This document shows, piece after piece, positions 1-64,000 of a stretch of DNA of 64,000 nucleotides. The notes below the pieces were generated by a model. The model did no database searches. It had not been told where the DNA came from and worked only from the letters and a program-made list of their open reading frames with translations. This DNA is from Armatimonadota bacterium. Its GTDB lineage: Bacteria > Armatimonadota > HRBIN16. The position numbers were made by a program, and so were the translations under genes. Each line of letters opens with the position of its first letter. The first letter of the stretch is position 1. The stretch is taken from the NCBI GenBank assembly GCA_026003195.1, contig BPGU01000002.1:372001-436000 (forward strand). The letters are read 5' to 3'.

Positions 1-888
1 ACGGCAGTTGCGCTGCTCCTTTTCTGGTGGGTACTGCTTGCCGTCGCGGCAACGCACCCACCGCGTGCACCTCTGTTCCTGACCCCTTTTGATGTGCAGG
101 TTCCTTTTGACCCTGTGCTTTTTCCCTCGCGTGACGGCACACCCCTGTCGGGGTGGTGGATACCCCACCCACGCCCTCGTGGGGTGGCGGTGCTCTGTCA
201 CGGTTACGTGGCGAACCGCTGCGAGGTGCTGGGGGTGGCGATAGAGCTCCATCGCATGGGTTTCAGCTGCTTGCTCTTTGATTTCCGGGCGCATGGTGAA
301 AGCGGAGGACGCTCCACCACCATCGGAATCCGGGAAGTGCAGGATGCTCTGGGTGCGGTGGATTTCGCGGTGCGGTTCGGTTTCCCCGTGCTGCTGTTCG
401 GCTCCTCGATGGGAGGCGCAGTGGCTATTATGGCAGCCGCTCGCGACGCACGAGTGGGCGCGGTCATCGCCGATAGCGCGTATGCCAACCTGTCCGACGC
501 CGCCAACAAGTGGTGGGAAGCGGGGTTCGGCAGGGTGCTGGGCACGCTGTGTCGCCCGGTGAAGTACCTGGCGATGTTGTTTACCCGAACCCGCCTCTCG
601 CAGGCGGAACCGGTGCGCGAAATCGGCAACATCGCGCCGCGCCCCGTGCTGCTGATTCACGGCGACCGCGACCATCTGGTTCCCATCGAGCACGCCTACG
701 CCCTGTATCAGGCGGCAGGTGAACCGCGTACACTGTGGATCGCCAGCGGCAGTGGGCACGTGCAGGCGCGGGTGGACCAGCCGGAGAACTACTATGGACA
801 GATAGCCGCCTTTATCGAGAAATGGCTGGAGGCATCACCCGCCCATGAAACAAACCATATCCGACCTGGCGAGATCACGCCATCATGA
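1..888 (+). CDS. Alpha/beta hydrolase (5'-truncated by window edge)
   Basis: The reading frame is open from base 1, so the start lies upstream of the window. The first visible residues are a hydrophobic Leu/Trp/Val stretch that looks like a signal anchor. The fold is recognisable: an oxyanion-type CHGY turn, the nucleophile elbow GSSMGG (Ser near visible residue 136), the acid in HGDRDHLVP and the His in SGSGH. This is the serine hydrolase superfamily of cytoplasmic-membrane-associated esterases/peptidases (DUF1749/BAAT-like or YqkD-like). The substrate cannot be told. An internal GTG at 94 could serve as a start but would remove the anchor, so I prefer the open frame. The 3' end overlaps the next gene by 44 nt, suggesting co-transcription. 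Confidence 0.8.
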   Translation, partial: TAVALLLFWWVLLAVAATHPPRAPLFLTPFDVQVPFDPVLFPSRDGTPLSGWWIPHPRPRGVAVLCHGYVANRCEVLGVAIELHRMGFSCLLFDFRAHGESGGRSTTIGIREVQDALGAVDFAVRFGFPVLLFGSSMGGAVAIMAAARDARVGAVIADSAYANLSDAANKWWEAGFGRVLGTLCRPVKYLAMLFTRTRLSQAEPVREIGNIAPRPVLLIHGDRDHLVPIEHAYALYQAAGEPRTLWIASGSGHVQARVDQPENYYGQIAAFIEKWLEASPAHETNHIRPGEITPS

Positions 889-2710
889 CCAGTGGCTACA
901 TCATCCCATCGTGGGAGACCCTTCCTGGGACAGCTTCCAGCGCGAACCGGGCAACCCCGTGTACGTCGGCAAACCGCCGTATCTCTGGCCCGTAAACGGT
1001 TTTCTGTTTCGTGACCCGCCCTCAGGCAGATGGTACGCTTATATCAGCCTGTACCCGCGAGGTTACTGGCCACCCGGCGGAACCCTCTGCCTGCGCGAAC
1101 GTGCCGATGGAGGCTGGGAAGAGGTGGGTATTGTTTTGCAAGGCGACGCCCAGAGCTTTGACGGGGATGGCAAACGTCCGGGCGGGACGGTAGATGTCTC
1201 CATCGTCTACGAAGCAGGCAGGTATCACATGGTCTACGGCTGGGCGGACCCCACCAACGAACGGGGAGGCATCGCCTACGCCTGGGCAGAACGCCCCGAG
1301 GGACCGTTTCACCGTGCCCCCACCCCCATTCATGAGGATACCCACCAGAAGCCGCTGCTGGGGCGTTACGTGCGCGTCTATGCTTCGACGCTTCTCCGAA
1401 GACGCAACGACTGGCTGATCCTTCACATGATGAGCACACCCCACAACGCGGGTGGAACGTGGGCGCTGGCATGTATGACCTCCAGACATCCCGACAGGGG
1501 CTATACACCACCCCAGCTTTTGCTCTACCCGCAGAGCGATGTCTTCCACCCACCGCTGGCGGAGTTCTTTCCGGCGTTCGCGCACAGGGGCACCGTGTAC
1601 GCACCGGCAACCTCGGTGGCTCTCAACAGAACGTTCCAGGTACTGTTTCGCGCACCCGTTGAGAAAGCGCACCTGCCGGAGGCATGGCAAATCGTGCAGT
1701 ACGGTTCACTCTGGCATGCCGAAGCGCACCCGTGGGAAGCTCAGGGAATATGGGGACAGACCTTCGCTGGACAGGTTGCCCTCGATGGCACACTGCGTGT
1801 ACTGTTTCCCAGCAAGACAGCCCACGATATCGGCACCATCAGCCTCGCCCGTCGCCGATGGAACCAGCCCTTCCGGGATGGTTTCGTGCTGTCCGCACCG
1901 CGCGGCGCCGCACTGGTGGTACTTCGCAGGCAGTATCACGCCTTTCACCTGTCTGCCTCGGCACGCAGTCGCGGCGCATGGGCGATCTGCTGGCAGTGCA
2001 TGAATCCGCTTGGCTCCAACCATCACCTTGCCGATAGCACCCTGCACCCTCTGACCAGGCGTTCGCGCATCGAGTGGCGGCTCAAGGACGGCGAGTGGCA
2101 GCTGGTGCGTATCGGTTCTGCGGGAGATACCACCGAAATCGCCCGCGGTACGGTGCGACTTGCGCCGAACCAGGATGTTCATTTGCAAGTGCGGCAAGGG
2201 CAGTCCGATGCGGAGCTGAGCATTCACAACCAGCGAGTGTGGGCAGGTAATCTGCCTGCTGAGCCCGGCAGACTGGAGCTGCTTGCCGAACCCGGCACAC
2301 TGCTTGAGGTCACACGCTTTGAGGTTGCCGGAGACTTTCAGCCATCTACCGAGCACTGGCTTGCTACCGAAGCGCTGGCAGGGGCAGCATCGGCGCCGGA
2401 GGAATGGAAGCCGGTACAGGACGAGCGCTTCCGCTTTGGCACCGGCTTCGTCAGCGTGCTCCCCGATGCACGGGCGAAATGGAACTTCTGGGGACGAGGC
2501 TTCCGCCTGTATGCGCCGCGCTCACCACGATACGGTTCGTGCGAAGTGGTGATAGACGGCGAGGTGAAATTGAGGGTGAACCTGCACAGTGAGAGCGAGG
2601 AGCCTTCCTCGGTGGTGCTGGAACGCCAGCTGTCCCCCGGTTACCACGCGGTGGTCATGCGTCCATTGGAAGGAACGATACCCTGCGATGGGATAGAAGT
2701 CACATTTTAG
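845..2710 (+). CDS. Beta-propeller glycoside hydrolase-like protein (GH32/GH43-like fold)
   Basis: This is a 621-residue protein without an obvious signal peptide. The N-terminal ~340 residues show repeated blade-like patterns typical of five-bladed propeller glycosidases: a WPVNGFLF/RDPPSGRWYAY segment, then VDVSIVYEAGRYHMVYGWAD, then a GTVYAPATS segment. The C-terminal half is beta-rich (about residues 370-620) and resembles a GH32-type beta-sandwich module. I cannot assign the catalytic Asp/Glu triad with certainty, so the activity (fructosidase, arabinosidase or similar) is not claimed. The ATG at 845 has a GGAGG about 12 nt upstream inside the preceding hydrolase gene, and the 44-nt overlap implies translational coupling. 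Nothing looks broken. Confidence 0.6.
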   Translation: MKQTISDLARSRHHDQWLHHPIVGDPSWDSFQREPGNPVYVGKPPYLWPVNGFLFRDPPSGRWYAYISLYPRGYWPPGGTLCLRERADGGWEEVGIVLQGDAQSFDGDGKRPGGTVDVSIVYEAGRYHMVYGWADPTNERGGIAYAWAERPEGPFHRAPTPIHEDTHQKPLLGRYVRVYASTLLRRRNDWLILHMMSTPHNAGGTWALACMTSRHPDRGYTPPQLLLYPQSDVFHPPLAEFFPAFAHRGTVYAPATSVALNRTFQVLFRAPVEKAHLPEAWQIVQYGSLWHAEAHPWEAQGIWGQTFAGQVALDGTLRVLFPSKTAHDIGTISLARRRWNQPFRDGFVLSAPRGAALVVLRRQYHAFHLSASARSRGAWAICWQCMNPLGSNHHLADSTLHPLTRRSRIEWRLKDGEWQLVRIGSAGDTTEIARGTVRLAPNQDVHLQVRQGQSDAELSIHNQRVWAGNLPAEPGRLELLAEPGTLLEVTRFEVAGDFQPSTEHWLATEALAGAASAPEEWKPVQDERFRFGTGFVSVLPDARAKWNFWGRGFRLYAPRSPRYGSCEVVIDGEVKLRVNLHSESEEPSSVVLERQLSPGYHAVVMRPLEGTIPCDGIEVTF

Positions 2711-2722
2711 CGAGAAAAAGGG

Positions 2723-2728
2723 TATAAT
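2723..2728 (+). promoter_or_regulatory. -10 box of the M48 protease leader transcript
   Basis: A perfect TATAAT sits 13 bases after the stop codon of the preceding gene and just 5' of the structured leader. No good -35 is visible at 17 bp, so the assignment rests on the -10 and on its position before the riboswitch-like RNA. Confidence 0.5.
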
Positions 2729-2733
2729 ATATT

Positions 2734-2827
2734 GGCGGAGGGGAGTAGCCCCTGCGTAAGCAGGTGCGGGCATCGTCAACACGCCGTAGCGCCGGTGTCC
2801 GCGGTAACAAAGGGCAAGACCTTCACC
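2734..2827 (+). ncRNA. yybP-ykoY-like (Mn2+) riboswitch aptamer
   Basis: The leader of the M48 protease gene carries hallmarks I associate with the yybP-ykoY family: GGGGAGUAG (2740-2748), a GUAA-capped hairpin (CCUGC/GCAGG, 2750-2763), the internal CAUCGUCAACAC segment (2771-2782) and GGCAAGACC (2813-2821). A closing P1 helix can be drawn between GGCGGAGG (2734-2741) and CCUUCACC (2820-2827), with seven of eight positions paired. The 3' strand of P1 is also the 5' strand of a strong terminator hairpin, so the two structures exclude each other. Metal-stabilised P1 would thus allow read-through, the ON-switch logic known for Mn2+ riboswitches. The family assignment is from memory of the consensus, not a covariance-model hit. 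Confidence 0.65.
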
Positions 2828-2854
2828 GTATCTCTAGTGCGGTGAAGGTTTTTT
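2819..2854 (+). terminator. Rho-independent terminator, riboswitch expression platform
   Basis: ACCTTCACCG (2819-2828) and CGGTGAAGGT (2840-2849) form a perfect 10-bp stem with an 11-nt loop, followed by a run of T. It lies between the aptamer and the protease RBS, so it works as a conditional terminator rather than the end of the upstream gene. Confidence 0.85.
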
Positions 2855-2880
2855 GCCAGCTCAGGAGGTGAGGGAGGAAC

Positions 2881-3753
2881 ATGAACACACTGAAAGTGGG
2901 GGTTTTGCTGGTTGCGCTGACCGCCCTGTTCATCTTCGTCGGGGATGTGATTGGCGGTCGCGGCGGGGCGATGATCGCGTTTGCGCTCGCGCTGCTGATG
3001 AACTTCGCCAGCTACTGGTTCAGCGATAAAATCGTGCTGGGTATGTACGGAGCGCGTCCGTTGTCGCCTGCGGACGCCCCCGAGCTGTTCCGTATCACTG
3101 AAAAACTGGCTCAGCGGGCAGGCATCCCGATGCCGCGTCTGTATGTGGTCAACGACCCGCAGCCGAACGCCTTCGCCACCGGACGCAATCCCGCACACGG
3201 GGCGGTGGCGGTGACAACTGGTTTGCTGAACCTGCTCCACTATGACGAGGTGGAGGGTGTCATCGCGCACGAGATAGCGCACATCAAGCACCGCGACACG
3301 CTGACTATGACCGTAGTGGCAACGATAGCAGGCGCGGTGATGCTGCTGGCAGATATGGCACGCTGGGCGATGATTTTCGGGGGGGCACGCAGCGACGACC
3401 GCGAGGGAGGCAACCCGCTGGTGTATCTGTTCATTATGATTGTCGCGCCTATCGCCGCGATGCTCATTCAGCTGGCTATCTCGCGGGCGCGTGAGTATGA
3501 AGCGGATGCGACAGGCGCACGCCTGGCGGGTAGTCCCGATGGTCTGGCAAATGCTCTGTTGAAGCTGGAGCACGCGGCGAGCCGAATCCCGATGATGCAC
3601 GCTTCGCCGTCCACCGCGCACCTGTTCATCGTCAACCCGCTGAAGGGCTTGGGCGGAACGCTAATGAGCCTGTTCATGACCCATCCGCCGATTCAGGAGC
3701 GCGTGCGCCGTCTGCAACAGATGCGCGGCAGCGAGTGGTATCTGGGCGGATAG
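2881..3753 (+). CDS. htpX: HtpX-like membrane zinc metalloprotease (peptidase M48)
   Basis: This 290-residue integral membrane protease is of the length usual for HtpX. Two N-terminal membrane segments (about residues 5-20 and 28-46) precede the catalytic domain. The zinc motif HEIAH is at residues 130-134, followed by further membrane helices (about 143-162 and 180-200) and the third-ligand motif REYEADATGA. HtpX proteins degrade damaged membrane proteins with the active site facing the cytoplasm. The ATG at 2881 follows a strong GGAGGTGAGGGAGG Shine-Dalgarno region. Upstream is a Mn2+ riboswitch-like leader with a terminator, an unusual regulator for this family; Mn2+ riboswitches are best known in front of exporters such as MntP and TerC-like proteins. 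Confidence 0.93.
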   Translation: MNTLKVGVLLVALTALFIFVGDVIGGRGGAMIAFALALLMNFASYWFSDKIVLGMYGARPLSPADAPELFRITEKLAQRAGIPMPRLYVVNDPQPNAFATGRNPAHGAVAVTTGLLNLLHYDEVEGVIAHEIAHIKHRDTLTMTVVATIAGAVMLLADMARWAMIFGGARSDDREGGNPLVYLFIMIVAPIAAMLIQLAISRAREYEADATGARLAGSPDGLANALLKLEHAASRIPMMHASPSTAHLFIVNPLKGLGGTLMSLFMTHPPIQERVRRLQQMRGSEWYLGG

Positions 3754-3780
3754 TCATCGCTCCGGTCATCCGAAGACTGT

Positions 3781-4148
3781 GTCATTCTGAAGAATCTCCA
3801 TGAGCGTTTGCGGCTGAAGCCGCACCCTTTCAGACAAAGCCAGCCTTCGCTGGCTGAATAGGGTTTGCGAGGGAACGGCTTCAGCCGTGAAAGGGGTACA
3901 TTCCGAAATGGAGGGCTCGGCGGGAGCCTCGCCCTCCAAAAGGCATGACCCTACAGCGTGCCTCGCCATGACACGAAAAACGGCTGCGGCGGCGTCACGA
4001 CGGAGAGCGTCACTGGGGAATGGCAGACGTGCTTGCCGTGCAAATAGCGTCGCTTTCGCAGGAATCGCCCTCCTCTTCCTCGAAAAAGCCCTTCGTGGAC
4101 ATACAGACCTTTGCACTTGTTACCACAACATTCTTCGGGGGTATCGCT
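3781..4148. repeat. Non-coding patch of hairpin-forming dispersed repeats
   Basis: This gap between two genes has four perfect or near-perfect hairpins: GCGGCT/AGCCGC (3810-3823), GCCAGC/GCTGGC (3839-3854), ACGGCT/AGCCGT (3875-3888) and GGAGGGC/GCCCTCC (3910-3937). The first and third, with their CCCTTTCA/TGAAAGGG flanks, are inverted copies of each other. Around 3962-3974 the motif CTCGCCATGACACG also occurs at 26560-26572, so at least part is a dispersed element. The frame is open through 4020-4148, but it has no RBS and reads as low-complexity residues, so I treat it as non-coding. Confidence 0.6.
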
Positions 4149-6077
4149 ATGGCCATGACGCATGAAGCGCCGCCGCAACAGCCTGTGCTCACCGTCGATA
4201 CGGTGGTGTACCGACCTCACGTCTCCAGCGACCAGATACTGGAACCTTCCCCCTCGCGCGAAACGCCGGGGGGAGTGTATCTGGTGCTGGTGCATAACCG
4301 TTCTGAACACAGCCTGCGCTTCTCACGCCTGGTGATCGATGACGAAGACGCGGACAAGCTCGCGGGCGGAGAACTATTGCACTGGTGGGATATCGTTCCC
4401 CGAGAGCTACCGCCCAACGGAGTCGCTGCGCTCACCATCAACGGCACCCATCGCCTGTTTGAAGGGGAAAGAACCTGCCGGGCATGGCTGCATACCGAAG
4501 AGGGACACGCACTGCGAATCGTCTTGCGCCCCTTCGTGCAGTCTTTGCGCATCACCTATGCCTACATCGACGGCGCAAGCGGCGGTGTGTTTATCCAGAA
4601 CCGCGATGAGAGCATGGTGTTTCGGCTGGAAAACGTCCTCCTCGGCTCGGAGAGGGTGTCAGTGCAATACCTCCAGCGCACCGTCGGACCGGGTGAAACC
4701 GTCATGGCAAAGGTTATCCTGGAACGGTCGCTGCCCGTCGGCACCATCCTGCCCATCCGCGTGGTCGCTACCGACCGCGCCGGGAAGCGCATCTCTACCG
4801 GCGGGCTGATCCGCGTCACGCCGATGCACTTCCCCATCGGCACGTGGGACGGGCGTATCTGGCAGGATGCCCAGTATCGTGCCCAGCTGATTCAGCGGGG
4901 CTTTGATACCGCCGTGTTCAGCGAATGCGGGGACACAGAGCCTTCTCCCGAGGAAAAACAGGCTTTCGAGCAGATTTGCCCCCAAACGGGGCTGAAGGCG
5001 CTGGTGTACGCCGGCTTCGATCCAGTGAAAGAGGGCTTCCTGAAGCGCCATAAGACCAACCCGCACATCCTCGCCTATATGTTGAGGGACGAGCCGGATT
5101 GGATAGAGCAGCCTGCTGTACCGCTTCTCTGTCTGCAAAAGATTCGGCTCTGGCGACAGCACGAGGTTCCCCAACCTGTCTACATCAATCTGGCACGCAG
5201 TCGGCGGTTCGGCGAGTTTGCGCCGCTGGCGGATATCCCCTCGTATGACGCCTATCGCGTAGGCGCGCCCATGCCAGACGAATCGCCGCACGTGTGGGGC
5301 AACCGGCTGGAGCTGGCGGCGGAATACACCTCCGACCTGCGCCTCAATAGCCTGCCCAAGCCCTTCTGGGTGTGGGCGCAGGGTGTCCACACCTGGGACG
5401 AGCGCGTGTGGGTGAATGACGAACTGGGACGAGCGGTACCCACTCCCGAAGAGGCGAGAGTGCAGCTCTGGTTCCAGCTCGGTCGGGGCGCGAAGGGCGT
5501 GATGTGGTTCCGCACCCTGCCCGAAGACGAGGTGCGCCAGTACTACACGCAGCTGGCACAACAAGCCTCGCCTCCTCTGGGGCAGGCGAAGGTGGAGGAG
5601 CTAGCGGAACAGGTGCTACAGCAGTTCCGCGAAACGCTGGAGGAGATGACACGTCTCAATCGCGTCTTGCAGGCTATCCGCCCCCTCCTGCTGCGGTGTG
5701 ATGTGGGCTATCAGGGACAGGTGCGCTTCGCCACGGAGCCGGATAAACTGGACGTGATGTCGCTCCTGGGCGAGAGGGTGACGCTGGTGTTCGTCACTAA
5801 CTTCGCGTACGAGATGCACCCCAAGGGTTACCGTTTCCGTGAGCAGAAAAACGTGACGGTAGTGGCACGCCTGCCCAACTGGCTCAAGGCGATAGATGTG
5901 TTCTCGGTGACACCCGACGGCGTCCAACCGGTTACCTGGCACCTGGAGAAGGGGCATGTGCGTCTTACCTGGCGCACTCTGGAAGAGCACGTGGCGCTGG
6001 TGGTGGTTGCCTCCGACGGACAGGCACGTCAGCAAATCGTGCAGGCGTTCAGGCAGACGCTTTCCTCGCCCGATTAA
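4149..6077 (+). CDS. Putative TIM-barrel glycoside hydrolase-like protein
   Basis: The protein is 642 residues from the preferred ATG at 4149, which has GGGGG eight bases upstream. An ATG at 4020 in the same frame would add 43 residues derived from a repeat-rich region, so I reject it. The N-terminal ~230 residues look like two beta-sandwich modules. The central part begins PIGTWDGRIW and continues with barrel-like strands: a GFDTAVFSECGD strand, an ILAYMLRDEPD strand with an acidic pair that could be catalytic, a PFWVWAQG strand, and GAKGVMWF. This matches the layout of GH42/DUF4091-like barrels, followed by a small C-terminal beta domain. I cannot name a family. The 3' end overlaps the convergent endonuclease V gene by 29 bp. 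Confidence 0.6.
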   Translation: MAMTHEAPPQQPVLTVDTVVYRPHVSSDQILEPSPSRETPGGVYLVLVHNRSEHSLRFSRLVIDDEDADKLAGGELLHWWDIVPRELPPNGVAALTINGTHRLFEGERTCRAWLHTEEGHALRIVLRPFVQSLRITYAYIDGASGGVFIQNRDESMVFRLENVLLGSERVSVQYLQRTVGPGETVMAKVILERSLPVGTILPIRVVATDRAGKRISTGGLIRVTPMHFPIGTWDGRIWQDAQYRAQLIQRGFDTAVFSECGDTEPSPEEKQAFEQICPQTGLKALVYAGFDPVKEGFLKRHKTNPHILAYMLRDEPDWIEQPAVPLLCLQKIRLWRQHEVPQPVYINLARSRRFGEFAPLADIPSYDAYRVGAPMPDESPHVWGNRLELAAEYTSDLRLNSLPKPFWVWAQGVHTWDERVWVNDELGRAVPTPEEARVQLWFQLGRGAKGVMWFRTLPEDEVRQYYTQLAQQASPPLGQAKVEELAEQVLQQFRETLEEMTRLNRVLQAIRPLLLRCDVGYQGQVRFATEPDKLDVMSLLGERVTLVFVTNFAYEMHPKGYRFREQKNVTVVARLPNWLKAIDVFSVTPDGVQPVTWHLEKGHVRLTWRTLEEHVALVVVASDGQARQQIVQAFRQTLSSPD

Positions 6078-6714
6078 CCAGATCGTGCGCCAGGCGCAAT
6101 GGCTCCGGGATACGGTGTTTGCGCACGCACCGCCGCACGACCTCTATCGCGGACGGCAGGTCTACCCGGTGTCCTACAGAAACGTACACTGGGCGCGCGT
6201 GAGGCTGGGTACACAGCGCGGCACCAATGACCTCCTCGCCGTCGTGAACAGGAAACCAGTCCCGCATCGGCGACATGGTCTCCACCTCGCCACACAGCAG
6301 GCTTTTGGCACAGCCGATGGTGGGCGTATCCACCAGTAATCCGAAGTGGCACGCCATCCCAAACCGGCGGGGATGCGCCCTGCCGTGCGCGTCACAGAGA
6401 ACGACGTCCGGCTTCGTTCGCAACCGTTCCCACGCCTCCAACAGGGGCGGAGACTCGCGGAAGGAGAGCAAACCGGGCACATACGGGAAGCGCACGGACG
6501 TACGCACCATCACCTCATCCACGATCTCCATATCCTCCATGCGCAACACCACAATGCCCGCCCATGCTTCCGAGCCAAACCGCTCAAACGATACGTCCGT
6601 CCCTGCCACCAGATGCAGGGAATCGATATCCAGCGGTTCTTCCCTCACCTGCTCGCGCAGGCGAATCTGAAGTTCCACCGCCTCGGCGACGCTCTGGGGA
6701 AAAGGCAACTCCAT
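6049..6714 (-). CDS. nfi: Endonuclease V (deoxyinosine 3'-endonuclease)
   Basis: This is a 221-residue DNA repair nuclease that cuts the second phosphodiester bond 3' to deoxyinosine, the product of adenine deamination. The family motifs are clear: the GTDVSF strand with catalytic Asp40, the YVPGLLSFRE segment with Glu87, CDAHGRAHPRRFG with Asp108, and the IGCAKSLL loop. These correspond to the Mg2+-binding Asp/Glu/Asp set of the Thermotoga enzyme. The ATG at 6714 has GAGG six bases upstream; a TTG four codons earlier is less likely. It follows the O-antigen-ligase-like gene by 18 bp on the same strand and overlaps the convergent glycosidase-like gene by 29 bp. Deamination rises with temperature, consistent with a thermophile. 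Confidence 0.95.
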   Translation of the reverse strand: MELPFPQSVAEAVELQIRLREQVREEPLDIDSLHLVAGTDVSFERFGSEAWAGIVVLRMEDMEIVDEVMVRTSVRFPYVPGLLSFRESPPLLEAWERLRTKPDVVLCDAHGRAHPRRFGMACHFGLLVDTPTIGCAKSLLCGEVETMSPMRDWFPVHDGEEVIGAALCTQPHARPVYVSVGHRVDLPSAIEVVRRCVRKHRIPEPLRLAHDLVNRARKASA

Positions 6715-6732
6715 GCTCGCCCTCAACAGTCC

Positions 6733-8142
6733 TCACTCCTCTGCAACATGCTCTTTCTGTGTCATCAGTGCCCCCGCACACAACCACAGACACCAGGAAA
6801 CCGGCGGTAAGAAAGTGGAAAAATTCACCACGTTGCCCACCGCGCTCTGCAGAATCATCGTCCATGCGATGACCGCACAAACACGTTGCGTTCCGTTCGG
6901 CATTCCTCTTATCATACGCCAGCCGATGACCAGAATACTCCCCAGTGCATAGAGGTACAGCAAAAGCCCCACCCACCCTGTCTCTACCAGAATATACAGG
7001 TAGTTGTTGTCTGCGCCAGTGGTGTATCCGAACAGGCGCGGGCTGTCCTCACTCCACTTGCCGATACCCAGCGTACCCAATCCCATGCCGAACGGGTGTT
7101 GCCACACCTGCTGGATCGCCTTCTTCCAGAAGGTCATCCGCACGCTCACTGTAGAGGTAGGGGTGAAAGGGTTCAGCACATCCTGCGTCCTCTCGCGCCA
7201 TAGCCCCTCCAGGGGTAACTGCAGGACTATCAAGGCAAAGACTGCCAGAGCAATCGCCAGACGGTTGCGCGTCCAGGCACCGATACACACATACCCCACC
7301 CACAGCATCACCCACGCATACCGCGCCAGCGAGAACACTGCGCCCAGCGAGGTGAGCAGTGCCGCTATCCACCAGTGCAACGTGTTTCTTTCCCCTCGCC
7401 CAGAAGCCATGCCCAGCGCCACCACCGCCCCGAAACTCATCAGCGCACCGAACAGGTAGGGGTCCATCGTGGAGAAGGAGCGCGTATACCCCCCTACCAT
7501 CGTGCCGGAGGGTGCGCCGGGGCGCGAGGCTCCCACCTCCATCAACCAGCGATAAGGAATCCACTGCTGGGCAAGACCGTACACGGCATGTGTCGCCGCC
7601 AGTACACCGATGAACACCAGCAAGGTGCGCAGCTGCTCACCGGCGAAAAGCGTCTTTCCGAAGAAGTAGAAGAGCAGAGGCACCGTGAGCCAGCGCACAT
7701 CCGCTAGCGCCGCGGAAAACGAGTAGATGTTGGGGTTGAACAGGTGCACCACCGTCAGCAGGGCGAAGGCGGTCAGCACTCCTTCGGTAGCGCCCCAGCG
7801 CAGGGGACGCTCCCTGCTTGTCCAGCGGTATACGAGCCACACCACCGTCAGCCACAACACCGCTCCATCCTTCCACACTCTGGCGAGAGGGTGTTGCTCA
7901 TAAACCACCTTCACCAGCACGGGGTGTATGCTGGTATAGGCAAGCAACGCAAGCAGACCTGACGTCGGATAAGCCACAGAGAGGAGAAACCATCCGCCTA
8001 CGCCCAGCACCGCCAGTGCCATAGGGGGCGACCACGCCAGAGCCATGCCCGCTGCTAAACATGCCAGCAAGCTCAGAGCAATCCAAAGTCTCAGACTGAA
8101 ACCCGTGGCTACAGGTGCACGTGATGCAAGTCGCTGTTCCAT
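6733..8142 (-). CDS. O-antigen ligase-like polysaccharide membrane protein (Wzy/WaaL superfamily)
   Basis: This 469-residue protein has about 10-12 predicted membrane helices, starting near residue 20. It carries the large periplasmic loop typical of O-antigen ligase/polymerase (PF04932), including a GMGLGTLG motif after the VSVRMTFWKKAIQQVWQHP segment and a following DNNYLYILVETGWVGLLLYL helix, both characteristic of this superfamily. Such proteins join or polymerise lipid-linked glycans at the outer face of the inner membrane. Whether this one ligates O-antigen, polymerises exopolysaccharide or modifies pilins cannot be told. The ATG at 8142 lies inside the 3' end of the upstream beta-mannosidase gene (34-bp overlap), so the two are likely translationally coupled. 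Confidence 0.85.
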   Translation of the reverse strand: MEQRLASRAPVATGFSLRLWIALSLLACLAAGMALAWSPPMALAVLGVGGWFLLSVAYPTSGLLALLAYTSIHPVLVKVVYEQHPLARVWKDGAVLWLTVVWLVYRWTSRERPLRWGATEGVLTAFALLTVVHLFNPNIYSFSAALADVRWLTVPLLFYFFGKTLFAGEQLRTLLVFIGVLAATHAVYGLAQQWIPYRWLMEVGASRPGAPSGTMVGGYTRSFSTMDPYLFGALMSFGAVVALGMASGRGERNTLHWWIAALLTSLGAVFSLARYAWVMLWVGYVCIGAWTRNRLAIALAVFALIVLQLPLEGLWRERTQDVLNPFTPTSTVSVRMTFWKKAIQQVWQHPFGMGLGTLGIGKWSEDSPRLFGYTTGADNNYLYILVETGWVGLLLYLYALGSILVIGWRMIRGMPNGTQRVCAVIAWTMILQSAVGNVVNFSTFLPPVSWCLWLCAGALMTQKEHVAEE

Positions 8143-10640
8143 GCCTGTATCGCTACCGTGCCGCTGCCTATCATTGTGACCACGCGCGTTTCACCCGGCA
8201 TCAGGCAGAAGTAGTCCTCCTCGCAGAGCAGCCATTGTCCCTCCTGCGGGGTCAGGCGCACGAACAGTGCTATCACCTCGTCGATGTTTTTGATGCCTAC
8301 CTGCTGGTGGCGATGCCATACGCGCAACTTGGTGCGTGGAGCGTTCAGTAGCGGCTGCATGGGCGGTTGAGCGGTACTGAACAGGTACTCATTGCAGGAG
8401 AGTATCCCGCCGCGCTCGTCGTGCAGACACGCCAGTGCCATCCATACCCTCTCCTCAGGAGGCAGAACACATTCCACATGCCCAGCATGCACGACCCCCT
8501 CTGGCACAGCCTCTATCGCTCCTCCGAAGCTTGCGATTTCCCTGCCATCCAGTCCCAAGAGGCACACCGACCAGTGCGCACGAAGGGGTTGCGTACCGGA
8601 GTGATGCACCCACACCCCAGCCTGCCATGTCTCGCCGGGTTGCCAGGTCAGCCTCTCGTATTGCATGCTGATATGCACCGGTTCGTAGGCTCGACGCGCC
8701 CACCAGTAGGCGGGTTTGGGCTGCCCCAGATAGTCCACCACGTTGGTGCAGGCGGTGTTCGGGAAGGGTTCGTTGAACTGCCAGGGCGACACTCCGCTGC
8801 AATGCCACTTGCGTCGGCGGTTGGCTTCGATCGCATAACGCAATCCTTCCGCCTGCATCCACTGGCTGGCACGAATGAAGGTCGCCAGATCCTCGATGCG
8901 TCCGAATAAAGCCTCTAGCTTCTCGCGGTGAATCCACCAGCTGCCGTGATGCAGCCACACCGGGTTCGTGGCGTCGGGTGGGAAGCGATGTTCCTTTGAA
9001 ACGAATCGCTCGAGAACCTGCGGGTTTGCCGCCCCCTCCACGCCGAACTCCGAGTGGTATAGCGGGTCAATAGCATTGTAGAAACGGTAATGTTCCTCCG
9101 CGCCCAGATACAGCCAGTGCCCGTGCACATCGTGCATCTTCCCCGTGCCTGCCAGTTCTACAGACGCGCCCTCCACCGGTCCCGATGCGGAGGTGGGTAG
9201 CCAGATTCGGTCGGGGTCCAGCTCCCGCACCAGAGATTTCAGCTTCGCCAGCGCAGGATGGGCGTCCGTCAAAGGCACCCAGTGGTCGTCCATCAGCTCG
9301 TTGCCGCCGCACCATATCACCAGCGAGGGATGATTGCGCCGCAGAGGTATCATTTGCCTTGCCTGTTCCTCGATGTACTGCAGATATTCTGCATCCTCTG
9401 GTGGCGCGTTCTGAATGCCCGATGAGGAGTGCGGGAACTCCTGCCACACCATGATGCCCATCTGGTCGCACAGGTTGTAGAACTGCTCTCGCTCCAGCAA
9501 TCCTCCGCCCCACACGCGCAACAGGTTGCAATAGGCGTGCTTCGCCAGCGTCAACAGGCGTTCGTAGCGTTCGGGGCGCACCCGACCGTACATCTGTTCG
9601 TGCGGTGTCCAGTTCCAGCCCTTCACAAACACGCGCCGCCCGTTCACCTCCAGCGTGTAGGGCAAAGCGTCCGGCGGTGCACCCTCGTTGGGGATGGCAC
9701 GCACGGTGCGGATACCGAAGGGCACTTCACGCTCGTCGGAGGTCTGCGTGCCTCGCGCCAGCTGCGCCACCAGGCGATACAACGGCTGCTCGCCCATGCC
9801 ATTGGGGTACCACAGGCGAGGATGGGGTATCTGCAGCGTGGTCATCTGCTCTGTCGGTACCGTGTCGCCCAGCGACACCGGTCCGCTCCCCTGAGCTTCC
9901 CGATGACCGTCCGGACCCTCTACATACCAGCGCAGATTCCACTCTTCGGCAGCCTGGGGCGTGCTCCTCAGGCGCGTATGCACCTCGACCAGTGCCTCTT
10001 CTCCCGTCACGCGCGGGCGAACCCATACATCCTCTATCCACGCCCCGTCCGTCGCCAGCAGGGTAACGCTTTGCCAGATGCCCAGCGGAACCAGCCGTGT
10101 GCACCAGTCCCAGTCGTAAGCAAAACGCGATTTCCACAACCGTGCTTTGCTCGTCCAGCCGATTTGCCCCTGCACCACATCTACAGGCGGTTTGTGCTCT
10201 ACCAGCACCGTCAGGCAGTTCTGCTCCCCGAAGCGTAAGATTTCCGAGACATCGAACTCGAAGGGCGTAAACATGCCCTCGTGCCTGCCCAGCAACCGCT
10301 CGTTCAGATATACCTCGCAGGCGTAGTCCACCCCATCGAAACGCAAGCGCATATGCTTGCCTCTCCATTGCTCGGGCACAGTGAAATGTTTGCGATATAT
10401 CCAGTCTCGCTCCGAGAGCCACTCGCAAGCAAGGCTGTTCATATCCTGATAGGGGTGTGGGATCCGCCCGGCATCCAGCGTGTCAGCGATGACGTCGCCG
10501 GGCACGCAGGCGCGTATCCATTCGCCCCAGGGCGGACAACCCTTCGGGGACCACTCCTCTTTCCATGCCTGTCGCCACCAGAACTCGTGGGGCAACAGCG
10601 GTGCTAGCAGCCAATCCTCACCATCCAGACACAGACGCAT
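8109..10640 (-). CDS. Beta-mannosidase, glycoside hydrolase family 2
   Basis: The protein is 843 residues, the usual length for GH2 beta-mannosidases. Domain order is an N-terminal jelly-roll sugar-binding domain (about 1-205, with a DYWDW-like strand), an immunoglobulin-like domain (about 205-310), a TIM barrel (about 315-610) and C-terminal beta domains. The barrel shows the acid/base motif WCGGNEL with Glu448 and the nucleophile motif HSEFGVEG with Glu531, plus the GWNWTP and LRVWGGG strands of mannosidases. It hydrolyses terminal beta-mannose residues. No signal peptide is seen, so a cytoplasmic location is likely. The ATG at 10640 has GGAGG five bases upstream; a TTG four codons earlier is less good. 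It overlaps the next gene by 34 bp. Confidence 0.92.
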   Translation of the reverse strand: MRLCLDGEDWLLAPLLPHEFWWRQAWKEEWSPKGCPPWGEWIRACVPGDVIADTLDAGRIPHPYQDMNSLACEWLSERDWIYRKHFTVPEQWRGKHMRLRFDGVDYACEVYLNERLLGRHEGMFTPFEFDVSEILRFGEQNCLTVLVEHKPPVDVVQGQIGWTSKARLWKSRFAYDWDWCTRLVPLGIWQSVTLLATDGAWIEDVWVRPRVTGEEALVEVHTRLRSTPQAAEEWNLRWYVEGPDGHREAQGSGPVSLGDTVPTEQMTTLQIPHPRLWYPNGMGEQPLYRLVAQLARGTQTSDEREVPFGIRTVRAIPNEGAPPDALPYTLEVNGRRVFVKGWNWTPHEQMYGRVRPERYERLLTLAKHAYCNLLRVWGGGLLEREQFYNLCDQMGIMVWQEFPHSSSGIQNAPPEDAEYLQYIEEQARQMIPLRRNHPSLVIWCGGNELMDDHWVPLTDAHPALAKLKSLVRELDPDRIWLPTSASGPVEGASVELAGTGKMHDVHGHWLYLGAEEHYRFYNAIDPLYHSEFGVEGAANPQVLERFVSKEHRFPPDATNPVWLHHGSWWIHREKLEALFGRIEDLATFIRASQWMQAEGLRYAIEANRRRKWHCSGVSPWQFNEPFPNTACTNVVDYLGQPKPAYWWARRAYEPVHISMQYERLTWQPGETWQAGVWVHHSGTQPLRAHWSVCLLGLDGREIASFGGAIEAVPEGVVHAGHVECVLPPEERVWMALACLHDERGGILSCNEYLFSTAQPPMQPLLNAPRTKLRVWHRHQQVGIKNIDEVIALFVRLTPQEGQWLLCEEDYFCLMPGETRVVTMIGSGTVAIQAWNSDLHHVHL

Positions 10641-10776
10641 CACTTCCTCCAATCAGGGGGCGACCTTTGACAAGATGCACGACGGGCAAAATAACAACCG
10701 TAGCCCCTCTTGCATATTGCTTCGTGCACCCTTCGCCCCTCTCCTGCGTCATCAAAAAGGGGATTCTCCAGAAACT

Positions 10777-10805
10777 TTGACAGCCTGCGAGTGCAGTGGT
10801 ATACT
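10777..10805 (+). promoter_or_regulatory. Sigma70-type promoter of the ABC transporter gene
   Basis: TTGACA (10777-10782), a 17-bp spacer and TATACT (10800-10805) make a near-consensus promoter. Transcription would begin near 10812, 24 bases before the ATG at 10836. This rules out the longer open frame that starts further upstream. Confidence 0.85.
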
Positions 10806-10835
10806 GGTATTTGGCAGGAGGAAGGTGTTGCAGGT

Positions 10836-13079
10836 ATGCCCTTATGTGAACCTGTTCCGGGCGTTTTGAAGGAGAAAGTTGGAGAAGAGCAGATACGTCT
10901 GAGTGTCTATACAGATATCGGCGCAGACGGAACATTCGGTATCCGCTGGCTGATTGTCACGGATGATTGCGTACAGGTCTATTCTCCCCCATCCGGTTGG
11001 GTTCCCCCGGTGCTGGGTAATGGGCTGAACACCACCATAGAACCGCCCGATGTGCAGTGCGACATCGATCTGCCTCTGAGCTGCATCTCCGACGCTTCCA
11101 CCGAAATGCTGGTGGGATGCGGAGCGCTGATGGTGACTCGTGACGGCAAGCCGCTAGAGCTATTGCGGTTTTCCAACGCGCGTGCCGGCGTCTTTGCCGA
11201 GGTGGCCCGCTATCTGTCGGCGGTGGCGAAGCAAGAGCCTCCCCCCGAACCCATCGAGCAGAAGCCCACGCACTGCCCGGTGTGCGGGTTCCGCCTGCCC
11301 GGGGATACGCAGGTGTGTCCACGCTGCTCGCGCAAAGGACGAGTGGTATGGCGACTGATGGGGTTCGCGAAGCCATACAAGTGGCAAATCGTGTTATCTG
11401 GTATCCTCATGCTGGCAGGCACCGCGCTGGAGCTCGCGCCGCCCTACCTGACCAAGATTTTAGTGGACTCGGTGCTGGTGCCACGCCAGAACCTGCACCT
11501 GCTGGTGGTGATTTTGACCGTGCTGGCGTTAACGCGCCTGGCAGGTGTGGGGCTATCGGTATGGCGAGGCAGGTTGTCTGCATGGCTGGGCGCACGGCTG
11601 GTGTTCGAAGTGCGTGCCCGGCTGTTCCAGCACCTGCAATGGCTCTCGCTCTCCTTCTACGACAAGCGACACACCGGCGCGATTATGTCCCGCATCACGC
11701 AGGACACGGGCGCGCTCTACGATTTTCTGGTGGACGGGGTGAGCTCGCTCATCGTAAATGTGCTGCTGCTGGTCGGTATCACGACAGTACTCTTCTGGAT
11801 GAACTGGAAACTCGCCGCGCTGATTCTGCTGCCTACCCCGGTAGTGGTGCTGACCACCATGTGGTTCTGGAAGACCGTGCGCCGCGTGTTCCACCAGTTC
11901 TGGCACCGGTGGTCTCGTCTCTCCGCCACGTTGAACAGCACGCTCTCCGGCATCCGTGTAGTGAAAGCCTTCGCCAAAGAGAGCGATGAGATTGAACGCT
12001 TCCAGCGGCGTAACCGTGACCTGATGCAATCGGGCATGCAGGCGGAGATGATGTGGGCAACCTTCTTCCCGCTACTCAACCTGCTCACCAACATCGGCTT
12101 CTTCCTGGTGTGGGCATTCGGTGGATACGGCGTGGTCAAAGGAGAAGTGCAGCTGGGTACGCTGGTGGCGTTCCTGGGCTACCTGGGCATGTTCTACGGT
12201 CCGCTGCAGATTCTCACCCGCGTGAGTCAGTGGCTCACACGCACCTTCACCGCCGCCGAGCGCGTGTTCGAGATTTTAGATACCGAACCCGATGTGAAGG
12301 ACGCCGAGGACGCCATCCCCTTGCCCGAGGTGCGCGGTGAGGTGGAGTTCCGCAACGTCACCTTCGGCTACGACAAGCACAAGCCCGTGCTCAAGAACAT
12401 CAACCTCCGGATCGAAGCGGGCGAAATGGTAGGGCTGGTGGGACACAGCGGCGCAGGTAAATCCACCCTGATCAACCTGCTGTTGCGCTTCTACGACCCC
12501 GACGAGGGGCAGATTCTGATCGACGGCGTGGATGTGCGCAAGATTCGCATGGAGGACCTGCGCAAGCATGTGGGCGTGGTGCTGCAGGAGCCGTTCCTGT
12601 TCCCGGGCACCATCCGCGACAACATCGCTTACGCCAAGCCCGGTGCCACGCAAGAAGAGATTATCGCCGCCGCGAAGGCAGCCAACGCACATGACTTCAT
12701 CCTGCGCTTCCCTGACGGTTACGACACTCAGGTAGGCGAGCGCGGACAGCGGCTATCGGGTGGCGAGAGACAGCGTATCTCCATCGCGCGCGCTATCCTG
12801 CACGATCCGCGCATCCTGATTCTGGACGAAGCCACCTCGCAGGTGGATACCGAAACCGAACGCCAGATTCAGGAAGCCATCGCCCGACTGGTGCAGAACC
12901 GCACAACGGTCGCCATCGCACACCGCCTGTCCACCTTGCGCAACGCCCACCGGCTGGTGGTGCTGGAGCAAGGGCAGATGGTGGAGGTGGGCACACACGA
13001 CGAGCTGATGGCGAAAGAGGGTGTGTACCACCGCCTGGTGACCCTGCAGAGCGAGATTAACAAGATACGCGCGGTGTAG
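10836..13079 (+). CDS. ABC exporter, fused permease-ATPase with N-terminal zinc ribbon domain
   Basis: This is a 747-residue half-transporter of the MsbA/LmrA type. The first ~140 residues form a beta-rich cytoplasmic domain. A zinc ribbon follows with Cys147, Cys150, Cys161 and Cys164 (CPVC and CPRC knuckles). The six-helix ABC membrane domain spans about 180-475. The nucleotide-binding domain is about 500-747 with Walker A GHSGAGKST (536-544), signature LSGGE (640-644), Walker B LILDEA (661-666) and switch His696. All catalytic residues are intact. It would dimerise and export a lipid, drug or glycan; the cargo cannot be told. The ATG at 10836 has AGGAGGAAGG about 10 bases upstream and a consensus promoter before that. 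The N-terminal extension is not usual for the family. Confidence 0.92.
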   Translation: MPLCEPVPGVLKEKVGEEQIRLSVYTDIGADGTFGIRWLIVTDDCVQVYSPPSGWVPPVLGNGLNTTIEPPDVQCDIDLPLSCISDASTEMLVGCGALMVTRDGKPLELLRFSNARAGVFAEVARYLSAVAKQEPPPEPIEQKPTHCPVCGFRLPGDTQVCPRCSRKGRVVWRLMGFAKPYKWQIVLSGILMLAGTALELAPPYLTKILVDSVLVPRQNLHLLVVILTVLALTRLAGVGLSVWRGRLSAWLGARLVFEVRARLFQHLQWLSLSFYDKRHTGAIMSRITQDTGALYDFLVDGVSSLIVNVLLLVGITTVLFWMNWKLAALILLPTPVVVLTTMWFWKTVRRVFHQFWHRWSRLSATLNSTLSGIRVVKAFAKESDEIERFQRRNRDLMQSGMQAEMMWATFFPLLNLLTNIGFFLVWAFGGYGVVKGEVQLGTLVAFLGYLGMFYGPLQILTRVSQWLTRTFTAAERVFEILDTEPDVKDAEDAIPLPEVRGEVEFRNVTFGYDKHKPVLKNINLRIEAGEMVGLVGHSGAGKSTLINLLLRFYDPDEGQILIDGVDVRKIRMEDLRKHVGVVLQEPFLFPGTIRDNIAYAKPGATQEEIIAAAKAANAHDFILRFPDGYDTQVGERGQRLSGGERQRISIARAILHDPRILILDEATSQVDTETERQIQEAIARLVQNRTTVAIAHRLSTLRNAHRLVVLEQGQMVEVGTHDELMAKEGVYHRLVTLQSEINKIRAV

Positions 13080-13188
13080 CAGTCTATCCCGCACGATTCT
13101 CGCCGTCCACAAGGGGATGGCGCCCCCAAAGAACGCAGAAGCTCGGCAGCAGCCTCACCATCCTGATAGGGATGACAGAAAGGGTTTG

Positions 13189-13222
13189 GGGAGGCTACTC
13201 GCGGCGATGAGCCGTGCCTCCC
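13189..13222. repeat. Inverted repeat between convergent genes
   Basis: GGGAGGC (13189-13195) and GCCTCCC (13216-13222) pair perfectly, with inner GGCT/AGCC pairing. It lies between the ends of the ABC transporter and phosphotransacylase genes. There is no T tract, so it may be a dispersed hairpin repeat (compare 3910-3937) or a weak bidirectional transcription end. Confidence 0.45.
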
Positions 13223-13235
13223 AGTACATGTCCGC

Positions 13236-14174
13236 TTACACCGACACCGTACCGAGCTTGAGCTTTGCCCGACGCGGCGGATTGGCCAGGATCGCCGCTA
13301 CTGCGATAGACAACATCTTGGACTCTGCCGAGTCGGCACGACTGGTCAGCACCACCGGCGCGGATGCCCCAACCAGAATGCCAGCGACCCGTCCACTGCT
13401 GGCGTGCGCGAACATCTTCACCAGCGCGTTACCTGCCTCGATATCGGGAACCAGCACGATGTCCGCATTGCCCGCCACCGGGCTGTTCAGCTTCTTCAGG
13501 CGTGCCGCCTCCTCCGAGAGAATGTTGTCCATCTGGAAGGGACCGTCCACGATACAGTCCTTAATCTGCCCTCGTTCCGCCATCTTGGAGAGGATAGCGG
13601 CGTCAATGGTAGAGGGCACATCGGGGTTAACGGTTTCCACCGCCGCCAGCACCGCCACTTTCGGTCTGCGAACGCCCAGTCCCTGCGCCACGTACACCGC
13701 GTTACAGATAATCTGCGCCTTCTGCATCAGGTCGGGCTTGATGTTCATCGCACCGTCGGTGACCAGCAGCAGACGCTCTCTCAGCTCCAGAATGAACACG
13801 TGGCTCATGATGCGCCCTGTACGCAAGCCTGCCTCACGGTCCAAAATAGCACGGAGCAGGTCTGCAGTGTGGATTTGTCCCTTCATCAACACATCGCACT
13901 CGCCTTCGCGCACCATCTGCACCGCGCGTCGCGCCGCTGCCGTATCATCGGGCTCGTCCAGTACCATATCGGGGGTGATGGCGTATTCCAGGTCGTGGGC
14001 GATGGCATAGATGCGTTCCGCGTCTCCTATGAGAAGAGGCTGAGCGAGATTCGCGTTTTGCGCCAGACGCATCGCCTCCATGATCGACTGTTCGTGTGCG
14101 CAGGCCACAGCAACCCTGTTGCGCTTTAGCCTTGCCGCATCTTCCAGAATCTGGTCGAAGTTGATATAGCCCAT
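13236..14174 (-). CDS. Phosphate butyryltransferase/phosphotransacetylase family enzyme
   Basis: The protein is 312 residues, matching the short phosphotransacylase (Ptb/Pta C-terminal) family. It interconverts acyl-CoA plus phosphate with acyl-phosphate plus CoA in the cytoplasm. Recognisable segments are the VAVACAHEQS start of the fold, GECDVLMKGQIHTADLLRA, a LLVTDGAMNIKP strand, and the C-terminal GNADIVLVPDIEAGNALVKM and VGASAPVVLTSRADS motifs that bind CoA and phosphate. Sequence features favour Ptb over Pta, but chain length of the acyl group is not certain. No kinase gene (buk/ack) is adjacent. The ATG at 14174 follows AAGGAGGAG, and a TATACT hexamer on the same strand about 30 bases upstream may be its -10 box. 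Confidence 0.9.
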   Translation of the reverse strand: MGYINFDQILEDAARLKRNRVAVACAHEQSIMEAMRLAQNANLAQPLLIGDAERIYAIAHDLEYAITPDMVLDEPDDTAAARRAVQMVREGECDVLMKGQIHTADLLRAILDREAGLRTGRIMSHVFILELRERLLLVTDGAMNIKPDLMQKAQIICNAVYVAQGLGVRRPKVAVLAAVETVNPDVPSTIDAAILSKMAERGQIKDCIVDGPFQMDNILSEEAARLKKLNSPVAGNADIVLVPDIEAGNALVKMFAHASSGRVAGILVGASAPVVLTSRADSAESKMLSIAVAAILANPPRRAKLKLGTVSV

Positions 14175-14259
14175 AGGCTCCTCCTTGCTACTTAAGCCGC
14201 TCTATCTACAGTATAACATAGATGGATTGACTCTTCCACTGGGGCAGGAAGCAGGAAAG

Positions 14260-14487
14260 CTACCTCTTCCCCCCGCGAGTGCGATTTGGAGACGACTTTT
14301 TTGTCGCACGCTGGCGGCGAGAGGAGGCGCGTTGGTGCGCAGGACGGCGTGATTGGGTTGGACGATCAGGCAAAGGATACTTCACCCGGATCCATACGAT
14401 CAGCACCACACACGCGGCGATAAACGCGATCGCCCACCACGTTGCCGGGGTCACACCAACGCCGCCTCCTTCACCGCCTTTCGACAC
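14260..14487 (-). CDS. Small single-pass membrane protein, function unknown
   Basis: This is a 75-residue open frame starting at GTG 14487, inside the last 37 bases of the upstream aminotransferase gene. It has a glycine-rich N-terminus, one clear membrane helix (about residues 16-33, WWAIAFIAACVVLIVWI) and a strongly basic Arg/Lys/Ser tail that would stay in the cytoplasm. The topology and charge pattern look like a real protein, and the overlap fits translational coupling, but the RBS is weak (GAGG) and I recognise no family. It could instead be non-coding 3' sequence. Confidence 0.45.
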   Translation of the reverse strand: MSKGGEGGGVGVTPATWWAIAFIAACVVLIVWIRVKYPLPDRPTQSRRPAHQRASSRRQRATKKSSPNRTRGGKR

Positions 14488-15641
14488 GCCTCGATGCGCT
14501 TCGTCACCTCGTCCTCGCTCCAGTCAGGATGCAGGGAGAGGAACACTGTGCGCCTCAGAACATCCAGCGTGCGCGGGCACATGTCCGGTGTGTACTCGGC
14601 ACGCAACCCCTGATTGCGCGGGTGGTTGAAGGGGTTCATGTCAGGATGGTGCAGGATACGCTTCTGCAGCAGAGGCTCCCAGTTCGAATAAACGTGCTTG
14701 CCGCTGTCGATAGGCAACCAGCCATCTGCCTGCTGGGCAAAGGCTCGCGCATCTGCCTCTGAGTCGAACTGGAAAGCCACTACGACCCCGCAGTCGCCCT
14801 CAGGGTCGTTATTCGGGGCAAGGCGCAACCCCGGTACGTCCGCCAGCTCCCCTTCGAACCGCTTACGGATTCGGCGCAGGTCACTCAGGATACCGTCCAG
14901 CCGCCGCAGCTGCACGCGCAATATCGCCCCCATCACTTCGTCCGCGCGCAGCTGGATGCCCACGAAAATGGGAATGCCCAGTTCTTTGGCGTAGGGGCGG
15001 AACGCTGCCCCTCCATCGTGAAACACGAGGGCGCGCTCGTACAGGGTGCGGTCGTTCGTGGTCAATGCCCCGCCTTCGCCACAGGAGATAATCTTGAAGT
15101 AGTTGAAGCTGAATGCGCCCGCGTCGCCCCAGCTGCCCAGCCGTTTGCCCCGGTAGCTGCCACCGTCCGCCTGGCAGCAATCTTCCAGCACCATCAAGCC
15201 GTGTTCGCGCGCAATGTCCAGCAACGCCTGAAGATTGGCAGGTCGCCCCACCATGTGAACCGGAATCATCGCCCGCGTGTTCGGCGTGATTTTACGGCGC
15301 ACATCTTCAGGGTCCAGGGCAAGCGTCTCGTCCACCTCGGCGATAACCGGTATCGCCCCCACCGCCAGCACGCTGGTAGCGGTCGCCATCCAGGTGTAGC
15401 CGGGCACGATTACCTCGTCGCCCGGTCCGATGCCCATGCCTACCAGCCCGCAAATGAGCGCGGCGGTGCCTCCCCCTGCCATGCACAGCGCATACTCTGT
15501 GCCGATGGTCTGTGCCCACTCGCGCTCAAACTGGTCCACTTCGTGCAGGTGCCCTTCTACCCCTGCGCCCACACGGAATAGGTGCCCGCTGAGCAGCACC
15601 TTGCGCACTTCTTCCACTTCCTCTTGACCAATACGATACAT
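14451..15641 (-). CDS. DegT/DnrJ/EryC1/StrS-type PLP-dependent sugar aminotransferase
   Basis: The 396-residue enzyme has the usual length for the family. It keeps the GTEYALCMAGGGTAAL cofactor-binding region, GDEVIVPGYTW, the PLP ring Asp in LEDCCQA (Asp154), and the Schiff-base Lys183 in FNYFKIISCGEGG. Members transfer an amino group from Glu or Gln to a keto-sugar nucleotide, or act as dehydratases or in aminocyclitol pathways; the substrate is unknown. The ATG at 15641 has AAGGAGG seven bases upstream. It follows a polysaccharide deacetylase by 12 bp on the same strand, so the pair probably works on a surface or secreted glycan. Confidence 0.92.
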   Translation of the reverse strand: MYRIGQEEVEEVRKVLLSGHLFRVGAGVEGHLHEVDQFEREWAQTIGTEYALCMAGGGTAALICGLVGMGIGPGDEVIVPGYTWMATATSVLAVGAIPVIAEVDETLALDPEDVRRKITPNTRAMIPVHMVGRPANLQALLDIAREHGLMVLEDCCQADGGSYRGKRLGSWGDAGAFSFNYFKIISCGEGGALTTNDRTLYERALVFHDGGAAFRPYAKELGIPIFVGIQLRADEVMGAILRVQLRRLDGILSDLRRIRKRFEGELADVPGLRLAPNNDPEGDCGVVVAFQFDSEADARAFAQQADGWLPIDSGKHVYSNWEPLLQKRILHHPDMNPFNHPRNQGLRAEYTPDMCPRTLDVLRRTVFLSLHPDWSEDEVTKRIEACRKAVKEAALV

Positions 15642-15653
15642 GTTCTTGCCTCC

Positions 15654-16553
15654 TTATACGCTCAGGATATCCGGTCCCGTCCCCCGCACCGCTCGTTCTA
15701 TTTCGCCATTTGCTACCAGTTCGCCCAGAGTGGCAAAATCGCCCAGCCCGTTCGCTCTTATGTGTTCTATCACCGTGTCCATCAGACGAAAGGCGTAATC
15801 GAGGTTATCGCCCACGCCGTGCGTGTGGGTCAACAGCACCGCCACATCGCTCTCCTGCGCCATGCGGCTTACATCCTCTTTTGCCAGCGCGACGAACTCC
15901 TGCTCTCGCTGCCACGCGCCGCGCCACGTGTACTCATTCAGGATGGGTATCTCTATCACGTCGCTGTACCAGCGGAAAGGTGTGTGGGGGAAGCCTTCCA
16001 CCCACTTCTGGGCGATAACACCGCTGCGATGGGGCAGATGCTCATACCCCGTACCGCTGATGAATGTGCCCGTTTCATAGCGAATGCCCACCTGACGTAA
16101 CGCCTCGAACATCGGCTTGGACATCGCGCCGCAGGGAGCGCGAAAGACAGAGGGATGCACGCCCAGCCGCTTCTCCAAAATACCTATCCCCTCCTCGAGG
16201 CGTCTTCTGAGATTCAACAGGGTGTAGCGGGGCATCAGCTCCTCGCGCCTGCGCTCAAACTCTTCTAGGAACGAAGGCGATATATCTGTGGCAGGCCAGT
16301 TAGGGGGACCGAACTCGAAGCAGTCTTCGTGCGTGAGACCGTGCAGCTGCAAGTCGTGTCCCGCATCTCGTACCTCGCACAGGGCGTGCACCCACTGCTC
16401 GCTCATGGGTTGACCACCTGGCTGGGGCACCACAAACAGGGTTAACCTTATGCCTCGCGCTTCCAGAAAAGCACACGTCTGGCGCATCGCCTCTACCATC
16501 TGGTTATCGCCTGCGCCTGCATCGTCCATCGTCCACACGTACCAGGTTGCCAC
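15654..16553 (-). CDS. Polysaccharide deacetylase family protein (NodB-like)
   Basis: The 299-residue protein has a carbohydrate esterase family 4-like barrel. It shows the metal/base Asp pair at residues 10-11 (TMDDAG), the metal-binding His71 and His75 in HGLTHED, and a later FRAPCGAMSKPM motif matching the RxPxG catalytic segment. Such enzymes remove N- or O-acetyl groups from sugars. No signal peptide is seen, so the substrate may be a cytoplasmic sugar precursor. It starts at GTG 16553, preceded by GGAGGCGGCAA, and is followed 12 bp later by the aminotransferase. A divergent Spy-like gene shares its upstream region. Confidence 0.88.
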   Translation of the reverse strand: MATWYVWTMDDAGAGDNQMVEAMRQTCAFLEARGIRLTLFVVPQPGGQPMSEQWVHALCEVRDAGHDLQLHGLTHEDCFEFGPPNWPATDISPSFLEEFERRREELMPRYTLLNLRRRLEEGIGILEKRLGVHPSVFRAPCGAMSKPMFEALRQVGIRYETGTFISGTGYEHLPHRSGVIAQKWVEGFPHTPFRWYSDVIEIPILNEYTWRGAWQREQEFVALAKEDVSRMAQESDVAVLLTHTHGVGDNLDYAFRLMDTVIEHIRANGLGDFATLGELVANGEIERAVRGTGPDILSV

Positions 16554-16576
16554 TTGCCGCCTCCTGAACGGTTCTA

Positions 16577-16626
16577 CGAAAGAGTTCGCTTCCGGGTGGA
16601 GAGGCTCCTGCGTGTGAACTCTTTCG
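16577..16626. repeat. 11-bp inverted repeat in a divergent promoter region
   Basis: CGAAAGAGTTC (16577-16587) and GAACTCTTTCG (16616-16626) are perfect inverted copies 28 bp apart, with a nested GGAG/CTCC. It could be a pair of operator half-sites or two head-to-head ECF-type -35 elements (GAACTC) reading away from each other. Confidence 0.6.
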
Positions 16627-16642
16627 CCATCACAACGTCTAT
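16616..16642 (+). promoter_or_regulatory. ECF sigma (sigmaE-like) promoter candidate for the Spy-like gene
   Basis: GAACTC (16616-16621) and GTCTAT (16637-16642) are separated by 15 bp, resembling the envelope-stress promoter class (GAACTT with a TCTGA/GTCTA-type -10). No sigma70 boxes are visible in this gap. The gene product downstream is a Spy-like periplasmic protein, which fits. Confidence 0.45.
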
Positions 16643-16678
16643 AAGCACGGGTAGAGCAGAAATCAGGAGGGATGAGCG

Positions 16679-17191
16679 ATGAGGAAAACAGTCCTTTCGC
16701 TGTTGATCGGCGTTGTGGCGATATGGTGTAGCCAGCCTGTACTGGCGCAGGATGCCGGTCAAGGCGCCAAACCGGGCGCGGGAGTGCTGGCGCAACGTCG
16801 CCTGCACCGCTGGAACGCCTTTGCCAGGTGGTTGCAGCTGAGCGATGAGCAAAAGGCGAAGTTCCAGGACATCCTGAGCAACGCCCGCGAGCAGGCGCGC
16901 AAAATCCGCACGGATAGCACGTTAACGCCGAAGCAGAAGCGCCAGCAGTTGCAGCAGCTCCGTCAAAACACCCGCCAGCAAATCGGGTCGGTGCTCACTC
17001 CCGAGCAGCGCGAGAAGATGCGCAAGCTGTGGGCGTGGCGGTGGCATCGCTGGCAGACGTGGCGTGCGTACCGGGCAGGCAAGATGGCTAAAGCGTTTCA
17101 TCTGAGCCCGGAGCAACAGCGCAAGCTACGAGCATGGTCTGAAATGGCACAGCGGCGCTGGTGGTGGAACCGGTGGAGAGGGCAGTTTTGA
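16679..17191 (+). CDS. Spy/CpxP-like (LTXXQ) periplasmic helical protein
   Basis: This is a 170-residue protein with a clear signal peptide (residues 1-23, ending VLAQ). The mature part is almost all helix and rich in Arg, Gln, Trp and Lys. It has LTPEQREKM and LSPEQQRKL repeats matching the LTXXQ motif, plus an earlier LSDEQKAKF copy. Spy and CpxP are cradle-shaped chaperones or stress sensors in the periplasm; the very high Trp/Arg content here is unusual. The ATG at 16679 has AGGAGGGATGAGCG upstream. It is preceded by an ECF-type promoter candidate and followed by a strong hairpin. It is divergent from the polysaccharide deacetylase gene. Confidence 0.72.
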   Translation: MRKTVLSLLIGVVAIWCSQPVLAQDAGQGAKPGAGVLAQRRLHRWNAFARWLQLSDEQKAKFQDILSNAREQARKIRTDSTLTPKQKRQQLQQLRQNTRQQIGSVLTPEQREKMRKLWAWRWHRWQTWRAYRAGKMAKAFHLSPEQQRKLRAWSEMAQRRWWWNRWRGQF

Positions 17192-17220
17192 GAGAAGCTC
17201 ACCTCCCGCGGGGTGAAAAC

Positions 17221-17250
17221 ACACGGGGCTTGCACTTGCAAGCCCCGTGT
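17221..17250. terminator. Bidirectional hairpin terminator
   Basis: A perfect 14-bp inverted repeat (ACACGGGGCTTGCA and its complement, 2-bp centre) lies between the converging Spy-like gene and the small membrane protein gene. There is no long T tract on either side, but position and strength support shared transcription ending. Confidence 0.7.
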
Positions 17251-17262
17251 GGGTAAACGAAC

Positions 17263-17514
17263 CTACCTTCCCTGCTGTTGCTGCAGTTCTCTCGCGACCT
17301 CGGGGTGATATTGCAGAAGCTGATTGATGGCAATCGCCTTCGCCTGCGGCGGCATGCGCGGATCGTTCTGGATACGCTGAATCTCCGCTTTGATGTCCTC
17401 GGAAGTCACTTTCTTTGGCGGTGGCTCCTTCGTGCGCTGATACTGGAAGGCGAAAATGAGCGCAGCAAGGATGATGAGCACCACCGCAATCAGGGTCTTC
17501 TTGTTGCTGTCCAT
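17263..17514 (-). CDS. Small membrane-anchored hypothetical protein
   Basis: This 83-residue protein has a short charged N-terminus, one membrane helix (about residues 7-24, LIAVVLIILAALIFAFQY) and a soluble helical C-terminal part. The tail includes SEDIKAEIQRIQNDPRMPPQAKAI and ends QQQQGR. It is likely an N-in single-pass protein with the helical tail in the periplasm. I recognise no family. The ATG at 17514 has GGAGAGAGGAA upstream. It lies 79 bp after the pseudopilin gene on the same strand, but a strong hairpin separates them, so expression may be independent or by read-through. Confidence 0.7.
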   Translation of the reverse strand: MDSNKKTLIAVVLIILAALIFAFQYQRTKEPPPKKVTSEDIKAEIQRIQNDPRMPPQAKAIAINQLLQYHPEVARELQQQQGR

Positions 17515-17540
17515 CTGTTCCTCTCTCCTCCTGCAGTAAA

Positions 17541-17565
17541 GGGCGGGGCGAAACCAGCCCCGCCC
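17541..17565 (-). terminator. Terminator downstream of pseudopilin gene
   Basis: GGGCGGGGC and GCCCCGCCC (perfect 9-bp stem, 7-nt loop) lie 29 bp after the pseudopilin stop codon on the reverse strand, followed by TTTA. It is intrinsic-like with a short T run. Confidence 0.6.
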
Positions 17566-17593
17566 CTATTATCGGTTTCACAGAGACACAGGC

Positions 17594-18418
17594 TCAGTAC
17601 GGATACCAGCCTTCCGAGCGCCACTGTGCAGGCAAGCCCACCGGCACGTAGATGTTCCGGTACCACAGGATTTGCCCTCGTCCCATGGCTTTGGCATGCC
17701 CGTCGAAGAACACCACGTTGGCGGTACCCGTGTGGCGATAGCGCGGCATCATACCGCATCCCGCCCAGGTGGCACTGCCATCGCCGTCGTTCACCAGGTC
17801 GCAGTCACGCTCCAAGGCGCGCTCGGCACCGTCTCTCTGGGGCGGGTTGCCAATCCAATCTACCCAGTCCCACTCCCAGGTGCCGAAGTACACCCATCCC
17901 CAGAAGGCGTCATTGACGCCCTTCTCGGTGATCATCACCTTCTCAGCAGGCGTCTCCAGGGCGGAGATGGGAGTAACACGGTGACGCGCGTCATTACCAC
18001 CCACGGGCCAGTTCCAGTAGTCGGCAAACACGTCATAGTGGCAGCCGTATTTACCGCTCTGGTTCCGGTCGGGGAAGGACGGACAGGCGAAGATGCCACT
18101 GGTGCCCCAGCTGTACTCCACCCCCTGCTCGTCGCGGTAGCGGTCACCGTTCTTGATGTAGGGATAAATCACGCTGTACCACGCCTGCTGCGGTACGCCA
18201 GTGCTGCCACCGCCGTACTGGGACATGGGGAAGGTCTCGTCATAGTCCTGGACATACATCATGACGCCGAGACCAATCTGCTTCAGGTTGCTGAGACAGG
18301 TTGCACCTCGTGCCTTCTCACGTGCCTGCGAGAAGACGGGGAAGAGGATCGCTGCGAGAATGGCGATAATCGCTATCACCACCAGCAGCTCGATCAGCGT
18401 AAACGCTTTGCGGTTCAT
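17594..18418 (-). CDS. Type II secretion-type pseudopilin (DUF1559/H-X9-DG family)
   Basis: The 274-residue protein starts with a class III prepilin signal: a short basic leader, then [20 protein letters not shown] as the hydrophobic assembly helix, then the [24 protein letters not shown] segment typical of the family. The C-terminus has the VVFFDGHAK motif (the H-X9-DG region). Such proteins are cleaved and N-methylated by prepilin peptidase and are strongly expanded in Planctomycetota and Armatimonadota; their role is unresolved. The ATG at 18418 has GGAGG nine bases upstream; a GTG three codons earlier sits too close to the RBS. A sigma70-like promoter and a palindromic operator candidate precede it. 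Confidence 0.93.
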
Positions 18419-18538
18419 GCAATGCACCCTCCTTATAGATTGATGATGGTTTATGCAGCGCTGGACAACGTGAAACAGCGCTTTCTATCAGGCAACAATG
18501 TGCCTTGATGCCTCCGTCAATGTTCTTCCGACAGCACT

Positions 18539-18556
18539 CTCTTAATCGTTTAAGAG
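18539..18556. promoter_or_regulatory. Palindromic operator candidate (LacI-type)
   Basis: CTCTTAA-TCGT-TTAAGAG is a perfect 7-bp inverted repeat with a central CG, the layout of LacI-family operators. It covers roughly +5 to +22 of the pseudopilin transcript and lies upstream of the divergent carbohydrate cluster. No LacI gene is in the window. Confidence 0.45.
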
Positions 18557-18566
18557 TTACACTATG

Positions 18567-18595
18567 ATTTTATACCCTTTTCGTGAGTTTGTCAA
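18567..18595 (-). promoter_or_regulatory. Sigma70-type promoter of the pseudopilin gene
   Basis: On the reverse strand TTGACA (18595-18590), a 17-bp spacer and TAAAAT (18572-18567) form a good promoter. A second TTGACA copy lies 11 bp further upstream. The transcript start would fall near 18560, beside the palindrome at 18539-18556. Confidence 0.7.
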
Positions 18596-18791
18596 GAGGA
18601 TGTCAAGGATTTTTTCGCGCGCACGCGCGAAAACACGCACTAACACGAGGAGGCAGGTCCGTATGCGTGATGATGAAAAACAAGCGGCAGGAACTTCCTG
18701 CCTCTGCGAGTATCCTAGTGTTTGGTCAAGGCTCTATCTCGCCTATTCCGTCATGCAGACCAGTAGCGAAACCTGGCAAGGAGGAAAAACG
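18596..18791 (+). promoter_or_regulatory. Structured leader of the DUF4838 cluster with two competing hairpins
   Basis: The leader has no convincing gene. CGCGCG/CGCGCG-type symmetry occurs near 18616-18630. GGCAGGAA (18686-18693) pairs with TTCCTGCC (18695-18702), while GAGGCAGG (18650-18657) pairs perfectly with CCTGCCTC (18697-18704). The two helices share one strand and cannot form together, which is the pattern of a switch, though it may be coincidence. The AAGGAGG at the end is the RBS of the next gene. Confidence 0.35.
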
Positions 18792-21164
18792 ATGAAAGTC
18801 GCAATGGGCATCTGTCCTGTGCTCGTGCTGTTCTGCGCCACTGCCGCGCAATCACAGTTGACGCTCGCTACAGGCGGCAAAGCGCGACTGCCCATCCTGA
18901 TCCAGTACGGCGCTACCCTAACCGAACGCTACGCCGCCGAAGAACTCGTCAGCCACCTGCAACAAATCACTGGAGCACGCTTCGAACTGCGCGAGGTGCA
19001 CCCCGGCGAAGTGCCCCAAAACGGCATCATCGTCGGACCGGGATACCTCGCCGAAGCGGTCTTCCCCGAAGTGAAACTGGGCGAATTCGGAGGCGAACAA
19101 CTCACCATCCGTACCAAAGGCAACTACCTGCTGCTGGCAGGCGGGCGACCGCGCGGAACGCTATATGCCGTCTACCGATTCCTCAGCACACAGTGTGGCG
19201 TGCGCTGGTGGACGCCCTGGGCAACCCACATTCCCAAAAGGAGCACCCTGCGCCTGCCTGCTCTGAGCATCGAGGAAAAACCCGCCTTTGAATACCGCGA
19301 GCCGTTCTGGTATCCCGCTTTTGACGGCGACTGGGCGGCGCGCAACTACTACAACGGCAACTCGGCGCGATTGACCGAGAAGCACGGAGGCAAAATCATC
19401 TACAAGGGCTTTGTGCATACCTTCTATCCGCTGGTTCCACCGGAGCAGTATTTTGAGAAGCATCCCGAGTGGTATAGCCTGCGGGAGGGCAAGCGCACCT
19501 ACCAGCATGCTCAACTGTGCTGCACCAATCCCGAACTGCGCGAGTTTCTGGTGGAGCGGGTACGCCAGTGGCTCCAGGAGTCTCCTGAAGCGAGCATCCT
19601 CTCCATCTCGCAGAACGACTGGGCAGGTTGGTGCGAGTGCGAGAACTGCAAGGCGATCGACGAGCGCGAGGGCAGCCACGCGGGATCAGTGCTGGACATG
19701 GTGAACTACATTGCTGAGCGTCTGGAAAAGGAGTTTCCGCATGTGGCGTTTGACACCTTAGCGTACCAATACACGCGCAAGCCGACGAAGACGCTGAAGC
19801 CTCGCCCCAACGTGATCGTGCGCTTGTGCTCCATCGAATGCAACTTCGCGCAGCCGCTAGAGCATCCCAGCAATCAGGCGTTTGCGGACGACATCCGCGG
19901 CTGGTCCAAGATGAGCCAGCGTCTGTATGTGTGGGACTATACCACCAACTTCGCGCACTATGTGCAGCCGCATCCGAACTATTTCGTGCTGGGTCCGAAC
20001 GTGCGCTTCTTCCACCAGCACGGGGTGCGTGGTCTGTTCGAGCAGGGTGCGTATCAGTCTCACGGTTCGGAGTTTTCGGAGTTACGGGCATGGGTTCTGG
20101 CTCAGTTGCTGTGGAACCCGTATCAGGACGACCGCAAGCTGATAGAGGAGTTTCTGAAGGGCTACTACGGCAAGGCAGCGCCGTACATCCAGAAGTATAT
20201 GGAGTTGATGCACCACGCGGCGAAGGATTTCTACATGACCTGCTTCACCGGCACCAACGCGCCATTCCTGAACTTTGAAACCCTGAGTGAGGCGGAGAAA
20301 CTGTGGCAGCGGGCAGAGCAGGCAGTGAAAGACAGCCCCGACCTGCTCTGGCGGGTGAAGCAAGGTCACCTGCCCGTGCGCTACGCCTTCCTCACCAACT
20401 GGATGCGCCTGCGCCGGGAGTGTCTGCTCAAGGGCAAAGAGTGGCCGCTTCCCCTTTCGCGCAAGGCGGTGGCAGACGAGTGGCTCGCAGTAGCTACCGG
20501 TGCCGGACCGAAAGGCTGGTCGCCCATGACGCATGTGAACGAAGGAGGTCTGACGCCTCAGAAGTTCGTCGAGCGGTTCGCGGTGGACGAGCCTGACCCG
20601 GTTATTCCCGAAAGTATGCGCAAAACCGGCATGGCTCCTCCACCAACCGACATTCCGGACGCAGACCCACACCGCTGCGTAGACGCTCAGGAATCGGTGG
20701 CTCGCATCACCAACGAGGGCAGCTGGGGCATCTATTCGGGGGACCCGCTGGCATCGGATGGCATAGCAGTGAAGATGCCCGGTCATCACCATGAGTGGGC
20801 TTACCATGTGCCGGTCTCGGCTCTGCCCGAACGCGCCCAAAAGGGGCGATGGAAGGTGTACGTGGTGCTGCGCGTGGAGAAAAAGGCAGGCGTAGACCCA
20901 CAAAAAGACGCCTTCTGGGCAGGTGTCTGGGATACGAAGGAATGGAAATCCGCAGGTGAGATTCGCGGCAAAATCGCCGACACGGAGGAGAAGAGTTATC
21001 GCTCCTACCTCATCGGCACGGTGGAGATGCACCCGAACATGTACATCTGGGTCGCTCCACCCGCTTCCGATATTGCCGGACCGGTGCACGTGAGCGAAGC
21101 GGAAGCGAACGTGAAAGCGGTGTGGGTAGACAGGGTGTATCTGGTGCCCGCGGAGGAAAAGTGA
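18792..21164 (+). CDS. Secreted DUF4838-domain protein (alpha-glucuronidase/GH20-like)
   Basis: The protein is 790 residues from ATG 18792, which has AAGGAGG eight bases upstream; the same frame runs open to 18564 but without an RBS. A signal peptide covers about residues 1-21 (ending AAQSQ). Residues ~25-150 resemble the N-terminal alpha/beta domain of glycoside hydrolase families 20 and 67. DUF4838 follows (~200-470) with the ISQNDWAGWCECENCKAIDE motif, whose Asp and paired CxxC are typical. The C-terminal part includes a beta-sandwich-like module. It is probably an exported glycan-degrading enzyme, but no DUF4838 activity is firmly known to me. It overlaps the next gene by 4 nt. Confidence 0.85.
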   Translation: MKVAMGICPVLVLFCATAAQSQLTLATGGKARLPILIQYGATLTERYAAEELVSHLQQITGARFELREVHPGEVPQNGIIVGPGYLAEAVFPEVKLGEFGGEQLTIRTKGNYLLLAGGRPRGTLYAVYRFLSTQCGVRWWTPWATHIPKRSTLRLPALSIEEKPAFEYREPFWYPAFDGDWAARNYYNGNSARLTEKHGGKIIYKGFVHTFYPLVPPEQYFEKHPEWYSLREGKRTYQHAQLCCTNPELREFLVERVRQWLQESPEASILSISQNDWAGWCECENCKAIDEREGSHAGSVLDMVNYIAERLEKEFPHVAFDTLAYQYTRKPTKTLKPRPNVIVRLCSIECNFAQPLEHPSNQAFADDIRGWSKMSQRLYVWDYTTNFAHYVQPHPNYFVLGPNVRFFHQHGVRGLFEQGAYQSHGSEFSELRAWVLAQLLWNPYQDDRKLIEEFLKGYYGKAAPYIQKYMELMHHAAKDFYMTCFTGTNAPFLNFETLSEAEKLWQRAEQAVKDSPDLLWRVKQGHLPVRYAFLTNWMRLRRECLLKGKEWPLPLSRKAVADEWLAVATGAGPKGWSPMTHVNEGGLTPQKFVERFAVDEPDPVIPESMRKTGMAPPPTDIPDADPHRCVDAQESVARITNEGSWGIYSGDPLASDGIAVKMPGHHHEWAYHVPVSALPERAQKGRWKVYVVLRVEKKAGVDPQKDAFWAGVWDTKEWKSAGEIRGKIADTEEKSYRSYLIGTVEMHPNMYIWVAPPASDIAGPVHVSEAEANVKAVWVDRVYLVPAEEK

Positions 21165-23731
21165 TACGATACCTGATTTGGAACATGATTCTGCTCGCAT
21201 ACGGAGGGGCGATAGCCATGTCTTCGCCAATCAGCCCGGCACCGCCGGCAAACGGGTTGAACACCTGGCTGGTGCTGGGCACGTTCGATAACTCGAAGGG
21301 CGAAGGCTTTGCCCGCGACTGGATTGGCGAAAGCCAGATTCAGCCTGTCATCGGCATGAAAAGCGCAGGCAAAGAGTGGCGCTACTTCGACGACCGCACC
21401 TTCAGCCGCAACTATGACGACTACAACGACCTGTTCAGCTACTTTGCCGTCAAGCGCGGGGAAAGCGTTGCCGCCCGAGTCGCCTATGCGCACGTCTACC
21501 TCTTCAGCCCGGAGACACGCACAGCGCACCTGCATCTGGGCGTCGACCACCTGGCGAAGGCGTGGCTCAACGGAGAGCTCGTCGCAGAGATACCCCCAGG
21601 CAACTGGCGACGAGATGCGGTGACGGTAGAGGTGACCCTGCGCCAGGGATGGAACCGGCTCCTGCTCAAAATCGCTAACACCGAGGAGGGACGGTTCGGC
21701 TTCTACGCCAGCCTGACCGACGCACAGGGCGCACCGATGCTGGATGTAATCCCCTCGGTGAACGGCGGCGCCGGCGAACTAGCAATCTGCACGCAGGGGA
21801 TACCGGACATCGGTGCGGAGGCGCTGCCCGTAGCGTACCGCGATTGGCCCTACGTACATGGCGACGCCCTCTCCGCGGCCACCTCCAGCGATGTACAGGG
21901 TATTCTGATGCTTGCCCCGCATCTGGCAGTCAAAGCCTCGCCTTTCCGTCTGCTGGCGCAGGGAGGAACCCCGCCCTACCGGTGGACTCTGCGTCGGGGG
22001 ACGCTACCCTCGGGGCTTCGGCTGCTGGAAGACGGACGGCTGGTCGGCACCGTTGCTCCCCATGCCCGTACAGGAGACTATCGATTCACAGTACAGGTAC
22101 AAGACGCTCACGGCGCCACCGCCACCCGAAACCTGACACTGAAGGTGAGGGAACGCCCCAACCGCTGGCTGGAGGAGGCACGTCTAGACGCGCTGATACA
22201 CGGTCCAGAGAACATGCCCCCCGGAGAGCATCGTGAGCTCGCTCGCCTGATGAAGCAGCAGGGATATGCGCTCGGCATTTGCATCGGTTACAACAACGGC
22301 GACCACCGTTATCGCTGGCAGTCCCGCTACCATCCCGACAACCCGCTGGGTGACGTGCTGATGCCCTACAAGCAGGCACTGGAGGCAGAGGGCATCCGCT
22401 TCGGTGTATACATCGGTAACTTTGACGGCGACAATCACGGCGGCGAGAACGGTGCGATTCTGGTCATCGATGAGGTGATGCGCCGCTATCACCCCGCCGC
22501 CCTCTGGTTCGACTGGGCGGGCTGGCACGGCTTTGCGCTGGACGCGCTGTACAGCGTCGTTCGCGCCCATAACCCGGACACCCTGATTATCCTGAACGGT
22601 ATCCCCACCCTCTTCAACGGGGATTGGGACGTGGTGTGCATGGAGGGCTGGGGCGCATGGGGGCAGAACCACTGGCGAACCTGGCCCTTTCCCTTAAGCT
22701 GGTTCAAACGACCGGTGGTGGAAAGCTGGCGTCTGGTGGCTGACCCGGCGTTCGAATACTCGCGCGATGTGCATCCCCGATGGGAAGATTACGTGAAAGC
22801 GATGATTTCGCTGATTGGCGAGGGATACGTCGCGAACGTCGACCATAGTCCCACCATTGCTACCCCTATTCGAACGCTGTCTGATTCCATCGTATTGCGT
22901 TGCCACCAGCAGATGGCAGCATGGGCAAATCGCCAGGACGCTCTCTCACTCGTGGAGAGCTATACCGGGGTGTATCCAGCGCCGCTCTCTCCCGCTGCGT
23001 GGGGCTATAGCCTTGCGAAAGCCGACGGTAGCGCGCTGTATCTGCACATTCTGGAATCGCCTCGGGGCAAGACGGGCATGCCGCCGGACGGGCAAATCCT
23101 GCTGTCGCCCCTGCGGGAGCCTGTCCGTCGTGTGATATGGATGAACCGCCGGAGAGAACTGCCCTTCATGCAGCAGGGGACGCAGGTGAAGATAGATGCG
23201 CGTCAGGTGGAGCCGGACCCGGCGGTGACCGTGCTGAAGGTGGAACTGGCGAAGCCCTTGAAACCACCCTTCCCCGCCTTTGCACCTCTGCCGCAGCTGT
23301 CCCAACGCAACGCGAATCTGGCACTGGGCAAACCTGCGTGGCTACTGAGCGCGGACGGGCAACGCTATCTGCCCGTGAGCGGCTGGGAAGCCTTCGCCTC
23401 GCGCGGTGTGGATGGTAACCCGGACACTTACGCGCAGGCGGGTAACGAATGGGCGTGGAGCTACCAGGTAGACCTGCTGAAAACTCACCCTGTGCGGCGG
23501 GTGGTGATTCGTTTTGGACCGGGCTACGCCACCGAGTATCGGCTGTGGCTTTCGGAAGACGGCAAACAGTGGCGCGAGGTAGCGCACGTGGTAGATAGCA
23601 CCGGCGGAGTGCGTGAGCATACCATGCCCCATGCACGGGCACGCTACGTGCGCGTTCAGGCGATCAAGCCGGATGGTCCCAACCAGCCGGGAACGCAAAT
23701 GAGCATTGCAGATCTGGAGGTGTATCGGTAA
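21161..23731 (+). CDS. Secreted multidomain GH29-like alpha-L-fucosidase
   Basis: The 856-residue protein starts at GTG 21161, overlapping the previous stop as GTGA, with GGAGG just upstream. Domains in order are a signal peptide (about 1-20), a carbohydrate-binding beta-sandwich (about 30-180), a putative Ig domain (about 250-335, with [18 protein letters not shown]), and a GH29-like barrel (about 345-640). The last ~130 residues are an F5/8 type C (discoidin) domain beginning NLALGKPAW and containing [10 protein letters not shown]. In the barrel the ALWFDWAGW strand carries the Asp expected as the GH29 nucleophile. It would cleave alpha-L-fucose or a related sugar from polysaccharides outside the cytoplasm. 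The substrate needs testing because GH29 is broad. Confidence 0.82.
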
Positions 23732-23760
23732 ACCGTGTCATCAAGGGAGGGACACTCATA

Positions 23761-25542
23761 GTGAAAGAACTGGTGTGGGTGATACTGACCGCTCTGGCGT
23801 TTGGGGTGGCTGCCTCGGCGCAGTCTCCTGTCTTCCTGCATGTCGCTCCTAACGGTAACGACAACTGGTCAGGCAGGTTGCCCAGTCCGAACGCCTCGCG
23901 CACGGACGGACCGCTTGCCACGCTGGAGGGCGCACGCGATGCCGTACGCCGGTTGAAGAAGGAAAGAGGCTTGCGGGTGCCCGTGCACGTGCAGTTCGCG
24001 AGCGGTAGCTACTCGATGAAGGAGCCAGTGGTTTTCACGCCCGAAGATAGTGGAACCGCCGAGGCACCGATCCTCTACGAAGCCGCGCCAGGAGCAAAAC
24101 CGGTGTTGGAAGGTGGCAAACGCATTCGCGGCTTCCGGGAGTGGAGGGATGGTATCTGGGTGACAGACATCCCTGAAGTGCGCGAGGGCAAGTGGTACTT
24201 CGAGCAGCTGTGGGTGAACGGCAGACGCGCTACCCGCGCCCGTTCGCCCAACCGCTTCTACTACTACATGCTTGGTCGGATCGATGAGGAAATAGACCCG
24301 CTCACCGGTCAGAAGGCTAACCTGTCGAACCGCGCCTTCATTGCTCGCCCGGAGGACATCCAGCCGCTCGCTTCCCTTTCTGCGGAACAGCTGCGCGACG
24401 TGACGGTGGTGGCTTATCATTCCTGGGAGATTTCACGTCATCGAGTTGCTTCGGTGGACATGGACACAGGCGCGGTCATCACCACTGGCGGGCAGACATG
24501 GCAGTTTCTCTACTGGGGACCGAACCAGCGCTACCATCTGGAAAACTTCCTGGAGGCTCTAGATGAACCCGGCGAGTGGTTCCTGAGTCGAGACGGTACA
24601 CTCTACTACAAACCGCTTCCCGGCGAAGATATGCGTCGGGCGCGCGTGTTCGCCCCTGTCACCGAAGCCTTCATCCGCCTCGAAGGCAAGCCCGAAGAGG
24701 GCAAATGGGTGCAGTATATCGCTTTCAAAGGTTTAGCCTTCCACCACGCGCAGTATGTGCTTCCCCCGCAGGGGCACGGCGATGGTCAGGCGGCTTTCAG
24801 CATTCCTGCAGTGATTCTGGCGGATGGCGCACGGCATATCACATTACACGGCTGCGAAATCGCCCATATCGGCACGTATGCGATGTGGTTTCGCCGCGCG
24901 TGCACCGACTGCCGGGTGGAACGATGTTATCTGCACGACCTGGGCGCAGGCGGTGTGCGCATCGGCGAAGGCAGAATCCCTCCTGCTGGCGAGGAAACAG
25001 CACGCATCACCGTGCACAACTGCATCATTCACGAGGGCGGGCGCATCCACATGGGTGCGGTAGGTGTGTGGATTGGACAGAGCGGCGACAACGCGATCAC
25101 GCACAACGACATCGGGGATTTCTTCTACACGGGCATCTCCGTCGGCTGGACGTGGGGCTATGGCGAGAGCCGAGCGCAGCGCAACCGCATCGAGTTCAAC
25201 CATATCCACCATCTCGGCTGGGGTGTGCTCAGCGATATGGGCGGTGTGTACACGCTGGGCATCTCCGACGGAACTACCGTGAGCAACAACGTGATCCACG
25301 ATGTATACTCCTACGACCGCTACGGGCGCGGCGGCTGGGGACTGTACAACGACGAGGGAAGCACCCACATCATGCTGGAGAACAACCTTGTGTACAACGT
25401 GAAAACAGGCACCTATCACCAGCACTACGGTCGCGAAAACGTTGTGCGCAATAACATCCTTGCTTTCAGCATGGATGGTCAGCTGCAGCGGTCGCGCGTG
25501 GAGGAACATCTTTCCTTTACCTTCGAGCGCAACATCGTGTAA
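23761..25542 (+). CDS. Secreted right-handed beta-helix protein, N-terminal part (interrupted gene)
   Basis: This is the first 593 codons of a gene that continues in the same frame after a TAA at 25540-25542. It starts at GTG 23761 behind GGGAGGG and has a signal peptide (about 1-20). The [15 protein letters not shown] opening is a DUF1565/pectate-lyase-like cap, with [16 protein letters not shown] following. From about residue 300 onward short strands rich in Asn and His ([31 protein letters not shown]) form the parallel beta-helix rungs. Such proteins act on polysaccharides as lyases or hydrolases. The last gene of the cluster, it is 29 bp after the fucosidase. The stop falls at the turn FERNIV-stop-WKDS, where family members usually have Tyr. 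Confidence 0.85.
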
Positions 25543-26478
25543 TGGAAAGATAGCTACCTGCTACACGGCTCCTGGAAAGACGCCAATGTGATGCTGCGTC
25601 AGAACCTGTACTGGAGGGCGGACGGACAGCCCATCCTGTTTGGCGACCTGACGTGGGAGGAATGGCACCAGCTGGGCAAAGACGAGGGTTCGCTGATTGC
25701 TGACCCCTTATTCGTCGCCCCTGAGCGATACGACTTCCGCCTGCGCCCTGACTCCCCTGCCCTGCGCCTCGGATTCAAACCATTCGACTACACAAAAGCG
25801 GGCGTGTACGGCGATGCGAAGTGGGTGGCACTGGCTCGCTCGAAGCGCTATCCGCCTGTGCAGTTCGCCCCTGATCCGCCGCCGTTGCAGCTGAGGGACG
25901 GCTTCGAGAAAACTCCTGTGGGTTCGCCGCCGATGCTGGCGCAGGTGAACACCGAAGGCAAAGGCGATAGCATCACCGTGACCGACGAGGTTGCTTGCAC
26001 CGGGGCAAGGTGCCTCAAGATAGTGGACGCGGCAGGCTTACAGCACGCCTTCAACCCGCATCTGGTCTACCTGCCCAACCACACCAGCGGCGTCAGCCGT
26101 ATGCGTTTCGCCCTGCGCCTGGAGCCGGGGGCGGTCATGTATCATGAATGGCGTGACTGGCGACAGTCCCCCTACCGCGTCGGTCCCAGCTTTCAGATAG
26201 AAGGGGGTATGTTGCGGGTGAGCGGGCAGCAGCCAGTGCCTGTTCCTGACAACGAATGGATTATCGTGGAGGTTTGGGCGCAGCTGGGCAAACCTGAGGA
26301 TGGGGTATGGGGGATGAAATGCATCCTTCCCGACGGCAAGGAGCATCGCTGGGAAGGGCTGGCTTCCAGCAAGGGCTTTGAGAGACTCACCTGGGTCGGC
26401 TTCGTGAGCAACGCCACCGAGCACGCGGTGTTCTACCTGGACGACATTGAGCTGGTGAACTCGAAACCTGAACGTTGA
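25543..26478 (+). pseudogene. C-terminal part of the interrupted beta-helix protein
   Basis: The frame continues without a shift after the TAA: WKDSYLLHGSWKDAN, then LRQNLYWRADGQPI, which is the normal end of the helix. A segment listing scenery typical of these proteins follows (DPLFVAPERYDFRLRPDSPAL), and then a beta-sandwich, concanavalin-like domain (about the last 190 residues). Re-initiation at GTG 25588 or ATG 25591 is possible but there is no RBS. The continuous open frame and conserved sequence show the break is recent: one substitution of TAT or TAC to TAA, a sequencing error, or programmed read-through. The intact protein would be 905 residues. Confidence 0.75.
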
Positions 26479-26507
26479 GATCTTGTCTATACACTGATTT
26501 GCAGCGT

Positions 26508-26571
26508 GTGTCATGGTGAGCGATGTCGGCGCGGAGGATTGCTTTGCCACTGGCACGGCTCGCCATGACAC
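26508..26571. repeat. Dispersed inverted-repeat element
   Basis: GTGTCATGGTGAGC (from 26508) and GCTCGCCATGACAC (to 26571) are inverted copies with one G-T mismatch. The right arm matches 3962-3974. The flank CACGGCGAGCGATAGCAAAG continues the same style, so this is probably a family of short mobile or palindromic repeats. No gene is seen between 26479 and 26630. Confidence 0.55.
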
Positions 26572-26630
26572 GGTAGCGCGTGCTGTCACGGCGAGCGATA
26601 GCAAAGAGTAGCCCGAATCAGCCCCAGCGA

Positions 26631-26843
26631 CTAGGGGACCACTGTTGCCGGGAAACCTGCAGCATCCAGCCGTTGCAGGATGGCATCTAGCGTGACCTTG
26701 CCTTCTTCAAACTGCACCTCCACCGTCTTGGTAGCAACGTCTACCGCCACCTGTTGTACACCGTCCAGTTTGCTCAATGCGTTAGTGATGGCGTTGGCGC
26801 AGCTTTTGCAGGCAATATCCGGTGCGTTCAAACGTACATGCAT
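26631..26843 (-). CDS. Heavy-metal-associated (HMA) domain protein, CopZ-like
   Basis: This 70-residue protein is a single ferredoxin-fold HMA domain. The metal site is IACKSCA with Cys12 and Cys15, replacing the usual GMTCxxC. The remainder (ITNALSKLDGVQQVAVDVATKTVEVQF and the LDAAGF turn) matches the family. Such proteins carry Cu(I), or sometimes other soft metals, in the cytoplasm. The ATG at 26843 has GGAGGAGGAAC upstream; a longer frame upstream is not supported. It is 16 bp after the BlaR1-like gene, in a run of BlaI, BlaR1 and HMA, pointing to a metal-response unit. Confidence 0.9.
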   Translation of the reverse strand: MHVRLNAPDIACKSCANAITNALSKLDGVQQVAVDVATKTVEVQFEEGKVTLDAILQRLDAAGFPATVVP

Positions 26844-26859
26844 CTCGGTTCCTCCTCCG

Positions 26860-27837
26860 TTAGAAAAGCACACAGTGTATGGTGCACGTGGATACATTCC
26901 CCGACGCCCGTACAGCATATAGAAGCAGCATGTACACACCCGCTATCATCGCCCATACGCTCCATCCCAGCCGACTTGCCGGGGCAGAGGGCATTATCAG
27001 CGATTGCAGCCGTTCTTCCAGCAGACTTCCCCCACCCGCGAAGCCCAGCGAAAGCCCCTGTGCGTTTGCCTGCTGGTGCAACAGTGTTTTCGCCAAATCC
27101 GCCCGCCGCATTCCGCTCTGGACCGCACGAGCATCTGCTACCAGTTCAGCCGCCCGGCTCCAGTAACGGAATGCTGCTCCCCAGGCGCCCAGTCCGCTAC
27201 TTTGTACCAGCAGCCCCATGAGCAGCGCAAACCAGCCATCGCCAGCGCGTAGATGTTGCCATTCATGCGCCACGACTGCGCGCAGCTGCGCCTCGCTCAG
27301 GCTCTGCACGCTCTGCTCTGAGAGAAAACATGTGCCCGCATACACTCCGTCGGTGCGACTGGACAGGGGTACCTCCCGAAACCGATGGCGTGCCCAGAAT
27401 GGCACCACCTGTTGTAATATCTGCTGCAGTTTGTCCGAAGGAGGACGGGAGATCCTGTGCAGCTGGCGAAGCGTGCTCAGTGCAGCCGCGACATGAAGAC
27501 CCAGCCTCACCCCCCACAACCCTAGAAGCATCGCTACCGCAAGCAGCAATATCCGCATCAGGGAGATACCCGTGCTCCCCACATGGCTCTGCAGCCAATC
27601 GTAGTAGCACACAGTGTGCTGCGCACAGGGAGGCATCACTGCCACGAACGCCGTGAAGACAGCAACCCACGCCGGCTTGAACACCGCCACGGTCAGCGCA
27701 ACCTTCCACTGCACCAGGCTCAGATGGCGACGCCATCGCCACAGCAGCGCGCTCAGCGGAGCGGCCAGCATGCTGGCAAAGATGAAAACCAGCACCACCA
27801 GCACCCAGCGGGCGAGCAGATGCTCCCAATCTGGCAC
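26860..27837 (-). CDS. BlaR1/MecR1-type membrane protease (peptidase M56), short form
   Basis: The 325-residue protein has about four membrane helices and the M56 zinc motif HEWQH (His191, Glu192, His195) preceded by SEAQLRAVVA. It lacks the large penicillin-binding sensor domain of true BlaR1. Instead it has a Cys/His-rich external loop, CAQHTVC (Cys71, His74, Cys77), and ends with CTIHC (Cys318, His321, Cys322). Family members, when activated, lead to cleavage of a BlaI-type repressor. The GTG at 27837 has AAGGAGG nine bases upstream and overlaps the BlaI region by less than a codon's distance. The missing sensor plus the adjacent HMA gene argue against beta-lactam sensing. Confidence 0.85.
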   Translation of the reverse strand: MPDWEHLLARWVLVVLVFIFASMLAAPLSALLWRWRRHLSLVQWKVALTVAVFKPAWVAVFTAFVAVMPPCAQHTVCYYDWLQSHVGSTGISLMRILLLAVAMLLGLWGVRLGLHVAAALSTLRQLHRISRPPSDKLQQILQQVVPFWARHRFREVPLSSRTDGVYAGTCFLSEQSVQSLSEAQLRAVVAHEWQHLRAGDGWFALLMGLLVQSSGLGAWGAAFRYWSRAAELVADARAVQSGMRRADLAKTLLHQQANAQGLSLGFAGGGSLLEERLQSLIMPSAPASRLGWSVWAMIAGVYMLLLYAVRASGNVSTCTIHCVLF

Positions 27838-27842
27838 GCGGG

Positions 27843-28256
27843 CTAGCCTCCTTCCTCCAGTCGGCGGATCTCCTCCGCCCACCGCCGCAGCTCATCTGGC
27901 GAGACATGCTCGGGAGCGCGGTGGAAGTACACCGCCAGCGCCTCGGGAAACCTCTCGGCGAGCCGCGCCAGCGTCTCCCCAACGATGCGTCTTTCCAGTT
28001 GTTCCCGACTGAGCGCAGCACGATACTGGTAACTCCGTCGCTCGCCGCTGCGCTCCACCAGCCCCTTCTTGCACAACCTCTCCAGCGTGGTTGCAATGGT
28101 GGTCAGGGCAACCTGATGCTGTGGGGATACCAGCTGGTGCACTTGCGAGGCGGTGCACGCACCGTGCTGCCACAGTGTCTCCATCACCGTGCGCTCCAGG
28201 TCTCCCAGCTCGGTGCGTACCCCCGTCGGCTCTGGTTTGAAGCGGAAGCGTCTCAT
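27843..28256 (-). CDS. BlaI/MecI/CopY-family transcriptional repressor
   Basis: The 137-residue winged-helix protein has the family core: ELGDLERTVMETLWQHG, the recognition region VALTTIATTLERLCKKGLVER, and a C-terminal dimerisation region ending in the helical DELRRWAEEIRRLEEGG tail. Family members bind palindromic operators and are inactivated by proteolysis (BlaI) or by metal (CopY). There is no CxCxxxxCxC copper site of CopY here. I take ATG 28256, because the longer upstream frame reads through the intergenic region with its promoter. A reverse-strand TATAAT (28268-28263) sits just before it. It is the first gene of the BlaI-BlaR1-HMA unit. Confidence 0.9.
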   Translation of the reverse strand: MRRFRFKPEPTGVRTELGDLERTVMETLWQHGACTASQVHQLVSPQHQVALTTIATTLERLCKKGLVERSGERRSYQYRAALSREQLERRIVGETLARLAERFPEALAVYFHRAPEHVSPDELRRWAEEIRRLEEGG

Positions 28257-28304
28257 GGCTTCATTATACCCTAATTGGATTGCGAATAGAAAACCGGCAA
28301 AAGC

Positions 28305-28333
28305 TTGACACCACCCCTGTTTGGCGATAACAT
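28305..28333 (+). promoter_or_regulatory. Sigma70-type promoter of the CBM9 gene
   Basis: TTGACA (28305-28310), a 17-bp spacer and TAACAT (28328-28333) lie 57 bases before the ATG at 28390, in the divergent region shared with the BlaI gene. Confidence 0.7.
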
Positions 28334-28389
28334 AATATGGACAACCCCCTGTTGACTCAACTATCTCTTGCTTTAGGAGGAGAACAACG

Positions 28390-29112
28390 ATGAATGTTAC
28401 CGAGCCGAGCACTCCCCTGTCCTATCCTTTGCCTCGCTATGAGTGTTATCGAGCGATAGACCGCATCCGCGTGGACGGCGTTCTGGACGAGGCAACATGG
28501 AAATACGCTCCCGCCATGCGACTGGTGCTCTGGAAGGACGGTTCTGACCCGGAGCGAGAGACGCGCGTGAAGATGGCGTGGGATAGCAAGAACCTGTACA
28601 TTGCCTACTGGGTACAGGATGACAGCTTCCGTTGCAAGATGCGTAAACGCGACGACCCGCTGTGGCTGGAGGAGGTCGTGGAGTTCTTTGCGGATGCCGG
28701 TCAGGACCTGCGCGACTACTGCGAATTCGAGTGGAACGCGCTGGGAGCCTGCGTAGACCTCGTGGCGGTCTGGATGGAAGAAGGGAAGTTCCATATGTTT
28801 ATCGAGTGGGATGCCAAAGGCATGAAGTGGGCAGTGAGAACGGGCAAAACGGTCATCGATGGTGTCGAAGTGCCGGGCTGGCAGTGTGAGGTGTCTATTC
28901 CTCTGACGGTGTTCCGGGACGCCGTCAAGCTACCACCTGCCGACGGCGATATCTGGCGCGTCAACCACTATCGCATCGAGATGAGCGGCAAAGAGACAGA
29001 GTACACTTGCTGGTCCCCGGTGTTGGGGGAAAACGTCGCCTTTCATCGCCCGCACCGGTTCGGTTACCTGGTGTTTAGAGACAAACCGATCCCCACACCT
29101 TCCCGCGAGTAG
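28390..29112 (+). CDS. CBM9-like sugar-binding protein
   Basis: This is a 240-residue single-domain beta-sandwich protein of the carbohydrate-binding family 9 (DOMON-like) type. It keeps the RIRVDGVLDEATWKYAP opening, the VKMAWDSKNLYIAYWVQDD strand pair, LWLEEVVEFFAD with its acidic calcium/sugar-binding pattern, and the GWQCEVSIPLTVF segment. There is no signal peptide, so it seems cytoplasmic or is exported by another route. These proteins are common beside glycan-utilisation genes in Armatimonadota and Planctomycetota. The RBS is AGGAGGAG, and a consensus promoter lies upstream. It is a stand-alone transcription unit, ending in a hairpin shared with the converging BON gene. Confidence 0.85.
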   Translation: MNVTEPSTPLSYPLPRYECYRAIDRIRVDGVLDEATWKYAPAMRLVLWKDGSDPERETRVKMAWDSKNLYIAYWVQDDSFRCKMRKRDDPLWLEEVVEFFADAGQDLRDYCEFEWNALGACVDLVAVWMEEGKFHMFIEWDAKGMKWAVRTGKTVIDGVEVPGWQCEVSIPLTVFRDAVKLPPADGDIWRVNHYRIEMSGKETEYTCWSPVLGENVAFHRPHRFGYLVFRDKPIPTPSRE

Positions 29113-29127
29113 CTTCAACTCCCGGGC

Positions 29128-29156
29128 GATGCGATGCATGGCGTGCCAGGCGCATC
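29128..29156. terminator. Hairpin between converging genes
   Basis: GATGCG (29128-29133) and CGCATC (29151-29156) with inner TGGC/GCCA pairing form a hairpin just after the CBM9 stop and touching the BON gene stop. There is no clear T tract. Confidence 0.35.
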
Positions 29157-29395
29157 TAATGCCGAATGGTCACCTCGTTGACCACCTGGCGGATACCGGG
29201 CTTCTGGCGGAAGATGCGGCAAAGGGTTTCTACTTCCTGTTCAGGGTCCGCATCATAGCCGCGCAGCTTGCGCACGATGCCGCGCAGATACACCACGCCG
29301 TGCACCACGTGAATATCCAGCAACGAATAATCAATAGGGCGCTTAGCGACCTCGTGCATCAGCTCCCGACGCAGCGAGATGTCCTCGAGAGGCAC
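29156..29395 (-). CDS. BON-domain protein
   Basis: The 79-residue protein is one BON-type alpha/beta domain. It shows LLDIHVVHGVVYLRGIVRKL, a middle helix (EQEVETLCRIFRQ) and GIRQVVNEVTIR, which is the classic BON beta-helix-beta ending. BON domains bind phospholipid or other membrane-associated ligands, but here there is no signal peptide, so a cytoplasmic form is likely. Two GTG codons are possible starts; I take 29395 because AAGGAGGTGA is placed five bases before it, whereas the other GTG overlaps the Shine-Dalgarno itself. It is a single gene with no clear partner. Confidence 0.75.
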   Translation of the reverse strand: MPLEDISLRRELMHEVAKRPIDYSLLDIHVVHGVVYLRGIVRKLRGYDADPEQEVETLCRIFRQKPGIRQVVNEVTIRH

Positions 29396-29485
29396 TTTTG
29401 TCACCTCCTTTCCCGGATGGGCGACGTGCTCACAGCATGGTGAGCGGTATCAACAATGATTGCTTCCCTATTGAATTGGACGAAC

Positions 29486-29515
29486 GAGCAGAGGGCAAAG
29501 TTTCACCCTCTGCTC
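29486..29515 (-). terminator. Hairpin after the phytase gene
   Basis: GAGCAGAGGG (29486-29495) and CCCTCTGCTC (29506-29515) form a perfect 10-bp stem with a 10-nt loop, five bases beyond the phytase stop codon on the reverse strand. No T tract follows. Confidence 0.5.
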
Positions 29516-29520
29516 AGGAA

Positions 29521-30573
29521 TCAGGGATTTTTCCAGGGATACAGGAAGAAGTTTCTCCCGCTGCTGTTCATCATCACCAGCACGCCACGGGGAAACCGCT
29601 TGCCGAGTGGGCGATGGGTCATCTCGATTCCATCGGTTTCATCAGCAGAGGTATGTAGCCCTGCCAGCGCGGGGTCGTGAGCGTGGGGGTTGGAGGAAGT
29701 GCCCTCACGGCGGAAGAGGTACACCACGCTATCCCCAGCGCGCTGGTCTACACAGGCAATATAGCCTGTTGTGCGTCCGGTAGGATAGATGGCTATGCCC
29801 TCGCGGTCGCCCTCAAACCCTTCTCTGCCGAACACAGCCAGCTCCTCGTTCGCGCGGGGATGGTCTGGGTCTGCATGGTACTTGCGGATGCCGTCACGCT
29901 CATCGGCGTAATAGACATAGCCCAGTTGGTCATCCACAGCCACCGCCTCAATCTCGCCGTTGCCGCTAAAGCGTCCCAAAGCACGTACCTTGCGCAGCGA
30001 TACCTGTCCGCTACTGTCAGTAATTAGCTGGTATTGCCACAGGTACCCCTCGCGCGGTCCGCTCTTGCGCGAGACGATGGCGAAAATGGCTCCATCACGC
30101 GGGCGACGGTAGAGGGCAATGCCCATCGGAAGGGTCGCGTCACCCTGCTCGCCCTCGAAGACGCGCGTGCCATCGGGATTGCCTATCTCGCGCAAACGCC
30201 CGCCCTCTATCGCGTAAATGCGCAGGCGTTGTGCTTCGCGCTCGGTAGTGACAGCAATATCCACCCGACGGTTACCCAGACGCAACCCATACTCTACATC
30301 TACGTTGTTCGGACGCCGGAGACCCTCAATGACCTGCACGATACGCCCCTGCAGGTCGTACACGTACAGCGCACCTCCCTGCTTATCCGTGCCGATGATC
30401 AGGCTGCGCGACGGGTTGCGGGTATCTATCCAGATGGCAGGGTCATCGGCGTCGCCTGCGACGGGCGCGGTCTGCACCACCGGCTTCCAGTGATGCACTA
30501 CCGGAGCCAGTGAGGCACAAACCGCGCCGAAGACGCTAACGACGCCTGCTACCAGTAACAGCCGCCTCCACAT
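29521..30573 (-). CDS. Secreted beta-propeller phytase-like protein (3-phytase)
   Basis: The 350-residue protein begins with a signal peptide (about 1-23) and folds as a six-bladed propeller of the BPP phytase family. Diagnostic segments are the DADDPAIWID strand that holds calcium, LIIGTDKQGGALYVYDLQG, the RPNNVDVEYG loop, EIEAVAVDD, YYADERDGIRKY and DREGIAIYP. The enzyme uses Ca2+ to release phosphate from phytate or other inositol phosphates outside the cytoplasm. ATG 30573 lies inside the last nucleotides of the upstream pseudopilin gene region, and two in-frame upstream starts (TTG 30594, GTG 30582) are possible. The RBS is weak, so coupling to the pseudopilin gene is likely. Confidence 0.85.
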   Translation of the reverse strand: MWRRLLLVAGVVSVFGAVCASLAPVVHHWKPVVQTAPVAGDADDPAIWIDTRNPSRSLIIGTDKQGGALYVYDLQGRIVQVIEGLRRPNNVDVEYGLRLGNRRVDIAVTTEREAQRLRIYAIEGGRLREIGNPDGTRVFEGEQGDATLPMGIALYRRPRDGAIFAIVSRKSGPREGYLWQYQLITDSSGQVSLRKVRALGRFSGNGEIEAVAVDDQLGYVYYADERDGIRKYHADPDHPRANEELAVFGREGFEGDREGIAIYPTGRTTGYIACVDQRAGDSVVYLFRREGTSSNPHAHDPALAGLHTSADETDGIEMTHRPLGKRFPRGVLVMMNSSGRNFFLYPWKNP

Positions 30574-30581
30574 CAGAGACA

Positions 30582-31331
30582 CTACCTGGGACAAGGGTCA
30601 TCATCCCACGTGGGGGCAGTCCAGGGTCCGCAGTCGCCCGATGAGCCGCCGCGCCCATGAGGTGGGAAAACCCAGTGGGTGTTCACGCAGGGGTTGTTAT
30701 TCAGGTACACCGCCCTGTACCACTTGACATGTCCGTCGATGAAGCAGAAGTTCGCCCCCTGATTGTGGTTGAACTGGAACTCGGTGCAGCGGTCTGGGTC
30801 ATAAATCTCATCGCCCTCGATGTCGCTGTCGTTGCCCTCCAGGAACAGGAAGGAGGTAGCAGGGGACTCCCATGCCGCCAGCATGGGCCATTCGTCGGGC
30901 ACGTGCTCATTGATCGAGTAGCTTGCCCAGTAAGCATACCTTCCATCCGACCCCAACGTCAGTCCCCAGGAACGAGCTGGCTCGGGAGTGATGTCAAGGG
31001 AGGCAGAGACACTGATGTAGTGTAATACCGGATGACTCGGACAGACAAAGATGTTTCCCGCAGGCTTGGTGAAGTCCGCAGGTTTGCCTGCAACATAGCT
31101 ATTGGTGAGGAACAACCAGTAACGGTGTCCCCACGAACCGCGAGGAAACATCTCGTCGTAATCCTGCACGTACATCAACATCGCCAGCCCAAACTGTTTC
31201 ATGTTCGACAAGCAGCTCGCCTGCCGCGCTTTCTCCCGCGCCTGCGCAAAGACCGGGAAGAGAATCGCTGCCAGTATCGCGATGATCGCTATCACCACCA
31301 GCAGCTCGATAAGCGTAAAACCTCGTCGCAT
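30582..31331 (-). CDS. Type II secretion-type pseudopilin (DUF1559/H-X9-DG family)
   Basis: The 249-residue protein is a second copy of the pseudopilin family seen at 17.6-18.4 kb. It has an [11 protein letters not shown] prepilin leader, [17 protein letters not shown] helix, [20 protein letters not shown] segment and [12 protein letters not shown], and a C-terminal [11 protein letters not shown] motif with a Cys-containing tail. It is shorter than the first copy and its C-terminal half differs, so it is not a recent tandem duplicate. The ATG at 31331 has AGGAGGTACATGC upstream. The next gene, phytase, starts within nine bases of its stop codon, so the two may be co-expressed. Confidence 0.93.
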
Positions 31332-31447
31332 GCATGTACCTCCTGATGGTTGAACTGAAACGCGCTCATAAACGTAGCAGCTCTTTATTAACTTGCTGTT
31401 AAGATGGTATTAAGGTTTGATGAAGACTGGAAATCTTTTGGCAAAGC

Positions 31448-31476
31448 TTGACTTCCTCCGTTCGCGCCAGTATAAT
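31448..31476 (+). promoter_or_regulatory. Sigma70-type promoter of ctaB-sco-ctaM
   Basis: TTGACT (31448-31453), a 17-bp spacer and TATAAT (31471-31476) lie 55 bases before the ctaB start. This is near consensus and points to a strong constitutive unit. Confidence 0.85.
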
Positions 31477-31530
31477 TAGGATTGATAAATATTTCTCAAT
31501 CTAGACGTCCTTACTCGAGGAGCACGACCG

Positions 31531-32442
31531 GTGAAGCCAGCCCTGGTGGCAGCACAAAATTCGATACCGTTACCCTCCGCAGTCAGTCCCCTATTGCTGC
31601 GGCTCGCTGCTCTCTGGCAGTTGAGCAAGCCGCGTGTGACGATACTGGTGTGGCTGTCTGCACTGGCGGCGATGTGGCTTCCGGGCAAGCCGTTCTCGTT
31701 CTGGGTGTTCCTGGCGACGGCGGCAGGCGTGTGGCTGGTGGTCGCTTCCGCAAATGGATGGAATCAGGTGCTGGAGCGGCGTTACGACGCCCTGATGAAG
31801 CGCACCGCACAACGCCCCATCCCCAGCGGCAGGTTGTCGGCAGGTGAAGCCGCCGCAGTGAGTAGCCTGTGGGGTATGGCGGGGGTGCTGGTGCTGTGGC
31901 ACTACGTGAACCCACTGACTGCTCTGTTGGGAGCGTTCGCTCTGCTCACCTATGTACTGGTGTACACTCCCGCCAAGCGGGCGACCGCGTGGTGCACGGT
32001 GATCGGCGCGGTGCCCGGGGCAATACCTCCCGTGATGGGCTGGACGGCAGTGCAGGGGCAGGTGGGTATAGAGGCACTCTTTCTCTTCCTGATGCAGTTT
32101 CTCTGGCAATTTCCGCACTTCTGGGCTATCGCATGGAAATACCGGCGCGAGTATCGCGAAGCGGGTTTCCGAATGCTGCCTTTCGATGATCAGGAAGGTG
32201 TTCGGCTGGGCAGGCTGATGCTACTCTTCTCGATAGCGGTGACGAGCCTCAGTTTACTTCCCGCGCTGGCGGGTTGGAAGTCCACCTGGTATGTCGCGGG
32301 TACGCTGGCTTTGGGGGCATGGAGCCTGCACGCCACACTCGCCTTCGCCAGGCAACCGGCTCCGAAAGCTGCTCTGAGGGTGATCCTAACCTCGATAGGG
32401 TACCTGCCGTTGTGGCTGCTCTTATTGATACTGACACCATAG
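31531..32442 (+). CDS. ctaB: Protoheme IX farnesyltransferase (heme O synthase)
   Basis: The 303-residue membrane protein adds a farnesyl group to heme b to make heme O for cytochrome oxidase. It has about nine helices and a UbiA-family active site. The first aspartate-rich motif appears as NQVLERRYDALMKRTAQRP, matching the NxxxDxxxDxxMxRTxxRP pattern, and the second as the VMGW/GAIPGAIPPVMGWT loop. The start is GTG 31531 with GAGGAG about nine bases upstream. It heads the three-gene ctaB-sco-ctaM unit before the alternative complex III operon. No ctaA (heme A synthase) is in the window. Confidence 0.95.
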   Translation: MKPALVAAQNSIPLPSAVSPLLLRLAALWQLSKPRVTILVWLSALAAMWLPGKPFSFWVFLATAAGVWLVVASANGWNQVLERRYDALMKRTAQRPIPSGRLSAGEAAAVSSLWGMAGVLVLWHYVNPLTALLGAFALLTYVLVYTPAKRATAWCTVIGAVPGAIPPVMGWTAVQGQVGIEALFLFLMQFLWQFPHFWAIAWKYRREYREAGFRMLPFDDQEGVRLGRLMLLFSIAVTSLSLLPALAGWKSTWYVAGTLALGAWSLHATLAFARQPAPKAALRVILTSIGYLPLWLLLLILTP

Positions 32443-32461
32443 CAAGGGGATGAGGAGCACG

Positions 32462-33112
32462 ATGAACGCCATGAAATGGACACTGCGTGTGGCAAGCTGG
32501 GGCGTGCTGGCTGCTGCCACCCTGCTGCTTGTCATCAGCTACGTCCATTCCCGACGGGAGAAGCCGTTTCTGCTGCCGGAGGACACGCTCCCCGATTGGG
32601 GTGGGGTGCCTGCTTTTGCCCTGACAGCACACACTGGTCAACCCTTGACGCTGCAAGACCTGCGCGGCAGGGTCTGGATCGCCAACTTCTTCTTCACCTC
32701 CTGCCAGAGTATCTGCCCCATTATGCAAGAGAACATGGTGGAGGTGCAAAGAGCGCTTGCCGACAACCCGGCAGTGCAAATCGTTTCCTTCACGGTAGAC
32801 CCCGAGCGCGACACCGTGCCGGTGCTTCGCGATTACGCCAGGCGAAAAGGGGCAATACCCGGCAAGTGGCTGTTTGTCACGGGTGCCAAGAAGGACATTT
32901 ATCGCCTCGCCAGACAGGGCTTCAAGCTGGCAGCAGATGACGTGCCAGAGGAACAGCAGGGCACCCGACATGACTTCATCCATAGCGAAAAGTTCGTGCT
33001 GGTGGATGCACAGGGACGTATCCGCGGTTACTACAGCGGGCTGGACATGGAGCAGATACACCGATTGGTAGAAGACACGCGGAAGCTGCTTGACGGAGAG
33101 GGCACGCGGTGA
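32462..33112 (+). CDS. SCO1/SenC copper chaperone for cytochrome oxidase
   Basis: The 216-residue protein has one N-terminal membrane anchor (about residues 7-25) and a thioredoxin-like domain outside the membrane. The copper ligands are the CQSIC motif (CxxxC) and the distal His in the HDFIHSEKFVLVD segment. SCO proteins deliver copper to, or reduce, the CuA site of subunit II. ATG 32462 has GAGGAG four bases upstream; ATG 32450 is also possible. Its stop codon overlaps the next gene by 1 nt. A second, divergent SCO-like gene occurs later, at 41.7-42.5 kb, so the window has two. Confidence 0.93.
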   Translation: MNAMKWTLRVASWGVLAAATLLLVISYVHSRREKPFLLPEDTLPDWGGVPAFALTAHTGQPLTLQDLRGRVWIANFFFTSCQSICPIMQENMVEVQRALADNPAVQIVSFTVDPERDTVPVLRDYARRKGAIPGKWLFVTGAKKDIYRLARQGFKLAADDVPEEQQGTRHDFIHSEKFVLVDAQGRIRGYYSGLDMEQIHRLVEDTRKLLDGEGTR

Positions 33113-33543
33113 TGGAGTGGCTCCCTTCCTTCAATGCGGTGATGAACCTGACCAGCTTCATCCTGCTGGTAACAGGCAGGATATATATTGGGCGTGGCAT
33201 GGTGAAACAGCATCGGGCAAGCATGATCGGTGCGCTGCTGGCTTCTATACTCTTCCTGGTAGGATACTTGACCTACCACTCCATCGCGGGAACCACCCGC
33301 TTTGCTGCACCACCCGTCTTGAGAGGTTTTTACCTGACCGTTTTGCTGACCCATACGGTGCTCGCCGCGCTGATCGTGCCTCTGGTGCTGATCACCCTGT
33401 GGCGAGCGTTACGTGAACGTTTTGAAAAACATCGAGCAATCGCCCGGTGGACATTACCACTGTGGATGTATGTGTCCGCCACAGGGGTGCTGATTTATCT
33501 TCTGTTGTATGTGCTCTTTCCACAGTACGCACAGCGAGGCTAA
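33112..33543 (+). CDS. ctaM: DUF420 membrane protein, CtaM-like oxidase assembly factor
   Basis: The 143-residue protein has four membrane helices (about 8-22, 36-54, 74-96 and 112-134). The conserved His residues (KQHRASM, TYHSIAG, TVLLTHTVLAAL and HRAIAR) match DUF420, a heme-copper oxidase accessory family whose Bacillus member (YozB/CtaM) is needed for caa3 or aa3 oxidase assembly. The His residues probably bind heme or copper. It starts at ATG 33112, overlapping the TGA of sco. It closes the ctaB-sco-ctaM unit and is followed by a 210-bp gap with the ACIII promoter. Confidence 0.85.
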   Translation: MEWLPSFNAVMNLTSFILLVTGRIYIGRGMVKQHRASMIGALLASILFLVGYLTYHSIAGTTRFAAPPVLRGFYLTVLLTHTVLAALIVPLVLITLWRALRERFEKHRAIARWTLPLWMYVSATGVLIYLLLYVLFPQYAQRG

Positions 33544-33596
33544 ACATTCAGCTTGTGAAAATAGGTGCGATTTTTTCTCTGCAAGCCCGTTTTCTC

Positions 33597-33626
33597 TTGA
33601 AACAACGGGATGTAGCAGTGTATAAT
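33597..33626 (+). promoter_or_regulatory. Sigma70-type promoter of the act-cox operon
   Basis: TTGAAA (33597-33602), an 18-bp spacer and TATAAT (33621-33626) precede a 120-base leader before actA. No other good promoter is visible in the gap between ctaM and actA. Confidence 0.7.
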
Positions 33627-33644
33627 TAGCAGTGAAAACTAATC

Positions 33645-33669
33645 AGTAGACGAGATAGAACCGTCTACT
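33645..33669 (+). repeat. Leader hairpin of the act operon
   Basis: AGTAGACG (33645-33652) and CGTCTACT (33662-33669) form a perfect 8-bp stem with a 9-nt loop about 15 bases after the predicted transcript start. It is not followed by T residues, so it is more likely an mRNA-stabilising or regulatory element than a terminator. Confidence 0.5.
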
Positions 33670-33710
33670 TCGCATGATTGAGGATATGCATCGTGTTTGT
33701 GCACAACATA

Positions 33711-33728
33711 TTGTGACAAAACGCACAA
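33711..33728. promoter_or_regulatory. Rex-like operator candidate in the act operon leader
   Basis: TTGTGA-N6-GCACAA matches the 18-bp redox-sensor Rex box (TTGTGA-N6-TCACAA) at 11 of 12 fixed positions. A related palindrome, TTGTGCACAA, lies at 33697-33706. No rex gene is in the window, so the reading stays tentative. Confidence 0.3.
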
Positions 33729-33753
33729 AAGAGTCGGCGAGGGAGGGTACTGA

Positions 33754-34410
33754 ATGCCACAGGTCTTTCATCGTAGCAGTAACACCATAGCCAGGTTAAG
33801 CATCGTGACCGGCGCAGCACTGCTGGTATCTACCGTGCTCATCGGCTCTAATCTCAGCAGGTCACCGTACGTGACCCAGGTGGGCGCCCCTGTAGACCAG
33901 CCTGTTCCTTTCAGCCACAAACACCATGTGAAGGAGTTGGGCATCGATTGTCGCTACTGCCATAGCACGGTAGAAAACTCGGCGGTAGCCAGCGTCCCCC
34001 CCACGCACACCTGTATGAGTTGCCATTCTCAGGTGTGGACGAACAGCCCCTTGCTGGAACCGATACGCCAGAGCTACCTGAACGGCACACCGGTGCAGTG
34101 GAACAAGGTGTACGACCTGCCCGATTTCGTCTACTTTAACCACAGCATTCATGTGCAGAAAGGTATCGGCTGTAATACCTGTCACGGGCCCATCCACGAG
34201 ATGAACATCACCTACAAAGCGCAACCGCTCAGCATGAGCTGGTGTCTGGATTGCCATCGGCAACCGGAGAAATACATCCGACCGCGCGAAGAGGTGTTCA
34301 ACTTCAACTACCAGCCTCCAGCCAACCAGATGGAACTGGGTGCGAAGCTGGTCAAAGAATACAACATCCGGAAAGAGCAGTTGACTGACTGCTCGATATG
34401 CCATCGTTAG
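33754..34410 (+). CDS. actA: Alternative complex III pentaheme cytochrome c subunit ActA
   Basis: The 218-residue protein has an N-terminal membrane anchor (about 13-33) and exactly five CxxCH heme motifs (CRYCH, CMSCH, CNTCH, CLDCH and CSICH, the last at the C-terminus). ActA takes electrons from the iron-sulfur subunit and passes them to the monoheme subunit or to the oxidase. The pentaheme form and position before actB match known ACIII operons (Rhodothermus, Flavobacterium). RBS is GGGAGGGTACTGA. It is the first gene of the act-cox operon, 210 bp after ctaM, with its own promoter and a structured leader. Confidence 0.95.
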   Translation: MPQVFHRSSNTIARLSIVTGAALLVSTVLIGSNLSRSPYVTQVGAPVDQPVPFSHKHHVKELGIDCRYCHSTVENSAVASVPPTHTCMSCHSQVWTNSPLLEPIRQSYLNGTPVQWNKVYDLPDFVYFNHSIHVQKGIGCNTCHGPIHEMNITYKAQPLSMSWCLDCHRQPEKYIRPREEVFNFNYQPPANQMELGAKLVKEYNIRKEQLTDCSICHR

Positions 34411-34426
34411 TGCAGGGTCAGGGGAG

Positions 34427-37400
34427 ATGAACCACAAGCATAGCCAACCGCTCAACCTGGAAGAGATACGAAAGCGCCTTGCCCAGGCGAGAGGACAGCA
34501 GTACTGGCGTAGCCTGGAAGAGATCGCGGAGAGTGAGGAGTTCCAGCAGATTCTGGAGAAGGAGTTCCCGCGCCAGTCTTCGCCGCTGGGCGCGTTTCTG
34601 CACCGCCGACAGTTTCTGAAGCTGATGGGTGCCTCGCTGGCGCTGGCAGGGTTGACATCCTGCCGTCCGCTGCCCATGCGCAAGATAGTGCCCCAGGTGC
34701 AGCAGCCTGAGGAGATGATCCCGGGCAAACCGCTTTACTTCGCTTCCGCTTTCCCCTTCGGGGGATACGGGCGAGGTGTACTGGTAGAGAGCCACGAAGG
34801 CCGCCCGACCAAAATCGAGGGCAACGCCAGGCATCCTGCCAGCCCCGGCGCACAGGGGGTTGTCAGTGTGCAGGCTCCCACCAAGCTGCACCCGGATGGC
34901 ACGCCGGCGCATATCGGCGCGACAGATGCCTTCACGCAGGCTTCCATCCTAACCCTCTACGACCCTGACCGTTCACAAAGCCCAATGTATCAGGGGCAGC
35001 TGAGCGCGTGGACGGATTTCAACACGGCACTGGCTGCGGAGATGGCAAAGCAAGCCGCCGTGCGTGGAGCTGGGCTACGTATCCTGACGGAGAACGTCAC
35101 CTCCCCTACCCTCGCCGCGCTGATTCAGGAGCTGCTGAAGAAGTATCCGCAGGCGAAATGGCATCAGTACGAACCGCTGCACGGCGACAACGCTCTGGAG
35201 GGCACCCGCATCGCCTTCGGAGAACCGGTGAATACCATCTATCGCCTCGATCGCGCCGATGTGATTCTCTCACTGGACAGCGACTTCCTGTACAGCGATC
35301 CCGCCAGCGTGCGCTACGCGCATGACTACGCCACACGACGCAGAGTGCGGCGTGACACGACGCAGATGAACCGTCTGTACGTGGTGGAAAGCACGCCTAC
35401 GGTCACCGGTTCTGCAGCAGACCATCGCCTGCCGTTACGCCCTTCGCAAGTGAGAGCGTTCGTGCTGGCGCTGGCGAAGGCGGTGGGGTTGCCGGTGCCC
35501 GCGCCGCAGCTACCCGCTGAACAGCAGCGCTGGGTAGAGGCGGTTGCCCGTGACTTGCAAGCGCATCGTTCACGCTGCGCCGTGATAGTCGGCGAGTCGC
35601 AGCCTCCAGAGGTGCACGCTCTGGCACACGCCATCAATGATATGTTGGGGAATGTGGGGCAAACGGTCATCTATACCCAGCCGGTAGAAGCCAACCCCAT
35701 CAACCATACGCAGTCCCTGCGCGAGCTGGCGCAGGATATGGCAGCGGGCAAGGTGGAAACGCTAATCCTACTGGGAGGAAACCCCGCCTATAACGCCCCC
35801 GCCGACCTGGAGTTCGCCCGTCTGCTGAAGGAGATGACCCAGCGCAACGGGTTTACCGTGCACCTGAGCCTGTATGAAGACGAGACCTCTGCGCTCTGTC
35901 TGTGGCACATCCCCGAATCGCACTATCTGGAGACGTGGGGCGATGTGCGCGCTTTCGATGGAACCGTATCTATCATCCAGCCGTTGATTGAGCCGTTATA
36001 CCCCTCCCGCTCGGCGGTGGAGATGGTGGATGCGATGCTCGGTCGCCAGCGCAACGGTTACGACATCGTGCAAGCCCACTGGAGCAAGAGGCTGGGCAGC
36101 ACGAACTTCCAGAAGGTGTGGCGTAAGGTGTTGCATGACGGAGTGGTAGCAGGCACTGCGCTACCGCCTCGAACGGTGAAAGTGCGAATGGACGCGGTGG
36201 TGTCCGCAGCGCAGAAGATGGGCACACCGGCAGGAGAAGGGCTGGAGATTGTCTTCACACCAGACCCGACCGTGTGGGATGGACGATTCGCCAATAACGG
36301 CTGGCTACAGGAACTGCCCAAGCCGCTGAGCCACCTCACCTGGGATAACGCGCTGTTTATCAGCCCGGCGACGGCACAAAAGCTGGGCTTGCAGATGGAC
36401 ACCGGTGGTCTGGCAAACACCGTAGATGTGGTGGAGGTGCGCTATCGAGGGGAGAAACTGCGCGCGCCCATCTGGGTGATGCCCGGTCAGCCCGATGACT
36501 GCGTGACCCTTGTGCTCGGCTACGGACGTACGCGCGCGGGTAAAGTGGGCACCGACATCGGTTATAACGCCTACAAGGTACGCTTCTCGGATGCGCTGTG
36601 GATGGCTGTCGGCGCAACCCTGACGAAAACAGGCGAACGCTATCCGTTGGTGAGCACACAGCAGCATCACAGTATGCAGGGGCGCGACCTGGTGCACGTG
36701 GGCACGCTGGAGGAGTTCCGCAAGCACCCCGAGCACCTGGTGAAGGCAGAATCTCCAGAGGAACCGCTTCCCTCCATGTATCCCGAGTACAAGTGGGACG
36801 GCAATGCGTGGGCGATGGTTATCGACACCAGCCTGTGCATCGGCTGTAACGCCTGTGTGACGGCGTGCCAGGCGGAGAATAACATCCCTATCGTAGGCAA
36901 GGAACAGGTTGCACGTGGGCGCGAGATGCACTGGATACGCATCGACCGTTATTACGAGGGCGGTCTGGACAATCCTTCCACTCACCTGCTGCCCGTACCC
37001 TGTATGCAGTGCGAAAACGCGCCTTGTGAACCTGTTTGCCCAGTCGGTGCGACCAACCACAGCCAAGAGGGCTTGAACCAGATGGTATACAACCGCTGTG
37101 TGGGCACGCGCTACTGCTCCAACAACTGCCCATACAAGGTGCGCCGGTTCAACTTCCTGAAGTACAACGACCCGAAAGAGCCGGTGCTGCAGCTGCTCAA
37201 CAATCCTGACGTCACCGTGCGCGGGCGAGGTGTGATGGAGAAATGCACCTACTGTGTGCAGCGCATTAACGCCGCGCGCATCGAGGCAAAGAAGCTGGGG
37301 CGCGAGGTTCAGGACGGCGAGGTGGTCACTGCGTGCCAGGCGGCTTGCCCCACCCACGCCATTGTCTTCGGCAATATGCACGACACACAGAGCCTTGTGG

Positions 37401-37516
37401 CGCAGCTCAAGCAACAGCCGCACCACTACGGTCTGCTGGAGGAACTGAACACCCGACCGCGCACCACCTACCTGGCGAAGGTGCGCAATCCCAATCCTGA
37501 GCTGGAAGGGGTATAG
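34427..37516 (+). CDS. actB: Alternative complex III iron-sulfur/molybdopterin-like subunit ActB
   Basis: The 1029-residue protein fuses a catalytically inactive molybdopterin-oxidoreductase-like domain (about 60-760) with a C-terminal iron-sulfur domain (about 780-1000). A twin-arginine signal lies at about residues 62-82 (RRQFLKLMG with a Cys at the end), the late-placed Tat variant typical of this family. Four cysteine clusters are visible: CIGCNACVTAC, CMQCENAPCEPVC, CVGTRYCSNNC, and CTYC with CQAAC, fitting three 4Fe-4S and one 3Fe-4S cluster. It sits on the periplasmic side of the complex and links quinol oxidation by ActC to ActA. It ends three bases before actC. Confidence 0.95.
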   Translation: MNHKHSQPLNLEEIRKRLAQARGQQYWRSLEEIAESEEFQQILEKEFPRQSSPLGAFLHRRQFLKLMGASLALAGLTSCRPLPMRKIVPQVQQPEEMIPGKPLYFASAFPFGGYGRGVLVESHEGRPTKIEGNARHPASPGAQGVVSVQAPTKLHPDGTPAHIGATDAFTQASILTLYDPDRSQSPMYQGQLSAWTDFNTALAAEMAKQAAVRGAGLRILTENVTSPTLAALIQELLKKYPQAKWHQYEPLHGDNALEGTRIAFGEPVNTIYRLDRADVILSLDSDFLYSDPASVRYAHDYATRRRVRRDTTQMNRLYVVESTPTVTGSAADHRLPLRPSQVRAFVLALAKAVGLPVPAPQLPAEQQRWVEAVARDLQAHRSRCAVIVGESQPPEVHALAHAINDMLGNVGQTVIYTQPVEANPINHTQSLRELAQDMAAGKVETLILLGGNPAYNAPADLEFARLLKEMTQRNGFTVHLSLYEDETSALCLWHIPESHYLETWGDVRAFDGTVSIIQPLIEPLYPSRSAVEMVDAMLGRQRNGYDIVQAHWSKRLGSTNFQKVWRKVLHDGVVAGTALPPRTVKVRMDAVVSAAQKMGTPAGEGLEIVFTPDPTVWDGRFANNGWLQELPKPLSHLTWDNALFISPATAQKLGLQMDTGGLANTVDVVEVRYRGEKLRAPIWVMPGQPDDCVTLVLGYGRTRAGKVGTDIGYNAYKVRFSDALWMAVGATLTKTGERYPLVSTQQHHSMQGRDLVHVGTLEEFRKHPEHLVKAESPEEPLPSMYPEYKWDGNAWAMVIDTSLCIGCNACVTACQAENNIPIVGKEQVARGREMHWIRIDRYYEGGLDNPSTHLLPVPCMQCENAPCEPVCPVGATNHSQEGLNQMVYNRCVGTRYCSNNCPYKVRRFNFLKYNDPKEPVLQLLNNPDVTVRGRGVMEKCTYCVQRINAARIEAKKLGREVQDGEVVTACQAACPTHAIVFGNMHDTQSLVAQLKQQPHHYGLLEELNTRPRTTYLAKVRNPNPELEGV

Positions 37517-37519
37517 CGT

Positions 37520-38941
37520 ATGCAACAGCAAGTGGTACGAACCGAACCTGCAGAGGTTTTGATCGAAGGCAGGCACACCTACGAGAGCATCACCCACAAA
37601 ATCGGCTCAGTGGTGCTTGCCTACAAACACCCTAAGTCGTGGTATGTCGTCACCGCTATCGCGGCAGTGGGCGTCTTCGCGCTGATCACCTCCATCGCGT
37701 GGCTGCTGTTGCGCGGCGTGGGTATCTGGGGTATCAACCAACCTGTTGGCTGGGGCTTTGCTATCGTCAACTTCGTGTGGTGGATCGGTATCGGTCACGC
37801 GGGCACGCTCATTTCGGCGATTCTGCTGCTGCTGCGCCAGCAGTGGCGTACCTCCATCAACCGCTTCGCAGAGGCAATGACCATCTTCGCGGTGATGTGT
37901 GCGGGCATGTTCCCCCTGCTACACGTCGGACGCCCATGGGTGGCTTACTGGCTGCTACCCATTCCTAACTGGACAGGTGCATGGCCGCAGTTCCGCAGCC
38001 CACTTATCTGGGACGTGTTCGCCGTCACGACCTACTTCACCGTCTCGCTGTTGTTCTGGTTTACCGGTCTCATCCCTGACCTGGCCACCTTGCGCGACCG
38101 GGCGAAGAACAGGCTCTCGCAGATGATCTACGGCGTCCTGGCGATGGGCTGGCGCAACTCTGCCAAGCACTGGCACCGCTACGAATCGGCGTACCTGCTG
38201 CTGGCAGGGCTCTCCACACCGCTGGTGGTATCGGTACACAGCATCGTGAGCCTCGACTTCGCGGTGTCGCTGATACCCGGCTGGCACACCACCATCTTCC
38301 CACCCTACTTCGTGGCGGGCGCTATCTACTCGGGCTTCGCCATGGTGCTGACACTGGTCATACCCATCCGAGCATGGTACAAGATGCAGGACTTCCTGAC
38401 CATGAAGCATCTGGACTGGATGGCGAAGATTATGCTTGCCACCGGGCTGATTGTGTTCTATGGCTACATCATGGAGATATTCACCGCACTCTATAGCGCG
38501 AACCAGTACGAGCAGTTCCTGGTTGCAAACCGCTTCTTCGGGCCGTATGCGCCCTACTTCTGGGCGTTGCTGATATGTAACGGTCTCATCCCGCAGGTGC
38601 TGTGGTCGCCGAAGGTGAGGCAGAACGTAGTGCTACTGTTCATTATCGCGCTGATAGTGAACGTTGGTATGTGGCTGGAGCGGTTCGTTATCGTGGTCAC
38701 CAGTCTGCACCGCGACTTCCTGCCCTCTTCGTGGGGCATGTACTACCCGACCGTGTGGGACTGGGGGATCTATCTGGGAACCATCGGCTTCTTTACCTTC
38801 ATGATGTTCCTGTTCGTACGCTTTGTGCCGATGATTTCCATCTTTGAGATGCGCGACCTGTTGCATCAGACGGACAGAAATCGTCCTGAGGGACATACTG
38901 TGCCAGCCACACCGATTGCACACTCGGAGGTGACATCATGA
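37520..38941 (+). CDS. actC: Alternative complex III quinol-binding subunit ActC (NrfD-like)
   Basis: This 473-residue integral membrane protein has about ten helices of the NrfD/PsrC superfamily. It shows the ITSIAWLLLRGVGIWGINQPV turn and the later HSIVSLDFAVSLIPGWH helix, whose His and Asp line the quinol site, followed by GYIMEIFTALYS. ActC oxidises quinol at the membrane and passes electrons to ActB. It starts at ATG 37520, three bases after actB, and overlaps actD by 4 nt. The N-terminal ~60 residues are soluble, as usual in ACIII. Confidence 0.95.
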   Translation: MQQQVVRTEPAEVLIEGRHTYESITHKIGSVVLAYKHPKSWYVVTAIAAVGVFALITSIAWLLLRGVGIWGINQPVGWGFAIVNFVWWIGIGHAGTLISAILLLLRQQWRTSINRFAEAMTIFAVMCAGMFPLLHVGRPWVAYWLLPIPNWTGAWPQFRSPLIWDVFAVTTYFTVSLLFWFTGLIPDLATLRDRAKNRLSQMIYGVLAMGWRNSAKHWHRYESAYLLLAGLSTPLVVSVHSIVSLDFAVSLIPGWHTTIFPPYFVAGAIYSGFAMVLTLVIPIRAWYKMQDFLTMKHLDWMAKIMLATGLIVFYGYIMEIFTALYSANQYEQFLVANRFFGPYAPYFWALLICNGLIPQVLWSPKVRQNVVLLFIIALIVNVGMWLERFVIVVTSLHRDFLPSSWGMYYPTVWDWGIYLGTIGFFTFMMFLFVRFVPMISIFEMRDLLHQTDRNRPEGHTVPATPIAHSEVTS

Positions 38942-39471
38942 GCGTGCCGCTGCATGGAATCATCGCCGAATTCGAAAGCGCGGAAGATCTGCTGCACGCC
39001 GCGCAACGCGCCAGGCAGGCGGGTTACACCCGAATGGACGCCTACTCGCCCTTCCCGGTGCATGGGCTCTCTGAAGCCATCGGCTTTGAGGACCACAAGG
39101 TGCCCTGGGTGGTGTTCCTTGCAGGCGTTGTCGGCGCTATTGCGGGCTTCTCGTTACAGTACTATATTTCGGTGGTCGACTATCCTATTAACGTAGGAGG
39201 ACGCCCGCACCTGAGCTGGCCGTCCTTTATTCCTGTCACTTTCGAGACCACCGTGTTGTTCGCCGCGTTCGGAGCCTTTATCGGGATGCTGGCGCTGAAC
39301 GGGCTCCCTCAACCTTATCACCCCGTCTTCAACGCGCCGCGCTTCGAACGGGCTTCGCAAGACCGTTTCTTCCTGTGCATTGAAGCCAACGACCCGCAGT
39401 TCGACCGCGTCAAAACGCGGCACTTTCTGGAGAACCTGGGCGCGAGGCTGGTATCGGAGGTGGAGGAATAA
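38938..39471 (+). CDS. actD: Alternative complex III subunit ActD (DUF3341)
   Basis: The 177-residue protein has the DUF3341 fold: a soluble N-terminal domain (ESAEDLLHAAQRARQAGYTRMDAYSPFPVHGL) and two membrane helices (about 58-78 and 100-122). It is a structural subunit that packs against ActC and ActF and has no cofactor. Its ATG overlaps the actC stop as ATGA, and actE follows after 4 bp. Its length and sequence motifs are normal for the family. Confidence 0.93.
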   Translation: MSVPLHGIIAEFESAEDLLHAAQRARQAGYTRMDAYSPFPVHGLSEAIGFEDHKVPWVVFLAGVVGAIAGFSLQYYISVVDYPINVGGRPHLSWPSFIPVTFETTVLFAAFGAFIGMLALNGLPQPYHPVFNAPRFERASQDRFFLCIEANDPQFDRVKTRHFLENLGARLVSEVEE

Positions 39472-39475
39472 ACTG

Positions 39476-40111
39476 ATGAACCGCTCACACCGTTTCCTGC
39501 GCCGATGGATTTCGCTCACAGCGGCGACCGTCGCCGTCATCACGCTGGCGGGATGTCACACCGACATGTGGCACCAGCCCAAGTTCAAGGCGCAATCGGA
39601 GAACCCGTTTTTCCCGGACGGCAAAACCGACCGACCACTGGTCGCCAACACCATGCCGGTAGGCTACTTGCGTGATAACGAAGCGTACTACACGGGCAAA
39701 GTGGCGAACAAGCCAGTAGCCCAGCTGCCGATGCCTGTCACCCGAGAGCTGCTGCAACGTGGGCAGGAGCGCTACAATGTCTTCTGCCAGCCGTGCCACG
39801 GCAGGGTGGGCGATGGACAGGGAATGATTGCCCAGCGCGGGCTGGCGCTTCGTCGCCCCCCGGCTACCTTCCATACCGACCGCCTGCGCGGGATGCCGGT
39901 AGGATACTTTTACGACGTGATAACCAACGGCTTCGGGGTGATGTATAGCTACGCTTCGCGCATTCCACCGGAGGACCGCTGGGCTATCGCCGCATACGTG
40001 CGCGTGCTGCAGCTGAGCCAGTACGCCCGAACCAGTGAACTGACGCCAGAAGACCTGCGCAAACTGCAGGAGAGCATGAACGCCACAAGCAGCACGGAGA
40101 GCAAACCATGA
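39476..40111 (+). CDS. actE: Alternative complex III monoheme cytochrome c subunit ActE
   Basis: The 211-residue protein has a lipoprotein-type signal (LAGC lipobox near residue 25) and one heme c site, CQPCHGRVGDGQG, with a likely axial Met in the RGMPVGYFYDVI segment. ActE receives electrons from ActA and passes them to the next carrier, here probably the cytochrome c domain of oxidase subunit II. The ATG at 39476 lies five bases after the actD stop, with GGAGGAATAAACTG upstream; a longer upstream frame inside actD is a shadow. It overlaps actF by 4 nt. Confidence 0.93.
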   Translation: MNRSHRFLRRWISLTAATVAVITLAGCHTDMWHQPKFKAQSENPFFPDGKTDRPLVANTMPVGYLRDNEAYYTGKVANKPVAQLPMPVTRELLQRGQERYNVFCQPCHGRVGDGQGMIAQRGLALRRPPATFHTDRLRGMPVGYFYDVITNGFGVMYSYASRIPPEDRWAIAAYVRVLQLSQYARTSELTPEDLRKLQESMNATSSTESKP

Positions 40112-41304
40112 ACCCGGTAGAGGAGACCTATCAACGATTCACACGCCTGCGCCAGACCGCGCTGATGGTAGGTATCGTCGCACTGCTCATCAGTGCGGCG
40201 GGATTCGGCATGGCTGGCAAGACACAATTCTTCCAATCCTATCTGTTCGCTTACATGGTGTGGATGTGCCTGACGCTGGGGCTGTTTGGACTAACTCTGC
40301 TACACCACACCGTGCGCGGAAGCTGGGGGCTGCCGATACTGCGCTTTCTGGAAGCTGGGGCGGCGGCGTTGCCGCTGATGCTGGTGCTGTTCTTGCCCGT
40401 TCTGGCAGGGTTGTCGGAACTCTATCCCTGGGCACGTCCAGAAGTGGTACAGGCTAACGAGCACCTGCAGCACAAAACGGGCTACCTAAACGCACCTTTC
40501 TTCGTGGTGAGGACAGCGGTTTACTTCGCGATATGGATTGGGCTGGCTCGGGTACTGCGCAAATGGTCGTTACAACAGGATATAACCGAAGACCCCGTGC
40601 TGGCGCAAAAGCGCATGAATCTCAGCGCACCCGGACTGGTGCTGTTTGTACTGACCGTCACCTTCGCCATGATAGACTGGGTGATGTCCCTGGAACCACT
40701 CTGGCAGTCCAGCATCTACGGTGCGTGGTTTATCGTGGGACAGGGGCTGAGCGCATTTGCCTTCTCGACCACCGTGCTGCTGATTGCCGCCCGTCACAAA
40801 CCGTTCGCCGATGTGGTGAACCCGAAACTGACGCGCGATTTGGGTAACCTGACGTTTGCTTTCGTCATCCTGTGGGCGTATACGTCCTTCTCGCAGTTTC
40901 TGATAATGTGGTCAGCGAACCTGCCGGAGGAGATTGTGTACTACGCGAAACGCAATCAGGGCGGCTGGCAGTATCTCAGCGCGGCGTTGACGGTGCTGCA
41001 GTTTTTCCTGCCGTTCCTGCTGTTGCTATCCAGCAGAGTCAAGCGATATGCTGGCTTGCTGTTCAAGGTTATGGTGTTCATCTTGATAATGCGAGTGTTA
41101 GACCTGTTCTGGACTATCGTGCCCGCGTTCGGCAGGCAAACTTTGAGCGTGCACTGGCTGGACATCACCTTGTTAGTGGGCATTGGCGGGGTGTGGCTGG
41201 CATGGTTTGCCCAGCAGGTGCGCTCCGCGCCATTACTACCTCGCCACGATTCACGTCTACAGGAGGCTTGGCTGTATGAGCGCAGCGCATCACCCGTCGC
41301 CTAA
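40108..41304 (+). CDS. actF: Alternative complex III membrane subunit ActF (NrfD-like)
   Basis: The 398-residue membrane protein has about ten helices and is a shorter paralogue of ActC. Recognisable parts are the FQSYLFAYMVWMCLTLGLFGLTLLHHTVRGSWG helix pair and the MIDWVMSLEPLWQSSIYGAWFIVGQ region, which are typical of ActF. It helps hold the complex and may form a proton path; its quinol site is less clear than in ActC. It overlaps actE by 4 nt and the small membrane protein gene by 29 nt. This completes actABCDEF in the standard order. Confidence 0.93.
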   Translation: MNPVEETYQRFTRLRQTALMVGIVALLISAAGFGMAGKTQFFQSYLFAYMVWMCLTLGLFGLTLLHHTVRGSWGLPILRFLEAGAAALPLMLVLFLPVLAGLSELYPWARPEVVQANEHLQHKTGYLNAPFFVVRTAVYFAIWIGLARVLRKWSLQQDITEDPVLAQKRMNLSAPGLVLFVLTVTFAMIDWVMSLEPLWQSSIYGAWFIVGQGLSAFAFSTTVLLIAARHKPFADVVNPKLTRDLGNLTFAFVILWAYTSFSQFLIMWSANLPEEIVYYAKRNQGGWQYLSAALTVLQFFLPFLLLLSSRVKRYAGLLFKVMVFILIMRVLDLFWTIVPAFGRQTLSVHWLDITLLVGIGGVWLAWFAQQVRSAPLLPRHDSRLQEAWLYERSASPVA

Positions 41305-41692
41305 AAAGAACGGACACGGCGGCGGCTACGAGAAGCAGGATGTGGGTTTCCGTTTCGCTATGGTGTTCGTGTCGGCGTTAATTGCTGCCGTGATTGTGGT
41401 GCTGATCTTTCTGGTGTGGTTCTACCGGGTGATGGTGCCTCCGGCGCCTTCCGCACAGACACCGGTAGCCCAGCAGCGCCCGCAGCCACCTGCTCCAGTA
41501 CTGCAGGCGAACCCGGCAGCGGATATGCAGAAGTTTCGCGAGCGGGAAGAGCAGAAAGCCTCTACCTATGGATGGGTGGACGAGAAGGGGGGCATCGCGC
41601 ACGTGCCCGTAGAGCGGGCGATGGAGATGGTGGCAGAACGCGGTCTGCCCCAGTGGCAGCCGCCAAAGGCAACACAGGAGAAGAAGCCATGA
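41276..41692 (+). CDS. Conserved single-pass membrane protein of the act-cox operon
   Basis: The 138-residue protein starts at ATG 41276 (AGGAGG upstream) within the end of actF. It has a Gly/His/Lys-rich N-terminus, one membrane helix (about 27-50), a Pro/Gln-rich linker and a short C-terminal region with YGWVDEKGGIAHVPVERAMEMVAERGLP. That C-terminal motif recurs, as I recall, in ACIII-oxidase operons of Planctomycetota and other phyla, where it is annotated only as hypothetical. It is probably a small oxidase or ACIII assembly or supercomplex factor, but the role is unproven. It overlaps the following sco gene by 4 nt. Confidence 0.75.
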   Translation: MSAAHHPSPKKNGHGGGYEKQDVGFRFAMVFVSALIAAVIVVLIFLVWFYRVMVPPAPSAQTPVAQQRPQPPAPVLQANPAADMQKFREREEQKASTYGWVDEKGGIAHVPVERAMEMVAERGLPQWQPPKATQEKKP

Positions 41693-42540
41693 AAACAGGC
41701 ATAGCGATTGCCGTATTCACGATATGCTTGCTCGTGCCTGCCAGCGCGCAGTTCTGGCAGCAGCGGGAACCGGAAAAGAGCACCAACGTGAACCTAGCTC
41801 GTGACATCACCATCGAGCAGAAGCTGAACGAACAGGTTCCACTTGACCTCACATTCCGCGACGAAACGGGCAAAACGGTGCCGCTGAAGCAGTACTTCGG
41901 TCAGAAGCCCGTGCTGCTCACGCTGGTGTACTACGAGTGCCCGTCGCTGTGTGGACTGGTGCTGCAGGGGTTGCTGAAGAGCCTGCGCGTGCTCAATTAC
42001 ACGCCGGGCGAGCAGTTCGAGATTGTGACCGTCAGCATCAGCCCCTCCGAGACGCCCGAGCTGGCTGCCACCAAGAAGCAAAACTTTCTGAAGGAGTACG
42101 GTCGGCTGGACGCCGCAAAGGGCTGGCACTGGCTGACGGGTGAGGAGCAGAACATCCGCGCACTGGCGGATGCGGTGGGCTTCCGCTACGTGTACGACCC
42201 GAAAAGCAAGCAGTATGCGCACGCCGCGGGCATCATATTGTTGACACCCAGCGGCAGGGTCTCGCGCTACTTTTACGGCATCGAGTATTCACCTCGCGAC
42301 CTGCGGCTGGGTATCATGGACGCCTCGCAGGGCAAGGTGGGTTCACTGGTGGAGAAGGTCATACTGTTCTGCTATCAGTATGACCCCACCACGGGCAAAT
42401 ATAGCCTAGTCGTCATCCGTATTGTGCAACTCGCCAGCGTGCTCACCTTGCTGGTGCTGGGAGGCTTCATGGCAACGCAGTTCTATCGCGAAAAGCGTGT
42501 TCAATCGTTGCGCAAGCGAGAGGAGGTTGCCAGAGGATGA
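41689..42540 (+). CDS. SCO1/SenC-like copper protein, second copy
   Basis: The 283-residue protein has a signal peptide (about 1-20), a thioredoxin-like domain with CPSLC (CxxxC) as the copper site, a distal His in QYAHAAGIILL, and one C-terminal membrane helix (about 245-265). The C-terminal anchor and the extra length distinguish it from the copy at 32.5 kb. It probably matures CuA of subunit II, the gene for which starts in its last bases (4-nt overlap). It starts at ATG 41689, overlapping the previous stop as ATGA; the longer frame upstream is in an overlapping gene and rejected. Confidence 0.92.
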   Translation: MKTGIAIAVFTICLLVPASAQFWQQREPEKSTNVNLARDITIEQKLNEQVPLDLTFRDETGKTVPLKQYFGQKPVLLTLVYYECPSLCGLVLQGLLKSLRVLNYTPGEQFEIVTVSISPSETPELAATKKQNFLKEYGRLDAAKGWHWLTGEEQNIRALADAVGFRYVYDPKSKQYAHAAGIILLTPSGRVSRYFYGIEYSPRDLRLGIMDASQGKVGSLVEKVILFCYQYDPTTGKYSLVVIRIVQLASVLTLLVLGGFMATQFYREKRVQSLRKREEVARG

Positions 42541-43544
42541 AAGGGGTACCCCTGCTTCCGGACACCGCCAGCACTTTCGCCCAACAGGTAGACCTGCTCT
42601 TCTGGTTCCTAACGGCGGTGACGGTGTTCTTTACCCTTTTGATAGCCGGGCTGGTGCTGTATTTCGCCTACCGATATCGGCGAGGCTCACCTGCTAGCCG
42701 TGCGGGAGCCAAAGAGACCGACCTCCGGTTGGAAATCGGCTGGTCGTTGATACCGCTCACCGTCGGGTTGATTGTGTTCGTCTGGGCAACCAAGCTGTAC
42801 GCTGACGTATACGGACCTCCACCCGATAACGCGCTGGAGATATTCGTCATCGGCAAACAGTGGATGTGGCATCTGCAACATCCCAACGGCATCCGTGAGA
42901 ACAACGAGCTGCACATCCCTGCGGGCCGACCGGTCAAGCTGACCATGATTTCACAGGACGTGATTCACAGTTTCTTCGTGCCAGCGTTCCGCATCAAGCG
43001 CGATGTGCTGCCGGGCAAATACAACGTCGTGTGGTTTACCCCCACCAAGCCCGGTAAATACCATCTGTTCTGCGCCGAGTACTGCGGCACACAGCACTCG
43101 CGCATGATTGGCTGGGTGTACGTGATGGAACCGGCGGAATACGAAAAGTGGCTCGCCAGCGGAGGCGAAGCCCGCCCCGGAGCCATTGCCAGCGGAGCAG
43201 GCACCATGGCAGGAGTGTCCACCGCCTCCCTGGTACAGGCGGGTGAGCAGCTCTACAAGCAGCTGCGCTGTAACGCCTGTCACGGTGCGACCGACGGACA
43301 GCGGGGTCCAACGCACTATGGACTGTTCGGCAAAAAAGTGAAACTGCGCGACGGCACTGCGGTGGTAGCAGACGAGGCGTACATTCGCGAGTCCATCCTG
43401 CGCCCTCTGGCGAAAGTAGTGGACGGCTACGAACCCATCATGCCCAGCTATGAGGGTTTGCTGAACGAGGAGCGCACCCTGCAACTCGTCGCCTACATCA
43501 AATCGTTGAAGAAACCGGTACAGACTGCGGAGGTGAGACCATGA
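42537..43544 (+). CDS. coxB: Cytochrome c oxidase subunit II with C-terminal cytochrome c domain
   Basis: The 335-residue protein has two N-terminal helices (about 20-46 and 68-90) and a CuA cupredoxin domain with His144, Cys179, Glu181, Cys183, His187 and Met190. A C-terminal class I cytochrome c domain has CNACH (245-249) and the axial Met302 in IMPSY. The fusion makes this a caa3-type oxidase: electrons enter at the heme c, then go to CuA. It overlaps sco by 4 nt and subunit I by 4 nt. Confidence 0.96.
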
Positions 43545-45202
43545 GTGTGGCTGTTGCCAAACCCGGTGAGATAAAGCACAATTACTTAAACGCAGGAGAC
43601 ACCGTGCGTTCGTGGCTGCTCACCACAGACCACAAGCGTATCGCGGTGCTGTATCTGGTGTCGGTCACCCTGTTCTTTGCGGTTGGCGGGCTGCTGGCGT
43701 TGCTAATCCGCCTGGAGCTGCTCACCCCGCAAGGCGACCTGATGACCTCCGAGAACTACAACCGCGTGTTTACCATGCACGGTGTGGTGATGATTTTCCT
43801 GTTTCTGATCCCTGCCATCCCTGCCGTGCTGGGCAACTTTTTAGTGCCGCTGATGGTGGGCGCACGTGACCTCGCCTTCCCGCGCCTGAATCTCGCCAGC
43901 TGGTACGTGTATATGGCGGGTGGGTTGATCGCCACCTGGGCAATGGTGAACGGTGGTGTGGACACCGGCTGGACGTTCTACCCACCGTATAGCAGCTCCT
44001 ACAGCACCTCGCAGGTGACGTTAACGATTATCGGCGCGTTTCTGGTGGGGTTTTCCTCCATTTTCACCGGTATCAACTTCATCGTGACTATCCACAAGAT
44101 GCGTGCGCCGGGATTGACCTGGTTTCGCCTGCCGCTGTTCATCTGGGCTCACTATGCCACCAGCGTCATTATTGTGCTGGGCACACCGGTCGTTGCCATT
44201 ACTTTGCTGCTCGTTGCGGTAGAGCGTGTGTTCCGGCTGGGTATCTTTGACCCCGCACTAGGCGGCGACCCTATCCTGTTCCAGCACCTGTTCTGGTTCT
44301 ATTCGCATCCAGCGGTGTATATCATGATTCTGCCCGCGATGGGCGTCATCAGCGAGGTGATCGCCTGTTTCTCGCGCAAGCGGGTGTTTGGCTACCACTT
44401 CGTGGCATTCTCCAGTGTGGCCATTGCGGTCGTCGGATTTCTGGTATGGGGACACCACATGTTTACCACCGGACAGTCAGTGTACGCGGGCATGGTGTTC
44501 TCCTTGCTCAGCTTCTTGGTCGCGGTTCCTTCCGCTGTCAAGGTCTTTAACTGGACCGCCACCATGTACAAGGGCACCATCGAGTTCCGCGCCCCGATGC
44601 TGTACGTGATGGGCTTCCTGGGTCTGTTCGTGATTGGTGGGCTGACGGGTTTGTTCCTTGCCTCGCTGGCAACCGACATTCACCTGCAGGACACCTACTT
44701 CGTGGTAGCGCACTTCCACTATATCATGGTGGGTGGCACCATTTTCGGCTACCTGGCGGGGCTGCATTTCTGGTGGCCCAAGATGACAGGGCGCATGTAC
44801 CCTGAAGGAATCGCCAAGCTGGCTGCGCTCATCATCTTCGCGGGATTCAACCTGACCTTCTTCCCCCAGTTTGTACTGGGTTACCTGGGAATGCCTCGTC
44901 GTTACCACTGGTACCCCGAAGAGTGGCAGATGCTGCACGTGATGTCTTCAGCAGGAACAGCATTGCTGGGTATCGGTTATATCCTGCCCATCTTCTACCT
45001 GCTGTGGTCGCTGCGCAACGGAGCATTAGCCGGACCGAATCCGTGGGGTGCCACCGGCTTGGAATGGAAAACCGACTCACCGCCCATCACCCACAATTTC
45101 GAGGAGACGCCCATCGTCACCGAAGAACCTTACGCCTACGAGAATCACCACCAGCAAGAGGAGGTCGCCAGTGGTACAGGAGCAAGCACCACAAAAGGTT
45201 AG
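43541..45202 (+). CDS. coxA: Cytochrome c oxidase subunit I (A2-type heme-copper oxidase)
   Basis: The 553-residue protein has twelve helices and all heme and copper ligands: His80 and His393 (low-spin heme), His391 (high-spin heme), CuB ligands His256, His305 and His306, and Tyr260 for the His-Tyr crosslink. The D-channel Glu of A1 oxidases is absent: the segment reads [10 protein letters not shown], so Tyr254-Ser255 replaces it. This YS signature defines the A2 subtype, as in the Thermus caa3 enzyme. The enzyme reduces oxygen to water and pumps protons. Overlaps coxB by 4 nt and coxC by 32 nt. Confidence 0.96.
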
Positions 45203-45821
45203 CATCCAGTTCGAAGACCTGCACCAGCAGAACGAGTCCTACATCGTGGGGATGTGGACGTTTCTGGTCACCGAGATTATGTTCTTCGGTGGGCTATTCA
45301 CCACGTACCTTGTCTATCGGATGGCAAATCAAGAGACCTTCTGGGAGGCACATCGCCACCTCAGTGTGCCACTGGGCTTCTTCAACACCTGCGTTCTGCT
45401 GACCAGTAGCCTCACGATGGCGCTGACGGTGCACTATGCCCAGCGTGGGTTGCGCAAACAACAGCTGCTGTGGCTGCTGGCGACCATGGCGCTGGCGTGC
45501 ACCTTCCTGGTAGTGAAGGGGTTCGAATATCACCACAAGTTCGTGGAGGGTCTGATACCCGGACCGAACTTCCGGTTTGAGCCGGTGGAGCACCTGCGTG
45601 TGGCGCAGCTGTTCTTCAGCCTCTACTTCGCCATGACCGGACTACACGCGCTGCATGTTCTCATCGGAGTGCTGGTGATGGCAATACTGACGGTACTCAT
45701 TGCCATCAACCACCCCAGCGTGCAGGACTTCATTCCTGTAGAGCTGACAGGGTTATACTGGCACTTCGTGGACATCGTGTGGATATTCCTGTTCCCGCTA
45801 CTGTATCTGATTCCGAGGTGA
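45171..45821 (+). CDS. coxC: Cytochrome c oxidase subunit III
   Basis: The 216-residue protein has five or more helices of the subunit III fold, starting [26 protein letters not shown], with the later [16 protein letters not shown] helix and the terminal [20 protein letters not shown]. This short form, without the first two helices of mitochondrial subunit III, is common in bacteria. Start GTG 45171 has AAGAGGAGG upstream within the end of coxA; a longer frame from further inside coxA is rejected. Four bases separate it from coxD. Confidence 0.95.
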
Positions 45822-45825
45822 TACG

Positions 45826-46152
45826 ATGAACAACGGACACGACACTCATACGCATATCGTGCCCATCAAGGTGTACCTGCTGGTGTATGTTGCGCTGCTG
45901 GTATTGCTCGTAGCAACGGTCGGTGCAGCGTACCTGCCGGGGCACCACACCCTGCTGAACAATGTGATCGCGCTCACCATCGCGGTGATGAAAGCGGTGC
46001 TGGTGGTGCTCTACTTCATGCATGTGCGCTACAGCACCCGCCTGACATGGCTGTGGGCTTCGGCAGGGTTCTTCTGGCTGGTGATTATGTTCATCCTGAC
46101 GCTGGGCGACTACTTCACCCGTCACTGGGTTCCGGTGCAGGGCTGGGAATGA
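45826..46152 (+). CDS. coxD: Prokaryotic cytochrome c oxidase subunit IV
   Basis: The 108-residue protein has a His-rich N-terminus (NNGHDTHTH), and three membrane helices (about 15-33, 41-63 and 78-98). The VIALTIAVMKAVLVVLYFMHVRYSTRLTW stretch is the signature of the caa3-type subunit IV family. It stabilises subunits I and III. It is the last gene of the act-cox operon; a new promoter follows five bases after its stop. Confidence 0.92.
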   Translation: MNNGHDTHTHIVPIKVYLLVYVALLVLLVATVGAAYLPGHHTLLNNVIALTIAVMKAVLVVLYFMHVRYSTRLTWLWASAGFFWLVIMFILTLGDYFTRHWVPVQGWE

Positions 46153-46156
46153 GAGC

Positions 46157-46186
46157 TTGACAGGCGCACGGAGCCTGTGCTATGCT
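46157..46186 (+). promoter_or_regulatory. Sigma70-type promoter of the dockerin-protein gene
   Basis: TTGACA (46157-46162), an 18-bp spacer and TATGCT (46181-46186) lie just after the coxD stop and 38 bases before ATG 46224, so the secreted protein gene is not simply the tail of the cox operon. Confidence 0.7.
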
Positions 46187-46223
46187 GCTACCGGGTTGAG
46201 ATATCTATCACTTTGGAGAAAGG

Positions 46224-47465
46224 ATGAGTTCCATGCGAAAATCCGTGTTTATCCTGCTGCTTGTCGCGCTGGTGGTATCGGCGCATGCTCAATGGCGTGC
46301 GCGAGCCATTCGCATCCCACAGAAGTTTGTAACCATACGCCCGGCGAAGCCAACAGGTACACCGCCGTCGCTGAGCATACAGGGGCTCGCTCCCCAGCAA
46401 ACCGCGCTCATTTACGACAACTACCCGAACGACGACCCTGCTCCACACCTGTTTTATTATGACCCCACCGGCAATGGGGAAAAATTGGGAGAGAGCTGGT
46501 GGGTCGATTACGACAACGTGGGTGCAGGTGGCGAAGTGCGCTCCTTTGAGTTCATCGCCGATGTCACTCAAGACAACGCCACGATACGCATCTACTTCTT
46601 CCGCAACGTCACGCCCACGCAACCGCCCCGTTTGAGCAACCTGATACCGCTGAAGAACAGTGCAGGCTCTGCGGTGTTTGACGTCACCGCGCAGCGTGCG
46701 GGCCGCTACATCTTCACCGTCACCCTGCCCAGCTCGCTGTACTTTGATGTCAGCGGTGACATCGGCTGGAGCGTGGTCAAGCCCGGCAACAGCATGGGGT
46801 TGTACTTCGTCACGTGGGACTTCAACGCGCCCATCGGTCGACGGGATGCCTACCTCTCTACCGATGGTGGTGCTACGTGGGAACTGACCGAATTCTTCGG
46901 GCACCCGGTGGCGAACTTCACCATCCGCCTGATCGGCATCCCCGCGAGAACGAATGGCACGCTGTTCGGCAACGTCGGACTGGAGGACTTCGAATTCGCG
47001 ATACAGCCCCCCAAAGATACCGCCGAGCCGGAGCACGACGCCTTCCTGCCCACCTTGGAGGTGGAGCTGCGTCAGCCGGGCACGACGAACGTGGTGCGTA
47101 CTTTCTACACCACGCCCTACGCCGCCGAACAACCCGACGGCAGTCACGCTTACAGCTACCTGTTGCCGGTGGTACCAGAGGGCACCTACGACATTGCCTT
47201 CAAAGCCAGCCACTGGTTGCGCAAAGTGGTGCCTAACGTCACGCTGACCAGCGTAGCGGCGGTAGACGTGGACCTGTTCAATGCCGACATCGATGGAGAC
47301 AACGAGGTGACGCTGTTCGATTTCGGTGCGCTGGTCGCTGCGTTCGGTAGCCTGTCGGGCGATGCGAACTGGGACTTCAACGCCGACCTGGACGGCGACA
47401 TGGAGGTCACGCTGTTTGACTTCGGTATTCTGGTGCGTAACTTCGGGCTGGTCGGAGATGATTAA
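46224..47465 (+). CDS. Secreted protein with C-terminal dockerin-like repeats
   Basis: The 413-residue protein has a signal peptide (about 1-22, ending SAHAQ). The middle consists of beta-rich modules, one about 60-250 and a second, collagen-binding-like or carboxypeptidase-regulatory-like fold at about 265-345 (GTTNVVRTFYTTPYA, VPEGTYDIAFKASHW). The C-terminus has two EF-hand-type dockerin repeats: NADIDGDNEVTLFDFGALVAAFG and a DLDGDMEVTLFDFGILVRNFG copy. Dockerins bind cohesins in clostridia, but in Armatimonadota and Planctomycetota such tails occur on many secreted proteins without known cohesins. It probably anchors to a surface or matrix. The mature function is unknown. Confidence 0.8.
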   Translation: MSSMRKSVFILLLVALVVSAHAQWRARAIRIPQKFVTIRPAKPTGTPPSLSIQGLAPQQTALIYDNYPNDDPAPHLFYYDPTGNGEKLGESWWVDYDNVGAGGEVRSFEFIADVTQDNATIRIYFFRNVTPTQPPRLSNLIPLKNSAGSAVFDVTAQRAGRYIFTVTLPSSLYFDVSGDIGWSVVKPGNSMGLYFVTWDFNAPIGRRDAYLSTDGGATWELTEFFGHPVANFTIRLIGIPARTNGTLFGNVGLEDFEFAIQPPKDTAEPEHDAFLPTLEVELRQPGTTNVVRTFYTTPYAAEQPDGSHAYSYLLPVVPEGTYDIAFKASHWLRKVVPNVTLTSVAAVDVDLFNADIDGDNEVTLFDFGALVAAFGSLSGDANWDFNADLDGDMEVTLFDFGILVRNFGLVGDD

Positions 47466-47475
47466 CTCTCACCGC

Positions 47476-47535
47476 CCCTCTCCCGACTACTCGGGAGAGG
47501 GACGCATCTCCCCTTCTCCCTGCGATGGGAGAAGG
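47476..47535. repeat. Tandem hairpin repeats in an intergenic region
   Basis: CCCTCTCCCGA with its complement (47476-47501, 4-nt loop) is followed by CCTTCTCCC with its complement (47512-47535). They lie between the converging dockerin and phosphorylase genes and may end transcription both ways. The same CCCCTCTCCC/GGGAGAGGGG core recurs at 57845-57867, so they are dispersed elements. Confidence 0.6.
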
Positions 47536-47553
47536 TGTGAGAAGAGGGGAGGG

Positions 47554-48882
47554 TCACACAAAACGGTCCGGCACGACCGCGTACACCAGCGGCTGAAAGT
47601 GCGGCGCACCTTCCCCAACCGTGAAGCAGGTTCGCAACTCCTCTGCAATCTCCTGTGCTCTCTGCTCGTCCTGTGCGTGCACTTCCGCGACAGGCCAAGA
47701 GGGGTCTACATGGTCGCCCACGTGGCGCAAGACGCGAATACCTGCCGCGTGGTCTATGGTATCCTCCTTACGGCTGCGTCCCGCGCCTAAACGCACTGCC
47801 AGTAACCCCACCCGACGCGCGTCGATAGAGTGGATATAGCCGGTTTCCGACGCAAAAACGGGCAGTTTCACCCGCGCCTGCGGTAGCAGAGAAAGATCGT
47901 CGAGCACCCGCACATCGCCGCCCTGCGCCTGCACGATTCGGCGGAACATCTGCAGCGCGTCGCCGCCATCGAGGCACTCACGCGCCCGCTGGCGTGCCTG
48001 AGAAAGGCTTGCTTCCAAGCCAGTCAGAAGCATAGCGTGCGCTGCCAGTTCGATGCACAGAATCTCGAAGCGCGCCGAGGCGACGCCTGCTTTGCGTTGT
48101 AACACCTGTATCGCCTCCGCGACCTCCAGCGCGTTGCCCACCGCCTCGCCTAGAGGTTGGCTCATGTCGGTGACCAGCGCCAGTGTGTGTCGTCCAGCCA
48201 TTTCGCCAATCTCCACCAGCGCGTGCGCCAGCTCCAGCGCATCGGGCAAACGCGACATGAACGCCCCAGAGCCTGTTTTCACATCCAGCAAGATATACTC
48301 TGCACCTCCTGCCAGCTTCTTGCTCATCACGCTGGCGGCAATCAGCGGAATGCAATCCACCGTAGCGGTCACGTCGCGCAGGGCGTACAGATACTTATCC
48401 GCAGGTACCAGGTCGGGCGACTGACCTACCAGACAGGCTCCGACCTCCTCCACCAGATGGCGTATTTCGTCTACGCTGAAGCCGGTGCGCAAACCGGGGA
48501 TGGATTCCAGCTTGTCTACCGTGCCGCCCGTAAACCCCAGCCCTCGTCCTGACATTTTGGGAACCGCTATCCCACAGGCTGCCAACAGAGGTACCACCAC
48601 CAGACTGGTTTTATCCCCGACGCCGCCGGTGGAGTGCTTGTCCAGCGTGGGTTTGGTGATCGATGGCAGGCTCAGCTGTTGTCCGGAGTGTTGCAGGATA
48701 GAGGTGAGGGTCGTCGTCTCGTTCGGAGTCATCCCCCGAAAGTACACCGCCATCAGCCACGCAGCGACCTGATAGTCAGGCACTTCGCCGCGCAGACCAC
48801 CCAGCACGATGGCTTCCAGCTCTTCCTGGCTCAGCTCTCCGCCGTCTCGCTTCTTCTGGATGATTTCTGGAATGCGAAGCAT
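47554..48882 (-). CDS. deoA: Pyrimidine-nucleoside phosphorylase (thymidine phosphorylase family)
   Basis: The 442-residue enzyme splits thymidine or uridine with phosphate into base plus (deoxy)ribose-1-phosphate in nucleoside salvage. The family signature is present: SGRGLGFTGGTVDKLESIPG, plus the phosphate loop KHSTGGVGDKTS, VMSKKLAGGAEYILLDVKTGSGAF and the TDMSQPLGEAVGNALEV segment. Length suits the bacterial Pdp/DeoA class. ATG 48882 has AGGGGGTATCCAG before it; the longer frame to 48963 extends through a divergent promoter region. The gene stands alone opposite the radical SAM gene. Confidence 0.95.
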   Translation of the reverse strand: MLRIPEIIQKKRDGGELSQEELEAIVLGGLRGEVPDYQVAAWLMAVYFRGMTPNETTTLTSILQHSGQQLSLPSITKPTLDKHSTGGVGDKTSLVVVPLLAACGIAVPKMSGRGLGFTGGTVDKLESIPGLRTGFSVDEIRHLVEEVGACLVGQSPDLVPADKYLYALRDVTATVDCIPLIAASVMSKKLAGGAEYILLDVKTGSGAFMSRLPDALELAHALVEIGEMAGRHTLALVTDMSQPLGEAVGNALEVAEAIQVLQRKAGVASARFEILCIELAAHAMLLTGLEASLSQARQRARECLDGGDALQMFRRIVQAQGGDVRVLDDLSLLPQARVKLPVFASETGYIHSIDARRVGLLAVRLGAGRSRKEDTIDHAAGIRVLRHVGDHVDPSWPVAEVHAQDEQRAQEIAEELRTCFTVGEGAPHFQPLVYAVVPDRFV

Positions 48883-48981
48883 CTGGATACCCCCTAAGCC
48901 TATTCCCTTTCCATCGGACACTTCCCTGCAGTAAGTTATTGGTGGTAGAATCAAGGCAGGCACAGAAAGGGGGCGTGCTCG

Positions 48982-50058
48982 ATGTCTCTGATAGCGACAT
49001 CAACCAGAAGCGGTTCGCTGGCAGAGATACTGGACAGCCTGACCCGCGAGGCAGAGGTGTATCAATCTCTGCCAGACGGTTCGGTGCGGTGCCTTGCCTG
49101 CGGTCACCGTTGTATCCTCCGCGAAGGCAAGCGGGGCATCTGCCAGGTACGCTTTCACCAAGGGGGCAGGCTGTACGCTCCGTGGGGGTATGTCAGCGGT
49201 TTGAACGTGGACCCCATCGAGAAGAAGCCTTTCTTCCACGTAATGCCCGGCACGCGCACACTGACCTTCGGGATGCTGGGGTGCGACCTGCACTGCGCGT
49301 ACTGCCAGAACTGGATCACCTCGCAGGCTTTGCGCGATCCCGCTGCCGGTGCGCCCGTAGAGCGCATCTTGCCTGAAGAGATGGTGGAACTCGCCCTGCG
49401 TTACCGCTCGCCGTTCATTACCAGTTCTTACAACGAGCCATTGATTACCGCCGAGTGGGCGGTGAGTATCTTCAAAGCAGCACAACCGCACGGCATTCGC
49501 GGGCTGTTCGTCTCCAACGGCAACCTCACGCCGGAAGTGCTCGATTATCTGCGTCCCTATCTGGCGGGGTACAAGATCGACCTGAAAAGCATGAACGATC
49601 GCAGCTACCGCCAGCTGGGCACCACCCTGCAAAACGTGCTGGACGGTATCCGCATGGTGCATCGGTCGGGATTGTGGCTGGAGGTGGTGACGCTGGTAGT
49701 GCCGGGTTTCAACGACAGCGACGAGGAGTTGCGCGAGGCAGCGAGGTTTCTGGTATCCCTGTCGCCGGACATCCCGTGGCACGTCACTGCTTTCCATCGC
49801 GATTACAGGATGTACGACCACGAGGATACCGATATCCCTACGCTGCTGCGTGCCGCCGAAATCGGGCGCAGCGAGGGGCTTCGTTACGTGTACGCCGGCA
49901 ACATCCCGGGCGCGGTGGGAAGGTGGGAAAATACCTATTGCCCACAGTGCGATACCCTGCTGGTAAAGCGATGGGGCTTTCGTGTGCTGGAAGACCACCT
50001 GACCGGTTCCGGGAAGTGCCCGAAGTGTCATACACCGATACCCGGAGTGTGGTCCTAG
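48982..50058 (+). CDS. Radical SAM enzyme (AmmeMemoRadiSam-type, PflA-like)
   Basis: The 358-residue protein has a radical SAM barrel with the 4Fe-4S motif CDLHCAYC (Cys101, Cys105, Cys108). An N-terminal Cys cluster (Cys37, Cys40, Cys44, Cys54) and a C-terminal pair of CxxC knuckles (CPQC and CPKC) may bind zinc or another cluster. Segments such as GLNVDPIEKKPFFHVMPG and SYNEPLITAEW match the pyruvate-formate-lyase-activase-like enzyme of the AmmeMemoRadiSam group. In that group it occurs with an AMMECR1 and a MEMO protein, neither of which is adjacent here. The role is thought to be radical modification of an unknown target. ATG 48982 follows AAAGGGGG. Confidence 0.9.
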   Translation: MSLIATSTRSGSLAEILDSLTREAEVYQSLPDGSVRCLACGHRCILREGKRGICQVRFHQGGRLYAPWGYVSGLNVDPIEKKPFFHVMPGTRTLTFGMLGCDLHCAYCQNWITSQALRDPAAGAPVERILPEEMVELALRYRSPFITSSYNEPLITAEWAVSIFKAAQPHGIRGLFVSNGNLTPEVLDYLRPYLAGYKIDLKSMNDRSYRQLGTTLQNVLDGIRMVHRSGLWLEVVTLVVPGFNDSDEELREAARFLVSLSPDIPWHVTAFHRDYRMYDHEDTDIPTLLRAAEIGRSEGLRYVYAGNIPGAVGRWENTYCPQCDTLLVKRWGFRVLEDHLTGSGKCPKCHTPIPGVWS

Positions 50059-50077
50059 GAGAGGAGAACGATCTGTA

Positions 50078-52909
50078 GTGAAAGCGCGTTATCCCTTGAC
50101 CGTTGAAGGCGGTCGGCACAGGATGTGGCTCTGGCTACTGGTTGGAGCGCTGGTACTGCTGCAGATACTGGTGGTAGCCGTCCGTTTCTACACCGACTGG
50201 CTCTGGTTCGCCGAGCTGGGGTACACTGCTCTGTTCGCCCGTATCTGGAGCACGAGACTGGCTCTCTTTGTGGTTTTTAGCCTGCTGTTTTTCGCCGTTC
50301 TCTACTTCAACCTGTGGCTGGCGTATCGCTTCAGCACAGGAGTGGATGAGGAATGGGAGGAGCGGCTACGCACCCGGTTAGGTATCGCCGTACCTCGCAC
50401 CTCTCAACCGTTTCTCTTCTGGGCGACGCTGATACTCGCGCTGCTGGTGGGCAGTCAGAGCTCGGCACAGTGGGAACAGTGGCTGCTGTTCCGACATGCC
50501 CAGCCCTTTGGCGTGCGAGACCCCCTGTTCGGACATGATATCGCCTTTTATATGTTCCGCCTGCCTTTCTGGCGGTACCTGCATACATGGTTTACCTTCA
50601 CGTTGCTCGCCACGCTGGTGGTTACCACTGCCTATTACTACGTCAACCGGGGGTTCGAAGTGTTCGGTACGCTGACCGCCTTCTCGCCAGGGGTGAAGCC
50701 TCACCTGTTCCTGCTGGCGGCGGCGTGCATGGCGCTATGGGGCGTAGGCTACTGGCTGGACCGCTACGATGTGTTGTTTCTCCCGAACCGCATCTTCACC
50801 GGCGCGGGCTATGTGGAGACCACAGTGCGCCTGCCGGGGCTGTATGCTTTGTTGATAATCAGCCTGTTGACCTCTGCCTCGCTGGTGTGGAACATCCGGC
50901 GCGGACGGGTGTTGCGTCTGCCCCTGATGATGCTGGGTGTGCTGGTAGGCGCATCGGTGCTGGTGCACGCGGTGATACCTGCCATTGTCCAGAACGCCAT
51001 CGTCAACCCCAACGAGTGGGGCTTGCAGAAACCCTATATCGAACGCCATCTCACTGCAACGCGACAGGCGTTCGGGTTGGATAACGTGGAGGAGCGCACC
51101 TTTGAAGCCAACACCAGCCTGACCGTTGCCGACCTGCAGCGCAATAGCCAGACCCTTTCGAACGTGCGTATCTGGGACTACCAGCCCCTGCAAATGATTT
51201 TCAACTCCCTGCAGGCGTTCAAGCAGTACTACAAGTTCAACGACGTGGACGTAGACCGCTACACTTTCGGCAACGACTACCGCCAGGTGATGATAGCCGC
51301 GCGCGAGCTCTCGCAACCCGACCTGCCCCCATCTTCCAAAACATGGCAAAACCTGCGCCTGCAGTACACGCACGGCTACGGGGTGGTGATGACCGCCGTG
51401 AACACCGCTACCGCGCAGGGGCAACCGGAGTACCTCGTGCGCGACATTCCCCCGCAAAGTAAGGTGCCCCTGCGTCTGGAGCGACCGGAAATCTACTACG
51501 GCGAGGTCACGGATAGCCCCGTGATTGTGGACTCGAAGCTCGACGAGTTCGACTACCCCACCCTGCACAGCGGCGCGGAGAGCGAGAACCAGTACACGCG
51601 CTACCAGGGCACAGGAGGCATTCCCATCGGCAGAAATCTACTGGCGAAGCTCGCCTACGCTTTTCGTATGGGGGACAGCTATCTGCTCCTCTCCGGGGAC
51701 TTGACGCCCAACAGTCGCCTGCTGTTCCGACGCAACATCCGCGAGCGAATGCAGGCGATTACCCCCTTCCTGATGCACGACCGGGACCCGTACATCGTGG
51801 CGGCGGATGGCAAGTTGTGGTGGATGTGCGATGCCTACACCGTGAGCGACCGTTATCCCTACGCCAAAACGCTGGACATCGCGCTGGATGCGTTCCGTTA
51901 TTACCGCCTCAACTACATTCGCAACGCGGTGAAGGTGGTCATCGACGCCTATCACGGTTCGGTGGACTACTATATCGCCGATGAACGCGACCCGATGATT
52001 CAAACCTACCGTCGCGCCCTGCCCGGCTTGTTCAAACCGCTCTCCGAGATGCCAGCCAGCCTACGCCAGCACATCCGCTACCCGGAAGACCTGTTCCGTA
52101 TCCAGAGCAACATCTGGGCGCTGTACCACATGCGCGACCCGCGCGTGTTCTACATGCGCGAGGACCAGTGGGAAATCGCCAAACAGCAATCGCCGGAAAG
52201 CACCATTCAGGGCGGCGAGTTCCAGCAGATGGAGCCGTATTACCTCATCATGCGCCTGCCCGGCGAGAGCAAAGAGGAGTTCCTGCTGCTGATTGTGTAC
52301 ACGCCGCTCAATCAGGAAAAGATGATTGCCTGGATGTGCGCCAAGTGCGACGGCGAAGACTACGGCAAGATGGTGCTTTACCGCTTCCCGAAGGAGCGCA
52401 CCATTTACGGACCAGCCCAGATGGAACGCCTGCTCGGACAGGTGTCGGAAATCCGCACGCAGCTGCGCCTGTGGGACCAGCCCGGCTCGCAGGTGGTGTG
52501 GGGGCACCTGCTGGTGATACCGATTGAGCAATCCTTGCTGTACGTGAAGCCCGTGTACCTGCAGACCACCGGTGGCGGTGAGCAACGTATCCCAGAACTC
52601 AAGAAGGTCATTGTGGCGTATGGCGACCAGCGCGTGATGGCGGATACGTTAGAACAGGGTCTGGCGCGTATCTTCGGCACGTCGGGCGTCTCCCAAACTG
52701 TTCCTGCCAGAGCGAGAACGACAGCACCCCCAGCCCCTGCACCGCCGACATCTGCAGAAGATGTGCGCGCCCTGGTAGACCAGCTCGCCGAAGCCATCCG
52801 CGCCGCCGAAGGAGCGCAACGAGAGGGCAACTGGGCGGAATACGGCAGACAGCTGGAGCGCGTGAAGGAGCTGGTGCGGCGCCTGCAGCAACAGGTGAGG
52901 TCGCGGTAA
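50078..52909 (+). CDS. UPF0182 family large membrane protein
   Basis: The 943-residue protein has about seven N-terminal membrane helices (about 12-330) and a large C-terminal soluble domain (about 330-860). Recognisable points are the FYTDWLWFAELGY and VDPNEWGLQKPYIERHL-type segments, with the DYQPLQMIFNSLQ and RDPYIVAADGKLWWMCDAYT regions typical of UPF0182. The last ~90 residues are a Pro/Ala-rich linker and a predicted coiled coil ending RRLQQQVRSR. Function is unknown, although members occur in many Actinobacteria and cyanobacteria. GTG 50078 follows AGGAGAGGAG. It is 19 bp after the radical SAM gene on the same strand and could be co-transcribed. Confidence 0.93.
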   Translation: MKARYPLTVEGGRHRMWLWLLVGALVLLQILVVAVRFYTDWLWFAELGYTALFARIWSTRLALFVVFSLLFFAVLYFNLWLAYRFSTGVDEEWEERLRTRLGIAVPRTSQPFLFWATLILALLVGSQSSAQWEQWLLFRHAQPFGVRDPLFGHDIAFYMFRLPFWRYLHTWFTFTLLATLVVTTAYYYVNRGFEVFGTLTAFSPGVKPHLFLLAAACMALWGVGYWLDRYDVLFLPNRIFTGAGYVETTVRLPGLYALLIISLLTSASLVWNIRRGRVLRLPLMMLGVLVGASVLVHAVIPAIVQNAIVNPNEWGLQKPYIERHLTATRQAFGLDNVEERTFEANTSLTVADLQRNSQTLSNVRIWDYQPLQMIFNSLQAFKQYYKFNDVDVDRYTFGNDYRQVMIAARELSQPDLPPSSKTWQNLRLQYTHGYGVVMTAVNTATAQGQPEYLVRDIPPQSKVPLRLERPEIYYGEVTDSPVIVDSKLDEFDYPTLHSGAESENQYTRYQGTGGIPIGRNLLAKLAYAFRMGDSYLLLSGDLTPNSRLLFRRNIRERMQAITPFLMHDRDPYIVAADGKLWWMCDAYTVSDRYPYAKTLDIALDAFRYYRLNYIRNAVKVVIDAYHGSVDYYIADERDPMIQTYRRALPGLFKPLSEMPASLRQHIRYPEDLFRIQSNIWALYHMRDPRVFYMREDQWEIAKQQSPESTIQGGEFQQMEPYYLIMRLPGESKEEFLLLIVYTPLNQEKMIAWMCAKCDGEDYGKMVLYRFPKERTIYGPAQMERLLGQVSEIRTQLRLWDQPGSQVVWGHLLVIPIEQSLLYVKPVYLQTTGGGEQRIPELKKVIVAYGDQRVMADTLEQGLARIFGTSGVSQTVPARARTTAPPAPAPPTSAEDVRALVDQLAEAIRAAEGAQREGNWAEYGRQLERVKELVRRLQQQVRSR

Positions 52910-52921
52910 AGGGGAGAATCT

Positions 52922-52929
52922 GGTATAAT
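52922..52929 (+). promoter_or_regulatory. Extended -10 promoter of gltX
   Basis: TGGTATAAT is an extended -10 (TGnTATAAT) about 24 bases before the gltX ATG. A -35 box is not evident, as expected for this promoter type. Confidence 0.55.
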
Positions 52930-52952
52930 CCGAACATGAGGTGATTCAGAGG

Positions 52953-54428
52953 ATGGATTCCAATGTTCGCGTGCGCTTTGCACCCAGCCCGACGGGTTCA
53001 CCGCATATCGGCAACATCCGCACCGCGTTGTTCACATGGCTTTTCGCACGGAAGCACGGAGGCGTGTTCATCCTGCGCATCGAGGATACCGACCGCGCCC
53101 GCTACGTGGAGGGCTCGGTGCAGGAGATTATGGATAGCCTGCGCTGGCTGGGGCTGGACTGGGACGAAGGTCCCTACTTCCAGTCAGAGCGTCTACCGCT
53201 GTATCGCGAGGTAGCAGAGAGACTGGTGGAAACGGGACATGCTTACCGTTGCTACTGCACACCAGAACGTCTGGAGGAGCTGCGTCGCCAGCAGGAGGCA
53301 GCGAAACAACCCACTGGCTATGACCGAAAATGCCGCTACCTCTCGCAGGAGGAGCGTGCCAAAATAGAAGCGGAAGGCACGCCATACGTTATCCGCTTCG
53401 CGATGCCTCTGGAGGGCGAGACGGTCTTCCACGATGAGATTCGGGGCGAAATCCGCTTCGAAAACGCGCTGATAGACGACTTCGTGATGCTCAAGTCGGA
53501 CGGCTATCCCACCTACCACCTCGCCAGTGTCACCGACGACCACTATATGGGCATCACGCATGTCATTCGCGGTGAAGAGTGGATTTCCAGCACCCCACGC
53601 CACGTACAGATGTACCTCGCGCTGGGCTGGGAAATGCCCAAGTTCGCCCATTTGCCCATGATTTTGGGTACCGACCGCAAGAAACTCTCCAAACGGCACG
53701 GTTCGGTGCAGTTCGTGGAGTACATCCAGCAGGGCTATCTTCCAGAGGCGATGTTCAACTTTCTCGCCCTGCTGGGCTGGAGCGCGGACGAAGACCGTGA
53801 ACTGTACTCGCGCGAGGAACTGATAGAACGCTTCGACCTCTCCGGCGTGCAGGAGAACCCCGCCATCTTCGACGGGCAGAAGCTGTTGTGGATGAACGGC
53901 GTATACATCCGACGCAAGCCGATAGAGGAACTCACACGGTTGTGTCTGCCATACCTGCAAGAGGCAGGGCTGATGCCGCAGAACCCTTCGCCAGAGCAGA
54001 TACAGTATGCCCAGCGGGTCATTGCACTGGAGGCGGAGCGCATGAAGCTGCTTTCCGAAGTGGTACCGCTCACTGAGTACTTCTTCCGCGATACGCTGGA
54101 GTATGAAGAGAAAGGCGTGCGCAAGTGGTTTACCCAGCCGTATGTGGCGCAGATGCTGGAGATGCTTATCGATCGCTACGCGACGCTGGAGCCGTTCGAT
54201 CTGGAACACATCGAAGCCACCACCCGCGCCGTTGCCGAGGAGCTGGGCGTGAGCGCGGCACAGGTGATTCACCCCACGCGCGTGGCGGTGAGCGGACGCA
54301 CCGTCGGTCCGGGGCTGTTTGAGATGATCGAGGTGATGGGCAAGGAGCGCGTGCTGCAGAGGCTGCGCACAGCGCAGGAAATGGTTCGGCAAATGGCTAT
54401 GACCGATGGAGGGTACCCCTCCCGCTGA
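52953..54428 (+). CDS. gltX: Glutamate-tRNA ligase
   Basis: The 491-residue class I synthetase charges tRNA-Glu, or possibly tRNA-Gln in organisms lacking GlnRS. The HIGH motif appears as APSPTGSPHIGN, the catalytic KMSKS-type loop as DRKKLSKRHGS, and the C-terminal anticodon-binding helical region is present. Usual length is about 470-500. ATG 52953 has GAGGTGAT positioned seven bases upstream; a GTG four codons earlier is within that Shine-Dalgarno and is rejected. It is followed after 53 bp by the converging thioredoxin-like gene. Confidence 0.97.
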   Translation: MDSNVRVRFAPSPTGSPHIGNIRTALFTWLFARKHGGVFILRIEDTDRARYVEGSVQEIMDSLRWLGLDWDEGPYFQSERLPLYREVAERLVETGHAYRCYCTPERLEELRRQQEAAKQPTGYDRKCRYLSQEERAKIEAEGTPYVIRFAMPLEGETVFHDEIRGEIRFENALIDDFVMLKSDGYPTYHLASVTDDHYMGITHVIRGEEWISSTPRHVQMYLALGWEMPKFAHLPMILGTDRKKLSKRHGSVQFVEYIQQGYLPEAMFNFLALLGWSADEDRELYSREELIERFDLSGVQENPAIFDGQKLLWMNGVYIRRKPIEELTRLCLPYLQEAGLMPQNPSPEQIQYAQRVIALEAERMKLLSEVVPLTEYFFRDTLEYEEKGVRKWFTQPYVAQMLEMLIDRYATLEPFDLEHIEATTRAVAEELGVSAAQVIHPTRVAVSGRTVGPGLFEMIEVMGKERVLQRLRTAQEMVRQMAMTDGGYPSR

Positions 54429-54481
54429 GCCGCCGACGCCGATGGCTTGGGGAGAGTATTGCCCTCCATCGCTTTCAGTAG

Positions 54482-55045
54482 CTACTGCACCAGCTTCTGG
54501 ATTTCCTGTTCAAACAGTTTCTCGTGCTGTTTGCTGAATCCAATTTGGCGCAGGGTGACCTTGTGCGCGCGGTCAGTGAAGATGGTGGTAGGTAAAGCTG
54601 TCACCCTGTAGAGCTCCGCGCCGGTGAGTTTTTCACTGTCCATCGCCACAGGCAAGGTGAGTTTGTACTTTTCGACAAACGCCCTTACTGCCTGCTTGTC
54701 GGAGTCCAGGGCAACGGCGACGATCACTACGCCTTTCGAGGCATACTGCTGGTGCAGCTTCTCGAGGAACTGGACCTCCCGGGTCCAGAACGGGTTACCG
54801 ATGTTGCCGAAGCTCAGCACCACCGGCTTCCCCGGGTTCCTTCAGAGGTAACACAGGGTCTCGCCGGTGACCACATTGGTCACATCAAAGGCGGGAGCGG
54901 CTGCTCCCACCGGCAGGCTCGAGGCGAACACTGCCGGGTTGCTGGCATCTACAGCAGGCGCAGGCTCTTGCTGAGCCAGAGTGGTCCATGCCACGCCCAG
55001 CGCGACGCCGCCTGCCACCAGCGCAAGCCATCGCATGTGTCTCAT
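54482..55045 (-). CDS. Thioredoxin-like (TlpA/AhpC-type) protein with in-frame TGA at a CxxC site
   Basis: The frame encodes a signal peptide (about 1-23, MRHMRWLALVAGGVALGVAWTT), a linker, the VGAAAPAFDVTNVVTGETLCYL segment ending at TGA (54842-54844), and then in the same frame RNPGKPVVLSFGNIGNPFW and a complete thioredoxin-like fold through LRQIGFSKQHEKLFEQEIQKLVQ. The first Cys and the TGA fall as C-Y-L-stop, where I recall planctomycete and armatimonad relatives having CYxC. The residue at TGA would therefore be the second Cys of the active site. Selenocysteine at this place is plausible, or it is a pseudogene. It is the last gene of the reverse-strand operon, 27 bp after the methyltransferase/MTHFR gene. 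Confidence 0.65.
54809..54830 (-). other. Hairpin 3' of the in-frame TGA (SECIS-like candidate)
   Basis: On the reverse strand, twelve bases after the TGA, GAAGC (54830-54826) and GCTTC (54813-54809) enclose a 12-nt loop containing GGU, at 18-20 bases from the TGA, close to the distance in the Escherichia coli fdhF SECIS. The stem is only five pairs, so this is suggestive only. Confidence 0.25.
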
Positions 55046-55072
55046 CCGTTTCGCCCCCTTCTGTGTAGATGT

Positions 55073-56899
55073 TTATTCTGTCAATACATCTATGACGGCT
55101 TCCGCCACCTTGTGGTTACCAAAAGGTGGCATCAGGTAGATACCCTGGGTCCTCTTTCGCGCCTGCAGGGCAAAATCCCTTGCCACATCGAGCCCGTACT
55201 TTCGAGCATCGGCGTCGTCCAGTTCTGCTAAACGCTTGCGGATGGGGTCAGGTATCTGCACACCCGGCACCTCATGGTGCATGAACTCCGCATGGCGCGA
55301 GCTGCGCAGGGGCAATACACCTACCAGCAATGGCAGTCCCAATTTGCCCACCGCTTCTGCTGCCCTCTCCAGCACCACGATATCGAAAATCGGCTGGGTG
55401 TACACCAGATGCGCGCCCTCCGCTGCCTTGCGCTTCAGGCGTTCGTCTTCCGCATGCTGGTCATACGCAAGGGGGTTGTAGGCGACGGCGATGGTGAAAG
55501 CGGTTTTCACGCCGATACTGTTTCCTGCAAGGTCCACCCCCTCGTTGAACCGCCGCAGGATGCGCACCAGCCCGATGGAGTCGATATCGAACACCGAGGT
55601 CGCGGTTGGATAATCGCCAATCAGCGCAGGGTCGCCCGTCACCGCCAGGATGTTGCGGATGCCCAGGGCGTGTGCGCCCAGCAAGTCCGCCTGAATCGCC
55701 AGCAGGTTGCGATCGCGGCAGGCGAAATGCATCATCACCTCAACACCCACCTGCTCCTGGATCAGGTGAGAGATAGCGATGGGGTTCATACGCAGCCGGG
55801 CGCGCGCACCATCGGAGATGTCGATCGCGTCTACGCCACGCTCTTTCAGCGAGCGTGCCCCTTCCAGCACCTTCGCCACATCTAGCCCTCGCGGCAGGTC
55901 CAGCTCCACCGCAATCACGTACTTCTTGCCCAGCTTGCCTGCCAGTTGGGACGGCTCCGCACGTGGCAGTTCTTCGGGTTGGACCGCCTCGACCACCTTT
56001 GCCGGAGCTCGCCGGGCGCGCGGTTTCACCCCCTGCAGACGTTCTGCCACCGCACGGATATGGGCAGGGGTCGTGCCACAGCAACCACCGATAATATTCA
56101 CGCCGATTCGCGCGAACTGCTCGCCATACTGAGCGAAGTAATCGGGCTGCGCTTCAAAAGCCACCTCACCACGCTGATACTGCGGCAAGCCGGGCGTGGG
56201 CATTACCGAAAGGGGAAGACCGGTTGCGGAAGCCATCGCCTGCACAATACCCACCATGCGCTGCGGACCCACCACACAGTTTGCGCCGATGGCATCCACG
56301 CCCCACTCTTCTAACGTACGCGCCACCTGTGCCGGTAAGCCAGATGCGAGCGTCTCGCCGTCTTCGATAAACGCCTTCTGTGCGATGACAGGAATATCGC
56401 TATCCAGCGCGCGCAGCTGGTGCAGGGCAATTCGGAGCTCATCCAGATGCGTGAAGGTCTCCAGCAGGATAAGGTCTACGCCTGCTTCCAGCAGCACCTC
56501 TATCTGCTCGCGGAAAGCCTCTCCTGCCTCCTGTGGCGCTATCTGCCCGATAGGCGCCAGCGGCTTGCCGACCGGTCCCACCGATCCTGCCACTATCACC
56601 GGCAAGTCGCCTGCCGCCTCGCGCGCCAGACGCACCGCCGCCAGATTGATCTCCCGCACCAGATGCCCCGCGCCATGCGTTGCCAGCTTCACGCGGTTCG
56701 CGCCGAAGGTGTTGGTCTCTATCAAGCGTGCACCGGCGTCGATATACGAACGATGAACCTGCCTCACCGCATCGGGTTGCACCAGGTTCGCCAGCTCGTA
56801 TGGCGCCTGCACACCAAGGCGCTGTAGCATCGTGCCCATCGCGCCGTCTGCGATGAGCACTCCTTCCTGGAGTATCTGCCGTAAACGTTCTCTCTTCAC
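55073..56899 (-). CDS. Bifunctional homocysteine S-methyltransferase/methylenetetrahydrofolate reductase
   Basis: The 608-residue protein fuses two domains. The N-terminal ~290 residues are a homocysteine S-methyltransferase with DGAMGTMLQRLG, GANRVKLATHGA and the zinc site GGCCGTTPAHIRA. The C-terminal ~300 residues are a MetF-type reductase with VEVMMHFACRDRNLLAIQADL, NILAVTGDPALIGDYP and a final flavin/NADH region. This domain order is that of Bacillus YitJ-type proteins, which make 5-methyl-THF and remethylate homocysteine from another methyl donor. GTG 56899 overlaps the previous stop as GTGA. It lies in a four- or five-gene operon. Confidence 0.95.
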   Translation of the reverse strand: MKRERLRQILQEGVLIADGAMGTMLQRLGVQAPYELANLVQPDAVRQVHRSYIDAGARLIETNTFGANRVKLATHGAGHLVREINLAAVRLAREAAGDLPVIVAGSVGPVGKPLAPIGQIAPQEAGEAFREQIEVLLEAGVDLILLETFTHLDELRIALHQLRALDSDIPVIAQKAFIEDGETLASGLPAQVARTLEEWGVDAIGANCVVGPQRMVGIVQAMASATGLPLSVMPTPGLPQYQRGEVAFEAQPDYFAQYGEQFARIGVNIIGGCCGTTPAHIRAVAERLQGVKPRARRAPAKVVEAVQPEELPRAEPSQLAGKLGKKYVIAVELDLPRGLDVAKVLEGARSLKERGVDAIDISDGARARLRMNPIAISHLIQEQVGVEVMMHFACRDRNLLAIQADLLGAHALGIRNILAVTGDPALIGDYPTATSVFDIDSIGLVRILRRFNEGVDLAGNSIGVKTAFTIAVAYNPLAYDQHAEDERLKRKAAEGAHLVYTQPIFDIVVLERAAEAVGKLGLPLLVGVLPLRSSRHAEFMHHEVPGVQIPDPIRKRLAELDDADARKYGLDVARDFALQARKRTQGIYLMPPFGNHKVAEAVIDVLTE

Positions 56900-57927
56900 G
56901 GTTCGCTACCCCGACGCAGACTCAGCCAGTATTGTACCCTATACGCTGACGCGCCGCCAACCAGCACCAGCAAGCCTCCACGCAGGCTGGGCACCGAAAC
57001 CAGTCGCGCCTCCTGGACCACCCCCTCCAGCGGCTCACTCTGCCAGAGCACCTGAGCAGGTGCGGAAAGAGTCGGCGGCACTACCAGAACCAGCGACTGT
57101 TTGCCCTCGCCTGCCGAACGGCTCACCAGCAAAGGTTGTTCGGGATGCAATGATTTGCCCAGCTGCGCGAACAGGCGGTCGTATCCCTCCTGTGTCCAGC
57201 TTCCCATCTCCAAATCGCGGAAAGCAAGAGGGGTCACGAGGCTCGCCCACTGTGCCCCATCGAACTGCTGAGGCAGGGAGAGCAGGCTGTCCATTCGCAG
57301 ACGCTCCAAGCGCAACCACCCTTCGCGCGAGGCGAGGTTCAATACACCACGCCATACTCCGCCCGGATAAGCTGCCACCGGCACATCCTCGCCCTCACGC
57401 AGGGAGGCGCAGGCGAACCAGTGGACCTCCTCCTTGCGTGTGCGCCTGGTGTACTTTCCCTCCTCCAGCGTGATGAGATTGCGTGGGGTCAACACCTGCA
57501 TTGTCTTGCTTCCTCTCACAAAACAACCGCTTACCATCCCGCGCAGTTCTCCGGGATCCAGGGGCGTCTGCCACTCTTGCTGCCAGTTTTCCCCTTCGCG
57601 TTTCCAGATGCGCAGATGCAGTACATCCTCCTTCGCACTGTCCCTGTGCAAGGTGACCAGGCGCAACTGTCCCTCGCCGCTGAAATCTACCAGTGCTGCA
57701 GAGAGGGTATCTGCAGGTAGCGCAAACTCCCACGCCTTCTGCCACCCGCGCAGGGGAGCGGAGGGTTGCTGCTGAGCTAAGGCGACAACAACCAGCCAGA
57801 GCAGCAGTAGCGCTATCGGCAGCAAGGCGGAACCTCTCCCCCGTCCCCTCTCCCACAGGGAGAGGGGCGTCACCCTCACAGGGAAGGGGGATAGGGGGTT
57901 AGGTCGTCTTCTGAAAACCTCACTCAT
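56896..57927 (-). CDS. Secreted hypothetical protein with a repeat-derived N-terminus
   Basis: The 343-residue protein starts at ATG 57927, which overlaps the TrmH-type stop as ATGA with AGAGGAAGAG upstream, so this start is supported. Its first ~34 residues (RRPNPLSPFPVRVTPLSLWE and following) are translated from a dispersed hairpin repeat; a membrane/signal helix follows (about 36-52, LLPIALLLLWLVVVALA). The rest is beta-rich, with ALVDFSGEGQLRLVTLHRD and LRIWKREGENWQQEW strands that look like FG-GAP/propeller repeats. Function unknown. A TTG downstream (about 57826) would remove the repeat-coded part and is the alternative. Confidence 0.65.
   Translation of the reverse strand: MSEVFRRRPNPLSPFPVRVTPLSLWERGRGRGSALLPIALLLLWLVVVALAQQQPSAPLRGWQKAWEFALPADTLSAALVDFSGEGQLRLVTLHRDSAKEDVLHLRIWKREGENWQQEWQTPLDPGELRGMVSGCFVRGSKTMQVLTPRNLITLEEGKYTRRTRKEEVHWFACASLREGEDVPVAAYPGGVWRGVLNLASREGWLRLERLRMDSLLSLPQQFDGAQWASLVTPLAFRDLEMGSWTQEGYDRLFAQLGKSLHPEQPLLVSRSAGEGKQSLVLVVPPTLSAPAQVLWQSEPLEGVVQEARLVSVPSLRGGLLVLVGGASAYRVQYWLSLRRGSEP
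57845..57867. repeat. Hairpin repeat inside the 5' part of a coding sequence
   Basis: CCCCTCTCCC (57845-57854) and GGGAGAGGGG (57858-57867) with a 3-nt loop repeat the element at 47476-47501. Here it sits within the predicted coding sequence, where it encodes the basic n-region of the signal peptide. Confidence 0.6.
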
Positions 57928-58670
57928 CTCTTCCTCTGCCTCTGTCGGAAGGTTTCAGCAGCGAGAATGGCGACCGCATGGCTGGCTGGCAAAGGCGGAG
58001 CATCCGGGCGGGTAGGGATTCGCACCGAGGCGTCCGCCATCTCGCGAAGGTGCTGGCTCAAGCCGCGCTTTTCCCCGCCTACCATCCACGCTACCGAGCC
58101 GCGCAAATCGGCATCATACAGCTCCATGGTGCCCTCTTCCAGCGCAGCCAGCAAGCGTACACCACGCTGTTTCAGCCCCTGCAGAGCGGGACGCAGGCTC
58201 TCGGGCACCGAGATGGGTAACCTCTCAAATGCCCCTGCGGAGGATCGCAGCACAGTGGGCTCGTCCTTCAGCCACTCTTTGCGGTCGCACAAGACCCATC
58301 CTGCGCCAAACGCCTCCGCTACACGCAGAGCATAACCCATGTTGTAGGCATCTTCAAAGCCCGCCAGCACGAAAACGAGCGCCGGTTCCCGCAGGCTGTC
58401 CAGCCAGGCGAACATCTCCTCGACAGGCTGATACTCTCGTTCCGAGCACAACGCAATCACCCCCCCATGCGCGGTATCACCTGCCAGCTGAGCCAGCAAA
58501 TCCGTACGCACAATCTGCACAGGCACGTCCCTGCTCAGCGCCAGATCCACCAGCCTCTCCAGCCGCTTCAGGTCGGAATGTGGGCTCAGCAGCAGGCGAT
58601 GTACCGCGCGTCTTCCGCAGGATAGTACCGCCTCCGCCGCAACTCTTCCCTCGAACACTATCTCGTTCAT
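57924..58670 (-). CDS. TrmH/SpoU-family RNA 2'-O-methyltransferase
   Basis: The 248-residue protein has the SpoU layout: an N-terminal substrate-binding region (VHRLLLSPHSDLKRLERLVD) and a C-terminal knotted SAM domain (from about 95). Motif 1 is degenerate (EDAYNMGYALRVAEAFG instead of NxxNxGAxxR), motif 2 is AWMVGGEKRGLS, and motif 3 is VRIPTRPDAPPLPASHAVAIL. Family members methylate the ribose of rRNA or tRNA, with G2251 of 23S rRNA as a common target. The degenerate motif makes specificity unclear. ATG 58670 overlaps the amidohydrolase stop as ATGA; it also overlaps the next gene by 4 nt. Confidence 0.85.
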   Translation of the reverse strand: MNEIVFEGRVAAEAVLSCGRRAVHRLLLSPHSDLKRLERLVDLALSRDVPVQIVRTDLLAQLAGDTAHGGVIALCSEREYQPVEEMFAWLDSLREPALVFVLAGFEDAYNMGYALRVAEAFGAGWVLCDRKEWLKDEPTVLRSSAGAFERLPISVPESLRPALQGLKQRGVRLLAALEEGTMELYDADLRGSVAWMVGGEKRGLSQHLREMADASVRIPTRPDAPPLPASHAVAILAAETFRQRQRKR

Positions 58671-59965
58671 AGGCTGCCGTGTCGCATGACATGCAGGATG
58701 TTCGCCCGCCGCCCTTCGATGTCGAAACACTCGTACTGATTCTGACGCATCACGCGCGTTGCTACCGCCATCGCCTCGCGCTCGGTCATGTTTTTCTCTT
58801 TGACCTCCGATTGAAGCGCGCGAAGCAACCCCTTCCGCGCCTGCGTGGCGTAGGCGACTGCCGCCCAGGGCAATCCCGTGTCTCCCCCAAAGACAAACAG
58901 CTTACGGATGGGCGCGGCGTGCAGAAAACGACGCAGAAAGTCCGCTGCGCTGTACGGGTCAATGCTCCATGCCCAGCACATATCTACATACACGTTCGGG
59001 TAACGCTTCGCCAGCGCAACCAGTTCATCGCTATACGGATAGGCAATATGCATCAGCACAAAGCGCGTTTGGGGATAGGTCGCCAGCAGCTCCCACAGGT
59101 TGCCCGCCGGTATATAGTGTACCGGCATTCGCCCCCAGCCGGCATAGTAGCCCGTATGAATCTTGAACGGCAGGTTATATTCTGCTGCCAGTTCCACCCC
59201 GCGCGCCCAGCACCAGTCGCCCAGACACAGTTTCTCCTCGGTCGTCACCGGCTGTTGACGCAATACCTTCTGCAATACCGCCTCCGCTTCCGAATCTTCG
59301 CGCGGATACCAGCGCAGGGTGCGCCCGTATGCGTGTTGCGCTTTCACCGCGATAGCGAACCTGCCGTATCTGTCGAAAATCGCCTCCATCGCCTGGCGCA
59401 AGGAGGGGAGATCCTTGACCTCCACCCCGCTTTCCTGAGCGATATCTGCCACGTGGATATCCCCCTGGCAAAAAGCCGCCCAGGAGATATCGTACAGGAA
59501 AAACTCCGGTGCGGAATCATCCGGCTGCACCACCCGGCGAAAATGGTCAATCTGCACATGGTCCAGATTGCCGAACTCTTTGAGGATGCGCAGTCGCTCC
59601 CCGGGCTGGCGAGCGTTTCTGCTGCGGCGCTGCGCCTCCTCCAGCGTTTCAGGCAGGAGAGAATCTATTCCGAAAGCGATTTTGGCGATCAACCGCACTG
59701 CCTCTCCGTAACCGGTGTACTGACACGCCTCCCATGCCCCGCGTATCCCCTCCAAACGTGAGGGTATGTCGGGGTCGGAAGCATCCAGCAGTTTCTTCAC
59801 TGCTTCAGGCGACGCGCCCGCTACCACCAGGTCGGCGGTGACGTAGTTATCGAACAGTTCCACCAGCACGTCCACCGGCGTTTTCAGGTAGTCCTGCTCC
59901 GATCGCTGGTGCTCATGCGTGTCCACCAGAGGCGTTGCCCAGATGTGTTGCTGCAAATCGCTCAT
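58667..59965 (-). CDS. Amidohydrolase superfamily metal-dependent hydrolase
   Basis: The 432-residue cytoplasmic protein has a TIM-barrel amidohydrolase fold. It shows the N-terminal DTHEHQR metal site, the KIHTGYYAGWG strand with His, VLMHIAYPYSDE, and the VFGGDTGLPW strand with the conserved Asp. This pattern resembles the uronate isomerase-like or TatD/PF04909 group of amidohydrolases. Which carboxylate or sugar it acts on is unknown. ATG 59965 has GAGGGAGGTG upstream; upstream in-frame codons are in the divergent promoter region. It is the first gene of the reverse-strand operon that continues to 54482. Confidence 0.85.
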   Translation of the reverse strand: MSDLQQHIWATPLVDTHEHQRSEQDYLKTPVDVLVELFDNYVTADLVVAGASPEAVKKLLDASDPDIPSRLEGIRGAWEACQYTGYGEAVRLIAKIAFGIDSLLPETLEEAQRRSRNARQPGERLRILKEFGNLDHVQIDHFRRVVQPDDSAPEFFLYDISWAAFCQGDIHVADIAQESGVEVKDLPSLRQAMEAIFDRYGRFAIAVKAQHAYGRTLRWYPREDSEAEAVLQKVLRQQPVTTEEKLCLGDWCWARGVELAAEYNLPFKIHTGYYAGWGRMPVHYIPAGNLWELLATYPQTRFVLMHIAYPYSDELVALAKRYPNVYVDMCWAWSIDPYSAADFLRRFLHAAPIRKLFVFGGDTGLPWAAVAYATQARKGLLRALQSEVKEKNMTEREAMAVATRVMRQNQYECFDIEGRRANILHVMRHGSL

Positions 59966-60072
59966 GAAAGCACCTCCCTCAGACAGGTGTGTACGGGATT
60001 CGCGACCGGCAGGCAAATCTCTTGCTAACGGAGAATCACATACGCACTGAATCGCACGGGGACAAACGTCGG

Positions 60073-62220
60073 ATGCAATGTAGTCCATCCCTCCGCAACA
60101 ACCTGCTTGCCGGGTTATGGTTCGCAGGCATAGCGTGTGTCGTCTTCTGGCGAGTGGTCTTCCTGGGAGAAGTGCTCTACTACGGCGACATCATGCTCTA
60201 CTTCCAGCCCGTGCTTTCTTTTGAACACCACTGGCTATCGCAAGGCATCCTGCCCCTGTGGAACCCGCACACGCTGTTCGGTCAGCCCTTTGTGGGTAAC
60301 CCGCAGGAGTGGTTGCTGTACCCCTCTACCCTGCTGGTAGCCTGGCTGGGGGCGGAACGGGCAATTTCGTGGGGCGCGGTGATTCATCTCGCACTGGCGG
60401 GGATGGGCGTCTGTGCCTTCGCTCTACGCAGAGGCTACTCCCTACGCGAGGCATTGGCGGCAGGTACGCTGTGGTCTTTATGTGGGGCGGTCGTACTGCG
60501 CAGTCAACATGTGGGTATCCTGCAAACGCTGGCATGGTACGGATGGAGCTTTTGGGCAGTGGAAGGTTTGCTCCAGCAGGCGAACATCAGCAGGACGGTC
60601 GCTTTGTCTGCTGTGCTTGCGCTGGCATCACTGGCTGGCAGTCCGCAGATGTTCCACACGCTATTGCTGGTGCTTCTGGGGTGGACAGTTTACCGCTGGC
60701 GCGAGGTGCGGGACAGGCGAACCGTCCTGCGTTGGGGAATCCTCGCTACGACGGTAGCGCTGCTGATTGGCGGGGCACACTGGCTGCCTCTGGCGGAGCT
60801 GCTGCGCCACACAGACCGTGATGCCCTTGCGCTGCAGGAATCCGCCGGCTACACCTTACATCCTGACCATCTTCTGCTCTTTCTCGCCCCAAGCCTCTTT
60901 GGCTTCCCTTGGCGGGGGAACTATATGTTGAACATGTTTTACTGGGAAATCGCTTTTTTTGTAGGGACGGTGCCCCTGCTGGTCGTGCTGGCGAGGTGGC
61001 GCAATGTGCCGGAAGACGAACGTTTCTGGAAAAGGGCGGTGGTATTCTCTCTCTGGATGGCGATGGGCCCGTACGGCGGTCTGTACCTGCTGGCATACTA
61101 CCTGGTGCCGGGGATGCAGAGCTTCCGCACACCTCTGCGCTGGACAGCGGTGACCGACCTCGCGCTGTGCCTGTGGGCGGCGTCTGCCTTTGAACAGGTC
61201 TCGCTGAATCGTCGCTGGTGGAGGTTGCCGCTGGTGCTTTTGACTCTGGCGGTGGGATGGCATCTGGTGAGCGAAAGCCTCGCGCGCTCCCTTGCCCCGA
61301 CGATTGCGGGTTCCGCAACGGTCTCCCCAGAACAAGCTCTGGCGAAAACAACGGCAATGGCTGGCACCATCCGCATCGCACTATGGCGAACGGCAGCAAT
61401 GTGCGCCCTCGCGGTAGCAGCGCTTTCCCTGAAGAACCGGTGGCGCTGGTGGCTGGGCGCAGTGGTCACTGTGGCAGAGCTATTGTGGATTGCCCTCCCT
61501 GCCACCCCCACCTGCTCAGCCGATGTGTTTCGTCAGCCTCTACAGATTGCCTTACGCTTGCAGGAGAGCGGACATCGCCTCTTTGTACCGGACACATCGC
61601 CGATATGGCTGCGCTACGTGAACGCACACGACTACGGTCCGAGCGACACAGTGACCCTGCGCACATGGCGTGAAACGCTGGCTTCGAATATCGGCATGGC
61701 AGATGGGGTCAGTGAGGCATCCGGCTATGAGCCGGTTCCACTACGTCAGAGTATTCGCCTGTTTAGCGAATTACAGGCGAGCTGGCGCGAAAAACCTTCC
61801 CTCCTGCGTAAAGCGGGAATAGGTACCATCGCCTCTGGCAGTAGCGCGGATGACTGGGAAATCACCTCTGCACCTTTACCCGGCGCGCGAGCGTGGATGG
61901 CTGAGACAGAAAAGGCGGCACGCTGGCAGATGCCGACCCCCCAGCAGGTTATCCTGTTGCCGAAAGAGGCGGGCACTCTCGTGCTGACCGATAGTGCATA
62001 TCCGGGCTGGCAGGTATGGGTAGACGTGAAACCTGCACGCTGGCGGCTCTACGATGAGTGCTTCCGCGCGGTAGATGTGCCGGTCGGGACGCAGCAAGTG
62101 GAATGGCGTTACGCCCCCGATACCTTCCGCGTGGGGCTGTTCCTGAGCTGCATCGGGCTGGCTATTCTGGCAGCGCTGGCGTCTTATATGCTCGGCAACC
62201 GGTCGCCTCGCGGGATATAA
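60073..62220 (+). CDS. YfhO-family multi-pass membrane protein (glycosyltransferase-like)
   Basis: The 715-residue protein starts at ATG 60073; an earlier start at 59989 is possible but no RBS supports it. It has about eleven membrane helices over residues 10-490, then a soluble C-terminal domain and one more helix near the end. YfhO/PMT-like marks are the VFLGEVLYYGDIMLYFQPV loop with acidic residues in the first external loop, GILPLWNPHTLFGQPFVGNPQ, and LLYLLSAYYLVPGMQSFR-like segments. Relatives transfer sugars from polyprenol phosphates to teichoic acids or proteins. The acceptor here is not known. It is alone on its strand, divergent from the amidohydrolase gene. Confidence 0.85.
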   Translation: MQCSPSLRNNLLAGLWFAGIACVVFWRVVFLGEVLYYGDIMLYFQPVLSFEHHWLSQGILPLWNPHTLFGQPFVGNPQEWLLYPSTLLVAWLGAERAISWGAVIHLALAGMGVCAFALRRGYSLREALAAGTLWSLCGAVVLRSQHVGILQTLAWYGWSFWAVEGLLQQANISRTVALSAVLALASLAGSPQMFHTLLLVLLGWTVYRWREVRDRRTVLRWGILATTVALLIGGAHWLPLAELLRHTDRDALALQESAGYTLHPDHLLLFLAPSLFGFPWRGNYMLNMFYWEIAFFVGTVPLLVVLARWRNVPEDERFWKRAVVFSLWMAMGPYGGLYLLAYYLVPGMQSFRTPLRWTAVTDLALCLWAASAFEQVSLNRRWWRLPLVLLTLAVGWHLVSESLARSLAPTIAGSATVSPEQALAKTTAMAGTIRIALWRTAAMCALAVAALSLKNRWRWWLGAVVTVAELLWIALPATPTCSADVFRQPLQIALRLQESGHRLFVPDTSPIWLRYVNAHDYGPSDTVTLRTWRETLASNIGMADGVSEASGYEPVPLRQSIRLFSELQASWREKPSLLRKAGIGTIASGSSADDWEITSAPLPGARAWMAETEKAARWQMPTPQQVILLPKEAGTLVLTDSAYPGWQVWVDVKPARWRLYDECFRAVDVPVGTQQVEWRYAPDTFRVGLFLSCIGLAILAALASYMLGNRSPRGI

Positions 62221-62232
62221 TCGAGTCTACCT

Positions 62233-62278
62233 TCTGCCTGTATGTGGAGTGGCTCCGGCAGCGCCCCCGTCAGGCAGA
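62233..62278. repeat. Inverted repeat between converging genes
   Basis: TCTGCCTG (62233-62240) and CAGGCAGA (62271-62278) pair perfectly across 30 bases, just after the YfhO-type gene and near the 3' end of the FAH-family gene. It may act as a transcription end but has no T tract. Confidence 0.35.
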
Positions 62279-62298
62279 TTGTTTCGCGATGGCAAGAG

Positions 62299-63222
62299 CT
62301 ATCCCTCGGCGACCACGTGGTTACGCAGCTCCCCTATTCCCTCAATGCGTATTACTACCTCGTCGCCGGGTTGCAGTAAGCCCTTCGGCTGGCGGTAGAC
62401 GCCCACACCTGCCGGCGTGCCGGTGGTGATGATGTCACCCGGCAACAGGGTTATCGCCGCGCTGATGTGCGCAATCAACGCAGGAATGGGAAATATCATG
62501 TCACCCGTGCTGGAGTGCTGACGCAGTTCGCCGTTCACACGGGTTTCGATGGTCAACGCATGGGGGTCTTCTATCTCGTCCGCCGTCACCAGCCAGGGTC
62601 CACACGGCGCGAAGGTGTCACAGCCCTTTGCGCGAGACCACTGCCCCTCTGTGCGCTGCAGGTCACGAGCGGTGACATCGTTCATGATGGTATAGCCCGC
62701 CACATACCCCATCGCCTCCTCAGCGGGAACGTTTCGTGCCTTCCTGCCGATGACCACCGCCAGTTCGCCCTCGTAGTCCAGCTCCTGGGTGATGCGCGGA
62801 TACACAATCGCCTCACCGTGCGCAATTAGTGCGGAGGGCACCTTCACAAAGACAATAGGCTTTTGAGGTACAGGTACCCCCGACTCCTCACAGTGTGCGC
62901 GGTAGTTCGCGCCGATAGCCAGGATCTTTTGCGGACGGGTAACGGGAGGCAGATACTGTATCTCCGATAGCGGGTGCACCACCTCCTGCACGGCGTGCGG
63001 ATTTTCCAGCGCGAGAATCTGATAGGTACGAACTATTCGCTCTGCCAGATTCAATGCGCTCTCACCTTGTTCCAGCAAGTGTACCATGTCTCGCGCCAGC
63101 ATACCAGCTGGCTCGAAGCCGCTGTCCAGTAACGCCATTCCCGCGTTGAAGTCCACCACCACATCGCCTGCAAGGGCGCCGATACCCTCGTGCCCATCTT
63201 TTCGGTAACTGATGAGTTTCAT
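62299..63222 (-). CDS. Fumarylacetoacetate hydrolase (FAH) family protein
   Basis: The 307-residue protein has the FAH beta-roll fold: a short N-terminal domain, then KILAIGANYRAHCEESG, the metal site segment ELDYEGELAVVIGRKARN with Glu residues, a GYTIMNDVTARDLQ strand and the GDIITTGTPAGVG motif near the end. Members hydrolyse or decarboxylate beta-diketo acids (2-hydroxyhepta-2,4-diene-1,7-dioate isomerase-like), usually in aromatic or sugar catabolism. The exact substrate is unknown. ATG 63222 (or the preceding GTG) has GAGGGGGAAGAG upstream. It follows the histidine phosphatase gene by 15 bp and is probably co-transcribed. Confidence 0.93.
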   Translation of the reverse strand: MKLISYRKDGHEGIGALAGDVVVDFNAGMALLDSGFEPAGMLARDMVHLLEQGESALNLAERIVRTYQILALENPHAVQEVVHPLSEIQYLPPVTRPQKILAIGANYRAHCEESGVPVPQKPIVFVKVPSALIAHGEAIVYPRITQELDYEGELAVVIGRKARNVPAEEAMGYVAGYTIMNDVTARDLQRTEGQWSRAKGCDTFAPCGPWLVTADEIEDPHALTIETRVNGELRQHSSTGDMIFPIPALIAHISAAITLLPGDIITTGTPAGVGVYRQPKGLLQPGDEVVIRIEGIGELRNHVVAEG

Positions 63223-63237
63223 CACTCTTCCCCCTCT

Positions 63238-63870
63238 CTAAATCACCGGCTGCACCATCTCCTGCGTCAGGTGGCAAGTATCGTTGACCATCGAAACCCA
63301 CATCCAGTCCTCACGGCACTCGATAGCGCTCAGCGAGGCGTTATCCAGGCGGATATGCCGGAAGGTCTCTAGCGGAGCAGATAGCGCCACACAAATCAGC
63401 GCACGCAGGCTCCCGCCGTGCCCCACGATGCACACTGTTCCCTCTTCATGCTGCCGGCGGATGCGTTGCAACACGCGACGTGAGCGTTCCAGAATCTGCT
63501 CAGGATACTCCGCACCCGGTGGACGATAGCGCAGGGAGTCTTTTCGGTACTTTTCGAACAGCTCCGCCCACTCGCTGGCAAGGATTTCCTCCCGGCTCAT
63601 CCCTTCCCAGACGCCGTACGAGAGCTCGCGCAGGTCGGCATCGGGAATGGGAGACAGGTCGTGATAGCGGGCGACAATCTGTGCAGTCTGCATCGCTCGC
63701 CGAAGGTCACTGCTGTAGATAGCTTGCAGAGGTTCTCGCCGTAGCCGATGGGCAATCGCTTCTGCCTGCTCCACCCCCCGCGCGTTCAGCTCCACATCCG
63801 TCTGCCCCTGAAAACGCATCTGCAGGTTCCAGTCGGTTTCACCGTGTCTGACCAGAAGTAAGCGTAGCAT
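63238..63870 (-). CDS. Histidine phosphatase / phosphoglycerate mutase-like protein
   Basis: The 210-residue enzyme has the phosphohistidine motif LVRHGETDWN at the N-terminus, a second catalytic arginine in SSDLRRAMQTA, the Glu in LRELSYGVWEG, and the second catalytic His in VGHGGSLRAL. The family includes cofactor-dependent phosphoglycerate mutases and general phosphatases such as CobC, so the substrate is not set by sequence. ATG 63870 is used; GGAGGGAGG lies 18 bases upstream, a wide spacing, and a reverse-strand TATAAT (63907-63902) is a plausible -10. It is followed by the FAH-family gene. Confidence 0.92.
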   Translation of the reverse strand: MLRLLLVRHGETDWNLQMRFQGQTDVELNARGVEQAEAIAHRLRREPLQAIYSSDLRRAMQTAQIVARYHDLSPIPDADLRELSYGVWEGMSREEILASEWAELFEKYRKDSLRYRPPGAEYPEQILERSRRVLQRIRRQHEEGTVCIVGHGGSLRALICVALSAPLETFRHIRLDNASLSAIECREDWMWVSMVNDTCHLTQEMVQPVI

Positions 63871-63901
63871 GGTCTCTACAGAAAAACAAGCCTCCCTCCG
63901 T

Positions 63902-63907
63902 ATTATA
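63902..63907 (-). promoter_or_regulatory. -10 box candidate before the histidine phosphatase gene
   Basis: A perfect TATAAT on the reverse strand lies 32 bases before the ATG at 63870. No strong -35 is seen. Nothing recognisable follows between 63940 and the end of the window except ATTCTGAAGAGCCTC, which resembles the start of the dispersed repeat at 3784. Confidence 0.35.
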
Positions 63908-64000
63908 CCACGCACCGCACCCGGCAGGAGAAAGCCCATCCCGTCACGTAATCCTATTACCAGTCCGGCATTCTTTCTGGCAATGATTCTGAAGAGCCTC

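Follow-up and report, generated by a model that had tools for sequence, protein, structure and literature searches.

The gene at positions 54482..55045 on the minus strand of the window, the 64,000-nucleotide stretch of Armatimonadota DNA analysed here, very probably codes for a selenoprotein with selenocysteine (Sec) at residue 68: an exported protein of the redoxin fold that carries a C65-x-x-U68 pair and belongs to an uncatalogued family of Cys and Sec forms. The complete frame runs from an ATG at 55045-55043 to a TAG at 54484-54482 and comprises 187 codons, the in-frame TGA at 54842..54844 (minus strand) being counted as Sec. The sequence-only reading of the window had the same frame before and after this TGA, and no frameshift was found on either side; the context C-Y-L-TGA-R it had described was recovered as C65-Y66-L67-U68-R69. 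The C-Y-L-U motif (54842..54853, minus strand) contains the sole conserved Cys/Sec pair of the family, C65 and U68, in invariant columns of the alignments A2 and A5. Read through the TGA, the protein consists of a probable signal peptide followed by GETLCYL-U-RNPGKPVVLSFGNIGNPFWTREVQ. The putative signal peptide, residues 1-24 (MRHMRWLALVAGGVALGVAWTTLA; 54974..55045, minus strand), was assigned by eye from a basic n-region, a hydrophobic core and an A-x-A-like end; homologues have the same layout, and export of the product is suggested. Elsewhere in the window TGA is a normal stop, e.g., in the nearby gltX (TGA at 54426-54428), thus the genetic code is not reassigned. That the TGA encodes Sec in an unbroken gene is supported, at the level of sequence, by its conservation, the decoding machinery, the Cys/Sec pairs, the hairpin and purifying selection.

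Ten genomes were compared, all from a single genus near Bacterium HR16 (Chthonomonadia, Armatimonadota); they are separate assemblies and represent every genome of the order in the sample. All ten possess an orthologue with 74-90 % identity and a single internal stop, in every case a TGA at this codon. The codon preceding it varies between L, V and I, and synonymous changes occur around the TGA. In every orthologue 357 nt without an indel follow and end in TAG. With a median dS of 0.88 and a median dN/dS of about 0.11 for the part downstream of the TGA, the downstream frame is, judged by these substitution rates, under strong purifying selection. The sequence-only reading had kept open a very recent pseudogene or a read error that turned a TGC or TGT codon into TGA; a fresh nonsense mutation in one genome would also give a single TGA in an intact frame. 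Here, however, the same TGA is present in ten species of the genus, in separate assemblies, and again in distant families and another phylum. Together with the low dN/dS and the absence of indels over 357 nt, this excludes a pseudogene as well as a read error, an explanation that we have dropped with a probability close to nil. Very improbable, too, is that the TGA acts as a true stop, with a split protein restarting at GTG 54823, or that a near-cognate tRNA inserts Trp or Cys at the TGA. An open reading frame of 113 aa does begin at this GTG, but the codon falls within the strand following the motif, and Cys homologues run as single proteins through the TGA point. Across the homologues only Cys codons alternate with TGA at this site, and TAA or TAG was never seen, which extends what had been remarked for the window sequence. 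The full Sec machinery and the SECIS-like hairpin also speak against both a split protein and near-cognate decoding.

Homologues with Cys or Sec at this codon were found in two phyla. Searched with a profile, 291 Armatimonadota genomes yielded four further TGA homologues (33-56 % identity), and the pattern CYx[C/TGA]x5PVxxxF revealed Sec forms in four more genomes of the phylum and Cys forms (CYRC) in five; the reversed pattern, used as control, had one match. One pattern match, L079 (G032), was rejected as a chance frame. Applied to 392 Planctomycetota genomes, the pattern detected mostly CYRC and four CYx-U members, with strict-pattern members in roughly 30 genomes. The relatives with CYxC(R/K) in both phyla that the sequence-only reading had named exist, as CYxC(R/K/Q) or with TGA at the codon. 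The profile of the CYRC/U group (A5) matches 110 of the 291 Armatimonadota genomes; in the inspected matches the motif reads CPVC, CPPC, CFPC or CYRC, or else has TGA in place of its second Cys (CPV-U, CPT-U, CYx-U), and among the matches listed all 19 TGA-bearing ones have the TGA at this column. Conservation of the UGA and Cys homologues aligned to it, both expected of a selenoprotein, are thus present. The only other internal stop was a TAA, in frame but at a distance from the motif, in a Cys-form member (L193, G048:C68), a pseudogene or an assembly error. Two paralogues fall short of the pair: L199 has CYTR, with one residue lost, and L203 has SYVS, with both lost. The window group and the CYRC/U group aligned over 149 columns with an hhalign probability of 99.2 % (E 9e-20), and still with 98.5 % (E 3e-15) after masking of the four motif residues. 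None of 14 A5 members gave a meaningful Pfam or NCBIfam match, and no NCBIfam model scored the window protein above its cut-off. The CYx[C/U] pattern had 16 matches in viral contigs (IMG/VR), all of them chance short frames. The suggestion that this selenoprotein is missing from the common lists held: by comparison of Pfam and NCBIfam models, no CYxU redoxin is among the 119 prokaryotic selenoprotein families and subfamilies in Table 1 of a 2026 review (PMC13188914). No publication mentioning Armatimonadota together with selenocysteine turned up in a literature search. The family is uncatalogued and occurs in two little-studied phyla, Armatimonadota and Planctomycetota; its Cys and Sec forms are interchangeable.

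The absence of sel genes from the window had been one reason to leave the pseudogene option open. This did not stand, for selA, selB, selC and selD, the genes expected for a bacterial selenoprotein and proposed earlier as a genome-wide search, are all located elsewhere in the same genome (assembly of 4.58 Mb in 29 contigs). SelA and SelB were identified with E values of 8e-152 and 2e-124, and one strong match to tRNA-Sec (72.9 bits) has a UCA anticodon; the next-best, lower-scoring match (L002) was a tRNA-Ser. The selD gene (L019, G000:C1:183661-184587) has an in-frame TGA of its own in the sequence CAG-U-ASKLG, the G-U-x-x-K context of the known Sec form of SelD, and is a built-in positive control for Sec decoding in the genome. 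Of the Armatimonadota genomes with a CYx-U form, 17 were tested and 16 had a tRNA-Sec, the lone exception being a 77 % complete assembly; among genomes with a CYRC form it was present in three of the five tested; this count leaves out CPV-U, CPT-U, G205, G246 and the Planctomycetota Sec genomes.

Downstream of the TGA, the most favourable fold is a SECIS-like stem-loop at 54797..54827 (minus strand) with 7 + 6 pairs and one mismatch, 13 pairs in all, an energy of about -18 kcal/mol and a 3-nt apical loop GCU at 54813-54811. It is far stronger than the weak five-pair stem described earlier, which is not the best structure. The stem begins 14 nt and the loop 28 nt past the TGA. According to the bSECIS rule, a stem-loop lies 16-37 nt downstream, with a G in the first two loop positions and an energy of -7.5 kcal/mol or lower (PMC13188914). 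A check against this published model had been proposed, and all ten genus orthologues conform to it; some distant Sec homologues are weaker. Relative to synonymous-codon shuffles, the 60 nt had a folding z of about -3.3 (the genus mean being more stable by 3.3 SD), and the mean for Cys homologues was 0.45 SD. Sec forms were more stable relative to shuffles than Cys forms (p 5e-5; 0.02 when the genus counts as a single entry). In the window helix 91 % of the pairs are kept; covariation among 12 sequences did not exceed that of shuffles, owing to the low variation between them. Eight of 12 distant Sec homologues reached -7.5 kcal/mol under the bSECIS rule versus 15 of 31 Cys forms, hence, beyond the genus, Sec and Cys forms cannot be told apart by this rule on its own. 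Among the four distant Sec homologues that failed, L111 is without any qualifying hairpin. The independent Sec clade CPV-U (family f15; L187-L189, from G074, G072 and G073, respectively) has a 15-pair hairpin after the TGA in which three pairs changed on both sides among the three sequences available; the shuffled mean was 1.3, and 36 of 500 shuffles reached this value. These members provide a good natural SECIS set. As in the fdhF-type SECIS of E. coli, the window's stem-loop directly follows the UGA, with the loop at 16-37 nt, whereas its sequence differs and the predicted apical loop has 3 nt. SelB and tRNA-Sec would decode the in-frame UGA with the help of the stem-loop from 14 nt downstream, and Sec would be inserted at residue 68.

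A tree of 47 CYxC/U rows requires two label changes, each Cys clade being nested among Sec rows; the tree of the wider family (83 rows) is weakly supported and calls for about ten. Rooting with canonical TlpA proteins was rejected: the outgroup fell, with a long branch, within the window group and does not root the family. A repeated exchange of Cys and Sec at the column is supported by these sequence trees, and a Sec-first history is possible. We tentatively consider, as a somewhat doubtful reading, a new family in which the redox centre of the thioredoxin fold shifted to a turn with CxxU/CxxC, across the strand from the classical site and at its opposite end, with Sec early and its replacement by Cys repeated. 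An early Sec with repeated Cys replacement would go against the usual Cys-to-Sec direction in bacteria; Sec-to-Cys changes are rare there (PMC13188914).

The thioredoxin-like nature of the protein, claimed from the letters, was confirmed by Pfam matches to AhpC-TSA (PF00578) and Redoxin (PF08534) and by ResA structures as best PDB matches, both by the model and by profile search (e.g., 4nmu, 1st9). The AlphaFold model has a thioredoxin-like fold at moderate confidence (mean pLDDT 60, pTM 0.58); its input consisted of the window and related-locus sequences, and a deeper alignment might improve it. The Cys/Sec pair is real, as proposed, but does not occupy the usual thioredoxin CxxC position, whose cysteines are gone. 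In the profile alignment to ResA the WCxxC is opposite GNIGNPFW, part of a degenerate, cysteine-free canonical site GNIGNPFWTR (54779..54808, minus strand) with W-T-R invariant in the window subfamily, and C65-U68 is placed before the preceding strand. By thioredoxin topology, the CxxU pair is probably displaced to the other end of the strand preceding the canonical site; residues 67-70 have a pLDDT below 50, which leaves the CxxU site's geometry uncertain. The protein shares with ResA/TlpA the fold, the predicted export and the cis-Pro region (PTT), but differs in lacking a WCxxC at the catalytic site, with the Cys/Sec pair about 14 residues upstream. GNIGNPFWTR takes the place of the CxxC that ResA/TlpA proteins carry at the N-end of their first long helix, and the NCBIfam ResA score was 70.6 bits with a cut-off of 170 bits. 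Despite the PF00578 match, the peroxidatic PxxxTxxC/U of AhpC/TSA peroxiredoxins is absent from the translated sequence. On sequence features this makes it a redoxin-like selenoprotein that, by motif or cut-off, would not be placed in ResA/TlpA. Known TlpA-type selenoproteins (UGC TlpA, ResA-like WAxxUGC, Prx-like UxxC) likewise combine a redoxin fold with Sec, but have the Sec at the canonical site and in motifs other than CYxU; with the WAxxUGC model (NF041054) the window protein scores 24.7 of 300 bits. The CxxU motif is shared with SelW-like and AhpD-like proteins, Prx-SUH (NF045827) and the FCYXU TonB receptor (NF049945), the last even having C-Y-x-U, but these are different families, and the window protein matches none of their NCBIfam models.

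The product, probably exported, most likely functions as an envelope thiol/selenol oxidoreductase, and its only conserved reactive pair, C65-x-x-U68, is most likely joined as a selenenylsulfide; the ResA/TlpA fold has lost its classical WCxxC here, and the pair would sit in the turn before the strand leading to the classical site. That the CxxU of this selenoprotein instead binds a metal or carries selenium or sulfur, rather than taking part in dithiol exchange, is unlikely. The pair lies off the catalytic site of the thioredoxin fold, a CxxC or CxxU in a turn can bind metals, and two distant members adjoin a cytochrome c/YncE beta-propeller gene; on the other hand, alignment A5 contains no further invariant Cys or His ligands, and uncharacterised CxxU selenoproteins are mostly thought to be redox proteins (PMC13188914). 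The YncE-like neighbours, with cytochrome c-like CxxCH motifs, were observed at L124:2388-4238 beside a Planctomycetota Sec member (the protein on which Pfam was run) and at L132:6918-8675 beside an Armatimonadota Cys member; an electron-transfer partner is possible. In one Planctomycetota genome a peroxiredoxin-like gene (L137:5540-6127) directly adjoins a Cys-form member. In the window, the upstream gene on the same strand, 27 bp apart, encodes a homocysteine S-methyltransferase/MTHFR fusion (55073..56899, minus strand). The gene order with this fusion, a hypothetical gene and an rRNA methyltransferase-like gene as neighbours of the selenoprotein gene is the same throughout the genus. The hypothetical protein (56896-57927, minus strand), kept in the genus beside the fusion and the selenoprotein, has an N-terminal hydrophobic stretch, and one of its orthologues in the genus had no Pfam match. 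No operon partner conserved across families was found, synteny being present at the genus level only.

The catalogue of about 119 selenoprotein families gains one uncatalogued, widespread family, whose Sec members would be truncated by gene callers that stop at TGA. With its reactive pair away from the textbook position, the family may exemplify a second design for a redox centre on the thioredoxin fold, and the several Cys/Sec switches at the same column make the family a good system for studying why bacteria keep or drop selenium.
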